Assembly (NCBI RefSeq): GCF_025685395.1
Contig: NZ_JAGSYA010000004.1
Location: 1,922,001-1,986,000 of the forward strand
DNA from: Terriglobus tenax
GTDB taxonomy: Bacteria; Acidobacteriota; Terriglobia; Terriglobales; Acidobacteriaceae
Length of the DNA stretch: 64,000 nucleotides
Reading direction: 5' to 3'
Of this stretch, positions 1 to 64,000 are shown in pieces. Both the position numbers and the translations under genes were made by a program. Positions within the stretch are counted from its first letter, which is position 1. Every line of letters begins with the position of its first letter. Below the pieces are notes generated by a model. That model saw nothing but the letters and a program-made list of their open reading frames with translations, was not told the origin of the DNA and searched no databases.

Positions 1-348
1 GGTGTACTCCACGCGCGTCAGGGACGGAGGAGCGGCAGGCTCCAATGCCATGCCACACTTCGGGCAGGTGCCGGGCCCTTTCTGGCGAACCTCGGGGTCC
101 ATGGGACAGGTGTATTCGGCCTGCATCTCCGCTGCGGTAGGTGGAGTTGCGGGCCTGGGGTTCAGATATTTTTCCGGATCGCCGGTAAACTTCGTCGCGC
201 AGCCCTGGCAGCAGAAGTAGTACATCTTGCCGCTGTATTCGGCCTTCGCTTTTGCCGTGGCGGGGTCCACCATCATGCCGCAGACAGGGTCTTTCTGCGC
301 GGGCTGGCTGACGATGTGGAAGGGCGAAGGCTTCGTACCGGTATCCAT
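1..348 (-). CDS. Heavy-metal P-type ATPase, N-terminal part (cut by window edge)
   Basis: The gene reads leftwards from ATG at 348-346 and stays open to base 1 (116 codons seen). A good Shine-Dalgarno, GGGGAG, lies just upstream. Residues about 20-60 form a YHS domain (DPVCGMMVD, then YYFCCQGC), and residues about 80-105 form a heavy-metal-binding domain (YTCPMDPEV, then [10 protein letters not shown]). This YHS plus HMBD order is typical of the amino end of copper- or silver-exporting P1B ATPases, where the cysteines bind the metal before transport. The ATPase core would lie off the window, so the full identity is inferred; a small stand-alone YHS metal-binding protein is the alternative. 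Confidence 0.8.
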
Positions 349-405
349 CTGGTTCTCCCCTGACTATGCAGATGTTGCGAAGTGAAGTGAGGATGCACTC
401 GCGGT

Positions 406-1026
406 TTAACGCGGCTTCTGCATCTGGTGTTCCAGGTGGCATTTCACGGTGGGCCACTCGTGCGGAAGAATGCTGTAGACCACGGTGTCGCGCACGGTGC
501 CGTTATGGGCAATCGTGTGGCTGCGCAGAACGCCATCCAGCTTTGCGCCAAGGCGCTCAATCGCGCGGCGGCTCTGGTGGTTCATAAAGTGCGTGCGGAA
601 CTCCACCGCAATGCAGTTCCACTGCTCAAAAGCAAGCTGCAGCAGAAGGTACTTGGCCTCAGTGTTCAGGCCGGTGCGCTGCACGCTTTTGGCATACCAG
701 GTAGAGCCGATCTCCACGCGGTTGGCAATATAGTCAAGGTTCATGAAGGTGGTCATGCCCACGGCGCGACCGGTTGCCTCAGAAAAGACGGTGAACGGCA
801 GCATCAGTCCGCGTTCCAGCAGGACCAGGCGGCGGTTGATCTCAGCGGCCATCCTCTCCGGCTCAGGAACGCTCGTGTACCACAGCTTCCACAACTCGCC
901 GTCTTTGGCGGCGGCGACCAGGTCGTCCAGGTGATCCTTCGCAAGCGGCACAAGCGTGACGTGCCTGCCGGTGAGGCGCACCTTCAGGAAGTCGTTGGCG
1001 GAGGGAACGTGAGGGCTGTCTTCCAT
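406..1026 (-). CDS. GNAT family N-acetyltransferase (RimJ/RimL-like)
   Basis: About 206 residues starting at MEDSPHV. An upstream in-frame start at 1113 is rejected because it would overlap the divergent transporter gene and adds unconserved-looking sequence. The core has the RimJ/RimL pattern: LTGRHVTLVPL near the start, an acceptor region, the strand VEIGSTWYAKSVQRTGLNTEAK that marks the acetyl-CoA-binding site, and NHQSRRAIERLGAKLDGV near the end. The family acetylates amino groups of ribosomal proteins, small amines or antibiotics; the substrate here cannot be told. It is divergent from the MFS gene with a 67-base shared upstream region. Confidence 0.85.
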   Translation of the reverse strand: MEDSPHVPSANDFLKVRLTGRHVTLVPLAKDHLDDLVAAAKDGELWKLWYTSVPEPERMAAEINRRLVLLERGLMLPFTVFSEATGRAVGMTTFMNLDYIANRVEIGSTWYAKSVQRTGLNTEAKYLLLQLAFEQWNCIAVEFRTHFMNHQSRRAIERLGAKLDGVLRSHTIAHNGTVRDTVVYSILPHEWPTVKCHLEHQMQKPR

Positions 1027-1093
1027 GCCTATGAGTGTATGCGCGTGCGTGTCGATTGTTGTATTGCGCGCGTGGTAGAGTCCTCCCTGCCCG

Positions 1094-2377
1094 ATGAGCG
1101 CGCGCGTCAGCAATCCTGAATCCTACCGTTGGACGATCGGCATTCTGCTGGGCGTCGGTGTGCTGGTCAACTACTTTGACCGCGTGAACCTGTCGGTCTC
1201 GCACGATGCCCTGGTGCAGAGCTTCGGCATCACCCCTGCGGTCTTCGGCCAGCTCTCGGCTGCCTACTCCTGGACATACGCGGCCTGCCAGCTTCCCACC
1301 GGCGTCGTGCTGGACGCCTTCGGTGTACGCAAGGTCTCGCTCTATTCCATCGCCATCTGGGGCATCGCCTCCATCGCCGCGGCCTTCGCGCCGGGCGTCC
1401 TGCTGTTCTTCCTGGCGCGGCTGCTGTTAGGAATTGGCGAAGCTCCCACCTTTCCGGCAAATGCCAAGGCCGTGGGTGCATGGTTCCCGCAACACGAGCG
1501 GTCGCTCGCAACGGCGATCTTTGACAGTGCCGCGAAGCTGGCAAACGCCGTGGGTGTGCCTCTGCTCGGGCTGTTGCTGTTGCGCGTGGGCTGGCGGATG
1601 TCGTTTGGCTTTACGGCCATGCTCAGCTTTGCGTACCTCGGCCTGTTCGCCCTGCTGTACCGCGAGCCGGACCGCTTTTCCCTGCGTGATGTCGTGCATT
1701 CCGGGGGCAAGACAGAGGATGCAGCAGCGATGCTCGCTCCGCCGATTCCGCTGGCGCGGCTGATGCGCGAACGCAAAGTAATCGGCCTGGCCATTGGTTC
1801 CGGAGCCTACAACTACGTTTTCTACCTGCTGCTGACCTGGCTTCCAACCTATCTCGCCCAGACGCTGCACATCACGCTGCGTCAAAGCTTTCTGTTCACC
1901 GCCGCGCCGTGGCTCGTGGCCACGGTGTGCGACTTCTTCCTCGGCGGAGTTCTGGTGGACCTGCTCATCCGGCGTGGCCGGAATGCCAGCAACGTACGGC
2001 GCACCGTATTGTTGATTGGCACAGCCTGCGGCCTCGGGTTGGTAGGAGCCGCATTTGCGCATGACCTTCCCTCGGCCCTGCTTCCCATCTCCATCGCCAT
2101 TGGCGGGCTTTCGGCCGCGGCTCCCGTGGTGTGGAGCCTCCCCTCGCTGCTGGTACCCAACTCCAGCACCGGCAAGGTAGGCGGCATTCTGAATTTCTCC
2201 AATCAGCTCTCGGCAATCGCGGCGCCCATCCTGACCGGATACACCGTGCAGGCCACCCACAGCTTCAAGTGGGCTTTCGGCATTGCCGCCGTTTACCTGG
2301 TTGTGGGGGTGGTTTCCTACGCGTTTCTGCTGGGACGGATCCACCCCATCAACGTGCGGCAGGCGCTCGAGGCCTGA
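1094..2377 (+). CDS. MFS transporter, anion:cation symporter type (hexuronate/galactonate-like)
   Basis: 427 residues with about 12 predicted membrane segments. After an N-terminal helix with NYFDRVNLSVSH, the stretch GIGEAPTFPANAK follows; both are characteristic of the ACS family of the major facilitator superfamily, which imports sugar acids such as hexuronates, galactonate or glucarate with protons. A long hydrophilic loop splits the two six-helix halves (around RDVVHSGGKTEDAAA). The gene is divergent from the acetyltransferase and 57 bases upstream of rnr, and no sugar-acid catabolic gene is adjacent, so the substrate is not predictable from context. Confidence 0.85.
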   Translation: MSARVSNPESYRWTIGILLGVGVLVNYFDRVNLSVSHDALVQSFGITPAVFGQLSAAYSWTYAACQLPTGVVLDAFGVRKVSLYSIAIWGIASIAAAFAPGVLLFFLARLLLGIGEAPTFPANAKAVGAWFPQHERSLATAIFDSAAKLANAVGVPLLGLLLLRVGWRMSFGFTAMLSFAYLGLFALLYREPDRFSLRDVVHSGGKTEDAAAMLAPPIPLARLMRERKVIGLAIGSGAYNYVFYLLLTWLPTYLAQTLHITLRQSFLFTAAPWLVATVCDFFLGGVLVDLLIRRGRNASNVRRTVLLIGTACGLGLVGAAFAHDLPSALLPISIAIGGLSAAAPVVWSLPSLLVPNSSTGKVGGILNFSNQLSAIAAPILTGYTVQATHSFKWAFGIAAVYLVVGVVSYAFLLGRIHPINVRQALEA

Positions 2378-2434
2378 CTCGCTTCGCCCCGTCACAGACG
2401 CAACTTCACCGCTTCCCTTTATGCTTATGGGGAC

Positions 2435-5143
2435 ATGGCAGGACACTATCCCCAGACCGACCGCGAGCTACTTCGCCTGATTGAACGTGCCCCCGGTGGA
2501 CGCGCGGGCTACAAACAGCTCATCCGCGAACTCGGCCTCGGCGGAGGCCGCGAACGCCGCCTGCTGCTGGAACATCTCGCCCGGCTCACCGCCAGCGGCC
2601 AGTTGCAGAAAGTGGACCGCGAACAGTGGTCGTTGCCAGCCAAACCGTCGCCCCCCTCTTCGTCACAGACCAAGGGTGGAGTCTCGATCCGGCGCGGCAA
2701 GTACCCCTCCGCCGCATCGCAGCAAACCCGCGACAACCTCATCGCCGGCAAGCTCGACCTGCACCGTGACGGCTTCGGCTTCGTCCGCATCCCCGGCGAA
2801 GACGATGTCTTCATTCCTCCGCCGGAGATCAACGGCGCCATGCAGGGCGACCAGGTGCTCATCGAGCTCGGTCCGCCACAGCGTGACGGTCGCCGTTCCG
2901 GCCGCATCGCCCGCGTGCTCACACGCAAACATCCCACCATCGTCGGCATCTTCCACTACGCCCGTCCGCAGAAGCGGCATGACAACCCGCTGGTGCGCGG
3001 CAACTACGTCACACCTCTCGACGAGCGCATGACGCAGCCCGTCCTCATCCCCGACGGTATGGAAGTCCCCGTCCAGAAAGACGGCTCGCCGCACCGCGTT
3101 CTGGGCGAAGAGGCACGAGCGCAGCTGGACGAAGACTGGCGCAACCTGGAAGGCATGGCCGTCGATGTCGAGATCACCAACTTCCCCAACACCTCACGCC
3201 CCGCCACCGGCCGCGTCATCGAAGTGCTGGGCGATAAAGACGCCTTCGGTGTCGACGTCGAAATCATCATCCGCAAGCACCACCTGCCGCACACCTTCCC
3301 GGACAACGTCCTCGAAGAAGCCCGCGAACGCGCCACAGCTCTGGGTGCCCCATCCATTCACAGCCTCATCGCGAATGGGTGGGAAGGCTTCAACCATCCA
3401 ACCATCACACCATCCAACCATCACACCCGCACGGACTTCCGTTCCTTCCCCATCGTCACCATCGACGGCGAAACCGCCAAGGACTTCGACGACGCCGTCC
3501 ACGCGCGTCTTCTTCCCAACGGCAACTGGGAGCTGCAGGTCCACATCGCCGACGTCGCCGAGTACGTCACCCCCGGCAGCGACCTCGACCTCGAAGCCCG
3601 CCTGCGCGGCACCAGCGTCTACTTCCCCGACCGCGCCATCCCCATGCTCCCAATGGAACTCTCCACCGGCATGTGCTCGCTCCGCCCGCATGAAGACCGC
3701 CTCGTCCTCTCCTGCGTCATGGAGATTGACTCCCGCGGCGAAGTACTGCGTTACGAAGTCATGGAAGGCATCATCCGCAGCGCGCAACGCATGACCTATA
3801 CCAACGTGCAGCGCGTGCTGGATGACGACCCGCAGGCCCTGCGCGAGTTCGCCGATCTCGTTCCAGAGTTCCAGCGCATGGAGACCCTCTCGCGCCTGCT
3901 CAACCAGAAGCGCGTCCGCCGCGGCTCCATCGACTTTGACCTGCCCGAGCCCGTCGTGCAGTTCAACGAAGCCGGCGAGATGCAGGGCATCGTGCGCAGC
4001 CAGCGCATCTGGGCCCATCGCCTGATCGAAGAGTTCATGCTCAGCGCCAACGAGTGCGTCGCCACCTGGATTGAAGCCCAGGGCGTACCCGGCATCTACC
4101 GTATCCACGAGACACCGGACGCCAAGCGCATCGTTGAATTTGAAGAGACCGCCGCCAGCTTTGGCTACTCGCTCGGCATCGGCAGCCTGCCCGTGAAAAA
4201 GATCCAGACCCGCGGCGACCGCCGCGATGTGCGCGGAACCGGCCGCGCCGCGAAAACACACGAGGTAGCAGACGCCATCCCCGTCACGCCGAAGATGTAC
4301 CAGAAACTGACGGCACGCATCAGCGGCAAACCCGAGGAACGCATCCTTGCCTACCTGATGCTGCGCTCCCTGAAGCAGGCCGTGTACTCGGCGCAGAACG
4401 AAGGACACTTCGCCCTGGCCAGCCCTACGTACACGCACTTCACCTCTCCCATTCGCCGCTATCCTGACCTCATCACGCACCGCATCGTAAAGGAACTACT
4501 GCACACCGGCGCAAACCCGGCAGGCAGCGCAGTGCTCAGCGACAAACCTTCGCCGTGGGGCAATGCTCACTTTGCCAAACATGCTTCGGATGCCATCGGC
4601 CCTATCGACACCGAAGAGCTCACCGCCATCGCGCAGGAATCCAGCGAACGCGAGCGTGGCGCCGAAGAGGCCGAACGGGAGCTGATCGAGTGGAAGAAGA
4701 TCAAGTTCATGCAGGACCGCGTCGGCGAAGACTTCGATGCCATGATCCTCTCCGCCACCAAGTACGGCCTCTTCGTCGAACTCGATGGCCTGTTTGTTGA
4801 GGGGCTGGTCCCGCTCGATTCCCTGCGCGACGACCGCTACTACTTCAACGAAAGCTCCCGCCGCATCACCGGCGACCGCACAGGACGCAGCTTCCAGATG
4901 GGACAGAAGGTCCACGTCCTGCTCGACCGCGTCGATCGCATCAACCGCCGCCTGCAGTTTGCCATCGTGGAAGAAGACGGCTCGCCGCTGGAGCCTCTAC
5001 CCCGCGGCGATCGCCCCGAGGGCGGAACACCACGCGCAGCCCGCCCCGGCTATCACCCCTACAAGCCGCCAAAAAAAGCCATCAAGAAGGGCACACGCAA
5101 ATCCATCAAGCGCGAACAGAAGTCCAAACGCAAAAAGCGCTAA
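2435..5143 (+). CDS. rnr: Ribonuclease R
   Basis: 902 residues, a 3'-5' exoribonuclease that degrades structured RNA. In order: an N-terminal winged-helix region (residues 1-70), cold-shock-type OB folds (about 95-270), the RNB catalytic domain with the metal-binding aspartates in DGETAKDFDDAV (about 344-355) and the later HFTSPIRRYPDLITHR motif (about 668), an S1 domain near residues 765-845, and a Lys/Arg-rich tail ending KKGTRKSIKREQKSKRKKR. Residues about 303-330 (SIHSLIANGWEGFNHPTITP and following) lie between the OB folds and RNB and are encoded by a palindromic repeat-like DNA stretch; see the repeat entry. The frame stays open through it, so the enzyme is probably functional. Confidence 0.95.
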   Translation: MAGHYPQTDRELLRLIERAPGGRAGYKQLIRELGLGGGRERRLLLEHLARLTASGQLQKVDREQWSLPAKPSPPSSSQTKGGVSIRRGKYPSAASQQTRDNLIAGKLDLHRDGFGFVRIPGEDDVFIPPPEINGAMQGDQVLIELGPPQRDGRRSGRIARVLTRKHPTIVGIFHYARPQKRHDNPLVRGNYVTPLDERMTQPVLIPDGMEVPVQKDGSPHRVLGEEARAQLDEDWRNLEGMAVDVEITNFPNTSRPATGRVIEVLGDKDAFGVDVEIIIRKHHLPHTFPDNVLEEARERATALGAPSIHSLIANGWEGFNHPTITPSNHHTRTDFRSFPIVTIDGETAKDFDDAVHARLLPNGNWELQVHIADVAEYVTPGSDLDLEARLRGTSVYFPDRAIPMLPMELSTGMCSLRPHEDRLVLSCVMEIDSRGEVLRYEVMEGIIRSAQRMTYTNVQRVLDDDPQALREFADLVPEFQRMETLSRLLNQKRVRRGSIDFDLPEPVVQFNEAGEMQGIVRSQRIWAHRLIEEFMLSANECVATWIEAQGVPGIYRIHETPDAKRIVEFEETAASFGYSLGIGSLPVKKIQTRGDRRDVRGTGRAAKTHEVADAIPVTPKMYQKLTARISGKPEERILAYLMLRSLKQAVYSAQNEGHFALASPTYTHFTSPIRRYPDLITHRIVKELLHTGANPAGSAVLSDKPSPWGNAHFAKHASDAIGPIDTEELTAIAQESSERERGAEEAERELIEWKKIKFMQDRVGEDFDAMILSATKYGLFVELDGLFVEGLVPLDSLRDDRYYFNESSRRITGDRTGRSFQMGQKVHVLLDRVDRINRRLQFAIVEEDGSPLEPLPRGDRPEGGTPRAARPGYHPYKPPKKAIKKGTRKSIKREQKSKRKKR
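3343..3424. repeat. Palindromic repeat plus 16-bp tandem duplication inside rnr
   Basis: Bases 3343-3360 begin GGGTGCCCCATCCATTC and bases 3371-3384 read GCGAATGGGTGGGA. The arms CCCATCCATTC and GAATGGGTGGG pair with one mismatch. The same opening GGGTGCCCCATCC and closing GGATGGGTGGGA flank an intergenic copy at 5356-5391. Directly after it, ACCATCCAACCATCAC occurs twice in perfect tandem at 3393-3408 and 3409-3424. Composition and repeats differ from the rest of rnr, and the reading frame is kept throughout. Confidence 0.8.
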
Positions 5144-5163
5144 TGCGAAGGACATGCCCCGTT

Positions 5164-5391
5164 GCCCCATTCTTTGCGAATCGGGGTCCCCGGCCAGCTT
5201 GCTGGCTGGGGTGAAAGCAAAGGGTGAGGCACCGCGCGACCGCTTTTCTTGCTTTGTCATTCCGCAGGCCAAGCCGGAGGAATCTGCTTCCAGCCTTTAC
5301 CTTTGTTGTCCTTTGTCATCCTGTAAGCATCTGCTTCTCGCATCACCACAACTTCGGGTGCCCCATCCATACGCGCAGCGGATGGGTGGGA
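5164..5391. repeat. Compound cluster of small interspersed palindromic repeats
   Basis: The 357-base gap 5144-5500 between rnr and the amine oxidase gene holds no gene but a chain of small repeats: CCCCATTC paired with GAATCGGGG (5165-5186); GGCCAGCTTGCTGGCTGGGG (5192-5211), which recurs in variant form at 7087-7106; two copies of a CTTTGTCAT...TCTGCTTC unit (5252-5290 and 5311-5337), which recurs inverted at 17983-18010; and GGGTGCCCCATCC...GGATGGGTGGGA (5356-5391), which recurs at 18052-18087 and inside rnr. The right end (5392-5500) probably holds the amine oxidase promoter, but no clear -35/-10 pair stands out. Confidence 0.75.
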
Positions 5392-5500
5392 TTCAATGCT
5401 CTTCCCCGCACAACACTCGCCGAAGCCATCCTTTTTCCCGCATAATTACCTCAAGCCGTTCCCCCGCTTTAAAACTCAGACGTAAGAAAGAGCCCATCGC

Positions 5501-7063
5501 ATGAGCCTTACCCGTCGTGTCTTTATCCAGCGCATGGCGCAGCTTGGAGGCTACTCCGCTGCTTACTCCACGATGCACATCCTGGGCCTTATCCCCGCCT
5601 CCGGCGCGTCCGCTTTGCCAAAGCTCGCCGCTGACTTCGGCAAAGGCAAAAAGGTCGTCATCCTGGGCGCCGGCATCGCGGGCCTGGTCTCAGCCTATGA
5701 ACTGCGCAAAGCAGGTTTCACCGTCACGGTGCTGGAAGCCCGCAACCGCCCCGGAGGCCGCTCCTGGTCCGTGCGCAAAGGCACAACGGTTGAGTTTATC
5801 GACGGCACAAAGCAGGAATGCACCTGGGAAGACGGCCACTACCTCAACGCCGGCCCGGCCCGCATCCCATCCCATCACACGCTCATGCTTGACTACTGCC
5901 AGGAGCTCGGCGTGCCGCTGGAGGTTGAAGTCAACTTCTCGCGCTCCGCGCTGATGCAGGCCGACGTACTGAACGGCGGCAAGGCCGTGGAAGAGCGTCA
6001 GGTCGTCCACGACACCCGCGGCTACCTCGCCGAACTGCTATCGAAGGCCATCCACAAGCACGCGCTCGACGAAGAGCTCACCAGAGAAGACGCCGCCCGC
6101 ATGGCCGACTTTCTGAAAGGCTTCGGCGACCTGGACGACAACGGCAAGTACACCGGCACATCGCGCGCGGGCTTCGTCGCACCGCCCGGAGCAGGCCCGT
6201 CTGTCACCAGACTGCACGATCCGTTGAAGCTCAGCGAGCTGCTGGCCGCCGATCTCTCAAAGGGCATTCTGTACGAAGAACAGATCGACTGGCAGGCCAC
6301 CATGTTCCAGCCCATCGGCGGCATGGACCGCATCGGCTATGGCTTCGCCAAGGTGCTCAACGACGCCATCGTCTACGACGCCCCGGTCACCGAAATCACC
6401 ACCGGCGACAGCTCCGTCACCGTGGCCTACAGCAAAGGCGGCAAGCCGCAGACCATCACCGCCGACTGGTGCATCTGCACCGTGCCGCTCGCCGTTCTGG
6501 CTAAAACAAAGAACAACTTCACCGCCGCCACGCAGAAAGCCTTCACCAGCGTCCCCATGGCCAGCCACTACAAGGTGGCATGGGAGTCGCCGCGCTTCTG
6601 GGAGAAGGAGAACCGCATCTACGGCGGCATCAGCTTCCCCCGGCAAACCATTGACCTGGTCTGGTATCCGTCGGACAAGCTCTTCTCGAAAACCGGAATC
6701 ATCATCTCCGGCTTCAACCTGGAACGCAACGACATGACGCGCGAGTTCACCGCCTTCGGCAAGCTTTCGCGCCAAGGCAAGCTGGACGCCTCGCGCGCAG
6801 CCGTCGACGCCCTGCATCCGGGCAAGTCATCCCTGCTGACCAAGCCGATTTACATCAGTTGGGAGCAGATTCCCCACTCGCTGGGCTGCTATGCCAATAC
6901 ACGACTTCCTGGAACAGAGGATGCGTACAATCAGCTCGACAAACCCGAAGGCCGCACGCTCTTCGCGGGCGATTACCTGTCCCACCTGGTCGGCTGGCAG
7001 CAGGGCGCTGCTCTCTCCGCACATCGGGCCATTGATCGCATTGCTACAGGAATGAAGAGTTAG
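5501..7063 (+). CDS. Flavin monoamine oxidase family protein, probably exported
   Basis: 520 residues. The N-terminus LTRRVFIQ followed by a hydrophobic stretch to about residue 38 resembles a twin-arginine (Tat) signal, fitting a folded flavoprotein exported to the periplasm. The FAD-binding Rossmann motif GAGIAGL is at residues 56-62, followed by LEARNRPGGR. The C-terminus carries the second FAD motif, LFAGDYLSHLVGWQQGAALS. The family oxidises L-amino acids or amines to imino compounds, ammonia and H2O2; the exact substrate is not predictable. SD-like AAGAAAGAG lies before the ATG. The upstream gap is the repeat cluster. Confidence 0.85.
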   Translation: MSLTRRVFIQRMAQLGGYSAAYSTMHILGLIPASGASALPKLAADFGKGKKVVILGAGIAGLVSAYELRKAGFTVTVLEARNRPGGRSWSVRKGTTVEFIDGTKQECTWEDGHYLNAGPARIPSHHTLMLDYCQELGVPLEVEVNFSRSALMQADVLNGGKAVEERQVVHDTRGYLAELLSKAIHKHALDEELTREDAARMADFLKGFGDLDDNGKYTGTSRAGFVAPPGAGPSVTRLHDPLKLSELLAADLSKGILYEEQIDWQATMFQPIGGMDRIGYGFAKVLNDAIVYDAPVTEITTGDSSVTVAYSKGGKPQTITADWCICTVPLAVLAKTKNNFTAATQKAFTSVPMASHYKVAWESPRFWEKENRIYGGISFPRQTIDLVWYPSDKLFSKTGIIISGFNLERNDMTREFTAFGKLSRQGKLDASRAAVDALHPGKSSLLTKPIYISWEQIPHSLGCYANTRLPGTEDAYNQLDKPEGRTLFAGDYLSHLVGWQQGAALSAHRAIDRIATGMKS

Positions 7064-7083
7064 TCCATCACGCAACAGGTGTC

Positions 7084-7106
7084 GCCGGCCAGTTAGCAGG
7101 CTGGGG
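7084..7106. repeat. Single copy of the GGCCAG...GGCTGGGG repeat
   Basis: GCCGGCCAGTTAGCAGGCTGGGG lies between the amine oxidase gene and the next small gene. It matches the unit at 5189-5211, GGCCAGCTTGCTGGCTGGGG, with a few substitutions, so it is a second copy of that small interspersed repeat. Confidence 0.6.
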
Positions 7107-7125
7107 CAGAAGAGGAAAGAACGAT

Positions 7126-7527
7126 ATGCACGGCTCCTCGATTACAGGCACATGGATCTTCGACTCAGGCAGTTCAACCATGTACGCCCCCGTTCCCGTC
7201 GGGTGGATCCAAAGGGTCCACCTGGAGCACAACCGTCTGGCCATCCAGGAAGAGATCACGCGTAAGACCGGCGTCTCCACGGTAGAGATCAACGCAGCCG
7301 TGGACGGCGCCTTCTACCCCGTCCATGGCTCGCCCATCGCGGATGAGATCGCCTACTGGTGGGACGAAGGAACACTGCGCGGCTCCGGCCGCAAAGACGG
7401 AGCCGAGTTCCTGCGCGAGAGCATCCACCTCTCCGACTCCAACCGCATGATCGTGAACATGCTGCTGTTGATTGACGGAAAAGAAGTGCCATTGGGCATA
7501 GCTCACTTCCGGCGTGAAGATGCATAG
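7126..7527 (+). CDS. Conserved-looking hypothetical protein
   Basis: 133 residues from an ATG preceded by a good SD (AGAGGAAAG). There is no signal peptide and no membrane helix. The sequence looks like a compact beta-rich cytoplasmic domain, opening SSITGTWIFDSGSSTMY and closing with LLLIDGKEVPLGIAHF. The internal DEIAYWWDEGTLRGSGRKDG could be a polar loop. I do not recognise the family. It stands alone after a small repeat and is convergent with dusB. Confidence 0.65.
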   Translation: MHGSSITGTWIFDSGSSTMYAPVPVGWIQRVHLEHNRLAIQEEITRKTGVSTVEINAAVDGAFYPVHGSPIADEIAYWWDEGTLRGSGRKDGAEFLRESIHLSDSNRMIVNMLLLIDGKEVPLGIAHFRREDA

Positions 7528-7614
7528 TCATTGCGCGATAACGCAGAGGAATTTGCTCTCGACACGCCACAAACTCCGGGTACCCGTAAGGCTGCTTCAG
7601 AAGCGATCTACGCC

Positions 7615-8868
7615 TTAGTCACACCCAGCGCCCAGCGCCTCAAGCGACGGCTCTTCCGCAACAGCTTCCGCACCCGGCTTCATCTTGCCTGCAAAGAACT
7701 CTTCCACGGAGATCATCACTTCCTCTCCGTACTTCGCCTCATAGATAGCCCTGCGCAGCGCGGCTCCGCCCGGAATGCCGTGCGTGAACCACGAAGCGAA
7801 CTGCTTCATCTTGCCGATGGCATCGCGACGCGCTGACTCCCGGTCGCGCTTCTTGCGGTTCATTTGATCGCGCTGCTGCTCGGTCATGCTGTCGATCGTG
7901 GAGAAATCAATCTCCGGATGCTCCTGCTCCAACTCCTGCAGCAGCATCTCGAAGTAGGTGCGGATCATACGATAACGATCCATCTCCGTCGGAGCGTCGT
8001 AGCGACCCGTCGCCGTGTACTGCGCAATCTGGCGGAAGAGCCACGGATTCGCCGGCGCGGCGCGGCCAATCATCACCGCGTCACAGTTCGTCGCGGCCAC
8101 CATCGCCGCCGCATCTTCAGGAGTACGGATGTCGCCGTTGCCGATCACCGGAATCTTCACGGCGTCCTTCACCGCGGCAATCCACTCCCAGCGCGCCTGG
8201 CCGCTGTAGCCCTGCTCCCGCGTGCGGGCGTGCAGCGCTACGGCGTTCAGCCCCATGTCTTCGGCCATCTTCGCCAGCGGCACGCAGATAATGCTGGCAT
8301 CGCTCCAGCCCATGCGGAACTTCACCGTAAACGGAATCGAGACCGCCGCGCGAACCGCTTTGAAGATCTCCCCGATATGCGGCAGGTCGCGCAGCAAACC
8401 GCTGCCGCCATTGCAGGAGGTAACCCGTTTGGCAGGACAACCCAGGTTCAGGTCGACAATGTCGAAACCGGCATCTTCCACAATGCGGGCAGACTCAGCC
8501 AGCGTCTCCGGATTGGAGCCAAACAACTGCGCGGAGATGGGGTGCTCGTCCTCGTAATACGTCAGGTAGCGCTTGCGCTTGGTCTCGCGCATGCGCGACA
8601 AACCGTCCGCGGAGGTGAACTCCGTCATGATCAAGCCGCAGCCCGACTGCTGGTTGGTGACCTCGGCATTCACGTCGCCGGCAGCATCCGGCGTAAACAT
8701 GCTGGCATTGCGGATGAAGCGGCGGAAGACGGTATCCGTCACACCGGCCATAGGCGCCAGCACCGTGGCGGGAGCCACGCGCACCTTGCCAATGGAAAAC
8801 TCAGCGGGTACGGCCACGCCGTCGGCGGGCATTACATTCTCAGTCGGATTGTCCCAGTGCTTCTTCAT
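7615..8868 (-). CDS. dusB: tRNA-dihydrouridine synthase (DusB family)
   Basis: 417 residues, an FMN enzyme that reduces uridine to dihydrouridine in tRNA. The TIM-barrel start APMAGVTDTVFRRFIR, the motif DLNLGCPAKRVTSCNGGSGLL with the catalytic Cys in GCPAKRV, HARTREQGYSGQARW, and IPVIGNGDIRTPEDA all match the family. It is longer than the usual 320-350 residues: an insertion of about 30 residues after residue 40 (MFTPDAAGDVNAEVTNQQSG) and a longer C-terminus account for the excess. It lies on the same strand as rpmE, behind that gene's terminator, so it is probably transcribed from its own promoter or by read-through. Confidence 0.93.
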   Translation of the reverse strand: MKKHWDNPTENVMPADGVAVPAEFSIGKVRVAPATVLAPMAGVTDTVFRRFIRNASMFTPDAAGDVNAEVTNQQSGCGLIMTEFTSADGLSRMRETKRKRYLTYYEDEHPISAQLFGSNPETLAESARIVEDAGFDIVDLNLGCPAKRVTSCNGGSGLLRDLPHIGEIFKAVRAAVSIPFTVKFRMGWSDASIICVPLAKMAEDMGLNAVALHARTREQGYSGQARWEWIAAVKDAVKIPVIGNGDIRTPEDAAAMVAATNCDAVMIGRAAPANPWLFRQIAQYTATGRYDAPTEMDRYRMIRTYFEMLLQELEQEHPEIDFSTIDSMTEQQRDQMNRKKRDRESARRDAIGKMKQFASWFTHGIPGGAALRRAIYEAKYGEEVMISVEEFFAGKMKPGAEAVAEEPSLEALGAGCD

Positions 8869-8881
8869 CGCGATTCAACAG

Positions 8882-8927
8882 AAAAACCAAGGGCCCCTGC
8901 CATCGGCAAGGGCCCCTGGCCTTGGTT
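8882..8927 (-). terminator. Rho-independent terminator of rpmE
   Basis: A strong hairpin with outer arms AACCAAGG/CCTTGGTT and a GC-rich inner stem. Read on the minus strand it is followed by TTTTTC, so it ends rpmE just before dusB begins. Confidence 0.85.
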
Positions 8928-8936
8928 CGGAACGGG

Positions 8937-9149
8937 TTACTTGGTTGCTTTCTCGAACTTGCGGCGGAAGCGTTCGATACGGCCAGCCGTATCCATCAGC
9001 TTCTGCTTGCCCGTGTAGAACGGGTGGCAGTTGGAGCAAACTTCGACCGTCAGGTCGCCCTTGTGCGTGGAACGGGTTACAAAAACGTTCCCACAGGCGC
9101 ACTTAACGTTCATATCGGTGTAATTCGGGTGAATTCCCTGCTTTGGCAT
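8937..9149 (-). CDS. rpmE: 50S ribosomal protein L31
   Basis: 70 residues. The opening [10 protein letters not shown], the cysteines in KCACGNVF and [14 protein letters not shown], and the basic tail [14 protein letters not shown] identify bacterial L31. All four cysteines are present, so it is the zinc-binding (C+) form rather than the zinc-free paralogue made under zinc shortage. SD AAAGGA lies 10 bases before the ATG. It is followed at once by its own terminator. Confidence 0.97.
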
Positions 9150-9389
9150 TGCGTATAAATCCTTTTCTTGTATTGCCGGCTTCGCCCGGTAAATTCCGGA
9201 GGTACCAGCTTGGCTCCCGGGGGCGGTTCGCTTGCTGCGGCATGCTCACGCAACATCGATGTGCCTGTCGACTACGGGCGCTCTGCTTAGTATACCGCGA
9301 CTGCCCCCAAGGTCTGCACCGGGGATGGTGCACACGCTTCTCTGCATCCCAAAAGGGACCGCCCGGTCTCTTTCCCTCCTCTCCGTTCC

Positions 9390-9421
9390 CCATAGAAGCG
9401 ACCGAACGGTCGCTTCTATGG
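9390..9421. promoter_or_regulatory. 32-bp perfect palindrome in the rpmE / dnaC-like divergent gap
   Basis: CCATAGAAGCGACCG and CGGTCGCTTCTATGG form perfect 15-bp arms around a 2-base centre. It lies in the 350-base gap 9150-9499 between two divergent genes, 78 bases before the dnaC-like start. There is no T-run after it on either strand, so an operator or cruciform fits better than a terminator. The rest of the gap shows no coding sequence I would support. Confidence 0.6.
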
Positions 9422-9499
9422 ACCCGCAGGAAGGGGTTTTCAACCACTCCGTGGCTTTTCCTACGCCGCCCGAGGCCCCATACTCATCTAACAGACTGT

Positions 9500-10264
9500 A
9501 TGAGCGTTGTTTGCCCCATCTGCGAAGGAGCTGGCCTCCGCATTCTTACCCGCCCGGACGGCGAGCAGTACGCCACGGCCTGCACCTGCCAGACCCAGCG
9601 TCGCGCCTTGGCCAACCTGGAGCGCGCCCGTATCCCCAGGCGGTATGAGCACTGCACGCTCGAAAACTTTGAGACCAGCTTCCCCACCTCGCACCGGTCG
9701 CTTCTGCGGGCGCACATGGCGGCGAAGAAGTTCGTGGAAGGCTATCCGCTGGAAACGGACGGCTCGGGCCTTCTGATCAACGGCTCAATCGGCGTCGGCA
9801 AAACGCATCTGGCCGTCGGCATCCTGCAGTCGCTCATCATGGAGCGCGGCGCGACCGGCCTGTTCTACGACTACCGTGAGCTTCTGAAGGAAGTGCAGCA
9901 CAGCTACAACCCAAAGGTCGCCGCCACCGAACTGGAGATTCTGCAGCCGGTCTTCGACGCGGAAATCCTTGTTCTGGATGAGCTTGGCGCCTCCAAACCC
10001 ACGGACTGGGTGTGGGACACGGTCGCCCACATTCTGAACACCCGCTACAACGACAAGCGCACCACCATCATCACCACCAACTACGCCAACCTGCCGCCCA
10101 TCGGGGTTACGGATGCCCCCACTCCGCGCAACATCATGCGCGACGAGTCGCTGGGTGACCGCATCGGCGAGCGCATGAGATCACGGCTGCAGGAGATGTG
10201 CGTCGTGGTGGAGATGCAGGGCGAAGACTTCCGCCAGAAGATCAAGCGCGCCACGCTGGCCTAA
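9500..10264 (+). CDS. DnaC-like AAA+ ATPase with N-terminal zinc-binding motif
   Basis: 254 residues from the ATG at 9500. The frame is open back to 9143, but that stretch runs through intergenic palindromic sequence and is not protein-like. The first residues carry CPICEGAG and CTCQTQRR, a Cys cluster typical of DnaC/DnaI-type helicase-loader homologues. Walker A is GSIGVGKTHLAVGI (about residue 95), Walker B ILVLDELGA, followed by sensor-1-like TTIITTNYAN and a C-terminal arginine-rich GDRIGERMRSRLQEM. Such proteins load the replicative helicase, or belong to the IstB family of transposon ATPases; with no transposase beside it, a host helicase-loader role is likelier. Its stop overlaps the convergent serine hydrolase stop by 4 bases. 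Confidence 0.85.
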   Translation: MSVVCPICEGAGLRILTRPDGEQYATACTCQTQRRALANLERARIPRRYEHCTLENFETSFPTSHRSLLRAHMAAKKFVEGYPLETDGSGLLINGSIGVGKTHLAVGILQSLIMERGATGLFYDYRELLKEVQHSYNPKVAATELEILQPVFDAEILVLDELGASKPTDWVWDTVAHILNTRYNDKRTTIITTNYANLPPIGVTDAPTPRNIMRDESLGDRIGERMRSRLQEMCVVVEMQGEDFRQKIKRATLA

Positions 10265-11718
10265 CTGACGCCGAGCTTCTTCAATTGCTCGACACCATTC
10301 GTATTTTTCGGATTCAGCTCCAGCGATTTGCGGTAGAGCTCAATCGCGCGTGTCTTGTCTCCTTTGACGGCGTACGCCTCAGCCAGACTGTCCCACGTAT
10401 TCCAGTCCTCAGGCCACTTCCGGTTGTTGTATGCAAACAGTGCCAGGGCCTCCTCTGTCCGGCCCGCGTGCAGCAGGTCATAGGCCCACCCATTGACATA
10501 CTCATCTGTCAGATGCAGCCGCGGGTAGCTGTGCATGGTGCTCCGTATGGAGTCGTCCACATCCACAAAGTGAGTCTGCTCGAGCTTCGCCTTCAGTACA
10601 TCGATGGAAGGCTGTCCGAAGAGTGCATTCAGCGCATTCTCGGCAATCTTCTGCATATCGTCCTGCGTGGTGACGTTGCGGTTAGCCAGCAGAACAACCC
10701 CGTAGCCCAGCTCGGGATACATTTCGATATAGCTGCCAAAGCCAAACGTTCCGCCCGACATGCGGTAATGCAAATACCCTTCCGGCGTTCGGTTGATCGT
10801 CCAGTTGCCGCCGCAGGCGCTCTTCTCGACATCGCCCCATTCCACCCGCTGGCTCAACTGTACGGCTTTTTCCGTGGCAGCCAGTTCCCCTTGCAGGAAC
10901 TTCGCCATATCCGCCGCGCTGTATTTCAAGCCAGCTCCTGCAAGCATGTACGGGGCGTCAAGCATTGGCATCTTTACATGATTACCGTTGTATCCGGTGA
11001 CCTGATAGGCCCGTGCCGCTGACCCTTTCTGCATCCCAAAAGGCCGCTCGACATAACGCGCCAGCAGCGTCGGATACGGCTGGTGATACACACGCTCCAG
11101 GATCAACCGCATCAGCACCGCTGCCAGGTTCGAATGCCGAAATTCATGACCAGGCCGGTCCAGCAATGATGTTCCTTTCAACTCTTTCAGAAGCTCCGCA
11201 TCGCTGTAAGCGTTCAACCTCTCCGCAATGCGAAAGGGCTTTTCATCCAGTGTTCCCGGAACATTGAAGGACGGAATATTATCCGGCAGTCCTGAAGCAC
11301 GATCGTCCAGCTCCTTCAAGGTGACAGGGACACCTTCCCACTCCAGCTTCGGATATTTGCCGGGCAGATACCTGCGGATGTCATCACTCAGCCGCACCTT
11401 GCCCTCGCTTACCGCATGAGCCAACACAAGAGATGTAAGAACCTTGCTGACCGACCCGATCTCATACACCGAGTCCTGCGTCGGCAGCACCGGATGTTCA
11501 CGCGAGATCGTGCCGAAGTTGTAGAACCTCGTTTTTCCGGCCTGCACCACCGCTACCGACATGCCGTCCGTGTTGCCGGTCTTGAGATATGCATCTCCGA
11601 GACGCTGAAAGGTTTCCCTCAACCTGGCTTCATCGATAGATGAACGTACCTGCGCAATGGAAGATGTCAGCAAAGCAAACAGGAGGCTGCCACACAGTGC
11701 AAATCGATATACGAACAT
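10261..11718 (-). CDS. Exported serine hydrolase, beta-lactamase/penicillin-binding fold, with C-terminal TPR
   Basis: 485 residues. Signal peptide to about residue 23 (LLFALLTSSIAQ). The nucleophile motif SxxK is SVSK at residues 89-92. The second motif, usually YxN, reads HSN at 195-197, so the general-base Tyr is replaced by His. A SGGT motif near residue 310 stands where K/HTG is expected. Residues about 425-480 look like tetratricopeptide repeats (YGxxLxLNPKN-like). Family members are class C beta-lactamase-like esterases or peptidases of the periplasm. The start codon lies inside a palindrome and has no SD, so the transcript may be leaderless or the start may be wrong. Confidence 0.82.
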   Translation of the reverse strand: MFVYRFALCGSLLFALLTSSIAQVRSSIDEARLRETFQRLGDAYLKTGNTDGMSVAVVQAGKTRFYNFGTISREHPVLPTQDSVYEIGSVSKVLTSLVLAHAVSEGKVRLSDDIRRYLPGKYPKLEWEGVPVTLKELDDRASGLPDNIPSFNVPGTLDEKPFRIAERLNAYSDAELLKELKGTSLLDRPGHEFRHSNLAAVLMRLILERVYHQPYPTLLARYVERPFGMQKGSAARAYQVTGYNGNHVKMPMLDAPYMLAGAGLKYSAADMAKFLQGELAATEKAVQLSQRVEWGDVEKSACGGNWTINRTPEGYLHYRMSGGTFGFGSYIEMYPELGYGVVLLANRNVTTQDDMQKIAENALNALFGQPSIDVLKAKLEQTHFVDVDDSIRSTMHSYPRLHLTDEYVNGWAYDLLHAGRTEEALALFAYNNRKWPEDWNTWDSLAEAYAVKGDKTRAIELYRKSLELNPKNTNGVEQLKKLGVS

Positions 11719-11747
11719 ATTCGTACATTAATACGAAGATGTTCGTA
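11710..11747. promoter_or_regulatory. Twin palindromic operators over the serine hydrolase start
   Basis: TACGAACATATTCGTA (11710-11725) and TACGAAGATGTTCGTA (11732-11747) are each palindromes of the form TACGAA-N4-TTCGTA. Their centres are 22 bases apart, two helical turns. The first overlaps the start codon (11716-11718) of the serine hydrolase. The layout is that of a tandem repressor site, for instance for a BlaI/MecI- or TetR-type dimer; which regulator binds is unknown. Confidence 0.7.
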
Positions 11748-11765
11748 TTGTCTATGGACAAAGTT

Positions 11766-13484
11766 TTATTGCTTCGCTTCCTGCAGCGCCTCGAGCACCT
11801 TCTCAAACAACTTGTTCCGCTTCTCCAGGCGTACGGACGCGCGTGTAATGTAGCGCACCACCAGGTCCACGCCTGCGCCTGCCGGCCTCAGGTTCACCTG
11901 CGGCATGGCGCTGAACTGCGGGGCGCCTTCCTCCCGTGTAACACGCTTCCACTCCGTCTCCGCCATCTTGGCATCGGCTTCCGTTACCCGCACCGCCTCG
12001 GCGTAGATTTTCTCCACCAGACGGTGAATGTCCGCACCCACCGGTACGGTGAGCTTGATCTCGTCCCACATCCACTGCCCCGCGGTGGAGAAGTTGAAGT
12101 ACTTGCCCTTGATGGCGAACCCGTTCAGGAAGCTGACGCGGCGGCCGGTCGGGTGGCCGTTCGCGGTCCAGTTACCGGTCTCCAGCAGCCAGGTGCGGAA
12201 GATGCCCAGCTCCACCACCTCGCCGCCCACGCCATCAATCTCCACCCAGTCATGTACGCGGATGCCGTTGGGCCCCATCAGCACAAACCAGCCGCAGAAG
12301 GCGAGGATGAAGTCCTGGAAGACGACGGTAAGACCGGCGGTGGCAAGCCCCAGGATGGTGGGTGTCTGCTCCGGTACGCCGAAGATGACCAGAAGCACCA
12401 GAATGAACCCGACGCACTGCGTTCCAAGGTTCAGGATGGTCTTGAGCGTATTCTTCTGGCGCATGTCGCGCAGCGTGCGGTCCAGCGCCACCTGCAGGCC
12501 CCAGCCCGCAAGAATCGTCAGCAGAATGATCGCGGCAATGATTGCCAGCGACTCCAGCATGCGATGCACCAGGATCTGCCGCTGGATTTCAACCTGGCGG
12601 CTCCACTTCTGGTACAGCCCGACCAGTTGCTTCTGCGTGGCCAGACGGTCGGCAAGAATCATCAGAACGCTTTGCTGTGTTGATTTGTTCTGGATCGCTT
12701 CGAGCCTTGGCAGATTCTCTGCCTGCGGCTGCTCGTACTCTGCCTTCAGCCGCACGTGGTCTCCTGCCAGCGCGGCAGCATCGTCGCTGGCCAGCTTCAG
12801 CGCCTGCTGCAGCAGTTGCTGCCGGCTGCGATTGGCAAACCAGGAATTGATGCGGCGCGCCAGGGTGCGGCGGCCTCCCACGGAAGCTACGGCACTCTCC
12901 TGCTCGCCCTTCGCCGCGGCGTCGTTGTACTTCTTCATCTCCGCCTGGCGGGCGTTCAGCTCCTGCTGAATCTTCAGGCGATGCTCATCGGTTTCGCGCG
13001 TCAGGTCGTCGGCGGTATCGTCCAGTTCGCTCTGGTCAAGGCCAAGCTGAGCCTTGGCCAGCTCCAGGTCGTTCTCCGCCGCTTCTCCGGCGGAGGCCAG
13101 TTTGGCGACCTGCGCCTGGTCTGCCTTTACCGTGGCCTGCAGCTCATTCATACGCTGCTGCAATGCCTTGGCCTTCTCACTCGGCTTGGGCCGGTTCAGG
13201 CTGGCCTGCCGCAGAGACTGCGAGAAGTTCTGGTCTACCTCATGATCGGCCAGCCGTTCGGCCTCACGGGCAAACTCCTTCTCCTCCGCACTGGTGGCCA
13301 ACGCCGCCAGAGTGGAGGCCGTCTGCCACGGGCGCTGATCCACGATGCCCTTGGCCACAAACGCACCGTTGGCGCGCAGGAAAGGGAGATTATCCATCAC
13401 TCCCCGCGTCAGCAGGCTGCCGGTGGAGGTTGCAACCAGCACAGCGAGGGCGATCCCCAGCGCCATTTTGCGGCTACGCGACAT
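11766..13484 (-). CDS. MscS-type mechanosensitive ion channel with periplasmic coiled-coil domain
   Basis: 572 residues. Signal or first membrane segment at residues 6-25 (LGIALAVLVATSTGSLL), then a long helical, charged region (about residues 60-260) predicted as coiled coil. Two membrane segments follow (IIAAIILLTILAGWGLQVAL and VGFILVLLVIFGVPEQ), and then the pore helix region ILGLATAGLTVVFQDFILAFCGWFVL that marks MscS. The cytoplasmic beta domain has HDWVEIDGVGGEVVELGIFRTWLLE. MscS channels release osmolytes on hypo-osmotic shock; forms with long N-terminal domains may sense other signals. It lies 47 bases upstream of the serine hydrolase on the same strand, but the operator in between suggests separate control. 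Confidence 0.88.
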   Translation of the reverse strand: MSRSRKMALGIALAVLVATSTGSLLTRGVMDNLPFLRANGAFVAKGIVDQRPWQTASTLAALATSAEEKEFAREAERLADHEVDQNFSQSLRQASLNRPKPSEKAKALQQRMNELQATVKADQAQVAKLASAGEAAENDLELAKAQLGLDQSELDDTADDLTRETDEHRLKIQQELNARQAEMKKYNDAAAKGEQESAVASVGGRRTLARRINSWFANRSRQQLLQQALKLASDDAAALAGDHVRLKAEYEQPQAENLPRLEAIQNKSTQQSVLMILADRLATQKQLVGLYQKWSRQVEIQRQILVHRMLESLAIIAAIILLTILAGWGLQVALDRTLRDMRQKNTLKTILNLGTQCVGFILVLLVIFGVPEQTPTILGLATAGLTVVFQDFILAFCGWFVLMGPNGIRVHDWVEIDGVGGEVVELGIFRTWLLETGNWTANGHPTGRRVSFLNGFAIKGKYFNFSTAGQWMWDEIKLTVPVGADIHRLVEKIYAEAVRVTEADAKMAETEWKRVTREEGAPQFSAMPQVNLRPAGAGVDLVVRYITRASVRLEKRNKLFEKVLEALQEAKQ

Positions 13485-13576
13485 AGCAAATCCGTTCAGA
13501 AGAGTTTCTCCTTCGTATCGGATGCTATCTGTTTATGGTTGGAAATTTAAAAATGATGGAAAGCTGCGGACTGAAA

Positions 13577-13664
13577 CCCAGCGCTAAAGCGCCATGCTCC
13601 GATAGCCGTTATTTCGTGGGGCTAAAAACCCTACGCGTAATCCGCTGGAAAGCTTAGCTTTCCA
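13577..13664. repeat. Intergenic repeat of small hairpins
   Basis: The 225-base gap 13485-13709 contains CCAGCGCTAAAGCGCC, then GTGGGGCTAAAAACCCTAC, then the hairpin TGGAAAGCT-T-AGCTTTCCA (13646-13664). The CTAAAGC...GTGGGGCT pattern resembles a dispersed repeat I associate with acidobacterial genomes; only one copy is in this window, so the assignment relies on recollection of the family. Confidence 0.45.
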
Positions 13665-13709
13665 GAAACTTTGCCAGAACAGCCTTATTACTCTGGGATC
13701 TGGAGCGTG

Positions 13710-13814
13710 TTACTGCACCAAAACACCCATCGCGATCAGCACCGCGGCAACAATCGCCACGACACGATAAATCGCTTCATCGACCCGCTGTTTGCGGTTG
13801 ATTTCCGTCTGCAT
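13710..13814 (-). CDS. 34-residue single-span membrane protein
   Basis: ATG at 13814-13812 with a strong SD (AGGAG, 8 bases before). The protein has a polar charged start, MQTEINRKQRVDEAIYR, then a hydrophobic helix VVAIVAAVLIAMGVLV, then ends in Gln. The good ribosome binding site, the clean split into a basic head and a membrane helix, and the position in an otherwise empty gap support a real gene. It is divergent from the DUF2393-like gene. Function unknown; small proteins of this shape often attach to and tune membrane complexes. Confidence 0.65.
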   Translation of the reverse strand: MQTEINRKQRVDEAIYRVVAIVAAVLIAMGVLVQ

Positions 13815-13961
13815 CGCTGTTGCTCCTGAATGGTTCTGCTGCCTGAGGGGCTGGTGAGAGTCTTGCTGCTCTCTACCTGTTGAACGTAATCCTGCACTAT
13901 TTGGATGCGGTGAGTTTGCAAAAATATCGTGAGAATTTGCGAAGGTACTAGAATCGGTTCC

Positions 13962-14477
13962 ATGGCCGACGCACTCTTCACGCCCCCACCCGCCGAATCC
14001 CGCAGTTCCATGCGTCTTCCGCTGCTTGTTGGCGGCGGAGTCGTCCTGTTGGTTGTCGTTCTGCTGCTGGTCTTCGGGCACCACAAGGTTGAGGCACCCA
14101 CCACCGTTGCACCGCTGGATGCCTACGCGACAAGCCTTCCGCTCAGCAGCATTGAGATGTCGGAAGCCACCTCTCCCTTTGCCGGCGGACGCTCTACCTA
14201 CATTGACGGCAAAGTAACCAACAACGGTGACAAGACCGTCACCGGCATCTCCGTGCAGACCATCTTCAAGGCGGACGATGGCCAGACCGTCTCCCTGCAG
14301 ACCGTGCCTCTCACGCTGATCCGTACCCGCGAGCCCTACGTGGACACCCAGCCTGTGTCCATTGCACCGGTTGCCCCGGGCGCCAGCGCGGAGTTCCGCC
14401 TCATCTTCGAAGGTCTGCCGCAAAGCTGGAATCAAAAGCAGCCTGAGCTGCGCATTGTGGGAGTGCAATCCAAGTAA
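13962..14477 (+). CDS. Membrane-anchored DUF2393-like protein
   Basis: 171 residues from ATG at 13962; a GTG at 13929 is in frame but adds sequence without character. A proline-rich start is followed by one membrane helix, LPLLVGGGVVLLVVVLLLVF (about residues 19-38), and then a periplasmic beta-sandwich-like domain with YIDGKVTNNGDKTVTGISV, LIRTREPYVDTQPV and FRLIFEGLPQSWNQ. That pattern fits the DUF2393/FxLYD-type immunoglobulin-like domains seen in Acidobacteria. Function unknown. No SD is evident. The next gene downstream has its own promoter. Confidence 0.75.
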   Translation: MADALFTPPPAESRSSMRLPLLVGGGVVLLVVVLLLVFGHHKVEAPTTVAPLDAYATSLPLSSIEMSEATSPFAGGRSTYIDGKVTNNGDKTVTGISVQTIFKADDGQTVSLQTVPLTLIRTREPYVDTQPVSIAPVAPGASAEFRLIFEGLPQSWNQKQPELRIVGVQSK

Positions 14478-14497
14478 ATCCCGTGAATTTACCGTAA

Positions 14498-14519
14498 GGT
14501 TGGGAAGAATTTTCCTACC
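14498..14519. promoter_or_regulatory. Candidate enhancer-binding site upstream of the sigma-54 promoter
   Basis: GGTTGGGAAG and TTTTCCTACC are imperfect inverted arms with the centre about 80 bases before the -24 element. Sigma-54 activators bind dyad sites at about this distance, so the site is a plausible upstream activating sequence. It is a single imperfect dyad. Confidence 0.35.
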
Positions 14520-14589
14520 TGCGCAGACCAGTGCGCGGTAAATGCCCTGTGGGATTCTCGTAAGTCATAGATTCTAAATAAATCAAAGT

Positions 14590-14606
14590 TTGGCACGGTA
14601 GCTGCT
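14590..14606 (+). promoter_or_regulatory. Sigma-54-type (-24/-12) promoter
   Basis: TTGGCACGGTAGCTGCT matches the consensus TTGGCACG-N4-TTGC(A/T) except for one base, with the invariant GG and GC exactly 10 bases apart. It points at the OmpA-like gene whose ATG is 76 bases downstream, which would give a 5' leader of about 65 bases. Confidence 0.65.
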
Positions 14607-14681
14607 CTAGGTAAGGGCACGAAGCGTTGTGACGGGGTGTTTCACCTAACCGCCGCGACCCTAGAAAAAGGAGCTACCGAT

Positions 14682-15557
14682 ATGAAATATGCTCGTGCCT
14701 TTTCCGGTTTGTCTGCCGTCGTTCTGACAGGCGCCCTTGCCGTTCCGGCTTTCGCTCAGCAGAGCAGCCCCGCTTCCTCCCCCGACCAGTCCCAGAAGCA
14801 GGACGCGACCGATACCAGCACCTATGCCACCGGTCAGCCCCTGGAGAACCAGAGCAAGGAAGGTTTCTGGGGACATGTCAATCCCTTTGCCCGCAAGAAG
14901 TGGGTACATCGCCAGATCGACCCGGTCAAGGACCGCGTCAATGAGCTGGATCAGCTTCAGGCCAAGAACGCCAATGACATTCGTGATGTCGATTCCCGTG
15001 CAACGGCCGGCATCAACAAGGCCCAGTCCGCGGCAGACCTGGCAGACCAGCACGCTCTGGATGCCGGTAACCGCGCCGACAAGGCCAACCAGGTCGCTTC
15101 TACCGCCACCACCCGCACCGAAGCTCTGCATGGCACGGTAAAGAACCTTGACCAGTACGACAAGGTCACCGACGCCGCTATTCCGTTCGCCAAGGGCAGC
15201 ACCGCCCTGGGACCGAAGGGCAAGGCTGAGCTGGATGCGATGGCCGAGAAGCTGGCCACCGAAAAGGGCTACATCCTGGACGTTCAGGGTTTCAGCGGAA
15301 ATGGCGTAGCGACCTCGCAGGCCATGGCCGACTCGGTGGTTCGCTACCTGGTAACCGAGCATCAAGTTCCGGTCTACCGCATCTATAAGAGTGGCCTGGG
15401 CCGTAACACCGCCAAGGCTGCAGAGGGTGAGGAGAAGCCGGTTCGTAACGGCGTCCGCGTAGCCCTGCTGCACAACAGCCTGGCCAGCATGGACTCCCAG
15501 GCAGCTCCGGCAACCTCGATGGCTGGAACGTCCACCCCGGAGCCCTCGGCCCGCTAA
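14682..15557 (+). CDS. Exported OmpA-like protein with degenerate peptidoglycan-binding domain
   Basis: 291 residues from ATG at 14682, preceded by the SD AAAAAGGAG. Signal peptide to AFAQQ (residues about 1-26). Residues 75-155 are an alanine-rich helical stretch, with repeated spacing NxxQ/DxxA, probably a coiled coil. From about residue 160 the sequence has an OmpA-C shape: IPFAKGSTALGPKGKAELDAMAE, then VQGFSGNGVATSQAMADSVVRYL, then RNGVRVALL. The Asp and Arg that normally contact diaminopimelate (in HTDxxG and NxxLSxxRA) are not visible. It would lie in the periplasm or outer membrane. It is downstream of a sigma-54-type promoter and followed by two hairpins. Confidence 0.75.
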   Translation: MKYARAFSGLSAVVLTGALAVPAFAQQSSPASSPDQSQKQDATDTSTYATGQPLENQSKEGFWGHVNPFARKKWVHRQIDPVKDRVNELDQLQAKNANDIRDVDSRATAGINKAQSAADLADQHALDAGNRADKANQVASTATTRTEALHGTVKNLDQYDKVTDAAIPFAKGSTALGPKGKAELDAMAEKLATEKGYILDVQGFSGNGVATSQAMADSVVRYLVTEHQVPVYRIYKSGLGRNTAKAAEGEEKPVRNGVRVALLHNSLASMDSQAAPATSMAGTSTPEPSAR

Positions 15558-15568
15558 CCCCATGGAGA

Positions 15569-15592
15569 GCGGCGGCAGAAAAATGCCGCCGC
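15569..15592. terminator. Hairpin after the OmpA-like gene
   Basis: GCGGCGGCA and TGCCGCCGC are perfect 9-bp arms around GAAAAA. No T-run follows, so it may stabilise the mRNA end rather than terminate. Confidence 0.5.
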
Positions 15593-15674
15593 ATCCCTAA
15601 AGTTCGGGTAAACGCAGCCGATATAGAGCGCGTACCCACCAGGCTCTCCTAACCAGAGAGAACCAAGGCAGATT

Positions 15675-15702
15675 GGCCCTCCACTCGGAGGGCCGTTTTT
15701 TT
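15675..15702 (+). terminator. Rho-independent terminator
   Basis: GGCCCTCC-ACTC-GGAGGGCC followed by GTTTTTTT. It is a textbook intrinsic terminator on the plus strand for the OmpA-like transcript, about 120 bases after the stop codon. Confidence 0.9.
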
Positions 15703-15793
15703 GCTGCCGGTAATTTGTCTGTTAAAAGCAGGAAGTTCCACTCCGGAGAGCGGGCTTACTCACAACTGAAAAACTCTCAACTCACAACTGTTC

Positions 15794-16192
15794 TTAGGCC
15801 CGGCCCAGGACGCGGTCGTACACGTAGCGGTCGCTGGTGGTTCCCAGGGCTTCGTTGTACAGCACGTTGGCGCCGATGATCTCCTTCAACTCTTCGCTGA
15901 AGGTATGCAGCTGGCGCAGATTGTCCGCCGTGGCGGGAATCTCCGTGTGGCCGGCCTTGAGGAACTTCTGATAACCCTTGTCGACCAGCCGGGCGATCTC
16001 GCCCTTCAGAAGCCAGCCCGGGCGCACCGTGATCTCGGTGGTTCCGTCGGTGGCGGAGCGAACCTCAGCCGCGCAGCCATACTTGGAAACGCGCTTTGCA
16101 CCATTGGCGCCAGCGGAAACATCAAATTTCTGATTCCCCAGGGTGGACAACACCTGGTCGAACTTCGGCTGCTGCTGTGTCTTTCGGGCCAT
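15794..16192 (-). CDS. Conserved-looking hypothetical protein
   Basis: 132 residues with no signal peptide or membrane helix. A basic start MARKTQQQPKFDQVL is followed by a beta-rich middle (KYGCAAEVRSATDGTTEITVRPGW) and a helical end (ADNLRQLHTFSEELKEIIG, then LGTTSDRYVYDRVLG). I do not recognise the family. It is divergent from the cysteine biosynthesis operon with a 73-base shared upstream region. Confidence 0.7.
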   Translation of the reverse strand: MARKTQQQPKFDQVLSTLGNQKFDVSAGANGAKRVSKYGCAAEVRSATDGTTEITVRPGWLLKGEIARLVDKGYQKFLKAGHTEIPATADNLRQLHTFSEELKEIIGANVLYNEALGTTSDRYVYDRVLGRA

Positions 16193-16265
16193 AAGCGGAT
16201 AAACTCAACAACAGTGTCGCATATCGCTGCCCCTCCGGCAGCGTGCAGAAACGGAAACGAGAGTT

Positions 16266-17219
16266 TTGCAGACAGAAACCCACATTTCTGGCGCCACCAG
16301 GCTGGGCTCCTCCGTGCTCGACCGCATCGGCAACACTCCCTTGGTCCGCCTGGAGCGCGTCGCCGCCCACCTGCCCGGCATTACGCTACTGGGTAAAGCG
16401 GAATGGGCCAATCCCGGCGGTAGCGTGAAAGACCGCCCGGCCAGCAACATTGTGCTGAACGCGCAGGCTGAGGGCAAACTCGTCCCGGGCAAGCACCTGC
16501 TGGACGCCACCAGCGGCAACACCGGCATTGCGTACGCCATGCTGGGTTCGGCTCTTGGTTTTCCGGTGACACTGTGCCTGCCGTCCAATGCTTCTCCTGA
16601 GCGCAAGAAGATCCTCGCCGCCTATGGCGCGAACATTGTCCTGACGGACCCGGCTGACGGCTCCGACGGCGCCATCCGCATGGCCCGCAAGCTGGCTGCC
16701 GAGGACCCGGACAAGTACTTCTACGCGGACCAGTACGGCAACAACAACAACTGGCAGGCGCATTACAAAACCACCGCCAACGAGATATGGGAACAGACTG
16801 CCGGCAAGATTACCCACTTTGTCGCCGGCCTGGGCACCAGCGGCACCTTCATGGGCACCACCCGCCGCCTGCGCGAGCTGAACCCTGAAATCCAGTGCAT
16901 CAGCATGCAGCCGGACTCGCCTTTCAACGGCCTGGAAGGCCTGAAGTATATGCCGACGGCGATCGTTCCGCCGATCTATGACCCGGCCCTTGCCGATCGC
17001 CTGATGGAAGCCTCCACCGAGGAGGCCTACACGATGGCCAAGCGCCTGGGCCGCGAGGAAGGAATGCTGGTTGGCGTCTCCGCGGCCGCCAACATTGCCA
17101 CCGCTCTGCACGTGGCCGAAGAGCTGCACACGGCTGGCAAAGAAGCCGTCATCGTCACCATCCTCTGCGATTCCGCGGACAAATACCTGAGCGAACGGTT
17201 CTGGCAGGAATCAAAATGA
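16266..17219 (+). CDS. cysM: PLP-dependent cysteine synthase, CysM type (CysO-linked operon)
   Basis: 317 residues from a TTG start. The PLP lysine is in GGSVKDRPA (K55), the phosphate/substrate loop is SGNTGIAYA, and GLGTSGTFMGTTRRLRE is the glycine-rich PLP phosphate loop. The protein matches the cysteine synthase B/CysM branch. In actinobacteria the CysM of a mec-cysO-cysM locus uses O-phosphoserine and a thiocarboxylated CysO carrier instead of free sulfide; the same partners follow here, with the JAMM gene overlapping by 4 bases. Use of O-phosphoserine versus O-acetylserine cannot be read from the sequence with certainty. Confidence 0.92.
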   Translation: MQTETHISGATRLGSSVLDRIGNTPLVRLERVAAHLPGITLLGKAEWANPGGSVKDRPASNIVLNAQAEGKLVPGKHLLDATSGNTGIAYAMLGSALGFPVTLCLPSNASPERKKILAAYGANIVLTDPADGSDGAIRMARKLAAEDPDKYFYADQYGNNNNWQAHYKTTANEIWEQTAGKITHFVAGLGTSGTFMGTTRRLRELNPEIQCISMQPDSPFNGLEGLKYMPTAIVPPIYDPALADRLMEASTEEAYTMAKRLGREEGMLVGVSAAANIATALHVAEELHTAGKEAVIVTILCDSADKYLSERFWQESK

Positions 17220-17671
17220 AGCTGCACATTACACAATCCGACTACGAGGCCCTGCGCGTCCACGGCGAAGAGACCTATCCGCACGAGTGCTGCGGGGTTC
17301 TGCTGGGCCATGCCAGGGACGACGGCAACCATGTTGCCGCCATCGTCCGCGCGGGCAACACGCGTACCGACTCGGCGCACAACCGCTACAACATCTCGCC
17401 CATGGAGCTGATCAAGATTCAGCGTGAGGCCCGCAAGCAGGGCTACGACATCGTCGGCTTCTACCACTCGCACCCGGACCACCCGGCGATGTGGTCGTCG
17501 ACCGATTTCGCCGAAGCGCACTGGTTTGGCTGTTGCTACGTCATCACCAGCGTCGAGAAAGGCAAGTCTGTTTTGACCAACGCCTTTCACCTGAGCGGCA
17601 CCACGGAAGAGGATAAAGCCTTCCAGCACGAAGAGATTCTTATTACCCAGGCAGCAGGAGAGAACGCATGA
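17216..17671 (+). CDS. mec: JAMM/M67-family metallopeptidase (Mec+ type)
   Basis: 151 residues. Zinc-site residues are visible: catalytic Glu in PHECCG (E24), His-x-His in HSHPDHP (H84, H86), and Asp in MWSSTDF (D97). The known Mycobacterium Mec+ cleaves cysteine from the CysO-cysteine adduct; relatives in Pseudomonas (QbsD) and Wolinella (HcyD) trim extra residues beyond Gly-Gly of their carrier. It overlaps cysM by ATGA and overlaps the carrier gene by ATGA, so the three are translationally coupled. Here it may do both jobs, because the carrier has a C-terminal extension. Confidence 0.92.
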   Translation: MKLHITQSDYEALRVHGEETYPHECCGVLLGHARDDGNHVAAIVRAGNTRTDSAHNRYNISPMELIKIQREARKQGYDIVGFYHSHPDHPAMWSSTDFAEAHWFGCCYVITSVEKGKSVLTNAFHLSGTTEEDKAFQHEEILITQAAGENA

Positions 17672-17976
17672 AGATCAACATCCCCACGCCGCTGCGCGCC
17701 TTCACGGACAAGCAGGCCACCGTTGAGGTAGCCGGCGAAACCGTACAGGCCGGGCTGGACGCCCTGGTTGCCGCGCACCCGGAGCTGAAGAACCACCTGT
17801 TCACCGCCGACGGCAAGCTGCGCAGCTTCGTCAACGTCTACCTGAATGACGACGATGTCCGCTACCTGCCCAACACGGAAGCCTCCGCCGTCAATGCCGA
17901 CGACGAACTGACGATTATCCCCAGCATTGCCGGTGGGACTGGCGTACGTGCTTCACGCAGTCTTTGTTGCCGCTAG
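17668..17976 (+). CDS. cysO: CysO/MoaD-like sulfur carrier with 12-residue C-terminal extension
   Basis: 102 residues, ubiquitin-like fold. FVNVYLNDDDVRYL and DDELTIIPSIAGG match CysO closely; in CysO the chain ends in Gly-Gly, whose carboxylate is adenylated and turned into a thiocarboxylate. Here Gly89-Gly90 is followed by TGVRASRSLCCR before the stop at 17974-17976. The tail is basic and has two cysteines. The sequence right after it is an inverted copy of an interspersed repeat, so insertion of the repeat may have removed the original stop. The adjacent JAMM peptidase could cut after Gly90. Without such processing the carrier should be inactive. Confidence 0.9.
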   Translation: MKINIPTPLRAFTDKQATVEVAGETVQAGLDALVAAHPELKNHLFTADGKLRSFVNVYLNDDDVRYLPNTEASAVNADDELTIIPSIAGGTGVRASRSLCCR

Positions 17977-18087
17977 ACAAAGACAGAAGCAGATCCCTAC
18001 GGGATGACAAACAAGAAAAGCAAACGATAATCCAGGGCGAATCACGAATCCCGGTGCCCCATTCCTACGCGAAGCGAATGAGTGGGA
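17977..18087. repeat. Compound interspersed repeat between cysO and moeZ
   Basis: ACAGAAGCAGATCCCTAC and GGGATGACAAAC (17983-18012) are the inverse of the CTTTGTCAT...TCTGCTTC units at 5252 and 5311. CGGTGCCCCATTCCTACGCG and GAATGAGTGGGA (18052-18087) match the unit at 5356-5391. The pair separates moeZ from the tight part of the operon. Confidence 0.7.
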
Positions 18088-18118
18088 GATGCAACCACCC
18101 AAGCCGAAGGAAACTGTA

Positions 18119-19333
18119 ATGCCAGACCTGAAAGAAGTCGCACTCCCAGAACTCTCGAACGACGAAATCTCGCGCTACTCCCGCCACCTGATCCTGCCCG
18201 AGGTGGGCTTTGAGGGCCAGCAGAAGCTGAAAGCCGCCAAGGTGCTGTGCGTTGGCACTGGCGGACTGGGCGCTCCGCTGGCTTACTACCTGGCCGCGGC
18301 GGGTATTGGAACGCTGGGCCTGGTGGACTTCGACGTGGTGGACGCCAGCAACCTGCAGCGCCAGATCATTCACTCCACCTCGACCGTCGGCATGCTGAAG
18401 GTCGACTCCGCCGAAAAGAAGCTGAAGGACCTGAACCCGTACCTGAACGTGGTGAAGCACAACACCATGCTGCGCAGTGAGAACGCGCTGGAGATCTTCA
18501 GCGGCTACGACATCATTGCCGACGGCACGGACAACTTCCAGACGCGTTACCTGGTGAACGATGCCTGCGTTCTGCTGAACAAGCCGAACATGTACGGCTC
18601 CATCTTCCGGTTCGAGGGCCAGGCTTCGGTCTTCGCCACCGAGGAAGGCCCCTGCTACCGCTGCCTCTATCCCGAACCGCCACCGCCGGGCCTGGTGCCT
18701 TCGTGCGCGGAGGGCGGCGTGCTCGGCATCCTGCCGGGACTGGTCGGCGTCATCCAGGCGACTGAGGTCATCAAGCACATCCTCGGCATTGGCGAGCCGC
18801 TGGTTGGCCGCCTGCTGCTGGTGGACTCGCTTGCCATGAGTTTCCGCACGTTGAAGCTGCGCAAGAACCCCAAGTGCCCGATGTGCGGCACGCGCGAGAT
18901 CAAGGAGCTGATTGACTACGACCAGTTCTGCGGCATCGCACCGCCCACCACCACCGGCCCGCTGGAAGTACAGCAGCACGCGGCTGTAGGGGATGTTCCC
19001 GTACAGGACGGCATCCCGCAGGTCAGCGTGGAAGAGCTGAAGGCCAAGCGCGATCGCGGCGACGATTTTGTCCTGATCGATGTGCGCGAGCCACATGAGT
19101 ATCGCATCGCGAACCTCGGCGCTCCGCTGTTCCCGCTGGGAGAGCTTGGCGCGAAGCTGCTGGAGTTGTCGCAGTACAAGGACAAGGAAGTGCTGGTCCA
19201 CTGCCGCAGTGGCGCTCGCAGCCAGAAGGCAGCGCTTGAGCTAAAGGCGGCGGGCTTCAGTAATGTGAAGAACGTTGCCGGAGGCATCCTCGCCTGGGCC
19301 GATAAGATCGATCCGACGATGCCCAAGTACTAA
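18119..19333 (+). CDS. moeZ: MoeZ-like sulfur-carrier adenylyltransferase/sulfurtransferase (ThiF plus rhodanese)
   Basis: 404 residues from ATG at 18119 (AAGGA upstream); an upstream ATG at 18089 lies in the repeat and is rejected. The ThiF/E1 domain has the ATP loop GTGGLGAPLAYYLA (about residues 46-59), DxD-like DFDVVDASNLQRQ, and two zinc pairs (CYRC and CPMC). The C-terminal rhodanese domain (about 290-404) has DVREPHEY and the active-site loop HCRSGARSQ with the persulfide Cys at 362. The enzyme would adenylate the carrier's C-terminal Gly and transfer sulfur to it. Position and domain order match MoeZ of the CysO pathway; it may also serve MoaD or ThiS. Confidence 0.93.
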   Translation: MPDLKEVALPELSNDEISRYSRHLILPEVGFEGQQKLKAAKVLCVGTGGLGAPLAYYLAAAGIGTLGLVDFDVVDASNLQRQIIHSTSTVGMLKVDSAEKKLKDLNPYLNVVKHNTMLRSENALEIFSGYDIIADGTDNFQTRYLVNDACVLLNKPNMYGSIFRFEGQASVFATEEGPCYRCLYPEPPPPGLVPSCAEGGVLGILPGLVGVIQATEVIKHILGIGEPLVGRLLLVDSLAMSFRTLKLRKNPKCPMCGTREIKELIDYDQFCGIAPPTTTGPLEVQQHAAVGDVPVQDGIPQVSVEELKAKRDRGDDFVLIDVREPHEYRIANLGAPLFPLGELGAKLLELSQYKDKEVLVHCRSGARSQKAALELKAAGFSNVKNVAGGILAWADKIDPTMPKY

Positions 19334-19337
19334 ATTG

Positions 19338-19370
19338 CAGGTAAGCCGGGCTTTTAGCTCGGCTTACCTG
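19338..19370. terminator. Bidirectional terminator hairpin
   Basis: CAGGTAAGCCG and CGGCTTACCTG are perfect 11-bp arms around GGCTTTTAGCT. It sits between convergent moeZ and the next hypothetical gene, whose stop codon lies inside it. Confidence 0.75.
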
Positions 19371-19828
19371 TCTGTATTTTCATACTGCCGAATGGCAGTA
19401 TCCTCGCAGTTGACCCACGAAGGCTTCTGAAACTCTTCATCTCTGTTATCGAAGTCGATGGTACCGGCAAACCAGACCCTATCCTTCGTCACCATATTGA
19501 GCCGGATCGAAGCCTTATGTGGCGGGATCTGCGTAGACTCTGAGAACCTTCTCCACTGAAATTCGATCGGGGGCATACCTGCGGAAGAGTCGTAGGGATA
19601 TACCCCCTCCGCAACAGAAACCGCCGTCCGCGACTCCGGCCCTGAGAAATTTCGATTAAGACAGTCGTTAATAAGAGCGCGAGTGTAAATAGGCTTCGGG
19701 GGTTTGGGTTGTGAATTCTCTTCCTGAAAGTGGCTCCATGCGCCGCCCGCTACAAAACCTGCCAGAAAGTAGACCACTGCAATACACAGATGGACAGGTA
19801 TGCGCCTTGCTCTGAAGTTGCTCCACAT
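19364..19828 (-). CDS. Hypothetical single-span membrane or exported protein
   Basis: 154 residues. One hydrophobic segment, VHLCIAVVYFLAGFVAGGAW (about residues 12-31), after a basic start, anchors it in the membrane. The rest is polar with two cysteines (about residues 56 and 142). The domain is not recognised. Codon use appears less GC-biased at the third position than in its neighbours. It has no obvious partner; a terminator lies at its 3' end. Confidence 0.6.
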   Translation of the reverse strand: MWSNFRARRIPVHLCIAVVYFLAGFVAGGAWSHFQEENSQPKPPKPIYTRALINDCLNRNFSGPESRTAVSVAEGVYPYDSSAGMPPIEFQWRRFSESTQIPPHKASIRLNMVTKDRVWFAGTIDFDNRDEEFQKPSWVNCEDTAIRQYENTDR

Positions 19829-19962
19829 GCAGGAAGTCTAGCGCGACATCCAACTGAATCTTTCTATTCTTTTAGCGGGATATCTCAGGACCGCCTCTCC
19901 TAAAAGCCAACTCTTCAGCGACTCGCCTGCTACTCTGAATCTCTCCACCGGAGCGTGCGCCC

Positions 19963-20832
19963 TTGAAGCAGCTAATCCTTCTCCTGCTCTGCATCACCAC
20001 CATCGCCGTGCACGCCCAGCAACCCGACTGGCAAAAAGCCGCCGGCGATCACATGAGCTTTGAAGTCGCCTCCATCAAACCCGACGATGGCCCCTTCAAA
20101 TCCCCCTCCTTCGCCCTCAGCACCGACGAATGGTTCAACGATCCCAACGGTCACTTCCACGCCGACTTCACTCTGACCACCTACATCAGCTTCGCCTACA
20201 AGTTCTGGCTCACCACCGAGGAGTCGCGCGCCCTCTACTCCAAGCTGCCCGACTGGGTCCGCACGCAGCGCTTCGAGGTTCAGGCCAACGCTCCGCTGCA
20301 CACCACCAAAGACCAGTACCGCCTGATGATGCAGTCACTGCTCGCCGAACGCTTCGGCCTGACGCTGCACTTCGAGCAGAAAGATCTGCCCGTGCTCGCT
20401 ATGACGTTGGTGAAACCGGGCAAGCCAGGGCCACAGCTCACTCCGCATGAACAGGGACCTGCCTGCGATACTCCGTCTAAAACGGTCTTCCCACCCATGT
20501 GCTATGCCTACTCTGCACGTCCTGCGGAGAACGGTGAGTGGCTGAACGGGTCGCGTGCCACCACCATGGAACTGCTGGCCGCATTTGTCGGCATGACAGG
20601 CCAGATGCAGAATGAGATCGACCGCCGCGTCGTCGACCAGACCGGACTAACCGGACAATGGGACTTCACGCTGGAGCTACTGCCTCCGACGCAGATGCGC
20701 AAAGACTCCACGGCCACCGGTCCATCTTTTCTGGAAGCAATCCGGGAACAGCTCGGCATCACGCTGAAGCCAGCACGCATGCCTGTATCGCTGCCGGTGA
20801 TCGACACCATCCAGCCTCTGAGTGAGAACTAA
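19963..20832 (+). CDS. TIGR03435 family exported protein
   Basis: 289 residues from a TTG start preceded by GGAG; the TTG places a clean signal peptide (LILLLLCITTIAVHAQ) at the N-terminus. The sequence has the TIGR03435 pattern: FEVASIKP, then RYRLMMQSLLAERFGLTLHFEQKDLPVLAM-like, then VVDQTGLTGQWDFTLEL and FLEAIREQLGITLKP at the end. This family is strongly expanded in Acidobacteria and is often found beside BlaR1/M56 proteases or ECF factors. Its function is unknown. No BlaR1-like gene is next to it here. Confidence 0.9.
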   Translation: MKQLILLLLCITTIAVHAQQPDWQKAAGDHMSFEVASIKPDDGPFKSPSFALSTDEWFNDPNGHFHADFTLTTYISFAYKFWLTTEESRALYSKLPDWVRTQRFEVQANAPLHTTKDQYRLMMQSLLAERFGLTLHFEQKDLPVLAMTLVKPGKPGPQLTPHEQGPACDTPSKTVFPPMCYAYSARPAENGEWLNGSRATTMELLAAFVGMTGQMQNEIDRRVVDQTGLTGQWDFTLELLPPTQMRKDSTATGPSFLEAIREQLGITLKPARMPVSLPVIDTIQPLSEN

Positions 20833-20869
20833 GCTCTCCTTATTTGCACGGCCGAACAGACCACTCACT

Positions 20870-21262
20870 TCACCCATGCTGCGACAAGCTCAGCACATTC
20901 CCCTCAAGGTCTTTGAACCAGGCCACCTTCGCTCCACCCGGAGCGCTCCACACGCCCAGCTCATCCTGCTCTAACTGGTCATAGCGTGTGAACTCTACGC
21001 CTGCCGCGGTTAGCGTTTGCACCATCTGCTCAATCTCCGTTACCTGCCAGCCGAAGACCGTCCACGGCGCGGGCGTGAACTCGCCCACCAGGGTCAGCCG
21101 CAGCATGACGCCGTTTACGTCGAAGACCAGCGCAAAGGGCAGCTCTTCCTCTATCAGAGCAAGGCCCAGGGTGTCGCGGTAGAAGGTGCGAGCCTTGTCG
21201 ACATTGCTGATGGGAAGGAAGGTGACGATAGCCTGTTGGGCAAGTGAGGAAACTGCGCTCAT
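20870..21262 (-). CDS. VOC (glyoxalase/dioxygenase-fold) family protein
   Basis: 130 residues. VTFLPISNVDKARTFYRDTL at the start and FKDLEGNVLSLSQHG at the end are the beta-alpha-beta ends of a vicinal-oxygen-chelate domain; WFKDLEGN carries a usual metal-side motif, while FALVFDVNGVMLRL is the second strand. Members include glyoxalase I-like enzymes, fosfomycin/bleomycin resistance proteins and dioxygenases. Its start overlaps the stop of the diguanylate cyclase gene (ATGA), so the two are co-translated. Substrate unknown. Confidence 0.85.
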   Translation of the reverse strand: MSAVSSLAQQAIVTFLPISNVDKARTFYRDTLGLALIEEELPFALVFDVNGVMLRLTLVGEFTPAPWTVFGWQVTEIEQMVQTLTAAGVEFTRYDQLEQDELGVWSAPGGAKVAWFKDLEGNVLSLSQHG

Positions 21263-23082
21263 CGGTTGTTGCTCCCGTGGTTGGATTCAATCGGGCCCGT
21301 ACTGGAGCTGCGCGTGGTAGCGACGATGATCCGGTTGCGGCCCAGTTCCTTGGCGCGCAACAGGGCTGCGTCGGCGGCTCGGATCAGCGACTCGCCGGAA
21401 GCGTGGATGGGATAGCTTGCCAGGCCCACAGAGGCCGTGATGTTTGCAATCATCGTCTCCTCATACTTGAGGCAAAGCGCTGCAATGCGCTCACGGATCA
21501 GGTCTGCCCGTTCATAAGCGCGGACCACGTCGAACTCCGGCAGCAGGACCAGAAACTCTTCCCCGCCGTACCGGAAGGCAATCTCCGTTTCTCGAACGGC
21601 GTTCCTGATAATGCCCGCAACCTCTTTGATGACCAGGTCGCCCGCCTCATGACCATGCCGGTCGTTGAGAGATTTGAAGTGGTCGATATCGAGCATCAGG
21701 CAGCTGAGCGGAGTGCTGGATTCCTCCGCATACGCGATGTGGCGATGCAGCACGTCCTGCAACTTGTAGCGGTTTCGCAGGCTGGTCAGTGCATCCGAAT
21801 GCGCCATCTCATGGAGCTTATCCCGCAGACGGATGTTGGCGATGGAGAGCCCGATGGCCTCTGCCATCAGCTCCAGGTACTCCTGGGCGGGAATCGGAAA
21901 ATCACTCGTCGTCTTTTCCAGGCAAAGCAGCCCGATAGTTTCCCCCAATGCGGTCAGGGGCACGCACATCGAGCTTCCAACGGCCTCCGCGGCCACGTGC
22001 TTGCACGGTATATCGACAACACTCTCCGGCCGGTGGAGCTGCCCGCGGCGCAGGGCCCAGCAATCATCCGGAAGGAACGAAGGCATGCTGCTCCTGGGAG
22101 TAAGCCACGACGTCAGGGAGGTCATCAGGCCAAGGCGGTCATCCTGCACGTAAAGAGTGCCTGCAAGGTTTGGGGCGATCTGCGGGACGAAGCGCGCCGC
22201 GACGTTCAGAATGTCTTCGACCGATTCGCACCCATGCAAACGCTGGGTCATGCGCGCAAGCAGTTCGCGGATGCGCCACTCATGATCACGTTCTTTTTCA
22301 AGCCGCTGGCGCTCCAGCCCGTTCTCCCGAAAGATGCGGATGGCGTGCGACATGTCGCCAATCTCATCCACGTAGTCGTAGGAGGGCGTCTCCACATCGT
22401 AGTCCTGCGCCGCCAGACGGTTGACCACATCGCTGAGCGTGACGACCGGCTTAAGGATGCGGCGCTTGAGGATAAAGCCCAGCACAAACAGAAAGAGTCC
22501 TGCGGTGGCGGCAACCATTGCTTCCGAGATACTTCTTAAGCGCTTGGTGACGACACCGGCATCGGTGACAGCCTGCTCTGTTCTCTGGTCGAGCATGGAT
22601 TGAAACTGATTGAAGAGCGCGGCAACACGCTCCAACCCATGTTCATAGTCCGCACTGAACAGAAGCTGCCGCGCAGCCTCCTGGTGTCCATTTGCGACCT
22701 CGGCGATGGCCTGCTTCTGCTCTGCCTGGAGAGAGTCGGCTACCTGTAACCCGTCGCGCAGTGACTTCAGTTCCGTCTCCGTTGCGCCTGCATCCTGCAG
22801 CCTGGCAATGCGCTGCTCGATGCTGCCCAATGCTGCAAGCCCGTTCTGGTAAGACGCGGCATATCCAGGAGCGCCCGTGATGGCATACTGCCGTACCTGG
22901 TCACTGAGTTCGTAGGTGTCGGTCTCTACTTCCTCAGAAAGATGGTCAAACTGAGCACGCTGCTCAACAGCTATCCGTTCGGCGCGGTCTGCGTTGGATG
23001 CCAGCAGCATCGCGATTCCCGTTGTGATTGAAATACAAACGGTGGCTCCATACGCCCAGTTTGTAATGGTTGCGATACGCAT
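21259..23082 (-). CDS. Membrane diguanylate cyclase with HAMP and GAF domains
   Basis: 607 residues. Two membrane spans (about residues 9-29 and 192-210) enclose a helical periplasmic four-helix-like sensor. A HAMP-type linker follows (VVTLSDVVNRLAAQDYDVE), then a GAF domain (about 290-420, with LGETIGLLCLEKT), then a GGDEF domain with the active-site loop RYGGEEFLVLLPE near residue 503 and LDIDHFKSLNDRHGH upstream. All catalytic signature residues are present, so it should make c-di-GMP. The product-inhibition I-site (RxxD five residues before GGEEF) reads RETE, so inhibition may be weak. It is coupled to a downstream VOC gene. Confidence 0.9.
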   Translation of the reverse strand: MRIATITNWAYGATVCISITTGIAMLLASNADRAERIAVEQRAQFDHLSEEVETDTYELSDQVRQYAITGAPGYAASYQNGLAALGSIEQRIARLQDAGATETELKSLRDGLQVADSLQAEQKQAIAEVANGHQEAARQLLFSADYEHGLERVAALFNQFQSMLDQRTEQAVTDAGVVTKRLRSISEAMVAATAGLFLFVLGFILKRRILKPVVTLSDVVNRLAAQDYDVETPSYDYVDEIGDMSHAIRIFRENGLERQRLEKERDHEWRIRELLARMTQRLHGCESVEDILNVAARFVPQIAPNLAGTLYVQDDRLGLMTSLTSWLTPRSSMPSFLPDDCWALRRGQLHRPESVVDIPCKHVAAEAVGSSMCVPLTALGETIGLLCLEKTTSDFPIPAQEYLELMAEAIGLSIANIRLRDKLHEMAHSDALTSLRNRYKLQDVLHRHIAYAEESSTPLSCLMLDIDHFKSLNDRHGHEAGDLVIKEVAGIIRNAVRETEIAFRYGGEEFLVLLPEFDVVRAYERADLIRERIAALCLKYEETMIANITASVGLASYPIHASGESLIRAADAALLRAKELGRNRIIVATTRSSSTGPIESNHGSNNR

Positions 23083-23228
23083 TCAAAGCCCTTCCACAGA
23101 ACCGATCCTCTTGGGGGAGAGGATAAAGTGTAGCGCAAGCAGCATAAACCGGTGACGAGACCCTTCGCACGCACCTCCGCTAACGCCGCAGCAGAAGCGG
23201 ACCTATGCCGGCAGCACACTGTCCCTGC

Positions 23229-24857
23229 TCAGTTTCCCTTCAGCGTGGCTTCGGTGTTGTCCAGCTTGGTCAGCATGGCGCGGGCTTCGCTGGAGTTCAG
23301 CGTGTGGTTCTCCAGCATGGTATTGATCTGCTGGCGTTCGGCGCGCACTGCTTCCAACCGAAGACGCCGCTCGGCTGCGCGGAGCGCATCGGCCTTGGCG
23401 CGGCTTGCATCGTCTCCGCTGAAGGCCTCGATCCTGCGCCGGTAATAGTCCATCAGACGAGCCGCGATAGACGCGTAACCATCGGCCATGGCACTGTTCT
23501 GTGACAGTTCGTGTTCGGCGGACTCAAGCCGAGTAATGGCAGCCTGCGCCGCAAGAATCTGCGCGTTTCGCTTCTTGGTTTCGGCGGAAGACTCCGGCGG
23601 CTCCTGCACGCCCTTCAACGCAACAGGAAGCCCAAACGCAGCCGCGATCATGGAGAACAGCAGCACTCCCGTGGCCAGCAAAACGGCGAGGTTGCGGCCC
23701 GGGAAGGGAGAGCCGTCCTGCAGCGTTAGCGGGATGGAGAGCACCGCCGCCAGCGTAATGGCGCCGCGCACGCCAGCCATCATGGTGACAGCCAGCAGAC
23801 GCCAGGGCGTATGCCGTATCTCACCGTCGCGATTCTTCTGCCGATAGAACGACCACTCCAGCGCCAGCCATGTCCACAGCAGCCGAAGCATGCCGAGCAC
23901 GAGGGTGATGCCAAGGACGAAACCGCCAAGCACCCATGCTGAGGCGAAGCCCTCTTCCTTCATTACCTCCGGAATGCTGCGTGCGATTGCGGGCAACTGC
24001 AGGCCCAGCAGCACGAAGATCAATCCGTTGAAGGTGAACTGCACCATGTCGGTAATGGCTTCCGACTTGATGCGCGTCTCCACCTCGGGCGCTTCCTGCA
24101 GCACCCAGTTCGCCACAAACCCTGCGGCCACGGCGGCCAGAATGCCGGAGAACTCAAAGTGTTCCGCCGCCAGGTAGGCTGCGAAGGGCAAGAGCAGCGA
24201 GCGCAGAATCTGCGCGGCGGGATGCGAGCCGATCAGCCGGTCCATCCAACGCTCACCCTGCATGACGGCAAAGGAGAGCGCCGCGCCAATCGCAAGTCCT
24301 CCTAATGCGACTTCCACGAAGCTTACCGCGGCCTGTGCCGCGGAGAATTTGCCGGTCAGCACGGCGACAACCGCAAACCGCAGGCAGACAAGGCCGGTTG
24401 CGTCGTTCAACAACGCCTCGCCCTCCAGCAGATGCATCAGCCGGGACGGCATCTTCTTTTCACCGATCAGGCCCGATACCGCAACGGCATCCGTGGGCGA
24501 GAGTACCGCCGCCAAGGCGAAGCACGCCGCCATCGGCATCTGCGGAATCATCCAGTCGATGAAGTAGCCGGCTCCAATCACTGTGAAGAAAACAAGGCCG
24601 ACCGCCATCTGCAGGATCGGCCTGCCCAGCGGCTTCAGTTCCGCACGCGGAAACTGGTTCGCATCCACATACAGCAGCGGAGCGACAAACAACAGCAGGA
24701 ACAACGATGGATCCAGCGGACTATCGATCCTGAGGCCCGCAAGAGCAACGCCCAGACCTATCTGCAGGAACGGCAAAGGAACGCGTGTCACCTTCGCAAT
24801 CACCTTGGACAGCGAAACGGCAAACAACAAAATGAGAATGGTCGTGAGTTGCTGCAG
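23229..24857 (-). CDS. Na+/H+ antiporter, CPA1 (NhaP/NhaG-like) family
   Basis: About 542 residues with 11-12 membrane segments and a C-terminal hydrophilic helical tail of about 120 residues. The transport-site motif LSPTDAVAVSGLIG (the TD/DA pair) and EGEALLNDATGLV (the ND pair) are clear. No ATG fits: the frame has TTG at 24830 without SD and CTG at 24857 with GGGAGG eight bases before it, which restores LQQLTTILILLFAV as a first helix as in relatives. I therefore choose the CTG. An in-frame stop lies shortly upstream. It exchanges sodium for protons across the inner membrane. Confidence 0.85.
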   Translation of the reverse strand: MQQLTTILILLFAVSLSKVIAKVTRVPLPFLQIGLGVALAGLRIDSPLDPSLFLLLFVAPLLYVDANQFPRAELKPLGRPILQMAVGLVFFTVIGAGYFIDWMIPQMPMAACFALAAVLSPTDAVAVSGLIGEKKMPSRLMHLLEGEALLNDATGLVCLRFAVVAVLTGKFSAAQAAVSFVEVALGGLAIGAALSFAVMQGERWMDRLIGSHPAAQILRSLLLPFAAYLAAEHFEFSGILAAVAAGFVANWVLQEAPEVETRIKSEAITDMVQFTFNGLIFVLLGLQLPAIARSIPEVMKEEGFASAWVLGGFVLGITLVLGMLRLLWTWLALEWSFYRQKNRDGEIRHTPWRLLAVTMMAGVRGAITLAAVLSIPLTLQDGSPFPGRNLAVLLATGVLLFSMIAAAFGLPVALKGVQEPPESSAETKKRNAQILAAQAAITRLESAEHELSQNSAMADGYASIAARLMDYYRRRIEAFSGDDASRAKADALRAAERRLRLEAVRAERQQINTMLENHTLNSSEARAMLTKLDNTEATLKGN

Positions 24858-24871
24858 CTTACCTGCCTCCC

Positions 24872-25000
24872 ATGCGCCAAGATGAATGGTTTAAATTCCT
24901 GGCCGCGGGCGGAATGCCCTACCAGTCCAATCTCAATCGAGAGATGTACTCCTTAAGATGCACCATGGACCTGATTCGTTACCGGCTCGACAGCAAATGA
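24872..25000 (+). CDS. Possible 42-residue protein
   Basis: An ATG-to-TGA frame of 42 codons, MRQDEWFKFLAAGGMPYQSN at its start and MDLIRYRLDSK at its end, divergent from the antiporter. Amino-acid composition is protein-like, but there is no Shine-Dalgarno sequence and no neighbour supports it. It could be chance. The remainder of the 248-base gap holds only the terminator of the M28 peptidase gene. Confidence 0.25.
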   Translation: MRQDEWFKFLAAGGMPYQSNLNREMYSLRCTMDLIRYRLDSK

Positions 25001-25050
25001 GTGGCTATCGTACGACTGCAATGGCCCCATCCTGCGATAGGTTCTCACCG

Positions 25051-25091
25051 CAACAGGAAAGGCCGCCCATGACGGGCGGCCTTTCCTGTTG
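25051..25091 (-). terminator. Terminator of the M28 peptidase gene
   Basis: CAACAGGAAAGGCCGCCC and GGGCGGCCTTTCCTGTTG are perfect 18-bp arms around a 5-base loop, immediately after the stop codon of the minus-strand peptidase gene. Confidence 0.85.
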
Positions 25092-25105
25092 CACATCGCG
25101 TACGG

Positions 25106-27346
25106 CTATTTCGCGGCGAACTCCTGCGCAATCTGTTGCAGGTACTCCGCCTCTGCCTTGATGGCGTTGGTCACGATGACCATCTGCTGCGTGGCTTCCT
25201 GGAAGTTGCTGTCCTCCACGGCCTCGCGAATACCCGGCAGGGTCTTCACACCATAGCCGGTATAGACACCCGGGGCGTAGAGTACATGCTCCATCCACGG
25301 ACGGCGCGGCAGACCGGCAGGGTTCAGGAACTTGCGCTCCGCAAGCGACAGCTTCGTATTGATGGAGGCAGCCCTGGCGGCATCCAGGGGACCGGCAGCG
25401 TCTTCGGCGGCCTTCAACTCAGCGGCGGCTTTGGCAAGCTGCGCAATCGCAGCGTCCAGAGCCGTGAAGTCCATCTCCGGCACCGGCGTCAGAGCCTCCG
25501 GCAGCTTCACCGTCTTTGTCGGATCGGCGGCCAGCTTGTAGTAGCCCGCGTCGATGTTCTTCTTTCGTTCCGATGCAGCGCGCTGCATCTGCTTCACCAG
25601 CGCCTGGATCTCGCTGGAGTATCCCTTGACGGTCGAGGCCAGGTTCCGGAAGTCATACGGCAGCACGTCCGCATCGGCAACACGCATCACCAGTGTGCCC
25701 GCCATGTCGGCAATGGCCTTGCCGTAGAGCGACTCCTTATCGCCGAAGTGCTCAATGAACCACGGCGTGTCATAGGCGGAGTGATATGTACCGCTGCGGT
25801 CTTCCCCGCCGAAGCCTAGGCTGACCGTGGTGATGCCAAGGTGATCGACAAAGGCCTGGAAGTCCGATCCGCTGCCCACGGCGCCGATGGGGATGATATC
25901 TCCCGAGGGAGCAGCGCCGCCGCGGCCCGCACGGGTGGCACGCGCCGCAAACTGACGATCCCACACGGAGACCTTTGTCTCGGGGTCGGTAATCTGGCGG
26001 GCGATATCATTCACCAGCTGCTCGGTCTGATAGCTGCCGGCGGCGTTCAGAAAACCGCGATTGCTTTCATCGCTGTTCACGTACAGGATGGCGTGTTTGT
26101 CCAGGTCAGCCGCATGGGTCTCTGCCCATTCGGTGGAGCCCAGCAAGCCAGGCTCTTCGCCGTCCCACGCGGTGTAGATCAGCGTGCGCTTCGGGTTCCA
26201 GCCCTTCTTGTGCAGCTCGCCCAGGGCGCGCGCCTCTTCCAGCAGACCCGACTGGCCGGAGATAGGATCATCCGCTCCGTTGACCCAGCCGTCGTAGTGG
26301 TTGCCGCGTACGATCCACTGATCAGGCTCCGTGGAGCCCTTCATCGTCGCAACCACGTCGAGGACAGGCTTGGTCTCCCAGTTGAACTTCAGGTTCATGT
26401 GAACCTTGGTCTTGCCCGCACCGAAGTGATAAGTGAACGGAAGAGCTCCGCGCCATGTGGACGGAACCGCCGGGCCATCCAGCGATTTGAGCAGCGGCTC
26501 CGCATCGCCGTAGCTGACCGGCAGTACGGGAATCTTCATGATGGCCTTCGACTCTTCAATCTTCAGGCGCTTCGTCCCCTTCACCGAGCCCTCTCCGGGC
26601 GTCAGCGGGTCGCCGGAGTACAGCGACGTATCGGCAACGCTGCCGCGCTGTACTCCCATGGAAGGACGCATGGGGCCCTTGGGAAGAACATCATTCTGGC
26701 CGTAGCCATCGTCGGCGGGATCAGAGTAGATGATGCAACCCACGGCTCCATGCTCGTAGGCCAGTTTCGGCTTCAAGCCGCGCCAGCCGCCGCCATAGCG
26801 CGTAATCACAATGGCGCCCTTGACGCTGATGCCCTGCCGCTCCAGCTCCTCGTAGTCATCGCGCATGCCGTAGTTGGCGTAGACCAGCGGACCGGTCACA
26901 TCGCCGTCCGCCGAGTAGATGTTGAAGCCCGGGAGCTGCGTCGTGGTCTCGTGCGTGTACGGGTCTTCGGCCAGCGGGGTCTCCGTGAGCTTCATCACGA
27001 ATTTGGTGGGAGCAATCATCTCCACCAGCTGCGATTTTGGCGTGGGATAGAGCACGTCGAACTGCTCAATCTTCGCGTCCCAGCCCCAGGACTTGTACTG
27101 CTTAACCATCCACTCGGCGTTCTTGCGTTGCGCCTCCGATCCGACATGGTGCGGATGGGCAGCCAGAACCTTCATGTTCTCGTGTGCGCGCTTCGCCTCC
27201 GGAATCTCGCGGAAGCGCTTTTCCCAATCAAGCTCCGTCGCAGAGCTTGTGCTGGTGTACCCCGGCAGCGGTTTCGCTGCGGGCTGTTGGGCCAAGCCTT
27301 CGAAGGGAAGACTCAACAAGAGGATGGCTGCTGCTAGCTGACGCAC
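25106..27346 (-). CDS. Exported M28-family metallopeptidase (glutamate carboxypeptidase II-like)
   Basis: 746 residues. Signal peptide to about residue 20 (ILLLSLPFEGLAQQ). A protease-associated (PA) domain covers about 130-330. The M28 zinc site follows: GNHYDGWVNGADDPISG (His and bridging Asp), the catalytic Glu and ligand in WDGEEPGLLGSTEW, Asp in VNSDESN, and His in YHSAYDTPWF. The C-terminal 130 residues match the transferrin-receptor-like dimerisation helices. The protein would cleave C-terminal acidic residues or small peptides in the periplasm or outside. It is divergent from the permease gene. Confidence 0.93.
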   Translation of the reverse strand: MRQLAAAILLLSLPFEGLAQQPAAKPLPGYTSTSSATELDWEKRFREIPEAKRAHENMKVLAAHPHHVGSEAQRKNAEWMVKQYKSWGWDAKIEQFDVLYPTPKSQLVEMIAPTKFVMKLTETPLAEDPYTHETTTQLPGFNIYSADGDVTGPLVYANYGMRDDYEELERQGISVKGAIVITRYGGGWRGLKPKLAYEHGAVGCIIYSDPADDGYGQNDVLPKGPMRPSMGVQRGSVADTSLYSGDPLTPGEGSVKGTKRLKIEESKAIMKIPVLPVSYGDAEPLLKSLDGPAVPSTWRGALPFTYHFGAGKTKVHMNLKFNWETKPVLDVVATMKGSTEPDQWIVRGNHYDGWVNGADDPISGQSGLLEEARALGELHKKGWNPKRTLIYTAWDGEEPGLLGSTEWAETHAADLDKHAILYVNSDESNRGFLNAAGSYQTEQLVNDIARQITDPETKVSVWDRQFAARATRAGRGGAAPSGDIIPIGAVGSGSDFQAFVDHLGITTVSLGFGGEDRSGTYHSAYDTPWFIEHFGDKESLYGKAIADMAGTLVMRVADADVLPYDFRNLASTVKGYSSEIQALVKQMQRAASERKKNIDAGYYKLAADPTKTVKLPEALTPVPEMDFTALDAAIAQLAKAAAELKAAEDAAGPLDAARAASINTKLSLAERKFLNPAGLPRRPWMEHVLYAPGVYTGYGVKTLPGIREAVEDSNFQEATQQMVIVTNAIKAEAEYLQQIAQEFAAK

Positions 27347-27400
27347 GGCACTTCTCTCCTGCGCGCTCTGGGAGGAGCGATTGAATTTTTAGATAAATCT

Positions 27401-27413
27401 GTTCTAACAGAAC
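27401..27413. promoter_or_regulatory. Palindrome abutting the permease start
   Basis: GTTCTAACAGAAC (5-bp arms, 3-base centre) lies between the divergent M28 peptidase and permease genes and ends one base before the permease GTG. CTGTT/AACAG overlaps it. It is a candidate operator for one or both genes. Confidence 0.4.
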
Positions 27414-28868
27414 GTGAACACCTCCCGCTTGTTCTCCAGGCCATTTCTGCCTTTTCAGAAGATCTCCGAGCATAGCGCTTTGACCCACAACGGGCATAAT
27501 GGGGCTGAGGATTCCCCTTTGGAAGAACACTCGCACCTGAAAGCCACGCTCAACACCTGGCAGCTGTGGGGCATTGCCGTTGGCCTTGTCATCTCCGGCG
27601 AGTACTTCGGGTGGAGCTACGGATGGGCCAGCGCCGGCACCCTTGGCTTTCTCGCGGTCACCCTGCTGGTAGCGACCATGTACACGGCTTTCATCTTCAG
27701 CTTTACCGAGCTGACCACGGCGATTCCCCACGCCGGTGGGCCGTTTGCCTATGCGCAACGCGCCTTTGGCGATACCGGCGGTTACATCGCTGCCGCCGCT
27801 ACGCTGGTCGAGTTCCTGTTTGCACCGCCTGCCATTGCACTCGCCATCGGAGCATATCTGCATGTGCAGTTTCCAGGGCTCGCACCCAGAAACGCCGCGG
27901 TGCTGGCCTACCTGCTCTTTATGGCCATCAACATTGTGGGCGTACAAATTGCCGCCAGCTTTGAACTGGTGGTCACGCTGCTGGCCATCGTAGAACTGCT
28001 GGTCTTCATGGGCGTTGTGGCACCGGGCTTCCGCCTGAGCAACTTCCTTGCCCATGGATGGGCCGGACACGAACACCTGACACTGCACACCACCACCGGC
28101 ATGTTTGCCGCCGTGCCTTTTGCCATCTGGTTCTTCCTTGCCATTGAAGGCGTGGCCATGGCCGCCGAAGAGGTGAAGAAGCCAACGCGCTCCATTCCCA
28201 TTGCCTACATCGGCGGGATCGTCACGCTGCTTCTGCTCGCGCTTGGCGTCATGCTGTTTGCGGGCGGCGTGGGCGACTGGCGCATTCTGGCCAATATCAA
28301 CGATCCTTTGCCGCAGGCCATGAAGATCATCGTCGGCGCCAGCAGCGGATGGCTGCACATGTTGGTCTGGCTCGGACTCTTCGGGCTGGTTGCGTCGCTG
28401 CATGGCATCATCTTCGGCTACTCGCGGCAGGTGTATGCGCTGGCGCGTGCGGGCTATCTTCCCGCGGTGCTGGGCAGGATTCATCCACGCTTCCGCACAC
28501 CGTGGATCGCTGTCGTTGCCGGCGGAATTATCGGCATCGCAGCCATCTACAGTGACAACTGGATCCGGTTCGGCGGTCAGCCATTGACGGCCAACATTGT
28601 CACCATGTCCGTGCTTGGCGCCCTGGTAATGTACATCGTCAGCATGCTCGCGCTGTTCCGGCTGCGCAGGTGTGAACCCGTCATGGCGAGGCCCTTTCGC
28701 ACGCCGTTGTATCCGCTGCTGCCCCTGTGGGCGCTGCTGTGTGCGGTTGTCTGCCTCGCCAGCCTTATCTATTACAACCGCCTGATCGCTGCATTGTTCA
28801 CCGCGCTGCTGCTGCTTGGCTATCTTGCCCTACGGCTTGGGTGGCGCAAAAAGCGTCATGCTGTGTAG
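27414..28868 (+). CDS. APC-superfamily permease, ethanolamine-permease-like
   Basis: 484 residues from a GTG start; an in-frame TTG at 27480 is an alternative, and neither has a good SD. Twelve hydrophobic segments follow a 45-residue polar N-terminus. GLVISGEYFGWSYGW, FTELTTAIPHAGGPFAYAQRAFG and IEGVAMAAEEVKKPTRSIPIAYI fit the ethanolamine-permease branch of the amino acid-polyamine-organocation transporters. No ethanolamine ammonia-lyase gene is adjacent, so an amino acid or amine is the safe reading of the substrate. Confidence 0.87.
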   Translation: MNTSRLFSRPFLPFQKISEHSALTHNGHNGAEDSPLEEHSHLKATLNTWQLWGIAVGLVISGEYFGWSYGWASAGTLGFLAVTLLVATMYTAFIFSFTELTTAIPHAGGPFAYAQRAFGDTGGYIAAAATLVEFLFAPPAIALAIGAYLHVQFPGLAPRNAAVLAYLLFMAINIVGVQIAASFELVVTLLAIVELLVFMGVVAPGFRLSNFLAHGWAGHEHLTLHTTTGMFAAVPFAIWFFLAIEGVAMAAEEVKKPTRSIPIAYIGGIVTLLLLALGVMLFAGGVGDWRILANINDPLPQAMKIIVGASSGWLHMLVWLGLFGLVASLHGIIFGYSRQVYALARAGYLPAVLGRIHPRFRTPWIAVVAGGIIGIAAIYSDNWIRFGGQPLTANIVTMSVLGALVMYIVSMLALFRLRRCEPVMARPFRTPLYPLLPLWALLCAVVCLASLIYYNRLIAALFTALLLLGYLALRLGWRKKRHAV

Positions 28869-28901
28869 CATGCGCCATACTGGAAGTGGAGGAACATTCG
28901 C

Positions 28902-29480
28902 ATGGCAAGCGCACGTCTGCTGATGATTGTTGGAGATTTCGTGGAGGATTACGAGGTCATGGTTCCGTTCCAGGCCCTGCAGGTTCTGGGACACAGCGTG
29001 GATGCCGTATGCCCCGGCAAAAAGTCGGGCGACACTGTCCGCACCGCGATTCATGACTTTGAAGGTGACCAGACTTACAGCGAAAAGCCCGGCCACAACT
29101 TCGCCCTGAACGCCACCTTCAGTGAAGTGGATGAAACGGAGTACGACGGGCTCGTTGTTCCCGGTGGCCGCGCTCCGGAGTATCTTCGCCTGGATAAGCG
29201 CGTCCTCGAAATCGTGCAGTACTTCCACAAGGCGGATAAGCCTATTGCGGCTATCTGCCATGGGCCCCAGCTTCTGGCTGCGGCACGCATTCTTCAGGGT
29301 AAGCGCCTGAACGCCTACCCCGCATGCGCACCGGAGGTCGAGCTTGCCGGAGGTGAATTCGTCTCGCTCAACGTTACGGACGCGGTGACGGACGGCAAAC
29401 TGGTTACCGGTCCGGCCTGGCCCGCTCACCCGGAGTGGCTGCGCCAGTTTGAAACGGTATTGCAGGCACACCTGGCCTAG
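28902..29480 (+). CDS. DJ-1/PfpI family protein
   Basis: 192 residues. The flavodoxin-like fold of the DJ-1/PfpI group is marked by [14 protein letters not shown], the nucleophile elbow [13 protein letters not shown] with the reactive Cys, and [26 protein letters not shown] at the end. SD GGAGG lies before the ATG. Relatives act as peptidases, glyoxalase-III/deglycase-type stress proteins or chaperones. It is 33 bases downstream of the permease gene on the same strand and ends with its own terminator, so the two may be co-transcribed. Confidence 0.9.
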
Positions 29481-29504
29481 ATTCTTCTTGCAGAACAACG
29501 CGCC

Positions 29505-29537
29505 GGAGCCCGTCCTGGGCTCCGTTTGCATTTTTAC
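29505..29537 (+). terminator. Rho-independent terminator
   Basis: CGGAGCCC-GTCCT-GGGCTCCG followed by TTTGCATTTTT, just after the DJ-1/PfpI gene. Confidence 0.85.
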
Positions 29538-29586
29538 CTGCGACCCCGGCACGGCTTCGCAGGTCTAATGACTGTAAGAGGTACCT

Positions 29587-29997
29587 ATGAGCATCATCAT
29601 CGCTCCCCCATTTACCTCCGCAGAGATGGCCGCAAAGAAAGTGCAGATGGCCGAGGATCTGTGGAACACCCGCGACCCCGAGCGCGTGGCGCTTGCCTAT
29701 ACCGAAGACACCGTATGGCGGAATCGCACGGACTTTCTTCAGGGACGCAAAGCCGTTGTCGAGTTCCTTACACGCAAGTGGAACCGCGAGCTCGATTACA
29801 AGCTGAAGAAAGAGCTCTGGAGCTTCCACGACAACCGCATCGCTGTAAAGTTCCACTACGAATGGCATGACGACGCCGGCCACTGGTACAGAAGCTACGG
29901 GAACGAACTGTGGGAGTTTGCTCCGTCCGGCCAGATGCAGCGCCGCGAAGCAAGCATCAACGACCTGCCCATCAAGGAATCGGAACGCACGCTGTAG
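29587..29997 (+). CDS. DUF1348 (NTF2-like fold) protein
   Basis: 136 residues. [79 protein letters not shown] and [14 protein letters not shown] make it a clear DUF1348 member, a group of small SnoaL/NTF2-like barrels. SD GAGGTACCT is near the start. The biochemical role of the family is not established. It stands alone. Confidence 0.9.
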
Positions 29998-30010
29998 ACC
30001 GGCTGTTTCA

Positions 30011-30035
30011 GGTTGGTCCCACGGCGGGGCCAACC
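30011..30035. terminator. Hairpin between convergent genes
   Basis: GGTTGGTCCC and GGGGCCAACC pair over 10 bp with one G-T, between the DUF1348 gene and the convergent small exported-protein gene. Confidence 0.5.
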
Positions 30036-30042
30036 GGGATGT

Positions 30043-30387
30043 TTACTTCGCTTGCGTAGCGGTGAAAGAGCCTTCCATCCCATACTCCTTCACCAGGACT
30101 GTTCCGACGATCTTGTGGTCTTCGAGCTTCGCGCTCACACCCAGCGTAGCCTGGCTCCCGGTCAGGTCCAGCGTTATAACGTCGCCTGCGATCTTGCCGG
30201 TTACGTTGGTAAAGGTTTTGCACGTACCGGTCAGCTTTTCGCCATCCTGCTTGAAGGTGCAGGTGTCGTCCGCCTCGTTACCGGAGACGTTCAGGTGCAG
30301 CGCCCATTCGCCGTTGACCGTTGCGCTCTGGGCAAATGCCGGAGCCGCTGCGGAAGCCAGCAGAAACAAAGTCGAAAGCAGTTTCAT
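30043..30387 (-). CDS. Small exported beta-rich hypothetical protein
   Basis: 114 residues. Signal peptide MKLLSTLFLLASAAAPAFA, SD AAGGAGA upstream. The mature part alternates short strands (GEWALHLNVSG, TCTFKQDGEKLTGTCKTF, GDVITLDLTGSQ, GTVLVKEYGMEGSFTATQ), suggesting a small lipocalin-like or avidin-like barrel with one possible disulfide (two Cys). I do not recognise a named family. It lies 45 bases downstream of the GH79-like stop. Confidence 0.75.
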   Translation of the reverse strand: MKLLSTLFLLASAAAPAFAQSATVNGEWALHLNVSGNEADDTCTFKQDGEKLTGTCKTFTNVTGKIAGDVITLDLTGSQATLGVSAKLEDHKIVGTVLVKEYGMEGSFTATQAK

Positions 30388-30432
30388 CGGATAGTTCTCC
30401 TTCTGGAGTTGTGGCAGCCGCAGAGATAAAAG

Positions 30433-32049
30433 CTACTGCCGCATGCAGTTCTTGTTATGCACCGTGGGAAGCAGAAGAAAGCTGATGCTGCGCGGCGCAA
30501 ACTGAACCTGGCCGGCAGCGGTCTTCTTCGCCGTTAGCGCAGGCAGCGTACCATCCGCATTTGCGCGAAGCTCCACGCCGTTCAGCATCACGTTGCGGCT
30601 CTGCAGCTCCGTCGCTGTCAGTGTGTACACCTCGCCCGCGACCGGCAGACGCAGGGTATCCACTGTTGATGCGCTTGTATTGAGGACAAGCAGAGTAACG
30701 CCGCCCTGATTGCCTTTTGCGCAGTGCGCGAAAAGGTGCAGATCTCCTGTCTCTTTCACACCGGGACTGAGTGCGGTCGTTCCCATGCTGCGTGTCCACA
30801 ACAGCGCCGCCCAGTAGTTTGGGCGTGGGTCAAACGTCTCTTCGTCCAGCAGGCCATAGTCGCTGGATGCAAGCGTGTTGTGCATGACGGTCTTCACGCC
30901 TCTCTGCGCCAATGTTCCTAGCTGGTCCAGATAGCGGAAGCTGTCCGCAAAGGTAGCGGCCCATGCGTCTCCGCCGCAGCCTGACTGACCCGTTTCAGTG
31001 AGCCACAGCTCCTTGCCGGGCAGATACGTATCGCGCAGCTTCGCATAGAACTCTTCCACCGCGGTATTGCGCGCAAACCAGTCCGAAGTCAGCGCCTGCT
31101 CCAGCGTTGTCCCAGCGGCCGGGCCTAACATGGCGGCGCAACGATGCGAAATCGTGCCATAGAAGTGATACGAAAACACATCAAACACCGGTCCTGAAGC
31201 CTGGAGGAGATCTTCTGCTCTCAGCACTGGTTGTTTCGGCGCATTCGCTGGAGTCATCTCAACGCCTTCGCCCACGCTTCCCGGACCGAGAAAAATCGTC
31301 TGCGGTGAGGCTTCCTTCAGAAATGCGCGAAACGTCCTGACGTCCGTAGCAAATGTCTTCGCGCTGTAGCCCCGCGGAGCTCCGCCCGCCAGATAGTAGG
31401 TCGGCTCATTCATGAACTCAGCCGCGGCAATGTGGCCACCGATGTGACGGGTGTACTCAAACAGCCCTCTTGCCGATTCCGGATTCCAGGAGCCGTCTGT
31501 ATTCCGTGCTCCATCACCAATCGCAACGGAGGTCACGATTGCACCGCCGGTAGCGCGTGCGAAATCGACCACACCTTTCCACTGCGCGCGTGTCATTACC
31601 CCCTTGTATCCCGCTGGAGGCTGCTGCAGCGCCGGCGCATCGTCGTCCTGAAAGTATGTTGTGTTTCTCCAGGTGCCGCTCACCCGGATATACGCCGGCC
31701 CCAGTGCAGCGGACAGATTGCGCAGCTTTGAATTTGCCAGGTTGATGGGCGGACGGTACTGGAATAGGTTCTGATCAAGCCCCGCCAAGCCGTTGGCCTT
31801 CCCCGGGCCTTGAGACACGCTTGCGGCCAGTCGCTGCCTCACCTCATCGCTGTAGGGTTTCCAGAACCGGCCCCCGGTGATCTCTACCGCTTCAATGTTG
31901 TACGAAACAAAACGCGGATCCACCCTGGCCATCCCCGGCATCGTTTGTGGGCTCAATGCAACCTGCGCCGTCAAAGCAACCGCACCGAACCCAAAACCGA
32001 GGCAGCCAAATGCTGCCGCCACAAATCCGGAATGCACTCTCTTCGACAC
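30433..32049 (-). CDS. Exported GH79-like glycoside hydrolase (heparanase/beta-glucuronidase fold)
   Basis: 538 residues from GTG at 32049, chosen because GGATGGAG lies seven bases before it and the signal peptide (HSGFVAAAFGCLGFGFGAVA) then sits at the start; an ATG at 32109 adds a repeat-like PPFRGGAGGWS leader. The TIM barrel has the acid/base in AEFMNEPTYYLAGG and the nucleophile in LWLTETGQSGCGG, both in the clan-A spacing typical of GH79. A C-terminal beta domain follows. It would remove uronic acid or related residues from proteoglycan-like or plant glycans. A TetR gene is upstream on the same strand and may control it. Confidence 0.8.
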   Translation of the reverse strand: MSKRVHSGFVAAAFGCLGFGFGAVALTAQVALSPQTMPGMARVDPRFVSYNIEAVEITGGRFWKPYSDEVRQRLAASVSQGPGKANGLAGLDQNLFQYRPPINLANSKLRNLSAALGPAYIRVSGTWRNTTYFQDDDAPALQQPPAGYKGVMTRAQWKGVVDFARATGGAIVTSVAIGDGARNTDGSWNPESARGLFEYTRHIGGHIAAAEFMNEPTYYLAGGAPRGYSAKTFATDVRTFRAFLKEASPQTIFLGPGSVGEGVEMTPANAPKQPVLRAEDLLQASGPVFDVFSYHFYGTISHRCAAMLGPAAGTTLEQALTSDWFARNTAVEEFYAKLRDTYLPGKELWLTETGQSGCGGDAWAATFADSFRYLDQLGTLAQRGVKTVMHNTLASSDYGLLDEETFDPRPNYWAALLWTRSMGTTALSPGVKETGDLHLFAHCAKGNQGGVTLLVLNTSASTVDTLRLPVAGEVYTLTATELQSRNVMLNGVELRANADGTLPALTAKKTAAGQVQFAPRSISFLLLPTVHNKNCMRQ

Positions 32050-32114
32050 GCAAAAGCTCCATCCTCCCGCTCCTCCGCGGAACGGCGGTATAAGGGTGAT
32101 ACTTTTCAAATTAC

Positions 32115-32132
32115 ATACGTGTCAACATGTAT
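32115..32132. promoter_or_regulatory. Candidate TetR operator before the GH79-like gene
   Basis: ATACGTGTCAACATGTAT is an 18-base imperfect palindrome (ATACGTG/CATGTAT) in an AT-rich stretch between the TetR gene stop and the GH79-like gene start, about 66 bases before the chosen GTG. Confidence 0.45.
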
Positions 32133-32176
32133 TTTATTAAAAGATTCAACACCTGCCCGCAAAGCGCGCACAAAAC

Positions 32177-32824
32177 CTACTTCCGTGCCGCTCGTTTTCC
32201 TTTACGACGAATCGATTTCTCCGGGAAGAGCCCGTCGAAAACCTCCGCGAGCAGTCTCTTAATTTCTTTCCGGCTGAGCACGTCAGGCTGAAACTGCATG
32301 GCCAGAACCAGCCCGCTCTTGATGGCGCTCAACGCCAGCACGCGACTTTCCACACGCGATCGTCCCGGCTCATTGGCGATACCAAACTCCCGCGTAACGT
32401 TTCCCGTGGGATACATCTGTCGGTAGCTTTCGCGCAAATCCTCAACCGATTCCGTGTGCCGCAAGGCATACAGCTTCATCTCAAGATCCAGCAGGGCCGT
32501 TTCTACATACAGGCTGTCGGCATAGTACCTGCGCAACGCAGCCAGTCTTCCCTCAAAATCATCCTGCGCGCTATCAGCCACCAGTTCCTGAAACTCCTGC
32601 ACGGCCTGACGGATGCGATTGGTCTGCAGCGCGAAGAACAATTGCTCCTTGGTCTTGTACTGCGCGTACACGGCACCGCGCGTACGCCCGGACTCCCGGG
32701 CGATCTCATCAATCTGGGCGCGCTCAAACCCATCGCGCGCAAAGATCGTCTCTGCCGCCTGCAGCAGCGCTGCGCGTGTCGTTTCGCTCTTGATCTGGTG
32801 TTTATTCCGTGTCGAACTCTTCAT
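32177..32824 (-). CDS. TetR-family transcriptional regulator
   Basis: 215 residues from MKSSTRNK; an in-frame start at 32890 is rejected because it adds a stretch without character. The DNA-binding domain is AALLQAAETIFARDGFERAQ, IDEIARESGRTRGAVYAQYK (helix-turn-helix) and TKEQLFFALQ. The C-terminal ligand domain is divergent, with a basic end KSIRRKGKRAARK. It is directly upstream of the GH79-like gene. The ligand is unknown. Confidence 0.88.
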   Translation of the reverse strand: MKSSTRNKHQIKSETTRAALLQAAETIFARDGFERAQIDEIARESGRTRGAVYAQYKTKEQLFFALQTNRIRQAVQEFQELVADSAQDDFEGRLAALRRYYADSLYVETALLDLEMKLYALRHTESVEDLRESYRQMYPTGNVTREFGIANEPGRSRVESRVLALSAIKSGLVLAMQFQPDVLSRKEIKRLLAEVFDGLFPEKSIRRKGKRAARK

Positions 32825-32826
32825 CC

Positions 32827-32846
32827 ACGTGATCCTACGTGATCCT
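32827..32846. repeat. Tandem 10-base repeat at the TetR start
   Basis: ACGTGATCCT occurs twice in direct tandem, three bases upstream of the TetR start codon (read on the minus strand as AGGATCACGT twice). It may serve as SD (AGGA) and as autoregulatory site. Confidence 0.4.
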
Positions 32847-32894
32847 CCGACCCGCCGGAAAGAGTATGGATCACGATTAGGACCTCGCAAACCG

Positions 32895-32931
32895 GCAAAA
32901 AATAGGCCGGGCGCATGCGCACGCCCGGCCT
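32895..32931 (-). terminator. Terminator after the Oar receptor gene
   Basis: On the minus strand AGGCCGGGCG and CGCCCGGCCT pair around an 8-base loop and are followed by ATTTTTTGCC. It ends the receptor transcript 15 bases after the stop codon. Confidence 0.9.
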
Positions 32932-32945
32932 CGAATGGGAGGGAG

Positions 32946-35900
32946 TTAGAACAGGATTTTCAACCCGAACTGCGTGTTGAAAGGTTCACCGGCGCCGATA
33001 CCAGGAGCTCCGTTGTAATCGCCGATAGTGTCATACAGGCTGAAGCTTCCGCCGACCGTGCTGCTGGGCGGAGCATAGTTGATGCGGTTGAAGAGGTTGA
33101 ACATCTCCACCCGGAACTGCACCGTCATCAGCTCCTTGATCTTCGTGTTCTTGAAGACCGAGAAGTCGACGTCGGAGTAACCGGGGCCGTAGTAGGCGTT
33201 CCGTCGCGTGGTGCCGAAGTGGCCGGCCGCCGCATCCGTAAAGGCGGAAGGATCCAGCCAGCTCGCTCCAGGCTTCTGCCCCTGGAAACCTTTCTTCGGA
33301 TCGCCAATCTGCACCGCGCGATCGTTGCCTTCGTTCGTTCCGCTGATGTCGCCGGAAGCGTGCACCGTAAAGGGCTGGCCGCCGTGGAAGCTGAACAAGG
33401 AGTTCAACTGCCATCCATGCGTCAGCTCTTTCGGACCCCAGGAAGAGCCCGGGATCTCGTAGCCCATAAGGGCGGTGAGCGTATTGCGGGTGTCAAAGTC
33501 GCTGTTGCCGTAGTCGCCTTTGAAGTTGAAGTTGTCCTGCGGCAGGCTGCCGCGGTAGGCCGTCACTTCGTCCAGGTTATGGCTCCAGGTGTAGGCCGCC
33601 TGCGTCATCAATCCATGCCAGCGGGAGATGCGAAGCTGCGCCTGCAGAGCGTTGTAGTTTGAGGTGCCAATGCTCTCAATCTGGTTGATGTTGCCGTACT
33701 GCGGATAGCTGGTGCTGTACGGCAACGATGAGGCTCCGGCGGAAACGTTGAGCTGGTTCAGATCAAGCAGGCTCAGCAGGCGACGGCCTTCGCTGCCAAC
33801 ATACCCAAGCTGCGCGATCATGTTAGCGCCAAGCGTGCGCTCAATGTTCAGGCTGTAGTTCTGGTTGTACGGTGTGCGGAAGTTACGGTCAACCGAGAAG
33901 ACACCGCATGGACTGGAAGAGGAGCATGGGTAGCTGATTGTCGAAGGAAAGATCGCCTGTCCTGCAACGATAGTGGTTTTGCCGGGCTGGACCGTCGGGT
34001 CAATCGGAATCGCCTTCCCGGCGGCGCTGATGGTGTACACCGGGTTCGGACCGGCAGGGTTGCCTTCCACGCCATTCGGCGCCTGGTTGCCGGGACGGTT
34101 GTCGAGGAAGGGATTCAGGTTCGGCGTGTCGAAGTAGAAGCCATAGCCAATGCGAACGACCGTCTTCTCGTCGAGACCATAGGTCATGCCCACGCGCGGA
34201 CTGAAGTTCTTGTAGTACTGCTGATAGAGCGAGCTGATCTGGTTGCCCTGAAATGCAATGCCATTGAAAGAGGTAAGCTCCGGGCGAAAGACCGAGAGGT
34301 CTTTGTTGCTGTTGTGCAGCGGTCCGACATAGTCATAGCGAAGGCCATAGTTGATGGTGATTTTGCGTGAGAGCTGCCAGGAGTCTCCGGCATTCAATTC
34401 CCACGTGTTGACGAAGACCTGGCGCTCCGGATCGCCAATGGCGATGGAGGCAGCCGAGGTGTAGCCTGCCAGAAAGTCTGCCAGCGCGCCCGCCTGGCCG
34501 GAGACGCCAATACGCGTTCCATCAAAGGTGAACGAACCGACCGAGTGCCGCTTGTAGAACTCATCCAGCTGCGCCTGGCGGAACTCCCCGCCAAGGCGGA
34601 TCTGGTGCTTGCCCTTCACCCAGCTCAACTGGTCGGTCAAGTGGCCGGTGATATCGTTGCGGCCTTCGGGCGGCGTCATACCGACAGGATCGAAGCCGGT
34701 AATGGTGATGTTGGGTGCATTGGTAAAGCTGGCTCCGGTATTGAAGCCCAGCGACTGCACGTTGAAGTTGGTATTCGCATCGTTGAAGACCTGGTTGAAG
34801 TAGTTCACACCCACCAGCAGCTGGTTTGAGATGGACGGCGTCACCATGCGGTTATAGACAAGGGCGATGTTCTGTACATGGATCGGCGCAACTTCGAAGT
34901 AGTCGTACAGCTGCGATCCCACGGGAGCGACCTGGTTGCCCTGTCCTACAAACCAGTGCGCGCTCAGGCTGTCCTTGTCCGTGATGTGGTAATCCACCTT
35001 GCCCAGGCCGTTATAGCTGTAACCGAACTCCGGGACACTGGAGTGGAAGTTATTCACCACACCGGCCGTATCTGCGGAGAGGTTGCCGCCGGCCCAGAGT
35101 GTGTTCAGCACATTCTGCATGGTGGTGTTGACCGGGATATTGTGCGCGGCCAGAATCGCCTTGGCCTGATTCTGCCAGCCGACCGAAGGCTCAGTCGCCG
35201 TACCCGATTCACCAATCACAAAGCGCTGCTTCTCAAAGGTGAGGAAGGCGAAGAGCTTGTCCTTCAGAAGCGGAGCTCCCACGGAGAAGCCGACGTTATA
35301 GTTCCGCACCTTCTGCTTGGTATCGCTGAAAGGACTCTTCGCTCCAAACAGCTCATTGCGATTGAAGTAATACGCCGACCCGTGCAGCCGATTTGTGCCT
35401 GATTTGAGTGTCAGGTTAATGGTGCCACCCGGGTTACGTCCACCCTCAGGGCCAGCCTGCGTTTGCGCGGAGAACTGCTCCACTGCATCGATCGGCAGCA
35501 CGATACCGGCAATACCGGAGACGCCGCCCTGGTTCACCGCCGGTACGTTATGCCACAGGTCGTTGTTGTCCACACCGTCAATCTGCCAGTTCATCTGGTT
35601 GGCGCGGGTTCCGTTCAGTGATCCGTATCCGCCGCCGGTATAGCCGGCGAAACCAGGTGTCAGCTGAATCATCTGCGTGAAATCGCGGCCATTCAATGGC
35701 ATGTCCGCAACCGTCTTCGACTCCAACACGATGTTTTGCGTGACCGTTGTCGTATCCAGCGTAATGTCAGAAGCCTGCACCTCCACCATCTGCATCGCCG
35801 AGGCGAAAAGCTTGATGGAAGGCAAGGAATAGATCACACCGGCAGAGACGGGAATCTTATTAAATTTCGCGGTGCTGAAACCGGAGTGAGTTGCCGTCAA

Positions 35901-36164
35901 GGTGTAGGCGCCAAGCGGCAGATCGTTGAAGAGAAAGGTTCCCGCGCTTGAGGTGACGGTGCTGTAGTTACTCTGGGTAGCTTCGTTGATCAGTGTGACG
36001 GTTGCTCCAGCGATTGTGGCCCCGGTAGGATCGGCGACCTCGCCATTGATACCTCCGCGGAATGTTTGTGAGGAAAGCGGAGCGACGGTAAAGAGAAAGA
36101 GCGCTGTAAGTGTGAGTAGAAGAAAGGATTTCGGAAAACGGATACACGACTGCCAGAACGTCAT
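32946..36164 (-). CDS. Oar-like TonB-dependent receptor with carboxypeptidase-regulatory-like domain
   Basis: 1072 residues from the ATG at 36164 (GGAGGA five bases upstream); an upstream ATG at 36209 is rejected. Signal peptide to about residue 33 (LLLTLTALFLFTVAPLSSQ). Residues about 38-120 are a transthyretin-like domain (GGINGEVADPTGATIAGATV), then a plug (MPLNGRDFTQMIQLTPG, NQMNWQIDGVDNNDLWHN) and a long beta-barrel, ending with FNTQFGLKILF with the expected C-terminal Phe. Such outer-membrane receptors probably bind large glycans or peptides for TonB-driven uptake. GH92 lies upstream on the same strand, 388 bases away. Confidence 0.92.
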   Translation of the reverse strand: MTFWQSCIRFPKSFLLLTLTALFLFTVAPLSSQTFRGGINGEVADPTGATIAGATVTLINEATQSNYSTVTSSAGTFLFNDLPLGAYTLTATHSGFSTAKFNKIPVSAGVIYSLPSIKLFASAMQMVEVQASDITLDTTTVTQNIVLESKTVADMPLNGRDFTQMIQLTPGFAGYTGGGYGSLNGTRANQMNWQIDGVDNNDLWHNVPAVNQGGVSGIAGIVLPIDAVEQFSAQTQAGPEGGRNPGGTINLTLKSGTNRLHGSAYYFNRNELFGAKSPFSDTKQKVRNYNVGFSVGAPLLKDKLFAFLTFEKQRFVIGESGTATEPSVGWQNQAKAILAAHNIPVNTTMQNVLNTLWAGGNLSADTAGVVNNFHSSVPEFGYSYNGLGKVDYHITDKDSLSAHWFVGQGNQVAPVGSQLYDYFEVAPIHVQNIALVYNRMVTPSISNQLLVGVNYFNQVFNDANTNFNVQSLGFNTGASFTNAPNITITGFDPVGMTPPEGRNDITGHLTDQLSWVKGKHQIRLGGEFRQAQLDEFYKRHSVGSFTFDGTRIGVSGQAGALADFLAGYTSAASIAIGDPERQVFVNTWELNAGDSWQLSRKITINYGLRYDYVGPLHNSNKDLSVFRPELTSFNGIAFQGNQISSLYQQYYKNFSPRVGMTYGLDEKTVVRIGYGFYFDTPNLNPFLDNRPGNQAPNGVEGNPAGPNPVYTISAAGKAIPIDPTVQPGKTTIVAGQAIFPSTISYPCSSSSPCGVFSVDRNFRTPYNQNYSLNIERTLGANMIAQLGYVGSEGRRLLSLLDLNQLNVSAGASSLPYSTSYPQYGNINQIESIGTSNYNALQAQLRISRWHGLMTQAAYTWSHNLDEVTAYRGSLPQDNFNFKGDYGNSDFDTRNTLTALMGYEIPGSSWGPKELTHGWQLNSLFSFHGGQPFTVHASGDISGTNEGNDRAVQIGDPKKGFQGQKPGASWLDPSAFTDAAAGHFGTTRRNAYYGPGYSDVDFSVFKNTKIKELMTVQFRVEMFNLFNRINYAPPSSTVGGSFSLYDTIGDYNGAPGIGAGEPFNTQFGLKILF

Positions 36165-36552
36165 GATGCTCCTCCGTGCAGATACAGATATGGGGCGGCG
36201 TGTCGGCACAATGCGACCGCAACCTGCTTGTTTTTCTTGGAAAAAGACGAGTTCCTGCGTGGTGCTATTTCAACGATTGACACAGGCTCCTGGCGGAAGC
36301 CCCTTCTAAAGGAAAGACAACAATCGTATGAGGATGGCCAGAACGCCCCAGGCTTCATGAGCCGGGGTCATCATTTGATGAGATATTCACTCATCTCCAG
36401 CATTCGCGCAACATAAATTTACGACCCATTTATTTCGCCGGCAAGAAAGATGACTAAGCGGGCAGTCCAACAGCAGGTAACTTCCCCCGCGCCTTGTCCG
36501 TCGGTTATGGTCTGAGCCTGCGGTGTCCTGTCGCATTCTGAACCAGCAGTAG
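36165..36552. other. Upstream region of the Oar receptor, no gene
   Basis: The 388-base gap between the GH92 stop and the receptor start holds no supported ORF. It has an AT-richer part near 36400-36440 and an inverted repeat GATGAG-N7-CTCATC at 36377-36395 that may be an operator. No clear terminator for GH92 is seen. Confidence 0.5.
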
Positions 36553-38814
36553 CTACCGGACTGCCGCTGCTGCCCGATACTGGCTTGCCCACTGCGACGG
36601 CTTCGGCCCCATCACGAATTGCACTGTCGCACCGCTCTGAATCTGTTCCCACGTCAGCACCGGCTGCGTCAGCGGCTTGCCATTGATCGTGGCTAACTGG
36701 ATGTACTTGTTCTCCGTGGAGTTATTCACCGCGTCCACCGTAAAGGTTTTGCCATTCGCAAGTTTCAGGCTCATATGGCGGTACAGCGGCGACCCGATCA
36801 TGTACTCGCCGCTGGCTGCATTCACCGGGTAGAAGCCCATGGCCGTGAAGATAAACCACGACGACATCTGCCCGCAGTCATCATCTCCAATCAAGCCAGC
36901 CGGGCCGGTCTTGTAGTGGTCGGCCGCAATCTGGCGGACGCGTTCCTGCGTTTTCCATGGTTGCCCGGCAAAGTCATACAGGTAGCCGTAGTGATGACTG
37001 GGTTCGTTGTTGTGGTCGTTGTGGCCGCCGGCGAAGTGCGCGTCCAGATACTTCGTGTAGTTTTCCGCGCCGCCCATCAACTCCATCAATCCGGCCTGAT
37101 CGTGAAACACACCCCAGGTGTAGACCCAGGCATCACCCTCGGTCCATCCGGCAAGCGTGCGATTGGTATTGGTGTCGCCGCCTTCGCCGCCGCTGATCGG
37201 CGCCCAGCTTCCGTCGCTGCGCTTGCCGTTCATCAGGTGCAGTGCGGGATTGTAGAGATGACGCGCATTCAGTGAGCGCTGCATCAGCTCCTTGTATTCC
37301 TTGTCCTTGCCAAGGGCCTTCGCGATCTGCGCGACGCACCAGTCATCGTAGCTGTCTTCAATGGTGCGGCTGGCGGCCTCGTCAATCTTGTCGGTCGGAA
37401 TGTAACCGAGCGTCTTGTAATACGTCAGCCCCGCGCGAGCCTCATACGGAGTCTTCTCTTCGCGGTCGAGCCAGCGGCGCGTCGTATCGCCATCCGGAGG
37501 AACCGTCGCGTCTTTCCACGCAGCCTGCCATGCCAGCTCACGATCGAAGCCGTGGAAGCCCTTGCGCATGGCCTCGGCTACCAGTGAGTCCGCATGCGTT
37601 CCGATCATGATGTTGGTGTAGCTGAGGTTCGGCCACTTGGGCATCCAGCCGCCTTCCTTGTAATCGTTCAGCAGGGCCGTCACCATGCCGTCGATATGCT
37701 CCGGAGCTGTCAGTGTCAGCCAGCTCCACTCCGCGCGGAAGGTATCCCAGATGGAGTAGGCCGTGTAGCTGGTACCCTCGTGCACCGTGTCGTCAAAGCC
37801 CGAATAGTAACGATCGCCCTCCGTCATGATGCGCGGAAACAACTGCGAGCGATAGAAGGCCGTGTACAGCCGTACCTTGTCATCGTCACTTGCGCCCTGC
37901 ACCTGCAGGTGCGCCAGCTTCTGCTGCCACATCGCATGCAGCTTCTTCTGCAATCTATCGAAATCCCACGTTGGCATCTCGGCCTTCAGGTTCGCGCGCG
38001 CCTGCTCCAGGCTGATGAACGAGGTACCGACGCGAAGCTCCACCATCTCACCCGGAGCGAACTCAACATACGCACCGCGATACTCCTTCGCATCCTTGCC
38101 GTAGGTATTGCCCATCTTCGGCAGCTTGCGGAACTGCACGACGAAGTATCCCTTGAAGTTGGGCAGCGCCGCGGCTCCTGCATTCGGCATGCTGCCGGGA
38201 CCAAGGTGCGCGTCCATGCGATGCGGATTCCATCCGGTGATCTCACCCGTGGCAACATCGACCGCGGCCCATCCATTGATGCCTGGCCGGGATGCTTCTA
38301 CAAGAATGCGAGCCGCCCCCTTCGCGGGGAAACGGAAGCGCATCATGCCGCAGCGTTCGGTAGCGGTCATCTCGCCCTTCAGGGATTGCCCTTCGCCCGC
38401 ATCCAGCGTCACCGTGTATACATCCGGATGTGACTGTTCGTCCTCGTGGCGAAACTTCATCGCCCGCGTCTCCGGGGTGGTGCGCAGCGCATCCCCTACC
38501 TGCGGAATCACGGTGACATAGCCAAAGTCGCCCATCCACATGGCAGGCTGGTGTGTGCCCATAAAGCCGGACATCGTCGTGTCATGCCACTCGTACGACA
38601 ACACGCTGATCTTGTTCTGCCGCGTCTGCGGAATCCATCCGGTCATGGCGAACGGAGGTTCCACCAGCGGCAGCGTGCGGCCATAGCCTTCCGCTGTCTT
38701 CTCGCTGCCAATCAACGGATCAACATACCGCACCAGGTCAGACGATGCGGTCTTAACTTGCGCGGCGAGGGGAAGAGGAGCAAGGGTCAGGGCGGCGACG
38801 AGGAGGGTACGCAT
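36553..38814 (-). CDS. GH92 alpha-mannosidase, exported
   Basis: 753 residues from MRTLLVAALTLAPLPLAAQ, which is a clean signal peptide; upstream in-frame starts add unconserved sequence. The family marks are DPLIGSEKT near the mature start, FSGFDDTVHE-like, YSIWDTFRAEWSWLTLTAPEH, TEGDAWVYTW, HHYGYLYDFAGQPWKTQ and GDDDCGQMSSWFIFTAMGFYPV with the catalytic acid region. GH92 enzymes are calcium-dependent exo-acting alpha-mannosidases (mostly 1,2-linkages) that trim N-glycans or yeast mannan. Next to an Oar receptor this suggests use of mannose-containing glycans. Confidence 0.93.
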   Translation of the reverse strand: MRTLLVAALTLAPLPLAAQVKTASSDLVRYVDPLIGSEKTAEGYGRTLPLVEPPFAMTGWIPQTRQNKISVLSYEWHDTTMSGFMGTHQPAMWMGDFGYVTVIPQVGDALRTTPETRAMKFRHEDEQSHPDVYTVTLDAGEGQSLKGEMTATERCGMMRFRFPAKGAARILVEASRPGINGWAAVDVATGEITGWNPHRMDAHLGPGSMPNAGAAALPNFKGYFVVQFRKLPKMGNTYGKDAKEYRGAYVEFAPGEMVELRVGTSFISLEQARANLKAEMPTWDFDRLQKKLHAMWQQKLAHLQVQGASDDDKVRLYTAFYRSQLFPRIMTEGDRYYSGFDDTVHEGTSYTAYSIWDTFRAEWSWLTLTAPEHIDGMVTALLNDYKEGGWMPKWPNLSYTNIMIGTHADSLVAEAMRKGFHGFDRELAWQAAWKDATVPPDGDTTRRWLDREEKTPYEARAGLTYYKTLGYIPTDKIDEAASRTIEDSYDDWCVAQIAKALGKDKEYKELMQRSLNARHLYNPALHLMNGKRSDGSWAPISGGEGGDTNTNRTLAGWTEGDAWVYTWGVFHDQAGLMELMGGAENYTKYLDAHFAGGHNDHNNEPSHHYGYLYDFAGQPWKTQERVRQIAADHYKTGPAGLIGDDDCGQMSSWFIFTAMGFYPVNAASGEYMIGSPLYRHMSLKLANGKTFTVDAVNNSTENKYIQLATINGKPLTQPVLTWEQIQSGATVQFVMGPKPSQWASQYRAAAAVR

Positions 38815-38930
38815 GGCAGGAAAAGTATAGCCACGAGTTTGCATCTCTTGCTTATCAAGCAACTCAATCAGCATCCCGGTTACACTCGACGCACAGACAT
38901 TTGCACCGCAGAACCAAAAGGAAACCTGAC

Positions 38931-39398
38931 ATGACACGCCGCTCCTGGATCTTCCGCCTCAGCTCTCTGCTCCTGCTTCCCACCGCCGGCCTGCTGGCCC
39001 AGGCTGCGGCACCCGCACCTGCCACCACGCCGAACCTGCCCACGCAGCGTGTGCTGATTCATGTGCACTCCGACAAACCCGAAGACTGGAACGCCGCCGT
39101 CAAGAAAGCGAACGAGCTGATGAGCTCCGCCGCCAAGCCCTATGACACCCGCGTTGAGATTCTGGCCACCGGCGATGGCCTGAAGCTGATTGACAAGAAC
39201 AACGCCCTCTCAAGCGAAGTTACACAGTCCATCGGCAAGGACGTCAGCTTCGTTGCCTGCCACGCTTCCATGCGTGCCAACAAGGTGGCGGATAACCAGC
39301 TCACCACCGGAGTCGGAATCGTGCCCAGCGGCGGCCGCGAGATTGCCGCCCGCAAGGCCGAGGGCTGGACCGTACTGGATGACAAGTCCATCAAGTAG
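38931..39398 (+). CDS. Exported DsrE-like protein
   Basis: 155 residues. SD AAAAGGAAA before ATG at 38931. Signal peptide to about residue 25 (LLLLPTAGLLAQ). QRVLIHVHSDKPEDWNAAVKKANEL, RVEILATGDGLKLIDKNN and DVSFVACHASMRANKVAD match the DsrE/DsrF-like fold; the Cys in VACHASM sits where the family's conserved Cys can be. These are small sulfur-relay-like proteins, but the exported version has no assigned role. It is divergent from GH92. Confidence 0.8.
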   Translation: MTRRSWIFRLSSLLLLPTAGLLAQAAAPAPATTPNLPTQRVLIHVHSDKPEDWNAAVKKANELMSSAAKPYDTRVEILATGDGLKLIDKNNALSSEVTQSIGKDVSFVACHASMRANKVADNQLTTGVGIVPSGGREIAARKAEGWTVLDDKSIK

Positions 39399-39420
39399 AT
39401 GGATGGTTGGATAGTAAAAG

Positions 39421-39452
39421 CAAAAGGCCCGGAGATAATCCCGGCCTTTTGC
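39421..39452. terminator. Hairpin between convergent genes
   Basis: CAAAAGGCCCGG and CCGGCCTTTTG form a stem, with TTTTG on each side, between the DsrE-like gene and the convergent phosphodiesterase gene. It could terminate both. Confidence 0.65.
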
Positions 39453-39468
39453 TTTGTGGCCCGAGGCC

Positions 39469-40743
39469 TTATCTTCGCGCGTGTTTTAGTACAACGGGTG
39501 AGCCGTCGTTCTTCGCGGGCTTCAGCCCCAGCAGGCCGCACACAAAGTCGTACACGTTCACATTCTCAAAGCTGGGTAACTGGACACCGCGCCTGATGTC
39601 CGGCCCCTCGGCGTAAAAGCTTGCCTTCATCTCCGGCATCGTCGCCACATCGAAGCCATGCTCCCCCGGACCGTCGTGAATCACCGTGTCCTTGGGACGT
39701 GCGGGATCGACCATGGTGCGGAAGGGATAGGCCTGCTTCCAGATGATCACCGGATCGCCGATGCGCGGATTGCTGTTGAAGTGCAGACGCGCGGGCACGT
39801 CCTTGCGGCGGTAGACCTCGTACCGGTCGTCATGCAGCGCCTTCAACGACTCATACGCTTTCTCGCTCGCGGCATCGTCGGCGCCGTACATGTGCGCCTC
39901 CGGCCCGGGTTTTACGCTCGACAGGTCAGCATCCTTGTTCAGTTCCACCCAGTGGCGGTCCTTGAAGGCGATGCCTCCATGGTCTGAGACCACGATCAGA
40001 TCCACCGGCAGCTTCGTCGCCTTCAGCTTCTGTCGCAGATCTCCGATCAGCGCGTCCAGGTGATGCACGGCCGCATCCAGCTCCGGCGAATCCGGTCCGT
40101 GGTCATGCGCGGCGTGATCGACGTTGGAGTAGTAGAGCGTGATGAAGTGCGGGCGCTGGGCTGCGGGCAACTTCAGCCAGGACACTACCTGGTCCACGCG
40201 TTTGGCATCGTCATACTTGTCGTCAAACGGAACCCAGTAGTCCGGACGCATGCCATCGATCTTCGCGTCCGCGCCGGCCCAGAAGAAAGTCGCCGCGCGC
40301 ATGCCCTGCTTCTGCGCCAGCACCCACAGCGGAGTTCCGCCGTACCAGCTGCCGTCTTTGCTGGACGGCCCGTTGTAGGAGTACTCCTCATAGCCGCGCG
40401 CGGGGTCCAAAAACTTGTTGCTCACAATGCCGTGATGTTCCGGATAAAGCCCGGTCACCAGGGTGTAGTGATTGGGAAAGGTAAGCGTGGGGTAGGACGG
40501 AATCATGCCATCCGGAGTGGACGCACCGTCCTGCGCCATCTGCAGCAGGTTGCTGGCGCGGTGCAGCTTCGCGTAGTCATAGCGGAAACCATCGAGCGAG
40601 ACCAGCACCACGTAATGGGCCCGGCGCGCTTTGCCGGAGTTCAGCGCGCCAGGCTCATGTTGAACCGGAGCAATATCCTGCGCCAGCGCGCTTGTGCAAA
40701 CGCATGCCAGAACCGCAATCCGCAACCATTGCCAACGAATCAT
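39469..40743 (-). CDS. Exported nucleotide pyrophosphatase/phosphodiesterase (alkaline phosphatase superfamily)
   Basis: 424 residues from MIRWQWLRIAVLACVCTSALA, a signal peptide. NPP marks: VSLDGFRYDY (first Asp), the nucleophile Thr in SYPTLTFPNHYTLVTGLYPEHHGI, DHAAHDHGPDS, VVSDHGG and GEHGFD metal ligands. NPPs split phosphodiester or pyrophosphate bonds in nucleotides or lipids, in the periplasm. It lies 45 bases downstream of homoserine dehydrogenase on the same strand; the link to purine recycling in this locus is suggestive only. Confidence 0.9.
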   Translation of the reverse strand: MIRWQWLRIAVLACVCTSALAQDIAPVQHEPGALNSGKARRAHYVVLVSLDGFRYDYAKLHRASNLLQMAQDGASTPDGMIPSYPTLTFPNHYTLVTGLYPEHHGIVSNKFLDPARGYEEYSYNGPSSKDGSWYGGTPLWVLAQKQGMRAATFFWAGADAKIDGMRPDYWVPFDDKYDDAKRVDQVVSWLKLPAAQRPHFITLYYSNVDHAAHDHGPDSPELDAAVHHLDALIGDLRQKLKATKLPVDLIVVSDHGGIAFKDRHWVELNKDADLSSVKPGPEAHMYGADDAASEKAYESLKALHDDRYEVYRRKDVPARLHFNSNPRIGDPVIIWKQAYPFRTMVDPARPKDTVIHDGPGEHGFDVATMPEMKASFYAEGPDIRRGVQLPSFENVNVYDFVCGLLGLKPAKNDGSPVVLKHARR

Positions 40744-40788
40744 GCTCCCCCACAAGCCTGCGCGCGGCGCCTCCGCTGCATGCAATGC

Positions 40789-42060
40789 CTAGTCTTCGGC
40801 CTTGTCTTCGATGCGCAGCATCTGCAGGCACAGCGGCTTCTCCAGCATGCAGTCCATCTTCGTAATGGAGCGTAACGCACGCTCAACAACGGAGGTCAGA
40901 CAGGGCTCCGTCGTCACCACAAACGGAAGACGGTCCTTGGGGTGTCCCGGCCGCTGCAGGATCGAATCGATGTTCGCGCCCACCTTGGCCAGCGCTCCGG
41001 CAATGGCGGAGACGATGCCGGGCTTGTCACTGACGACGAAGCGCAGGTAATGCGGAGCCAGGAACTCGCCCACCACCGCACGCTTGCGCACCGGCTGGCG
41101 GACCACGCCGCACTGCTGCGCCACGGCCAGCAGATCACTGACCACGGCCACCGCCGTGGGATGCGCGCCCGCGCCGTGCCCGCTGAAGACCACATCGCCG
41201 CCAAAGCGTCCGCTGGTTACCACCATGTTCTGCGTGCCGTGGCTCCAGGCAATCGGCGACTCCATGGGAACCAGCATTGGTCCCACGCGCGCATGAACTG
41301 CTCCATCCTGCACCTGCGCACGGCTTACCTGGCGAATGGTGCAACCAAGCTCCTTCGCGTACTGGAAATCGATAGCCGACACCTTGCTGATGGACTGCGT
41401 CGGCACCTCGTCGGGATTCAGCTCCGCGTGCATGGCAACGCGCGACAGGATGCACAGCTTTGCACGAGCGTCGAAGCCATCCACATCCGCCGAAGGATTC
41501 GCCTCGGCATAGCCTAGCTTCTGCGCCTCAGCCAGAACCTCGTCATACTCCGCGCCCTGCTCCATGTGGCTCAGGATGAAGTTACAGGTGCCGTTCACAA
41601 TGCCGCTGATCTTCACAATGGCGTCGCCGCCAATGCCCTGCAGCGCACCGGGGATCACCGGCACACCGCCGGCCACGGCCGCGCCATACAGCAGCGATAC
41701 ACCCTTCCTTGCCGCGAACTTTTCCAGCGCCGCGCCGCGATAGGCAATCAATTGCTTGTTGGCGGTCACCACGCTCTTGCCCGCGGAGATCGCCTTCTTC
41801 AGCCAGCCCTCGATCGGGTCAAGGCCGCCGATCAGTTCCAGGATCACATCGACGTCGCTCTTCAGGATGACGTTGATGTCGTCGGTCCAGACAACAGTCT
41901 TCGGCAGCTTCTTCGCCTGCGGTCGCGAGAGCTTGCGCTCGTAATCGCGGTTGTAGACGTGCGTAATTTCAATGTCGGCAAACTTCCGCGCCGCCAACAC
42001 ATCCGCTACACCGCCGCCTACCGTGCCAAATCCCAGGATTGCTACTTTTGTCTTCGCCAT
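40789..42060 (-). CDS. hom: Homoserine dehydrogenase
   Basis: 423 residues from MAKTKVAILGFGTVGGGVAD; the longer in-frame start at 42144 runs into the upstream deaminase gene and is rejected. The NAD(P)-binding GFGTVGGGV, the catalytic region GIVNGTCNFILSHM and DVDGFDARAKLCIL, and a C-terminal ACT domain (about residues 340-420, FVVSDKPGIVSAIAGALAKVGANIDSIL) are all visible. It reduces aspartate semialdehyde to homoserine in threonine, methionine and isoleucine synthesis. The ACT domain suggests threonine feedback. It lies 22 bases after the deaminase gene. Confidence 0.96.
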   Translation of the reverse strand: MAKTKVAILGFGTVGGGVADVLAARKFADIEITHVYNRDYERKLSRPQAKKLPKTVVWTDDINVILKSDVDVILELIGGLDPIEGWLKKAISAGKSVVTANKQLIAYRGAALEKFAARKGVSLLYGAAVAGGVPVIPGALQGIGGDAIVKISGIVNGTCNFILSHMEQGAEYDEVLAEAQKLGYAEANPSADVDGFDARAKLCILSRVAMHAELNPDEVPTQSISKVSAIDFQYAKELGCTIRQVSRAQVQDGAVHARVGPMLVPMESPIAWSHGTQNMVVTSGRFGGDVVFSGHGAGAHPTAVAVVSDLLAVAQQCGVVRQPVRKRAVVGEFLAPHYLRFVVSDKPGIVSAIAGALAKVGANIDSILQRPGHPKDRLPFVVTTEPCLTSVVERALRSITKMDCMLEKPLCLQMLRIEDKAED

Positions 42061-42082
42061 AATCTTGTTGCCGATTCTTTCG

Positions 42083-42556
42083 TTAGTATTCGATCTTCTT
42101 GGCGCTGTCTGCCCAGGCGTGGAAGCTTTCCAACGCCTCGTCATGCAGCAGTTGACGGGTAGGAATCGTCCGCTGCTCCAGCGGGCGCTTTACCTCGTCG
42201 TAGAGAAAGCTGTCATCAAATCCGATTGCGGCCGCATCCGCCGCCGTGTTGCCGTAGTAGATGGCCTTGCAGCGCGACCAGTAGATGGCCGCCAGGCACA
42301 TGGGGCAGGGCTCGCAACTGGTATAGACCTCGCAGTCGTCCAGGCAGAAGGTACCCAGCTTTTCACAAGCCCGGCGAATAGCTACCACCTCGCCGTGTGC
42401 CGTGGGATCGTTTGTGCTTGTTACCAGGTTCATGCCCTCGGCAACAATCTCGCCATCCTTCACAATCACACAGCCAAACGGGCCGCCACGGCCAGAGCGA
42501 ACATTCTCGGTCGCCAACTCAATGGCGCGCTGCATGAATTTCTGATTGCCGCTCAT
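42083..42556 (-). CDS. Guanine-deaminase-like nucleoside/base deaminase (CDA fold)
   Basis: 157 residues from the ATG at 42556; a GTG at 42565 is equally possible. The zinc-site motif HGEV and the CxxC in TSCEPCPMCLAAIYW are present with catalytic Glu in HGE. RGGPFGCVIVKDGEIVAEGMN and the aromatic C-terminus fit the Bacillus GuaD type of guanine deaminase; tRNA-adenosine or cytosine deaminase is less likely from the FWxx-free end. Its divergent partner is the allantoinase operon, so conversion of guanine to xanthine would feed purine breakdown. Confidence 0.82.
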   Translation of the reverse strand: MSGNQKFMQRAIELATENVRSGRGGPFGCVIVKDGEIVAEGMNLVTSTNDPTAHGEVVAIRRACEKLGTFCLDDCEVYTSCEPCPMCLAAIYWSRCKAIYYGNTAADAAAIGFDDSFLYDEVKRPLEQRTIPTRQLLHDEALESFHAWADSAKKIEY

Positions 42557-42578
42557 CTCGCTCACAAACGCTTGAAAA

Positions 42579-42606
42579 TACGCGTTTAGCGCGTAAAATC
42601 ACGCGT
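42579..42606. promoter_or_regulatory. Candidate operator in the deaminase / ureide operon divergent region
   Basis: TACGCGTTTAGCGCGTA is a 17-base palindrome (6-bp arms), followed seven bases later by another ACGCGT, in the 60-base gap between the divergent deaminase and allantoinase genes. A purine- or allantoin-responsive regulator could bind here; no regulator gene is beside it. Confidence 0.5.
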
Positions 42607-42616
42607 AACTCTGATT

Positions 42617-43981
42617 ATGGCACAGGCCTTTCGATCCAATCGCGTCGTCCTGCCCGAGGGCACCCGCCCGGCCACACTGCTGGTGCAGGATGGCCTGATC
42701 ACACGTGTGCTCACTACGGGCGCGCTTCCGCCCGATGTGGCATTGACGGACTTCGGCGACCACGCCATTCTGCCTGGCCTGACCGACGTGCATACACACA
42801 TCAACCAGCCCGGCCGTACAGAATGGGAAGGCTTCGAGACGGCAACGCGCGCCGCAGCAGCGGGTGGATTTACTACCGTGGTGGACATGCCGCTGAACTG
42901 CCTGCCGGAGACCATCACCGTCGACGCGCTAGAGCAGAAACGCATCGCCGCCAGGGGGCTTACCTACATTGACTGGCTGCCGTGGGGCGGCCTGGTCGGC
43001 CCCGGGGAGGACGAGACCGCGAACCTGGAGCACCTGGAACCGATGGTTGAAGCCGGTGTGCCCGGCTTCAAATGCTTCCTGCTCTACCCCGGCTGCGAAG
43101 GCCTTTCGCATCTCTCCCTGGCGCAACTGCGCCGCGCTGCACCAACGCTGGCGCGGCTGGGCAAGCCACTCCTCGTCCACGCCGAGCTGGAAGGCCCGGT
43201 GATGGAAGCCAGCAAGGCCTTATACGCACACCATGCGGACTGGACAAAGTACGCAACCTACCTCGCGTCGCGGCCTGACGAAGCCGAGCTTGCCGCCATC
43301 CGCGCGCTGATTGATCTTGTGCGCGAGTTCCGCTTTCCGCTGCACATTGTTCACCTGGCCACGGCGCAGGCCGTGCCCATGCTGGCCGCCGCCAGGGCTG
43401 AGGGTCTGCCGATTACGGTGGAGACCTGCACGCATTACCTGGCCATCAGCGCAGAGCAAATTCCCGACGGCGCAACACAGTTCAAATGCGCCCCGCCGAT
43501 CCGCAGCAAAAACAACCAGGATGGTCTATGGCAGGCGCTGCGCGACGGCGTTATCGACCTGGTCTCGACCGACCACTCGCCCTGCCCGCCGGAGATGAAG
43601 CCCAGCGGTGCCTTTGACAAGGCATGGGGAGGCATCGCGTCGCTCTCCACCGCCGTGCCCGTCACCTGGACCGAAGCGCAGAGGCGCGGCTTCACACTCG
43701 AAGACCTTGTGCGCTGGTTTTCGATTGCACCGGCAAAGCTCGCGGGCCTGACGAAATCGCACGGCCAGCTTGCCTTCGCGCGTCCGGCGAACTTCGTTGT
43801 CTTCGCGCCTGAGAAGCACTGGACCGTCACCGCAGACCGCCTGCACTATCGCCATGCCATCTCGCCTTACCTTGGCCGCACGCTGACAGGCGAGGTGGTG
43901 GCCACCTATCTGCACGGCGAAGCGGTTTACAGCGCGGGGGGATTTGCCATGCTGGCGAACGGTCGCGACCTGTCAGTGTAG
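42617..43981 (+). CDS. allB: Allantoinase
   Basis: 454 residues, amidohydrolase fold. The metal motif is DVHTHINQPGRTEWEGF (HxH), the carbamylated-Lys region GFKCFLLYPGCEG, LLVHAELEGP, HIVHLATA, ETCTHYL and VSTDHSPCPPEMK with the last metal Asp. The order and spacing match AllB/allantoinase rather than dihydropyrimidinase. It opens (S)-allantoin to allantoate. It heads the operon that converts urate to glyoxylate; gene order is allB, uraD, uraH, uao, allC, allE, uah, aldehyde dehydrogenase. Confidence 0.94.
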   Translation: MAQAFRSNRVVLPEGTRPATLLVQDGLITRVLTTGALPPDVALTDFGDHAILPGLTDVHTHINQPGRTEWEGFETATRAAAAGGFTTVVDMPLNCLPETITVDALEQKRIAARGLTYIDWLPWGGLVGPGEDETANLEHLEPMVEAGVPGFKCFLLYPGCEGLSHLSLAQLRRAAPTLARLGKPLLVHAELEGPVMEASKALYAHHADWTKYATYLASRPDEAELAAIRALIDLVREFRFPLHIVHLATAQAVPMLAAARAEGLPITVETCTHYLAISAEQIPDGATQFKCAPPIRSKNNQDGLWQALRDGVIDLVSTDHSPCPPEMKPSGAFDKAWGGIASLSTAVPVTWTEAQRRGFTLEDLVRWFSIAPAKLAGLTKSHGQLAFARPANFVVFAPEKHWTVTADRLHYRHAISPYLGRTLTGEVVATYLHGEAVYSAGGFAMLANGRDLSV

Positions 43982-44008
43982 TTGTTCCATCTGCGACAAT
44001 AACCTCCC

Positions 44009-44518
44009 ATGAATCCCACGCTTGCCCACTGGAACACGCTCCCCGCCGACGAAGCCGCGGCCGTCATTCTTCCCACCAACGGATCACAGGCGTGGGCCGA
44101 GCAGATGGCATCGCACCGGCCTTATCCCGGCGAGCAGACGCTCTTTGAAGTAGCCGACCACATCTGGTACCACCTGAGCGATGACGCAAAGCAGCAGGCC
44201 TTCGATTCGCACCCGCGTATTGGTCAGCGCCACGCCGCGAAGGAAGCCACCGCGCAGTCGCTCACATGGTCGTCGCAGGAGCAGACACTCTCGGACGATG
44301 AGCGCGTGCAGCAGGCGCTGGCGGAAGCCAACCAGAAATATGAAGAAACCTTCGGCCGCATCTTCATCGTGTGCGCCACCGGCAAAACGCAGCAGCAGAT
44401 GCTTGCGATTCTTGAACAGCGTCTGCACAACGACGAGGAAACCGAGTTCGCCGAGGCTGCCGAGCAGCAGCGGCAGATCACGCAGCTTCGCCTGCGTAAA
44501 TGGCTGGCCGCAAGTTAG
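44009..44518 (+). CDS. uraD: 2-oxo-4-hydroxy-4-carboxy-5-ureidoimidazoline decarboxylase
   Basis: 169 residues. The hallmark SHPRIGQRHA with the catalytic His (about residue 70), and the second motif YEETFGRIFIVCATGKTQQQML that forms the active site with ATGK, are clear. The enzyme decarboxylates OHCU to (S)-allantoin in the third step from urate. It follows allB by 27 bases. Confidence 0.95.
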   Translation: MNPTLAHWNTLPADEAAAVILPTNGSQAWAEQMASHRPYPGEQTLFEVADHIWYHLSDDAKQQAFDSHPRIGQRHAAKEATAQSLTWSSQEQTLSDDERVQQALAEANQKYEETFGRIFIVCATGKTQQQMLAILEQRLHNDEETEFAEAAEQQRQITQLRLRKWLAAS

Positions 44519-44557
44519 CCACTTGCGCACTCGCGTGTGGCACCTTACACCTTTTCT

Positions 44558-44896
44558 ATGTCCATCTCGACCCACATTCTCGACACCTCCGCCGGACGCC
44601 CGGCGACGCGTGTCGATGCCCGCCTGTGCCGCTTCGAATTCGACGCCTGGACACAGCTGGCGCTGGCACAGACTGATAGCGACGGCCGCATCCGCGCGCT
44701 GTTGCCGGCGGAGACCAGAATGCTTCCCGGCCTGTACCGCATCAGCTTCTTCACCGGCGCCTACTTCGCCGCTCTGCAGCAGGAGACGCTGTATCCGGTG
44801 ATCGACATCACATTCACCGTGCGCGAAGGCGAGCAACATTACCACATACCGCTGCTGCTCTCCGCCAACGGATTTACCACCTACCGCGGAACGTAG
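44558..44896 (+). CDS. uraH: 5-hydroxyisourate hydrolase
   Basis: 112 residues from MSISTHILDTSAGRPATRV, the family start with its catalytic His. LPGLYRISFFTGAYF is the middle motif and YHIPLLLSANGFTTYRGT the end. The family's C-terminal signature YRGS reads YRGT here, a conservative change at the active-site loop. It hydrolyses HIU to OHCU, and is a transthyretin-related tetramer. Confidence 0.95.
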   Translation: MSISTHILDTSAGRPATRVDARLCRFEFDAWTQLALAQTDSDGRIRALLPAETRMLPGLYRISFFTGAYFAALQQETLYPVIDITFTVREGEQHYHIPLLLSANGFTTYRGT

Positions 44897-44919
44897 TCAG
44901 GCTGTACTCTAGGAACCCA

Positions 44920-45768
44920 ATGATCAAGCTCGCACAGAACCGTTACGGCAAATCCCGCGTCCGCCTGCTGAAGGTCACCCGTCACGAAGCGCACCACCAT
45001 GTGGACGAGTGGACCGTCGAAGTGCTGCTGCAGGGCGACTTCGAGTCCGCCCACGTCGAAGGCGATAACTCTCAGATTCTTCCGACGGACACCATGAAGA
45101 ACACCGTGTACTACATGGCGCACCGTTCGCAGGCCGCCTCCATGGAGGGCTTCGCGGAAGAGCTGATCGATTTTCTGCTCTCACGCAACCCGCAGGTTAC
45201 CGCGGCCGAGGTCACCATCCACTCCGCGCTGTGGAAGCACATGAAGGTGGATGGCGGCCTGCATCCCACGGCCTTCATCCGCGGCAGCGATGAGCAGCAG
45301 ACCACGCACGTGCAGCGCATTCAGCCCGAGGGCTTCCAGGTCACCTCCGGTGTCAGCAACCTGGTCATCATGAAAACCGCGCAGTCCGGCTTCGAGGATT
45401 ACATTGTCGACGAGCTGACCACGCTGAAGCCCACCAGCGACCGCATCTTCGCCACGGCATGCACGGCCACGTGGAAGTACATCCACTCGGCTCCGCTGCA
45501 TTACAACGCCCTGCGCGAATGCGCCCGCGAGACGATGCTGAGCACCTTCGCGAACCATGATTCGAAATCGGTACAGCAGACACTTTATGCCATGGGCGAA
45601 GCTGTACTCGAAGCCGTGCCGGAGATCCGCGAGATCACGCTGACCATGCCCAACAAGCATGCGCTGCTCATCGACCTGGAACGTTTCGGGCTGAAGAACA
45701 ACAACCAGATCTTCGTGCCCACGGATGAGCCACATGGCACTATCCAGGCCACACTGGTGCGCATGTAG
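44920..45768 (+). CDS. Urate oxidase (uricase)
   Basis: 282 residues. Uricase marks are IKLAQNRYGKSRVRLLKV at the start, the tunnelling-fold GDFESAHVEGDNSQILPTDT, the IVDELTTLKPTSDRIFATACTATWKY region and MPNKHALLIDLERFGLKNNNQIFVPTDEPHG at the end. It is the cofactor-free type that oxidises urate to 5-hydroxyisourate with O2, giving H2O2. The Asn-Asn and Thr/Lys/His residues of the catalytic site are in place. Gene 4 of the operon. Confidence 0.95.
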   Translation: MIKLAQNRYGKSRVRLLKVTRHEAHHHVDEWTVEVLLQGDFESAHVEGDNSQILPTDTMKNTVYYMAHRSQAASMEGFAEELIDFLLSRNPQVTAAEVTIHSALWKHMKVDGGLHPTAFIRGSDEQQTTHVQRIQPEGFQVTSGVSNLVIMKTAQSGFEDYIVDELTTLKPTSDRIFATACTATWKYIHSAPLHYNALRECARETMLSTFANHDSKSVQQTLYAMGEAVLEAVPEIREITLTMPNKHALLIDLERFGLKNNNQIFVPTDEPHGTIQATLVRM

Positions 45769-45776
45769 TCCATCCT

Positions 45777-45813
45777 CTTCGCGGCGGGTGCGGTGCGTGT
45801 TTCCTCCGCGAAG
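45777..45813 (+). other. Intra-operon hairpin between uricase and allC
   Basis: CTTCGCGG and CCGCGAAG pair over 8 bp across a 21-base loop in the 87-base gap, the longest inside the operon. No T-run follows. It may stabilise or attenuate the distal transcript. Confidence 0.4.
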
Positions 45814-45855
45814 AACCCACTTACCCACCCGCCTGTCTCCTGCTACCTTGTCTGA

Positions 45856-47058
45856 ATGCAGGTTGGAGAACGTATTGTTGCGCGCTGCCGTGAGCTTGCC
45901 GGCATCACCGATGTGGAAGGGGAAACCACGCGAACCTTCCTCTCGCCCGCCATGCGCCGCGCGAATGATCAACTGGCCGCATGGGCCACGGAGAAAAGCT
46001 TCACCACGCGCTACGATGCCGCGGGCAACCTCCACATTCTGCGTAATGCCGACATCGTCACGCAGAAGACCTTCCTGCTCGCGTCGCATCTCGACACCGT
46101 TCCCAATGCCGGAGCCTACGATGGCCCGCTCGGCATCCTGCTCGGGCTCGCACTGCTGGAAGAAGCTCCGCCGCTTCCCTTTCATCTGGAGCTCATCGCC
46201 TTCAGCGAAGAAGAGGGCGTGCGCTTTGGCTTCCCTTTCATCGGCAGCAAAGCGCTGACAGGCGAGCTGACAGAAGAACTTCTCACACGTACGGACACGC
46301 ACGGCATCAACGTCCGCGAAGCCATCACTGCATACGGGCTGAATCCCGGCGAGCTTCCCGAGGCAATACTTCACCCCGGCCACTTCGGCTATCTCGAGTT
46401 CCATATCGAGCAGGGGCCTGTGCTGGAACATGAAGACCGCGCACTCGGCATCGTCACCGCCATCATCGGCCAGTCGCGCCTGCAGCTCACCTTTACCGGC
46501 AAGGCAAACCACGCCGGCACCACGCCCATGCACCTGCGTCACGACGCGCTTACCGCTGCCAGCGAATTTGTTCTCGCAACGGAAACACTGGCACGCAACA
46601 CACCAGGACTCGTTGCCACCGTTGGCCGGCTCACGCCGTATCCCGGAGCAGGTAACGTTATCCCCGGCGAGGTCGCGCTCTCGCTGGATGTACGCCACGC
46701 GGATGACAGCGTTCGTCATGCCAGTGTCGAGGCTCTGCTGGCCACTGCAAACAGCATTTCCGTAACACGCAGAGTTCGCATCACACACACGTTCAAGCTC
46801 GATCAACCCGCTGTGCCCATGGACACCTCGCTTACCGGGCTTCTCGCGGAAGCCGCCGCTCCCACTCGCCCGCTCACACTGGCCAGCGGGGCGGGCCACG
46901 ACGCGATGGTCCTGGCGCCGCACCTTCCCGCAACCATGCTCTTCCTGCGCACGCCGGGTGGTTTGTCGCATCATCCGGATGAAACCGTGCTGCCATCCGA
47001 TGTACAGTTAGCCTTTGAAACCGGGCTACGGTTTCTGGAACGGATTGCCAATGTTTAA
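45856..47058 (+). CDS. allC: Allantoate amidohydrolase
   Basis: 400 residues of the M20-type hydantoinase/carbamoylase family. The metal ligands are in LLASHLDTVPNAGAYDG (H and D), FSEEEGVRFGFPFIGS (EE), HIEQGPVLE (H) and GGLSHHPDE (H). ASGAGHDAMVLAPHLPATMLF is the AllC-specific end. It releases ammonia and CO2 from allantoate to give ureidoglycine. Its last 8 bases overlap the next gene. Confidence 0.92.
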   Translation: MQVGERIVARCRELAGITDVEGETTRTFLSPAMRRANDQLAAWATEKSFTTRYDAAGNLHILRNADIVTQKTFLLASHLDTVPNAGAYDGPLGILLGLALLEEAPPLPFHLELIAFSEEEGVRFGFPFIGSKALTGELTEELLTRTDTHGINVREAITAYGLNPGELPEAILHPGHFGYLEFHIEQGPVLEHEDRALGIVTAIIGQSRLQLTFTGKANHAGTTPMHLRHDALTAASEFVLATETLARNTPGLVATVGRLTPYPGAGNVIPGEVALSLDVRHADDSVRHASVEALLATANSISVTRRVRITHTFKLDQPAVPMDTSLTGLLAEAAAPTRPLTLASGAGHDAMVLAPHLPATMLFLRTPGGLSHHPDETVLPSDVQLAFETGLRFLERIANV

Positions 47059-47785
47059 CCTGGGACACTCCCGCAGCCGCACCGCCGGCGACCACTTCCT
47101 GCTCACGGCCGATACCTTCATCCGCGCCGCGCTGCCCGGCATGACCAACGCAACTGCCATTGTGCATGTCTCGCCTGCCGTCGGTGCAGCCTTCACGCAG
47201 TACACCGCGGAGCTTGCCGCCAACGGTTCGCTTGGCCCAGCCGCGGCACAGCGCTTTGTTTACGTGCTGGAGGGCAGCGTTGTGCTCTCTGCCGAAGACA
47301 GCACGCACACGCTCAACGCCAACGGCTATGCCTACATTCCGGAAGACCTGGAACACAGCATCACCAGCACACAACCCGCTAAGCTGGCCGTCATCGAGAA
47401 GAAGTACCAGGTGCTGGACGGTGTCGAAGCTCCCGGCCTCTTCATCGGCGACGAAACCAGGATCACACCCACTGCTTTGAATGGTGACGAAGACCTTGCG
47501 GTGCGCACGCTGCTGCCTGGCGACAGCAGCTTCGACTTCGCCGTCAACACCATGGGCTATGTTCCCGGCGCCACGCTGGCGCAGACGGAGATCCACGTCA
47601 TGGAGCACGGCCTGCTGATGCTGACCGGCGGCGGCATCTACAAGCTGGGCGACCAGTGGTACCCGGTCACCGCCGGTGACTTCATCTACATGGCGCCCTT
47701 CTGCCCGCAGTGGTTCGGCGCTCTGGGCAAGCAGCCCGCGAAGTATTTGATCTACAAGGATTGGAACAGGCACCCGCTCGCATGA
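47051..47785 (+). CDS. allE: (S)-ureidoglycine aminohydrolase (bicupin)
   Basis: 244 residues from MFNLGHSRSRTAGDHFLLTA; the frame extends upstream but that sequence lies within allC. Two cupin domains: the first has FVYVLEGSVVLS and AYIPEDLEHSI, the second has QTEIHVMEHGLLMLTGGGIYKLGDQWYPV and YMAPFCPQWF with the metal His/Glu. The enzyme takes ammonia off ureidoglycine to give ureidoglycolate, and keeps the stereo-chemistry right for the next enzyme. It overlaps allC and the following gene. Confidence 0.92.
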   Translation: MFNLGHSRSRTAGDHFLLTADTFIRAALPGMTNATAIVHVSPAVGAAFTQYTAELAANGSLGPAAAQRFVYVLEGSVVLSAEDSTHTLNANGYAYIPEDLEHSITSTQPAKLAVIEKKYQVLDGVEAPGLFIGDETRITPTALNGDEDLAVRTLLPGDSSFDFAVNTMGYVPGATLAQTEIHVMEHGLLMLTGGGIYKLGDQWYPVTAGDFIYMAPFCPQWFGALGKQPAKYLIYKDWNRHPLA

Positions 47786-49035
47786 AGATCAACGTCAACA
47801 TTCATCGCCTCTCCTCGGAGCTCGAAGATCTGGCCAGCTTCTCTGACGCTCCACCGTCGGACGAAGGCACGGCTGTCACGCGCGTTGTCTTCACCAACAC
47901 GGATCTGGAAGCCCGCACCTTTCTCGAAGCCCTTGCGCACAAGATTGATCTCGACGTTCGCCGTGATGCCGTCGGCAATACCTTCTTCCGCTGGAAGGGC
48001 TCTGATCCGTCGCTCGCGCCTGTCGGCACCGGCTCGCACATCGATGCCATTCCGCACGCCGGTATGTATGACGGCACCGTCGGCGTCCTTGGAGGGCTCG
48101 AGGCCATCCGCACGCTGAAGGAGGCTGGCTTCCAGCCCACGCGCAGCATTGAACTGCTGCTGTTCACCTCCGAGGAGCCGACGCGCTTCGGCATCGGCTG
48201 CCTGGGATCGCGGCTGCTCAGCGGCACGCTCGATCCTGAGAAGGCCGATTCTCTCGTCGACAAGCATGGCCAGCCGCTGGAGCAGGTACGCACGGCCGCC
48301 AATTTCTCCGGTGACCTGGCCACGGTCAAACTCCCCACAGGCTACTACCAGAACTGGGTTGAGTTGCACATCGAGCAGGGTCCGCTGCTGGAGCGCGAGG
48401 GCCTTCCCATCGGGATCGTCACCGCCATCGCCGCCCCCGCCGGCTACCGGTTCCACCTCGAAGGCTTCGGTGGACACGCCGGCGCGCTGTTGATGCCGGA
48501 CCGCAAAGATGCCCTTTGCGCCGCAGCCGAACTCATTCTTTCAGTGGAACGGAATACGCTGGCGACCGGGGTCATCGATACGGTCGGCACCGTCGGCACG
48601 GCACAGATCTATCCCGGTGCCGTGAACTCCGTACCCAGCCGCGTCACGCTGGAGCTGGATCTGCGCGACATTGACCCCGTGCGCCGCGAGTCTGTCATTG
48701 AAGCCATTCGCCGCGATATCGCGGAGATCCAGACCCACCGCGGCGTCACCATCACGGAAGAGCTGGTCAACGCCGACCCGCCCGCCACCAGCGACACCAC
48801 AATCGTCTCTACCCTTGAAGCGGTCTGCACTGAATCCGGCATCCCGTACAAAAAAATGGTCAGCCGCGCGTATCACGACTCTCTCTTCATGGCTCGCATC
48901 GCGCCCGTCGCCATGATCTTTATTCCCTGCCGCAACGGTGTTTCTCACAAGCCGGATGAATACTCTTCGCCGCAGGCCATTGCCACCGGAGTTCATGTAC
49001 TTGCAGCCACACTTGCCCGCCTTGCGGCACAATAG
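47782..49035 (+). CDS. uah: Ureidoglycolate amidohydrolase (UAH), plant type
   Basis: 417 residues from MKINVNIHRLSSE, overlapping allE by ATGA. The M20 ligands are in GTGSHIDAIPHAGMYDG, TSEEPTRFGIGCLGS, LHIEQGPLLE and GVSHKPDEYSS. The C-terminal SRAYHDSLFMARIAPVAMIF and NGVSHKPDEYS segments match the plant UAH group and distinguish it from AllC. It splits ureidoglycolate to glyoxylate, two ammonia and CO2, ending the pathway without urea. Bacteria more often use AllA (releases urea), so this makes the operon the plant-like variant. Confidence 0.88.
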   Translation: MKINVNIHRLSSELEDLASFSDAPPSDEGTAVTRVVFTNTDLEARTFLEALAHKIDLDVRRDAVGNTFFRWKGSDPSLAPVGTGSHIDAIPHAGMYDGTVGVLGGLEAIRTLKEAGFQPTRSIELLLFTSEEPTRFGIGCLGSRLLSGTLDPEKADSLVDKHGQPLEQVRTAANFSGDLATVKLPTGYYQNWVELHIEQGPLLEREGLPIGIVTAIAAPAGYRFHLEGFGGHAGALLMPDRKDALCAAAELILSVERNTLATGVIDTVGTVGTAQIYPGAVNSVPSRVTLELDLRDIDPVRRESVIEAIRRDIAEIQTHRGVTITEELVNADPPATSDTTIVSTLEAVCTESGIPYKKMVSRAYHDSLFMARIAPVAMIFIPCRNGVSHKPDEYSSPQAIATGVHVLAATLARLAAQ

Positions 49036-49050
49036 AAGGCACGTACGCGC

Positions 49051-50418
49051 ATGCCGATCACATCGACCAATCCCTCCACCGGGAAAATACTCCGCCACTT
49101 CGAGCCGCTGACCTCAGAACAGCTTGAGGCCAAGCTGGCGCTGGCCGCTTCCGCATGGAAGGCCTACCAGGAAGTCCCGCTGGAGCACCGCGCTCTCTGC
49201 ATGCGCAAACTTGCCTCCCTGCTGGACGATGAGGCCGACGAACTGGCCCGCCTCATCACGCTGGAGATGGGCAAGCCCATTCGCGGCGCACGTGCGGAGG
49301 TGCAGAAGTGCGCCACCGCATGCCGCTACTATGCGGAGCACGCCGCGAAGTTCCTTACGCCGGAGGTCATCCCGACAGAGGCCTCCAGCAGCTACGTGCG
49401 CTTCGATCCGCTTGGCGTCGTGCTGGCCGTTATGCCATGGAACTTTCCCCTGTGGCAGGTCTTCCGCTTTCTTGCTCCTGCACTGATGGCGGGCAACTGT
49501 GGCCTGCTGAAGCACGCCTCCAATGTGCCGCAGTGCTCGCTGACGATTGAAGCCCTTACCCGCCGCGCCGGCTTTCCCCGTGGCGTCTTCCAATCGCTGC
49601 TGATTGAGTCCTCCACGGTTGCAAAGGTTATTGAAGATCCCCGGGTGGCCGCCGTCACCGTCACCGGCAGCAATCCGGCCGGTTCCTCCGTCGCCTCGCT
49701 CGCCGGTAAGCACATCAAGAAATCCGTGCTGGAGCTTGGCGGCTCCGACCCTTTTATCGTGATGCCCTCGGCCGATCTGCACGTGGCCATCGACACCGCC
49801 GTGAAGGCGCGCACCGTCAACAACGGGCAGTCCTGCATCGCGGCCAAGCGCTTCATTGTGCATGAAGGTGTTTACTCCGAGTTTGAAGAACGCTTCGCCA
49901 TTGCCATGGACACACTGAAGGTCGGCGACCCTTTGCGCGAGGATACGGACATTGGACCGCTTGCCACCGAGCAGGGTCTGCTGGAAATCGAAGCCCAGGT
50001 CAAAGCCTGCCTCCATGCGGGAGCGCGCCTGATTACAGGCGGCGAGCGCATGCTGGGCGAGCAGGGCCACTACTTCGAACCCACCGTCATCAGCGGGCTT
50101 CCTCGCACCTCGGCTGTCTACCAGGAAGAGATCTTCGGCCCGGTCGCTCTGCTCTTCCGCGTCACCTCGCTGGACCAGGCAATCGAGTTCGCCAATGACA
50201 CGCCCTTCGGTCTCGGAGCCTCTGCCTGGACCCGCGATCCCGTGGATCAGCAACGCTTCGTGCGGGACCTGCAGGCGGGCGCCGTCTTCCTCAATGCCAT
50301 GGTGGCCAGTGATCCACGCCTGCCCTTCGGCGGCATCAAGCAGTCCGGCTATGGCCGCGAACTGGCCGCGGCCGGCATGCGCGAATTCCTGAACGCCAAG
50401 ACGGTTTTCATCGCCTAG
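49051..50418 (+). CDS. NAD(P)-dependent aldehyde dehydrogenase, succinate-semialdehyde-dehydrogenase-like
   Basis: 455 residues. The ALDH signatures are VMPWNFPLWQVFR, VTVTGSNPAGSSVASLAGKH (NAD(P) loop), LELGGSDPFIV (catalytic Glu) and NNGQSCIAAKRFIV (catalytic Cys), then QEEIFGPVALLFR. The overall sequence is closest to the GabD/SSADH branch. It begins 15 bases after uah and ends at the operon terminator, so it is transcribed with the ureide genes. It might oxidise the aldehyde glyoxylate or a related semialdehyde; the substrate is open. Confidence 0.88.
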   Translation: MPITSTNPSTGKILRHFEPLTSEQLEAKLALAASAWKAYQEVPLEHRALCMRKLASLLDDEADELARLITLEMGKPIRGARAEVQKCATACRYYAEHAAKFLTPEVIPTEASSSYVRFDPLGVVLAVMPWNFPLWQVFRFLAPALMAGNCGLLKHASNVPQCSLTIEALTRRAGFPRGVFQSLLIESSTVAKVIEDPRVAAVTVTGSNPAGSSVASLAGKHIKKSVLELGGSDPFIVMPSADLHVAIDTAVKARTVNNGQSCIAAKRFIVHEGVYSEFEERFAIAMDTLKVGDPLREDTDIGPLATEQGLLEIEAQVKACLHAGARLITGGERMLGEQGHYFEPTVISGLPRTSAVYQEEIFGPVALLFRVTSLDQAIEFANDTPFGLGASAWTRDPVDQQRFVRDLQAGAVFLNAMVASDPRLPFGGIKQSGYGRELAAAGMREFLNAKTVFIA

Positions 50419-50440
50419 AGATACATCGTTCAGACAGGCA

Positions 50441-50469
50441 AAAGGGCGCAGCCAGTGGCTGCGCCCTTT
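50441..50469. terminator. Terminator at the end of the ureide operon
   Basis: AAAGGGCGCAGCCA and TGGCTGCGCCCTTT pair around one base, with T-rich ends both ways. It can also terminate the convergent receptor gene. Confidence 0.85.
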
Positions 50470-50486
50470 CTTACTGCGTGTTTGCG

Positions 50487-53399
50487 TTAGAAGTTGAAGT
50501 TCAACTGCAGAGTGATACGACGGACCGCGTTGGACGAACCACCACCGGCATTGATCGCATTCGACTGACCGAAGACCGGCGAGCTCAGCGTTCCAACCGG
50601 TGCACCATAGTTCACCACGTTGAACAGGTTGCTGCCCTGCGCCGCCAGGGTCATGGTGTACTTATGGCCGGAGCTGGCTCCGCCGAACGGACCACCACCG
50701 CCAGGACCGCCGCCACCCGGGCCGCCACGGCCGCCACCACCGCCGCCTCCCGGAGGAGGCATCATGCCGCCCTGCTGACGCTGACGTCCATTCTGCCCGG
50801 CAGCACCGCCAGTCCTCTCACCAAAACCGAAGGTCTTCGCCAGGCGCAGGTTGAAGCTGAAGAAGCGGGGACCCTCGCAGGAGTTGATCGGGATCTGCTG
50901 ATAGTTCGTGGTTCCCGTTTTCGGAATGGTGTAGTAGGCATTGCTTCTGCTGCCGTCGGAGTTCGTGACAAAGTTCTGTCCTGCCGCAGTCGAGCAGGCG
51001 CCCGCAAGCGATGCGCTTCCGGCACTGGTCCACATAGGACGATCGTTATAAACCGAGTCGACGTTGATGTCCTGACCGGCGGTCACGCTGAACGGTGAAC
51101 CTGAGTTGATCATCACGAACGGGCTGGCCGTAATGGCGTACTTGAAGTTGAAGCTGCCAGCCAGCAGCCCGCGGTTACGCACGTCAAACGAGGTACGACC
51201 GTAGTCGGCCTTCGTATCGTAGGTACGCGAGGTGGTGAAGGTCGCACCGCCGGTGTTGCCCTTGGCAAAGCCCAGAGCATAGAAACCGAACAGCGTGAAC
51301 TTGCTGCCCACACGGGCCGTGCCGTTCACAAAGAGCTGGTTCTGGTTGAAGACGCCGCCCGAGTCATAGCGATAGTCGTAGTTGGAGGCGGTTGTGAAGG
51401 CACGCGTCATGTACTGGTGAACACCGCGCGCATTCAGATAGTTGGCCGAGATCGAAATCGACTTACCCACCTGCTGGTCCACACCCGCGGCAAACTGCAT
51501 GATGTAGCCGGAACGAGTATCGCCGATCGTGTACTTGGTTATCAGACCCGAAGCCTGTGTGGGGCAAGCGGTAGGATTGCTCGGGGTGCAGGTGCTCGGA
51601 ATCGCCGTCGTCGATGCCTGAATGGTGCGCGTCTGAACATTCGTCCCGTTCTGGCGGGTCACGTTCATCACCTGCGCCAGGTCGAAGCGGTCATAAAACA
51701 GACCGTAACCGGCGCGCACAACCGTCTTCGGCGAACCCGACTTGCTGGGCACACCCCAGGCAATCGACAGACGCGGAGCGAAGTCGCGAGCCGAGTTGAT
51801 CTGGTTCTGCGTCTCGTAACGGATACCACCGCTGATCGTCAGGTTGGGACGCACCTTCCAGTCGTCCTCGGCATACAGGCCCGCATCCACCACGCTGTTG
51901 GAAACCGTAGTCTGGTTGATCTGCGACACCGTGTACTGGTTCAGCGTGCCGCTGATGTAGTCATTCAGACTGGCGTAGGTAAAGGTACCATTCTGGCCAG
52001 CAATCGAGTACGCCTCTTCCTTGGTGTAGCGCAGGCGTCCACCCATGCGGATGAAGTGCTTCTGCAGAGCGACCGAGGTGTAGTTCTGCACCTCGATGTG
52101 CGTATCCGTCGTGTTGGAGTTACCCGTCGGCGAACCGCCGGTGTTCATACCACCTGAAACGTTCACTGCCGGCGTGACGTTCTGTGCCGTTACCGTCGCA
52201 TTGGTGCGCTGATACTCGAAGCGTGTCTCGTTGACCACCTTCGCGCTGACAATCTGCGAATCGCTGATCTGGATGGTGTGCTCGTTGTTGCCCGAGGTAT
52301 AGCCGCGGCTGTTCAGCACGAAGTTGCCAATGCCGTTGTTCTCGACTTTGCTGCTCTCGTATCCGTAACGGGCCGTCAGTGTGTTCTTGTCCGTCACCGC
52401 AAAGTCCACGCGCGGGCTGATCTGCCAGCGCTTCTGCGGATGCGGCACCGCGCCACCGGTATAGGTTCCGTTGATGCATCCCGATGACGCAAGCGCACCG
52501 GGAGCGCAGATCGTCGAAAGATCGCTCAGGTTCCTTGCATAGATCGGCACATTGCTGATGATGTTGTTGTCTTCAATGTCGCGGTAGTTGCCATTCGCAT
52601 TGAATGACGACTTCTTGGTCAGCGGGCCGCTCAGGCCTCCAAAGAAGAAGAAGGTGTGATAATCCGGCTGGTTCTTGCTGAACGGATTGCTGGTGTTCAT
52701 CCACTTCTGGTTGCCCTGGACGCTGGCGTTACCGCGGAACTTGTCCGTGCCCGGCTTCGTCAGCACTTCCACACGGCCGAAGCCCAGCTTGTCATACTGC
52801 GCCGAGAAGGGGTTCTGGTTCACACGGATCTCGCGGATGGACGACTTCGGAGGCAGCGTGCCACCGGTAAAGCCGTCAATGTAGATCTGTCCGCCATTCG
52901 GTCCCGCAGCCGGTCCGGCCAGTGCCGTCAACTGGCTCTGCAGTTCATCGGGATCGTCCGAGAGCGCGTCCAGGTCCTTGTCCTTGATCACCGTGGCGCT
53001 CGCGTTTGAGTCCGCATCCGTGCTTACCTGCGCGGTCTGCGTGGTTACGTTGACCTCAGTATTCGCCTCGGCGACCACCAGCTTGACATCCAGGTTCAGC
53101 GACTGGCCGGCGGCCACACGCACACCCGTCCGCACAAACGACGAGAAGCCAAGCATGGTCACCGTCAGCGAGTAGGTTCCAGCCGGCACGTTCGAGATGG
53201 AGTAGCTTCCATCTCCCTTGCTTGTTCCCGTCACGGCCTTGCCATTGCCCGCCGTCGCGGTAATCGTCGCTCCCGGCACCACCGCCGCATCAGGATCCGT
53301 CACGAGTCCGTGAATCGTTCCTGCCTGCTGCGCCTGTGCGGCAACACTTACTGCCAAAACCACCAGCAGCCAGACACACTTCAACCATGAGCGTTTCAT
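50487..53399 (-). CDS. Oar-like TonB-dependent receptor with Gly-rich insertion
   Basis: 970 residues from MKRSWLKCVWLLVVLAVSVA (GGGAGC upstream); an in-frame start at 53507 is rejected. Signal peptide to AQAQQ. Residues 25-105 are the regulatory-like transthyretin fold (GTIHGLVTDPDAAVVPGATI). The plug has YIDGFTGGTLPPKSSIREIRVNQNPFSAQYDKLGFGRVEV. A long barrel follows. Near residues 875-905 (DNA 50688-50775) there is a Gly/Pro-rich tract such as PPPGGGGGGGRGGP. The end FQLNFNF-like barrel strand closes with Phe. The Gly tract would lie in a periplasmic or surface loop. It is downstream of the DUF5666-like gene, probably the same operon (68 bases). Confidence 0.92.
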   Translation of the reverse strand: MKRSWLKCVWLLVVLAVSVAAQAQQAGTIHGLVTDPDAAVVPGATITATAGNGKAVTGTSKGDGSYSISNVPAGTYSLTVTMLGFSSFVRTGVRVAAGQSLNLDVKLVVAEANTEVNVTTQTAQVSTDADSNASATVIKDKDLDALSDDPDELQSQLTALAGPAAGPNGGQIYIDGFTGGTLPPKSSIREIRVNQNPFSAQYDKLGFGRVEVLTKPGTDKFRGNASVQGNQKWMNTSNPFSKNQPDYHTFFFFGGLSGPLTKKSSFNANGNYRDIEDNNIISNVPIYARNLSDLSTICAPGALASSGCINGTYTGGAVPHPQKRWQISPRVDFAVTDKNTLTARYGYESSKVENNGIGNFVLNSRGYTSGNNEHTIQISDSQIVSAKVVNETRFEYQRTNATVTAQNVTPAVNVSGGMNTGGSPTGNSNTTDTHIEVQNYTSVALQKHFIRMGGRLRYTKEEAYSIAGQNGTFTYASLNDYISGTLNQYTVSQINQTTVSNSVVDAGLYAEDDWKVRPNLTISGGIRYETQNQINSARDFAPRLSIAWGVPSKSGSPKTVVRAGYGLFYDRFDLAQVMNVTRQNGTNVQTRTIQASTTAIPSTCTPSNPTACPTQASGLITKYTIGDTRSGYIMQFAAGVDQQVGKSISISANYLNARGVHQYMTRAFTTASNYDYRYDSGGVFNQNQLFVNGTARVGSKFTLFGFYALGFAKGNTGGATFTTSRTYDTKADYGRTSFDVRNRGLLAGSFNFKYAITASPFVMINSGSPFSVTAGQDINVDSVYNDRPMWTSAGSASLAGACSTAAGQNFVTNSDGSRSNAYYTIPKTGTTNYQQIPINSCEGPRFFSFNLRLAKTFGFGERTGGAAGQNGRQRQQGGMMPPPGGGGGGGRGGPGGGGPGGGGPFGGASSGHKYTMTLAAQGSNLFNVVNYGAPVGTLSSPVFGQSNAINAGGGSSNAVRRITLQLNFNF

Positions 53400-53467
53400 C
53401 TCAGCTCCCAGGCACACACGTGCCACAAAAAAATTGCATTCAACCGCGTACGTCGTATTCGTTCTTC

Positions 53468-54667
53468 TTACTGTGCGTCGCCGCCGCCGCCGCCACCCAT
53501 GCTCCACGGCGCCAGGTTCATCGAACTGGCTCCGTTCGGAGCGGCCAGGATCGGCTCAACTCCGCTCAGCATGGTTACCGCCGTGACAGTATCTGCATTC
53601 GCCGCACCGGTCCCGACAATCATGAGCGCGTCGCCGTTCTTTACCGTTGCAAGCTGGCCCGCTGGCAGACGAGACAACATCGACGCCAGGTCCATCCCTC
53701 GACCACCCGGCCCACCCGGGCCACCTGCTCCGCCCGGTCCCCCAAAGCGGCGACCTTCACCACCACCGGCAGCAGCACCTTCACCACCCGCCGGACGCGG
53801 TGCGCCCTGCGGGGCTCCGCCGCCCTGTGCACCTGGCGCTGCGCCCGCTGCTCCCGGCTGCTGGCCGCGCGCACGGGCTGCAAACATCGCCGCCGCCTGC
53901 GGAGGCAGTTCACGGAAATCAGAGTTCGCTGTCACCATCACGGTGACGTTCTTCTTGCTGGTCAGGTCCTTCAGCACCAGCTTGCCGCTGGCCGCATCCA
54001 CACTGGTTACGGTTCCGGCCAGGTTGCGGAAGGCTCCGCTTACAATCTCGTCGGCCGCAATCGCGGTACCGTCCTCGTTCTTGTCGCCACGCACACGAAG
54101 CTGGTCGCCCGCCTTGATGTCGGCCAGCGTACCCGGCTTGGCATCCTCAAACTTCACCGAATCAGCCGCATAGCGGCGGAAGATCGTCTTCGGAGTCGTG
54201 CTGATCTCCACCGTCTTCTGGCCCGACTTCACCGTGATGGCTCCGCCGTTGACCGCGCTGACCAGACCGCCGGAACCACGGCGCTGCCAGTCCGCCTGCG
54301 CCGTCGCGTTCCGCTGTGCGATGTCGCCGGACTTCATCAAGACCACACGTGTCGCCGTAATTGCGGAAGCATCTCCCGGCCCGATCGCCAGGACGCGGTC
54401 GCCGGCGGCAATCTCACTGGCCGTGGACGGCTGCGCCGTCTTCAGATCCGTGCTGCCCGGGGCAAGCTGAACTACCTTGGTGGAGTCACCCAGGGTCACC
54501 GCCACGGTAGCGCCCTTGTCCGTGGCCACCGTTAGCGACGTGCTGCTTACACTCTTCACCGTGCCAAGCGCTGACGCATTCTGCGCCACCGCGCTGGGCG
54601 ACACACTCATGACCACCGCGGTTGCGGTGAACAGGGTCGCCAGAAAATCCTTCTTGGTCGCGATCAT
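53468..54667 (-). CDS. Exported DUF5666-like protein with Gly/Pro/Ala-rich tract
   Basis: 399 residues from ATG at 54667 (GAGGA eight bases before), with a signal peptide MIATKKDFLATLFTATAVVM. Repeated short beta domains, such as ALGTVKSVSSTSLTVATDKG and LAGTVTSVDAASGKLVLKDL, resemble DUF5666 OB-like folds; they appear three to four times (about residues 25-275). A low-complexity tract of GA, GG and PGG runs from about 262 to 325, and another GGGGGG is at the end. Its role is unknown; the neighbours suggest it works with the receptor in the envelope. Confidence 0.72.
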   Translation of the reverse strand: MIATKKDFLATLFTATAVVMSVSPSAVAQNASALGTVKSVSSTSLTVATDKGATVAVTLGDSTKVVQLAPGSTDLKTAQPSTASEIAAGDRVLAIGPGDASAITATRVVLMKSGDIAQRNATAQADWQRRGSGGLVSAVNGGAITVKSGQKTVEISTTPKTIFRRYAADSVKFEDAKPGTLADIKAGDQLRVRGDKNEDGTAIAADEIVSGAFRNLAGTVTSVDAASGKLVLKDLTSKKNVTVMVTANSDFRELPPQAAAMFAARARGQQPGAAGAAPGAQGGGAPQGAPRPAGGEGAAAGGGEGRRFGGPGGAGGPGGPGGRGMDLASMLSRLPAGQLATVKNGDALMIVGTGAANADTVTAVTMLSGVEPILAAPNGASSMNLAPWSMGGGGGGDAQ

Positions 54668-54831
54668 AGCCAAATCCTCGTACTTAACCCCGGGACACAG
54701 CCGGCCAATCTCGCATATCTGGCGGACCGTACTGCAGTTGGGGAGTCTGCAGGGAGTACGGTCGAACCGCCATACAAGTTTCACGAAATTTCAAAGGAAA
54801 TTGCGCTGAAACCTTCTCTATAAGCGCTCGT

Positions 54832-56577
54832 CTAATGACGCCGCAGCACTGCGGAACCGCCTGCTTCCAGCGTCAGTGTACGCTCCGGCGCAGCGCCGTT
54901 CCCGCCAGGGAGAACCACCTCGGTAAAGGGCTGTACAGGAATCTGGACGCTTTCTTTCCCGAGGTTTACCGCAACGGAGATAGGGCCGCGGTGCATCACC
55001 AGCCAGCCCTTCTGTTCGTCGAACTCCACCCTGCAGTTGCCCGGCGCTCCATCCTGCAGTTCCGGCACCGCGTGGCGCAGCGCAATCAGGCTGCGATACC
55101 AGTCCAGCATCGCAGCATGATCGGGTTTTTCCAGCTCATCCCACTGCAAACGGCTGCGCTCGAAGGTCGCGCGGTCCACCGGATCGGGAACATCCTTCGG
55201 CTTCCAGCCAAACCCCGCAAACTCCCTGCGGCGGCCGTTGCGCACCGCCTTGGCCATCGCCGGGTCTTCATGCTCGGCAAAGTACAGAAACGGAGTCGAC
55301 GCAGCCCACTCCTCACCCTGGAAGAGCATGGGCACAAATGGGCCCAGAAGCACCAGCGCCGCCGCCGCCTTCGCCCTCTCCAGCCCGGCGATGGACGAGA
55401 CACGGTCGCCCTGCGCCCGGTTGCCAATCTGGTCGTGGTTCTGGATATAGCCCAGGAACCGGTGCTGGTCCAGAGCACCCACCGGACGCCCATGCGTGCG
55501 GTTGCGATGCTTCGAATAGACCCCGTCGTACACAAAGGTCTTCTCCAGCGACTTGGCCAGCTTCGCCAGACCGCCAAAGTCCTCGTAGTAGCCCTTCGTC
55601 TCCTGCGGAGCCACGGCGGTAAACAGCGCGTGGTGGAAGTCGTCGCTCCACTGCGCGTCGATGCCAAGGCCGCCGGCTTCGCGCGGCGTGACCACCCGAG
55701 GATCGTTCAGGTCACTCTCTGCGATCAGCACAAGCTGCCTTCCGGTTGAAGCTCCCAGGTGCTCCACCTCGGCCGAAAGCTGCTCCAGGAAGTGGATCGC
55801 CGAACGGTCGACGAACGCGTGCACCGCATCCAGCCGCAGACCGTCCATGTGAAAGTCGCGCATCCACATCAGCGCATTGTCGATGAAGAAGCGGCGTACC
55901 TGGTCCGAGCCCCAGTCCTCAAAGTTCACCGCTCCACCCCACGGCGTGTGGTGCGTCTCTGTCAGATACGGCCCATACTTGCCGGTGTAATTGCCCACCG
56001 GGCCAAAGTGGTTGTAGACCACGTCCAGCAGCACGGCCAACCCCTTGCCATGCGCTGCATCCACAAACCGCTTCAGCGCATCCGGACCGCCATACGGCTC
56101 ATGGACCGCATACAGCGCAACGCCGTCGTATCCCCAGCCGAAATGGCCGGGGAACGCCGCCACCGGCAGCAGCTCCACATGCGTAATCCCCAACTCCACC
56201 AGGAAGTCCAGCCGCGCAATCGCCGCATACAGCGTGCCTTCCTGCGTAAAGGTGCCAGGGTGCAGCTCATAGATCACGCCGCTCGACAGAGGTCTTGCCT
56301 GGAAGCTTTTGTCCGTCCACTGGAAGGCGCGTTGATCATATACGCACGAGAGGCCATGCACACCGTCCGGCTGCCACAGCGACCGCGGATCGGGCCACGC
56401 CTGGTCATCGTCATCCACGGCGAAGCCATAACGCGTCCCCGGGCCGGCATCCTCGGCCTCAAGATGCCACCACCCGTGATCATCCACACCCGCAGGCGGA
56501 TTCATCTCCCGCAGTCCCTTGTTCACCTGCACGCGTACCCGCGACGCCCGGGGCGCCCACACCTTAAAACGATGCAT
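54832..56577 (-). CDS. treZ: Malto-oligosyltrehalose trehalohydrolase
   Basis: 581 residues. Starts with an N-terminal beta domain (FKVWAPRASRVRVQV) and has the amylase-type barrel with ELHPGTFTQEGTL, DGVALYAVHEPYGGP, the nucleophile MDGLRLDAVHAFVD, the acid LIAESDLNDPRV and IQNHDQIGNRA. It releases trehalose from maltooligosyltrehalose by cutting the alpha-1,4 link next to the trehalose unit. It follows treY by three bases, so the two are co-transcribed and act in order. Confidence 0.95.
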   Translation of the reverse strand: MHRFKVWAPRASRVRVQVNKGLREMNPPAGVDDHGWWHLEAEDAGPGTRYGFAVDDDDQAWPDPRSLWQPDGVHGLSCVYDQRAFQWTDKSFQARPLSSGVIYELHPGTFTQEGTLYAAIARLDFLVELGITHVELLPVAAFPGHFGWGYDGVALYAVHEPYGGPDALKRFVDAAHGKGLAVLLDVVYNHFGPVGNYTGKYGPYLTETHHTPWGGAVNFEDWGSDQVRRFFIDNALMWMRDFHMDGLRLDAVHAFVDRSAIHFLEQLSAEVEHLGASTGRQLVLIAESDLNDPRVVTPREAGGLGIDAQWSDDFHHALFTAVAPQETKGYYEDFGGLAKLAKSLEKTFVYDGVYSKHRNRTHGRPVGALDQHRFLGYIQNHDQIGNRAQGDRVSSIAGLERAKAAAALVLLGPFVPMLFQGEEWAASTPFLYFAEHEDPAMAKAVRNGRRREFAGFGWKPKDVPDPVDRATFERSRLQWDELEKPDHAAMLDWYRSLIALRHAVPELQDGAPGNCRVEFDEQKGWLVMHRGPISVAVNLGKESVQIPVQPFTEVVLPGGNGAAPERTLTLEAGGSAVLRRH

Positions 56578-56580
56578 CCT

Positions 56581-59226
56581 CTACTCCCGCACCAGCAGCG
56601 CGACTGGAAAGCGCTGCAGAAAGCTCGCGACCTTCTGGCGGCCGCCATGTTCCATCTCACCCGTCAACACATTGCGCCAGCGGCCCTCGGGAATCTCGAC
56701 CGTTGTTCCAGCCCAACTGTCGCCCAGCTTCATGCGCCAGCGCGGGGCCAGCGTAATCACGCTGTGGTTCCGCAGATACGCCACGATATGTGCCGCCTTC
56801 TGCCCCTGCACCTCCAGCGGCGTATAGGCTGCATGCGGCCCAAACCACTCCGGATGCTCCCGGCGCAGCAACAGCGCCTTGTGGATCAGCCATAGCTTCG
56901 GCAATCCCTCCGGCATGCGTTCCATCATCTGCTCCGGAGAAAGTTCCGCGGCTTCGCCCAGCAGACGCCGCCGCAGATCGTAATCCACCGGCCTGCGATT
57001 ATCCGGGTCCACCAGCGAAAAGTCCCACAGCTCGCCGCCCTGGTACAGGTCCGGTATGCCCGGAGCGGTGTACTTCACCAGTGTCTGCGTCAGCGAGTTC
57101 ATCCATCCCGCCTCCTGCACACGCTCCACCATCTGCTCCAGCTCCTTCACAAACGGCTCGTGCTCCAGAATGCGCTCAATAAACCCATGCAAAGCTTCTT
57201 CATACTCGCGATTGTTGTTCGTCCACGACGTATGCTGCTTGGCCTCACGCATCGCCTTATCCATGTAAGGAATCAGGCGTTCCCTGCTGATCGGCCATAC
57301 GCCGATCATCGTCTGGTACAGGAAGTACTCCGTGTTGCGATCGGGATACTTCTCTCCGCGGAACTCCGCGTTCATGCGGGACCAGCGATTCAAGGCGGCA
57401 CGCCATCGCGCCGGCATCTCCGTCAGCACCGCAAGCCGTGCACGCACATCATCGGAACGCTTGGTGTCATGCGTCGACAGCGTCGTCATGGTCTGCGGAT
57501 GTGTCTGCTGCATCGTGGTGCAGTAGCTATGGAACTCTTCCACGCCGATGCTCTTACGCGCCGGGTCCGCACCCACCTCGTTCAATCCGATCATCCGGTT
57601 GTAGGTGTAGAACGCCGTGTCTTCCACGCCCTTGGCCATCACCGGAGAGGTGAACTGCTGGAAGCGCATCACAAACTCGTTCTCGCGGAAGCCGCGTACC
57701 TTCAGCGTCAGTACATCGCCCACAAAATCAAACAGCCCCGGATCGAGATCGGGCCGCCGCCGCTTGGCTTCATGGATGGCCTGCCACACGCGGTAACGAT
57801 CTTCATCCGTGATTTCATCGCGGTCGGTCGCCACATACGTGCGATAGACCTGGAAGCAGCTTGCCACCTCGCGGATGACGCGGCGAATCTCCGCCCGCGT
57901 CGTGTCGCGGCGGTCGCGGTTGTTCTCGCAGATCTCCACCAGCAGCGCTGCCAGCCGGTTGACATCGGAGCCCAGAGCCTCCTGCGTCACATGGTGCTTC
58001 TTCTCATGGGCCACATCGTCAAACTCCACCGGTTCATGGGTAAAGTCCGCGTAGATGGTCGTCATCTCCTCCAGGCCTTCGCCATGCACCAGCAGGCCAT
58101 TGCACACGTTCAGGAAGTCATATCCGCTGGTGCCGTGGATCGGCCACTCCTGCCGCAGGTATTCGCCGGGCTCAAGAATCTTCTCACCGATAATCCATCC
58201 ATCCGGCGAATGCTCCCGCAAGCGGCGGAAGTAGCCCTCCGGATCACGCAAACCATCCGGATGATCGACACGGACACCATCCAGAACGCCTTCCTTCAGC
58301 CACTGCAGCACCAGCGCATGCGTCTCTTCAAACACGTGCTCCCGCTCGACGCGCAGGCCAATCAGGGTGTTCACATCAAAGAAGCGCCGGTACCCCAGCT
58401 CCTGGTCCGCCGTGCGCCAGAACGCAAGCCGGTAGTTCTGCTGGTTCAGAAAATCATCCAGCGCGTCGATGTTGTTGTTCAGGTCTGACACCGCCAGGTC
58501 AATCGACTGGCAGATGTGGAGATCCTCCTCGCAGAGCCGTTCCAGCAGGGCGTAGATCACCGCCTTGTCGCGATGACGGTTGGCCGCAACACTCAGGTCG
58601 GTTGACTCCGGTGCGGGCAAACGCGCGAACGAGTCTGCAATAAAGCTCAGCGAATCACTGTGCGCATACTCGGCCGCCCGCTGCAGCAAGCCATACAGGG
58701 AGCGGGGCGCCACGGGATACACACCGTCAAAGTACGCAATCACAAACCCGGCGCCACGGCGCACCAGCTGGATCTGGCCATCGGCCAGCACCTTGCCGTA
58801 CTGGTCGCCAAGAATCGGCACCAGTACCTTGTTCTGCAGCTTTGCTTCCTCCGGATGCCAGTTCACATCGAACCACGTCGAATAGCGCGACGACGGACCG
58901 TTTTCCAGCACGTCCCACCACAGCCCGTTTCCCGAGCCCAGCGCCATGTGGTTCGGCACGATGTCCAGAATCTGCCCCAGGCCAAGTTCGCCCAGGCGCC
59001 AGCGCAGCCGGCCATGGCCCTCCAGGCCACCCAGCTCTTCATTCACCTTGCGATGGTCGACAACGTCGTACCCATGCATCGACCCAGGAGCGGCCTGCAG
59101 ATACGGCGAACAGTAGATATGCGAAATACCTAGATCACGCAGATAGTCCGCAATGGCGGACGCATGATCAAAGTCGAAGCCTGCATGCAACTGCAGACGA
59201 TACGTGGACATAGGGATGCGGGCCAT
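56581..59226 (-). CDS. treY: Malto-oligosyltrehalose synthase
   Basis: 881 residues. Amylase-barrel start STYRLQLHAGFDFDHASAIADYL, HGYDVVDHRKVNEELGG, and the active-site DGVRVDHPDGLRDPEGYF and WIIGEKILEPGEYL, followed by the TSGYDFLN region and the large insert typical of TreY. It turns the reducing end of alpha-1,4 glucan into an alpha,alpha-1,1 bond. Together with TreZ it makes trehalose, a protectant against drying, osmotic and heat stress, from glycogen or maltodextrin. First gene of the treYZ pair. Confidence 0.95.
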   Translation of the reverse strand: MARIPMSTYRLQLHAGFDFDHASAIADYLRDLGISHIYCSPYLQAAPGSMHGYDVVDHRKVNEELGGLEGHGRLRWRLGELGLGQILDIVPNHMALGSGNGLWWDVLENGPSSRYSTWFDVNWHPEEAKLQNKVLVPILGDQYGKVLADGQIQLVRRGAGFVIAYFDGVYPVAPRSLYGLLQRAAEYAHSDSLSFIADSFARLPAPESTDLSVAANRHRDKAVIYALLERLCEEDLHICQSIDLAVSDLNNNIDALDDFLNQQNYRLAFWRTADQELGYRRFFDVNTLIGLRVEREHVFEETHALVLQWLKEGVLDGVRVDHPDGLRDPEGYFRRLREHSPDGWIIGEKILEPGEYLRQEWPIHGTSGYDFLNVCNGLLVHGEGLEEMTTIYADFTHEPVEFDDVAHEKKHHVTQEALGSDVNRLAALLVEICENNRDRRDTTRAEIRRVIREVASCFQVYRTYVATDRDEITDEDRYRVWQAIHEAKRRRPDLDPGLFDFVGDVLTLKVRGFRENEFVMRFQQFTSPVMAKGVEDTAFYTYNRMIGLNEVGADPARKSIGVEEFHSYCTTMQQTHPQTMTTLSTHDTKRSDDVRARLAVLTEMPARWRAALNRWSRMNAEFRGEKYPDRNTEYFLYQTMIGVWPISRERLIPYMDKAMREAKQHTSWTNNNREYEEALHGFIERILEHEPFVKELEQMVERVQEAGWMNSLTQTLVKYTAPGIPDLYQGGELWDFSLVDPDNRRPVDYDLRRRLLGEAAELSPEQMMERMPEGLPKLWLIHKALLLRREHPEWFGPHAAYTPLEVQGQKAAHIVAYLRNHSVITLAPRWRMKLGDSWAGTTVEIPEGRWRNVLTGEMEHGGRQKVASFLQRFPVALLVRE

Positions 59227-59346
59227 TCTTCTCTACTTTCTCTGATGGCATGTTTTGTCTCGGTCCTTGGGAACACACGATGGTCTACAGGGTTAAGAAG
59301 CGGTTTCCTCCCATGGGGTTGGATGGCTGCGCTAGGTTCCGTCGTA

Positions 59347-60735
59347 TCAGCCATTTACACCGCGCGTCGGAAGCTCTACCGGCAACCGGCGCGCAGCCAC
59401 GACCTGCAGCATGTGGAAAACACACAGCAGCGCGAACGCTGCGGGAAACGCCGTAGCGGAGGCCATGCTGAGTCTCCAGGCCAGGAAGGTCGCCACCAGC
59501 GTGGTCAGCGTAGGCCCGCCAAGCCGCTGCACAATGTTCAGCGTCGTCGTCGCCATCGGCAACTGCTCCCGCGGTACCGCCGCGTACGCTGACGAGACCG
59601 ACGGAATCCCGATCGCCCCCATCCCCACACCACGCACAAACAGCATTCCCGCCAGTAGCACGGTCATCAGCCCATGCAGGCTCAAATACACAAACGGCAG
59701 TGTAGCCCCCAGCGACAGCAGAGAGCCCGCAACCGCCACGCGGCGAATACCAAACCGCCGCGTCACCGCTCCCATCATCGGGTATGAGCAGAACATACCC
59801 AGCCCCAGGGGCATCATCATCAGCCCAGTCGCCGCGGGTGACCGGCCACAGACGCGGATGAGGAAGAAAGGAATCAGCATCTGCGCAGAGTACGAAACTC
59901 CGTTGGACAGAAACTGCGCCGCGGTCGCCACGCGAAATACATCCCCGCGGAAGAGCTTTAAGTCGAGAATCGCCGCATCGCCCTTGCGCAGTGCAAACCG
60001 CACAAAAACACTCAGCAAGGCCAGACCACCTGCAAGAGCCACCCACCCTGCGTTCTCACGCATGTGGTCCGCACCATACAAAAACAGCACCAGCCCCGGC
60101 GACAGGAACAAGAAGCCCGGCAGATCAAAGCTTGTACGCCGCAGATCTGCTTCATCTTTCGGTAGAAACAACACTGCCAGCGCAATGCCCAGCGCGCCCA
60201 CCGGCACATTCACATAAAACAGCCAGCGCCACGTCGCATGCTGCAGAATCAGCCCGGCAATCACTGGCCCAAGAATCGGCCCCAACAGCACAGGTGCGGC
60301 CGCATAGCCCATAACGCGCGCCATATTGCGCCCCGCAACACGCGCCACCATCATCTGCGCCAGCGGAGCCATCAGGCCTCCGCCCATGCTCTGCAGCACG
60401 CGAAACCCGATCAGCGACTCCGGAGACCACGCAAACCCGCACAATGCGGATGCCGCTGTAAAGCAGGCAAAGCACACCAGGTACAACCGGCGCACGCCCA
60501 TGCGATGCACCAGCCACGCATTCAACGGCAGCATCAGCGCCAACGCCAGCAGGTAGCCGCTGGTCACCCACTGAATCGTCGACAGCGTCGTTCCCAGGTC
60601 CTGCGCCAGCGAGGACAGCGAAACATTGATGATGGTCGAATCCAGCTGCGCCAGCAGCGATCCGATGGCTGCCACCACGACCACCTTCCACACCGCCGGC
60701 ACGCTGCTGGCTTTGTCTTTCGTCTCGTCAGGCAA
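59347..60735 (-). CDS. MFS multidrug-type efflux transporter (DHA2/EmrB-QacA-like)
   Basis: About 462 residues from a TTG at 60735 that overlaps the end of the isochorismatase gene (stop at 60730-60728); an upstream frame is open but lies inside the neighbour. Fourteen hydrophobic segments. LDSTIINVSLSSLAQDLG and RVLQSMGGGLMAPLAQMMVAR and the motif GWRWLFYVNVPVG-like (TWRWLFYVNVPVGALG) are marks of the DHA2 family, which exports hydrophobic or acidic drugs with protons. It is translationally coupled to the isochorismatase gene and controlled by the TetR operators. Confidence 0.88.
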   Translation of the reverse strand: MPDETKDKASSVPAVWKVVVVAAIGSLLAQLDSTIINVSLSSLAQDLGTTLSTIQWVTSGYLLALALMLPLNAWLVHRMGVRRLYLVCFACFTAASALCGFAWSPESLIGFRVLQSMGGGLMAPLAQMMVARVAGRNMARVMGYAAAPVLLGPILGPVIAGLILQHATWRWLFYVNVPVGALGIALAVLFLPKDEADLRRTSFDLPGFLFLSPGLVLFLYGADHMRENAGWVALAGGLALLSVFVRFALRKGDAAILDLKLFRGDVFRVATAAQFLSNGVSYSAQMLIPFFLIRVCGRSPAATGLMMMPLGLGMFCSYPMMGAVTRRFGIRRVAVAGSLLSLGATLPFVYLSLHGLMTVLLAGMLFVRGVGMGAIGIPSVSSAYAAVPREQLPMATTTLNIVQRLGGPTLTTLVATFLAWRLSMASATAFPAAFALLCVFHMLQVVAARRLPVELPTRGVNG

Positions 60736-61297
60736 GAGCTTCCAGCACCTGAGCCGTCGACCGCACATTCGAAAGCCGCGGGAAGATGAAGCCGAATGCA
60801 AAGTTCTGCGCCTCCGGCGTAAAGGTGCTGCAGGCATCCTCCACTGTCACAAAGTGGAAGCCAAGTCCGGTTCCATGCCGCAGCGTCGACTCCACGCCCA
60901 TGTTGGTCGCAATGCCCGTCAACACAACCGTTTCAATGCCCCGCTCGCGCAACTGCTGCTCAAGACTGGTCTGCGCAAATGCGTCCCAACCGTACTTGGT
61001 TACCAGCAGGTCGCCCGGCTGCATGCCCGCACCTTCGGCAATCTCAGAAGCATTCGCCGGCAGCGCGGCATTCGGGTCACGCATCTGCTGATCGGACGTC
61101 AGGCGGCGATACTTCTCCATGTCCACATGCACATACAACACAGTGCCGCCTTTGGCGCGCAGCGCCTCCGCCAGTGCGCGGGAGTTCTGCATCACCTGGG
61201 ATGGGCTGTGCGGCTTCGTATCCAGGGCAACGATGCCGTTTTGCAGGTCAATCACGACAAGGGCGGTTTTCTTGGGATCAAACGAGAGGGAGGACAT
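60728..61297 (-). CDS. Isochorismatase family cysteine hydrolase
   Basis: 189 residues with the hydrolase fold. The catalytic triad is visible: Asp in ALVVIDLQNGIVALD, Lys in LLVTKYGWDAF, and Cys in VLTGIATNMGVE is replaced by Ala-Thr (ATNMGVES), where the family normally has C(T/A)NxxVE. So the nucleophile seems absent; this is common in isochorismatase proper, which is a different mechanism, but unclear in this subgroup. It starts the operon with the MFS pump; SD AAGGAG is 11 bases upstream. Small amides or isochorismate-like compounds are possible substrates. Confidence 0.85.
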   Translation of the reverse strand: MSSLSFDPKKTALVVIDLQNGIVALDTKPHSPSQVMQNSRALAEALRAKGGTVLYVHVDMEKYRRLTSDQQMRDPNAALPANASEIAEGAGMQPGDLLVTKYGWDAFAQTSLEQQLRERGIETVVLTGIATNMGVESTLRHGTGLGFHFVTVEDACSTFTPEAQNFAFGFIFPRLSNVRSTAQVLEALA

Positions 61298-61324
61298 GGG
61301 CCAGAGATCTCCTTTTTCATGAAA

Positions 61325-61373
61325 TCGAGGACACCCTCGATTTTCTTTGCCTAGAATATGAGGGTGCCCTCGA
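61325..61373. promoter_or_regulatory. Two TetR operator sites between isochorismatase and TetR genes
   Basis: TCGAGGACACCCTCGA (61325-61340) and, inverted, TCGAGGGCACCCTCA (61359-61373) share the palindromic core TCGAGG(A/G)CACCCTC. The second overlaps the TetR start codon (61358-61360). TAGAAT at 61352-61357 could be a -10. The layout is that of mutual repression by the divergent TetR protein. Confidence 0.8.
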
Positions 61374-61984
61374 GTTTGTCAAAATCGCTCCGCACCGCGC
61401 CCGTGCAGCAGCGTTCTGCCCGGCGCGTACAGGCATGTCTTGATGCCGCGGCGGAGCTCTTCGTCGAGATGGGTTATGAAGGCACAACCATGACCGCCGT
61501 GGCCGAACGCAGCGGATCATCCATTGGAGCGCTCTACAACTACTTCCCGGACAAACTCTCCCTGGCATCGGCCCTGGTGACGCAGTACGGGCAGGAGATT
61601 GAAGACCACTGGAAGCCGCTGGTCGAAGACGCCCGCGAACTCTCCCACAACCAGTTCGCGGACCGCTTCATGGAGTGCATCCGGGAGTTCATCGAAGAGC
61701 GCCCCGCATACCTGAGCCTTCTGGCCGCCCCTGTGCGGTTCCGCCGAGATCCCAAGGTGCGCCATTCTCTCCGCGTCGTGGTTGCCGGAGCCCTCCGCGC
61801 CAAAGACCCCCGGCTCAGCGAAGAACGCGCCTTGATGACGGCCAATGTTGCACTGCAGATGGTGAAGGGCATGACGGCCATGCTGTCCGAGTCCATCCCC
61901 AGGGACAGGCCTGCCGTCATCGCGGAGTTCAAAAAGGTGCTCGCGCTTTATTTGGAAAGTATTTTTTCTCCTGAGCGGATCTAG
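61358..61984 (+). CDS. TetR-family repressor of the divergent isochorismatase/MFS operon
   Basis: 208 residues. DNA-binding helix-turn-helix: [38 protein letters not shown] (recognition helix with YNYF) and [10 protein letters not shown]. The C-terminal ligand domain is divergent ([20 protein letters not shown] and following). The start overlaps an operator and lacks an SD; TTG at 61376 is an alternative start. Its DNA target is probably TCGAGGRCACCCTCGA. It would free the pump and hydrolase in response to a small inducer. Confidence 0.9.
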
Positions 61985-62015
61985 ACACCTCTTCCTGTTA
62001 CGTTCTGGTGTCAGA

Positions 62016-63833
62016 TTGCATCCAACGGGTTTGAGCACCGTGAACGAGGCACTTGCGAACGTGAAGAAAGCCGGCAGCGCGAACGACCCACTCTGGTACA
62101 AAGACGCCATCATCTACGAGTTGCACGTGAAAGCCTTCTGCGACTCCAACAACGACGGCATTGGCGACTTCCCGGGCCTGGTCTCGAAGCTCGACTACCT
62201 GCAGGACCTGGGCGTTACCTGCCTGTGGCTTCTGCCCTTTTTCCCTTCGCCTCTGCGGGACGACGGATACGACATCGCCGACTATGTCTCCGTCCACCCG
62301 GCCTACGGCACGCTGGACGACTTCAAGCTCTTCCTCAATGAGGCTCACCGGCGCGGCATGCAGGTGGTCATCGAACTGGTGGTGAACCACACCAGTGACC
62401 AGCATCCCTGGTTCCAGCGCGCACGCAAAGCTCCCGCTGGCTCCCCTGAGCGCGAGTTCTATGTCTGGTCCGACACCGACAAGAAGTATCCCGGCGTGCC
62501 CATCATCTTCAAAGACACGGAGAAGTCCAACTGGACCTGGGATGAAGAGGTCGGCATGTACTACTGGCACCGCTTCTTCCATCACCAGCCGGATCTGAAC
62601 TTCGACAATCCGCTGGTTTTTGAGGAAGTGGTCAAGGCGCTGCGCTTCTGGCTCGACCTCGGCGTGGACGGCTTCCGCCTGGACGCCATCCCCTACCTGG
62701 TCGAACGCGACGGTACCCGCTGCGACGCCCTGCCCGAGACGCACGAGATCATCAAAAAGATCCGCGCCATTATCGACGACGAATACACCAGCCGTTTTCT
62801 GCTGGCCGAGGCCAACCAGTGGCCCGAAGATGTGCGCCCCTTCTACGGCGATGGAGACGAGTGCAACATGTGCTTCCACTTTCCGCTGATGCCGCGCATT
62901 TACATGGCTCTGCGGCAGGAAGACCGCCTGCCCATCACCGACATCATGACGCGCACGCCGCCCATCCCGGACAACTGCCAGTGGGCGCTCTTCCTGCGTA
63001 ACCACGATGAGCTGACGCTGGAGATGGTCACCGACGACGAACGCGACTACATGTACCTGGCCTACTCGGCCGACCCGCGCATGCGCATCAATGTGGGCAT
63101 CCGCCGCCGTCTGGCTCCGCTGGTGGACAACAACCGCCGCCGCATTGAGCTGCTCAACTCCATCCTGCTCAGCTTCCCAGGAACGCCCATCATCTACTAC
63201 GGCGACGAGATCGGCATGGGAGACAACATCTACCTGGGCGACCGCAACGGAGTCCGCACGCCCATGCAGTGGAACGGCGACCGCAACGCCGGCTTCTCCC
63301 GCGCTAACCCGGAGAAGCTCTACTCCCCCGTCATCATGGACCCCATCTGGGGCTACCAGACCATCAACGTGGAGGCACAGCAGGCCGACACCTCATCGCT
63401 GCTGCACTGGACGCGCAACATGGTGGCGCTACGCAAGCTCTTCCAGGTCTTCGGCCGCGGCTCGCTCGAATTCCTGACTCCCGACAACCGCAAGGTGCTG
63501 GCCTATATTCGCGAGTGGGATGGCGAAAAGGTGGTCTGCGTCGCCAACCTGTCGCGCTTCGCGCAGCCGGTCTCGCTCGATCTCTCCCGCTTCGCCGGCA
63601 TGATGCCGGTGGAGATGCTGGGCTACGTCCCCTTCCCCATCATCGGCGAAGAGCCCTACCCGCTGACGCTGGCCCCCTACAGCTTCTTCTGGCTGGAACT
63701 GCAAACCGCCCCCGCCCAACCCGACCTGCTCACCCAGCAGCAACAGCACGAACCGGCAAAAGACTTACTGTTGTTCACCGAACCAGTCGGCCATCCCGTA
63801 GAAGAGATTCCGGGCCCACCGGAACTTGGCTAA
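62016..63833 (+). CDS. treS: Trehalose synthase-type maltose glucosyltransferase (TreS-like)
   Basis: 605 residues (TTG start; a GTG at 62040 is an alternative). GH13 marks: [31 protein letters not shown], nucleophile [17 protein letters not shown], acid [12 protein letters not shown] and [13 protein letters not shown], then [19 protein letters not shown]. These match TreS, which interconverts maltose and trehalose, giving maltose for glycogen via GlgE. A C-terminal beta domain ends the protein and no maltokinase fusion is present. The GC is high and the gene is separate from treYZ by the TetR cassette. Confidence 0.92.
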
Positions 63834-63875
63834 CGTATAGCACCTCCACTGCAACTAAACTGCTTTGAGAGCACG

Positions 63876-64000
63876 ATGTCGACCACTGCCGTTCCCCAAC
63901 CATCGACCAGCACGCCGCAGGCATCCACGCCCGCGCTGCTGCTCGCCCTGCCGCTGCTGGACCATGAGCAGTTACAGGCCGCTTTCAGCCACCTGGCCGC
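63876..64000 (+). CDS. Start of a downstream gene, cut by window edge
   Basis: ATG at 63876 after a weak GAGAG. The first 41 codons read MSTTAVPQPSTSTPQASTPA, a flexible Ser/Thr/Pro/Ala stretch, then LLLALPLLDHEQLQAAFSHLA. It starts 42 bases after treS and is likely in its operon. Maltokinase commonly follows treS, but the part visible is too short to identify; treat as unknown. Confidence 0.5.
   Translation, partial: MSTTAVPQPSTSTPQASTPALLLALPLLDHEQLQAAFSHLA

Follow-up and report, generated by a model that had tools for sequence, protein, structure and literature searches.

The analysed window, a stretch of 64,000 nucleotides from a contig of Terriglobus tenax, contains four plus-strand genes that span positions 16266-19333 and code for a PLP enzyme resembling CysM, a JAMM peptidase, a carrier resembling CysO and an E1-rhodanese. 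The PLP enzyme (16266..17219, +) belongs to the cysteine synthase family (Pfam PALP, 6.5e-69) and reaches 342 bits with the NCBIfam model cysM, which is below the cut-off of 394. The start of the JAMM/Prok-JAB peptidase gene (17216..17671, +; Prok-JAB, 2.9e-22), the proposed maturase of the carrier, overlaps the stop codon of the PLP enzyme gene (ATGA), and its end likewise shares four bases (ATGA) with the start of the carrier gene. The carrier is a CysO-like ubiquitin-fold protein of 102 aa with residues beyond Gly-Gly (17668..17976, +; Pfam ThiS, 6.4e-10). It is followed by an E1-like adenylyltransferase with a rhodanese domain (MoeZ-like; 18119..19333, +; Pfam ThiF 1.2e-80 and Rhodanese 6.1e-14), the start of which (18119) was picked from its ribosome-binding site. 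The gap between carrier and E1 holds a copy of an interspersed repeat (17985..18024, +), the part of the query that most of the 44 genome matches cover, and a second repeat at about 18035-18091, seen in a few further genome matches. Upstream of the operon, a divergent ORF of 132 aa (15794-16192, -) is located, for which no Pfam or NCBIfam match was obtained. The operon looks built for cysteine.

The C-terminus of the carrier reads IIPSIAGG-TGVRASRSLCCR-stop. Pfam ThiS covers residues 4-90 (profile positions 2-76 of 76), and the protein combines a beta-grasp fold and a conserved Gly-Gly with extra residues, as is typical for capped carriers. The best PDB match is 4n6e_B, followed by 3dwg_C (4e-13, residues 3-90), a chain named 9.5 kDa culture filtrate antigen, which we take to be mycobacterial CysO. 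In the alignments, both chains end at the Gly89-Gly90 pair (17932..17937, +), and the last residue of 3dwg_C aligns with Gly90, after which cleavage is proposed. The preliminary description, according to which the carrier continues past SIAGG where the mycobacterial homologue ends, was thus correct. The similarity to 3dwg_C extends over the whole carrier domain, as expected for a CysO of the mycobacterial type, whereas a product of this type should end at Gly-Gly, which the 102-aa carrier does not. We infer that it acts like CysO once trimmed. The tail TGVRASRSLCCR (17938..17973, +) comprises 12 residues, is predicted to be disordered and is followed by the stop codon TAG (17974-17976, +). In the AlphaFold model, confidence is high over most of residues 1-88, while the pLDDT falls below 50 from residue 89. 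An inserted repeat as origin of the tail was ruled out, since the interspersed repeat begins at 17985, beyond the stop. In a close relative (G013, locus L036), what seems to be a short MITE-like insertion with inverted repeats and CTAG on either side was noticed by eye directly past the carrier stop.

The JAMM peptidase has the motif HSHPDHPAMWSSTD and an upstream Glu, both intact. By position, the ligand codons are E24 (17285-17287), H84 (17465-17467), H86 (17471-17473) and D97 (17504-17506), all on the plus strand; E24, H84, S85, H86 and D97 are invariant among 20 sequences. A JAMM with intact E, HxH and D ligands thus adjoins the carrier, which is what a capped carrier calls for, and HxHx(10)D is kept almost throughout the JAMM genes found in carrier loci. 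The structure model of the peptidase (pLDDT 88.6) matched 2kcq (Mov34/MPN/PAD-1 family) at rank 1 among PDB folds; further matches were BRCC36, Rpn11 and P. furiosus JAMM1 with SAMP2, and a bacterial Ubl-deubiquitinase complex was found at rank 50. One Prok-JAB gene was found in the source genome.

Tails are present at the same position in four other genomes of the genus (TGLSASRALCCR in two of them, TGRPGVGASRVLCCR and RTGRPGVSASRALCCR). The comparison of carrier C-termini in relatives that had been suggested at the outset showed that all four end with ASRxLCCR, while small length changes adjoin Gly-Gly. Between the carrier body and that of each relative, 6 of 90 codons differ nonsynonymously and 30-33 synonymously. 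Four ThiS-family genes exceed the Pfam cut-off in the source genome, namely the carrier, a paralogue with the end GG-CC, ThiS with a tail of 16 residues (SNPIHVRSSDTGGRSR) and MoaD without a tail; a GG-ending copy of the carrier was not found there. The paralogue (L143, 2187-2468, -) ends with SIAGG-CC; judged by eye, the gene upstream of it, also on the minus strand, codes for a threonine-synthase-like PLP enzyme. Its relatives within the genus show the ends GG-CV, GG-CK, GG-C, GG-AR or GG-LR.

Across 84 Acidobacteriota carrier loci, for which one source search supplied the best 80 of 107 loci with a pattern (SIAGGTGV) that includes tail residues, we counted 60 short tails of 1-26 residues, 22 carriers fused in frame to the E1-rhodanese (some of them broken off within E1 by the contig end), one GG-ending and one unreadable carrier. 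Near-copies such as L149-L151 were retained in the locus counts, while L044, which is also fused, was dropped. L063, L064, L065 and L086, which repeat a genome, were left out of the tail counts, and L032 is the same gene as L143 and was tallied among the paralogues instead of the CysO-like tails. The early suggestion of a new, longer pro-form can be kept only in part, since short tails of up to 26 residues or E1 fusions are usual in the Acidobacteriota loci read. Among 43 loci whose titles name other groups, we observed 36 short tails, 2 fusions and 5 GG-ending carriers. On a tree with 88 rows, the fused or separate state requires 11 changes, at least 5 of them forced by supported branches, which indicates that the frame past Gly-Gly is easily opened or closed. 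The 26-residue carrier tail of L058 includes VIPSGARDPG and resembles, by eye, translated interspersed-repeat DNA. For L099, the record title is Woeseiaceae and its phylum sample repeats Acidobacteriota genomes with identical coordinates, so that title and placement in the genome collection are in conflict.

A JAMM that exposes Gly-Gly should also release the remaining carriers of its cell from the need to end at this pair. The initial expectation that ThiS and MoaD always end with Gly-Gly was overturned by tailed relatives, and these two carriers became the main test. In the source genome and 60 relatives, a JAMM was detected in 60 of 61 genomes; a tail or fusion was present in 43 of 58 ThiS (all matches) and in 29 of the 30 MoaD that were read out of 57 matches. 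An evenly drawn phylum sample of 109 Acidobacteriota genomes (completeness at least 90%) was then compared by JAMM state. JAMM matches from 1e-15 to 1e-6 were classed as ambiguous and tallied separately, and Prok-JAB matches over 1e-6 were treated as RadC-like based on frame length and range. In this sample, 81 of 93 ThiS matches and 78 of 95 MoaD matches were read. The counts exclude G000, G024 and G031, of which 4 ThiS (3 of them tailed) and 2 of 3 MoaD were read among the relatives. Matches that were weak, partial or second ones were likewise omitted (8 for ThiS, 14 for MoaD), and 8 of these came from JAMM-negative genomes.

ThiS was tailed or fused in 22 of 40 genes from JAMM-positive genomes compared to 0 of 37 from JAMM-negative ones; the 22 comprise 18 short tails and 4 long fusions (ThiG-like by eye). 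For MoaD the values were 29 of 44 and 0 of 31, with 14 short tails and 15 long fusions (MoaE-like by eye). Pooled, 51 of 84 genes read were extended in the presence and 0 of 68 in the absence of a JAMM (p 3e-18 by gene), leaving 33 of 84 genes GG-ending in JAMM-positive genomes. When family-and-state cells were compared, 14 of 25 had tails against 0 of 20 (p 3e-5), and the association persists without the family of the source genome. In genomes with an ambiguous JAMM, 0 of 4 ThiS and 1 of 3 MoaD were extended, the latter being a fusion in G083, whose weak JAB match runs across most of the profile; scoring the ambiguous genomes as JAMM-negative yields 1 tailed gene in 75. With descent accounted for on an 84-genome tree, a model with dependent evolution of tail and JAMM outperformed the independent model (LR 30.7, p 2e-7), with a tail gain of approximately zero without JAMM. 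Among 4000 simulations with independent traits, the 1417 that yielded a comparable number of tails never produced JAMM-negative tips free of tails. The independent-pair test of tail against JAMM found only 3 supported pairs. In G068 (C4:181341-181972, L384), a MoaD fusion gene adjoins a JAMM gene on the same strand, which is an alternative layout of the pairing.

The rule is weaker outside the Acidobacteriota and is not universal. Most CysO loci titled as other groups show a JAMM gene, and in 22 genomes reached via such loci none of the 24 ThiS matches (20 over the cut-off) had a tail; G166, with a ThiS tail of 8 residues, falls within the Acidobacteriota sample and was excluded from this count. 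A JAMM of the actinobacterial type therefore does not accompany ThiS tails, and the presence of a JAMM alone is insufficient. Probably, JAMM subfamilies differ in their targets.

Taken together, we regard it as likely that the JAMM trims the tail or tails and thereby frees Gly-Gly for the E1-rhodanese, and that JAMM-bearing genomes alone tolerate tails. The carrier gene would yield a pro-carrier, which the JAMM encoded directly upstream would cut after Gly90. The exposed Gly-Gly could then be adenylated and thiocarboxylated by the downstream E1-rhodanese for cysteine synthesis. From the sequences and their statistical dependence we infer the cleavage, its site and the service of one enzyme to all carriers. 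The role as maturase put forward in the preliminary description is strongly supported by the dependence of tails on JAMM, and this dependence, together with the sole Prok-JAB gene found, makes the peptidase the likely maturase of several carriers. The same JAMM probably trims the paralogue (GG-CC) and the tailed ThiS; on the simplest reading, one JAMM would mature three carriers of the source genome, including that of thiamine. As the peptidase would create the end, the stop codon would no longer be bound to follow Gly-Gly. Tails could drift, or the frame could run on into the next enzyme, which would be affordable only with such a JAMM.

The CysO-like tails have a distinct composition, and the two terminal cysteines, singled out early as worth noting, turned out to be the best lead. 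In the source genome, tandem Cys codons (TGT TGC; 17965..17970, +) precede a single Arg codon and the stop. Cys makes up 82 of 423 residues (19%) in the 60 short CysO-like tails. For comparison, continuing the frame of the tail past its stop gave 13 Cys in 702 residues, and translating the tail DNA in its alternative frames gave 32 in 832. The excess is not clear in tails of ThiS (2 of 79 residues in the phylum set, 8 of 199 in the relatives) and MoaD (2 of 51 in the phylum set). Tails of other groups contain 11 Cys in 222 residues and paralogue tails 9 in 28, and the linkers of 25 fused proteins have 0 Cys in 488 residues. The codons are biased as well: UGU was found 68 times and UGC 14 times in CysO-like tails, compared to 54 and 486 in the longest ORF per locus, while the remaining pyrimidine-ending tail codons end 78 times with T and 152 times with C. 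In 34 of 40 tails with Cys, UGU outnumbers UGC, and its distribution over the frames, Cys frame first, is 68:9:6 (13:2:0 in tails with a single UGU). In the few Cys residues of other-group tails a UGU bias was not seen (UGU 2, UGC 9), and in the paralogue tails it is not clear (UGU 5, UGC 4). Of the 82 Cys in the 60 tails, 49 lie within the three codons before the stop. The median distance to a fixed E1 motif is 170 bases for Cys-bearing tails against 90.5 (37 and 20 loci, p 0.001). All p-values on residues or codons assume independence and are descriptive. A P1' Cys as the sole cause of the enrichment was rejected, because Cys is the first residue in only 11 of 60 tails.

These data bear on the alternatives to maturation by the JAMM. 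Another protease or spontaneous cleavage might trim the tails, with the JAMM being Mec-like and confined to conjugates or the CysO-Cys product. CysO-Cys is the substrate of mycobacterial Mec, and both the position of the JAMM gene, which has the cysteine-synthase-like gene on one side and the carrier on the other, and the lack of ThiS tails in the CysO-locus genomes of other groups (0 of 24 matches) favour such a role; ThiS and MoaD tails that track the JAMM (51/84 vs 0/68) speak against an enzyme restricted in this manner, and we consider the explanation improbable. The tail could also be a neutral 3' read-through, meaningful only in being tolerated by the JAMM. This suits ThiS and MoaD, whose tails lack a clear Cys excess and differ in sequence among relatives, but not the CysO-like tails, given their Cys content relative to both controls and the in-frame UGU bias; as a general account, it has little probability.

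Retention of the tail as a functional Cys-rich C-terminus that binds a metal, a thiol or a partner, so that Gly-Gly stays covered throughout, would agree with the Cys enrichment and with the conservation of ASRxLCCR in five genomes. However, the carrier shares an operon with an E1-rhodanese, and known activation requires a free Gly end. Moreover, the length of the short tails varies between 1 and 26 residues, 22 carriers continue into E1 with Cys-free linkers, and a need for the amino acid leaves the preference for UGU unexplained, so that we regard retention as very unlikely. The possibilities raised at the outset that the tail reflects decay, a stop codon lost by sequencing error or an unused duplicate next to GG-ending relatives can practically be dismissed. 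The carrier body is conserved with the tail kept, four same-genus genomes share the tail and none of them is GG-ending, and a GG-ending copy was not found in the source genome; the repeat, relative, codon and paralogue comparisons gave no support for any of the three.

The UGU-Cys pattern fits a codon that is read by the ribosome better than a required amino acid. Maturation by the JAMM could accordingly be combined with a bolder proposal, namely that the tail is a disposable sensor, in which tandem UGU codons would stall ribosomes when Cys-tRNA is scarce and would tune the downstream E1, and which the JAMM would afterwards remove. A regulatory leader peptide would then be welded to its enzyme partner rather than encoded by a separate small ORF, and the cysteine-codon sensor would be lost where carrier and E1 fuse. 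As in an attenuator, Cys codons are clustered at the end of an ORF before a sulfur gene; a separate small regulatory ORF is absent, the codons finishing the carrier gene itself. An 8-bp perfect inverted repeat (GTCTTTGT/ACAAAGAC; 17960..17984, +) surrounds the stop, with the loop at 17968-17976 and a z of -2.7. Over the 40 Cys-bearing tails, stop-centred hairpins were not stronger than in downstream control windows (mean z -0.38 vs -0.45); z was slightly lower than in 20 Cys-free tails (+0.25, p 0.04). Pairing of the stop region with the Shine-Dalgarno sequence of E1 was no better than in shuffles (mean z -0.06, 35 Cys tails). Rfam yielded no match at the gathering score in 12 loci, and one weak match (E 2.2, bits far under the cut-off) in the stretch of the source genome. 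As the hairpin and E1-pairing tests gave no support, attenuation is put forward only tentatively, as the boldest reading and with a rather low probability. Canestrari and others are said to have described attenuation in mycobacteria in 2020. Passages of PMC4633059 propose cysteine-codon small ORFs upstream of mycobacterial cysA2 as possible attenuators. These resemble the present case in the clustering of Cys codons at the ORF end before a sulfur gene, but the mycobacterial ORF described there is small and separate, whereas here the codons finish a structural gene, in a tail that a peptidase could remove.

Among known systems, HcyS/HcyD is a capped sulfur carrier system, while CysO, CysM and Mec form a pathway in mycobacteria. 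The latter is similar in its carrier (3dwg) and in the cysteine-synthase-like and JAMM neighbours; the mycobacterial CysO chain stops at Gly-Gly, unlike the carrier described here, and the JAMM motif of actinobacterial loci reads mostly HSHTH...PSPTD instead of HSHPDHPAMWSSTD. The removal of short carrier caps by JAMM-type proteases is already known, and the relevant passages of PMC6006322 describe capped PtmS2 beside the JAMM-family PtmS1, with QbsD likewise of JAMM type. QbsE/QbsD and PtmS2/PtmS1, as presented there, share with our locus a carrier of the ThiS/MoaD fold, residues after Gly-Gly and a JAMM-family neighbour. The Ptm caps given in this source are no longer than two residues (MV for PtmS2, C for PtmS3) compared to 12 here and up to 26 in relatives. 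In contrast to QbsE and PtmS2, the present tails contain many Cys residues encoded by UGU, and ThiS and MoaD are included in the link. DRJAMM cuts MoaD-MoaE of Deinococcus and leaves a C-terminal Gly, according to excerpts of PMC8832034, which is comparable to the MoaD-MoaE-like fusions (partner by eye) in JAMM-positive Acidobacteriota genomes and in G083. Beyond this system, the Acidobacteriota also have CysO fused to E1, and three of their carriers bear short tails. The sections of Iyer et al. 2006 (PMC1779556) on operon type 4c list the identical four-gene set, with ThiS/MoaD, E1-rhodanese, JAB and cysteine synthase, in the acidobacterium 'Susi', suggest that the JAB might free fused ThiS/MoaD and report ThiS-ThiG fusions for many proteobacteria; the account of type 4c in these sections is without tails, an association test or Cys codons.

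Such carrier tails in Acidobacteria were not found in the open-licence PMC literature. As far as open-licence papers show, the dependence of tails on a JAMM across several carriers, the fusion of CysO to E1 next to a JAMM and the tails with UGU-coded cysteine are new here. If the proposed maturation is true, the suggestion that prokaryotic JAB proteins free fused carriers (PMC1779556) would become directly testable via auxotrophy, and the genome rule 'no JAMM, no tail' would predict which carriers need the peptidase. The cysteine-codon tail, if it acts as proposed, would be a control element inside a protein-coding gene that is later cut off. Under the proposed maturation, a single small metalloprotease would gate sulfur transfer to cysteine, thiamine and molybdopterin in many members of this large soil phylum.
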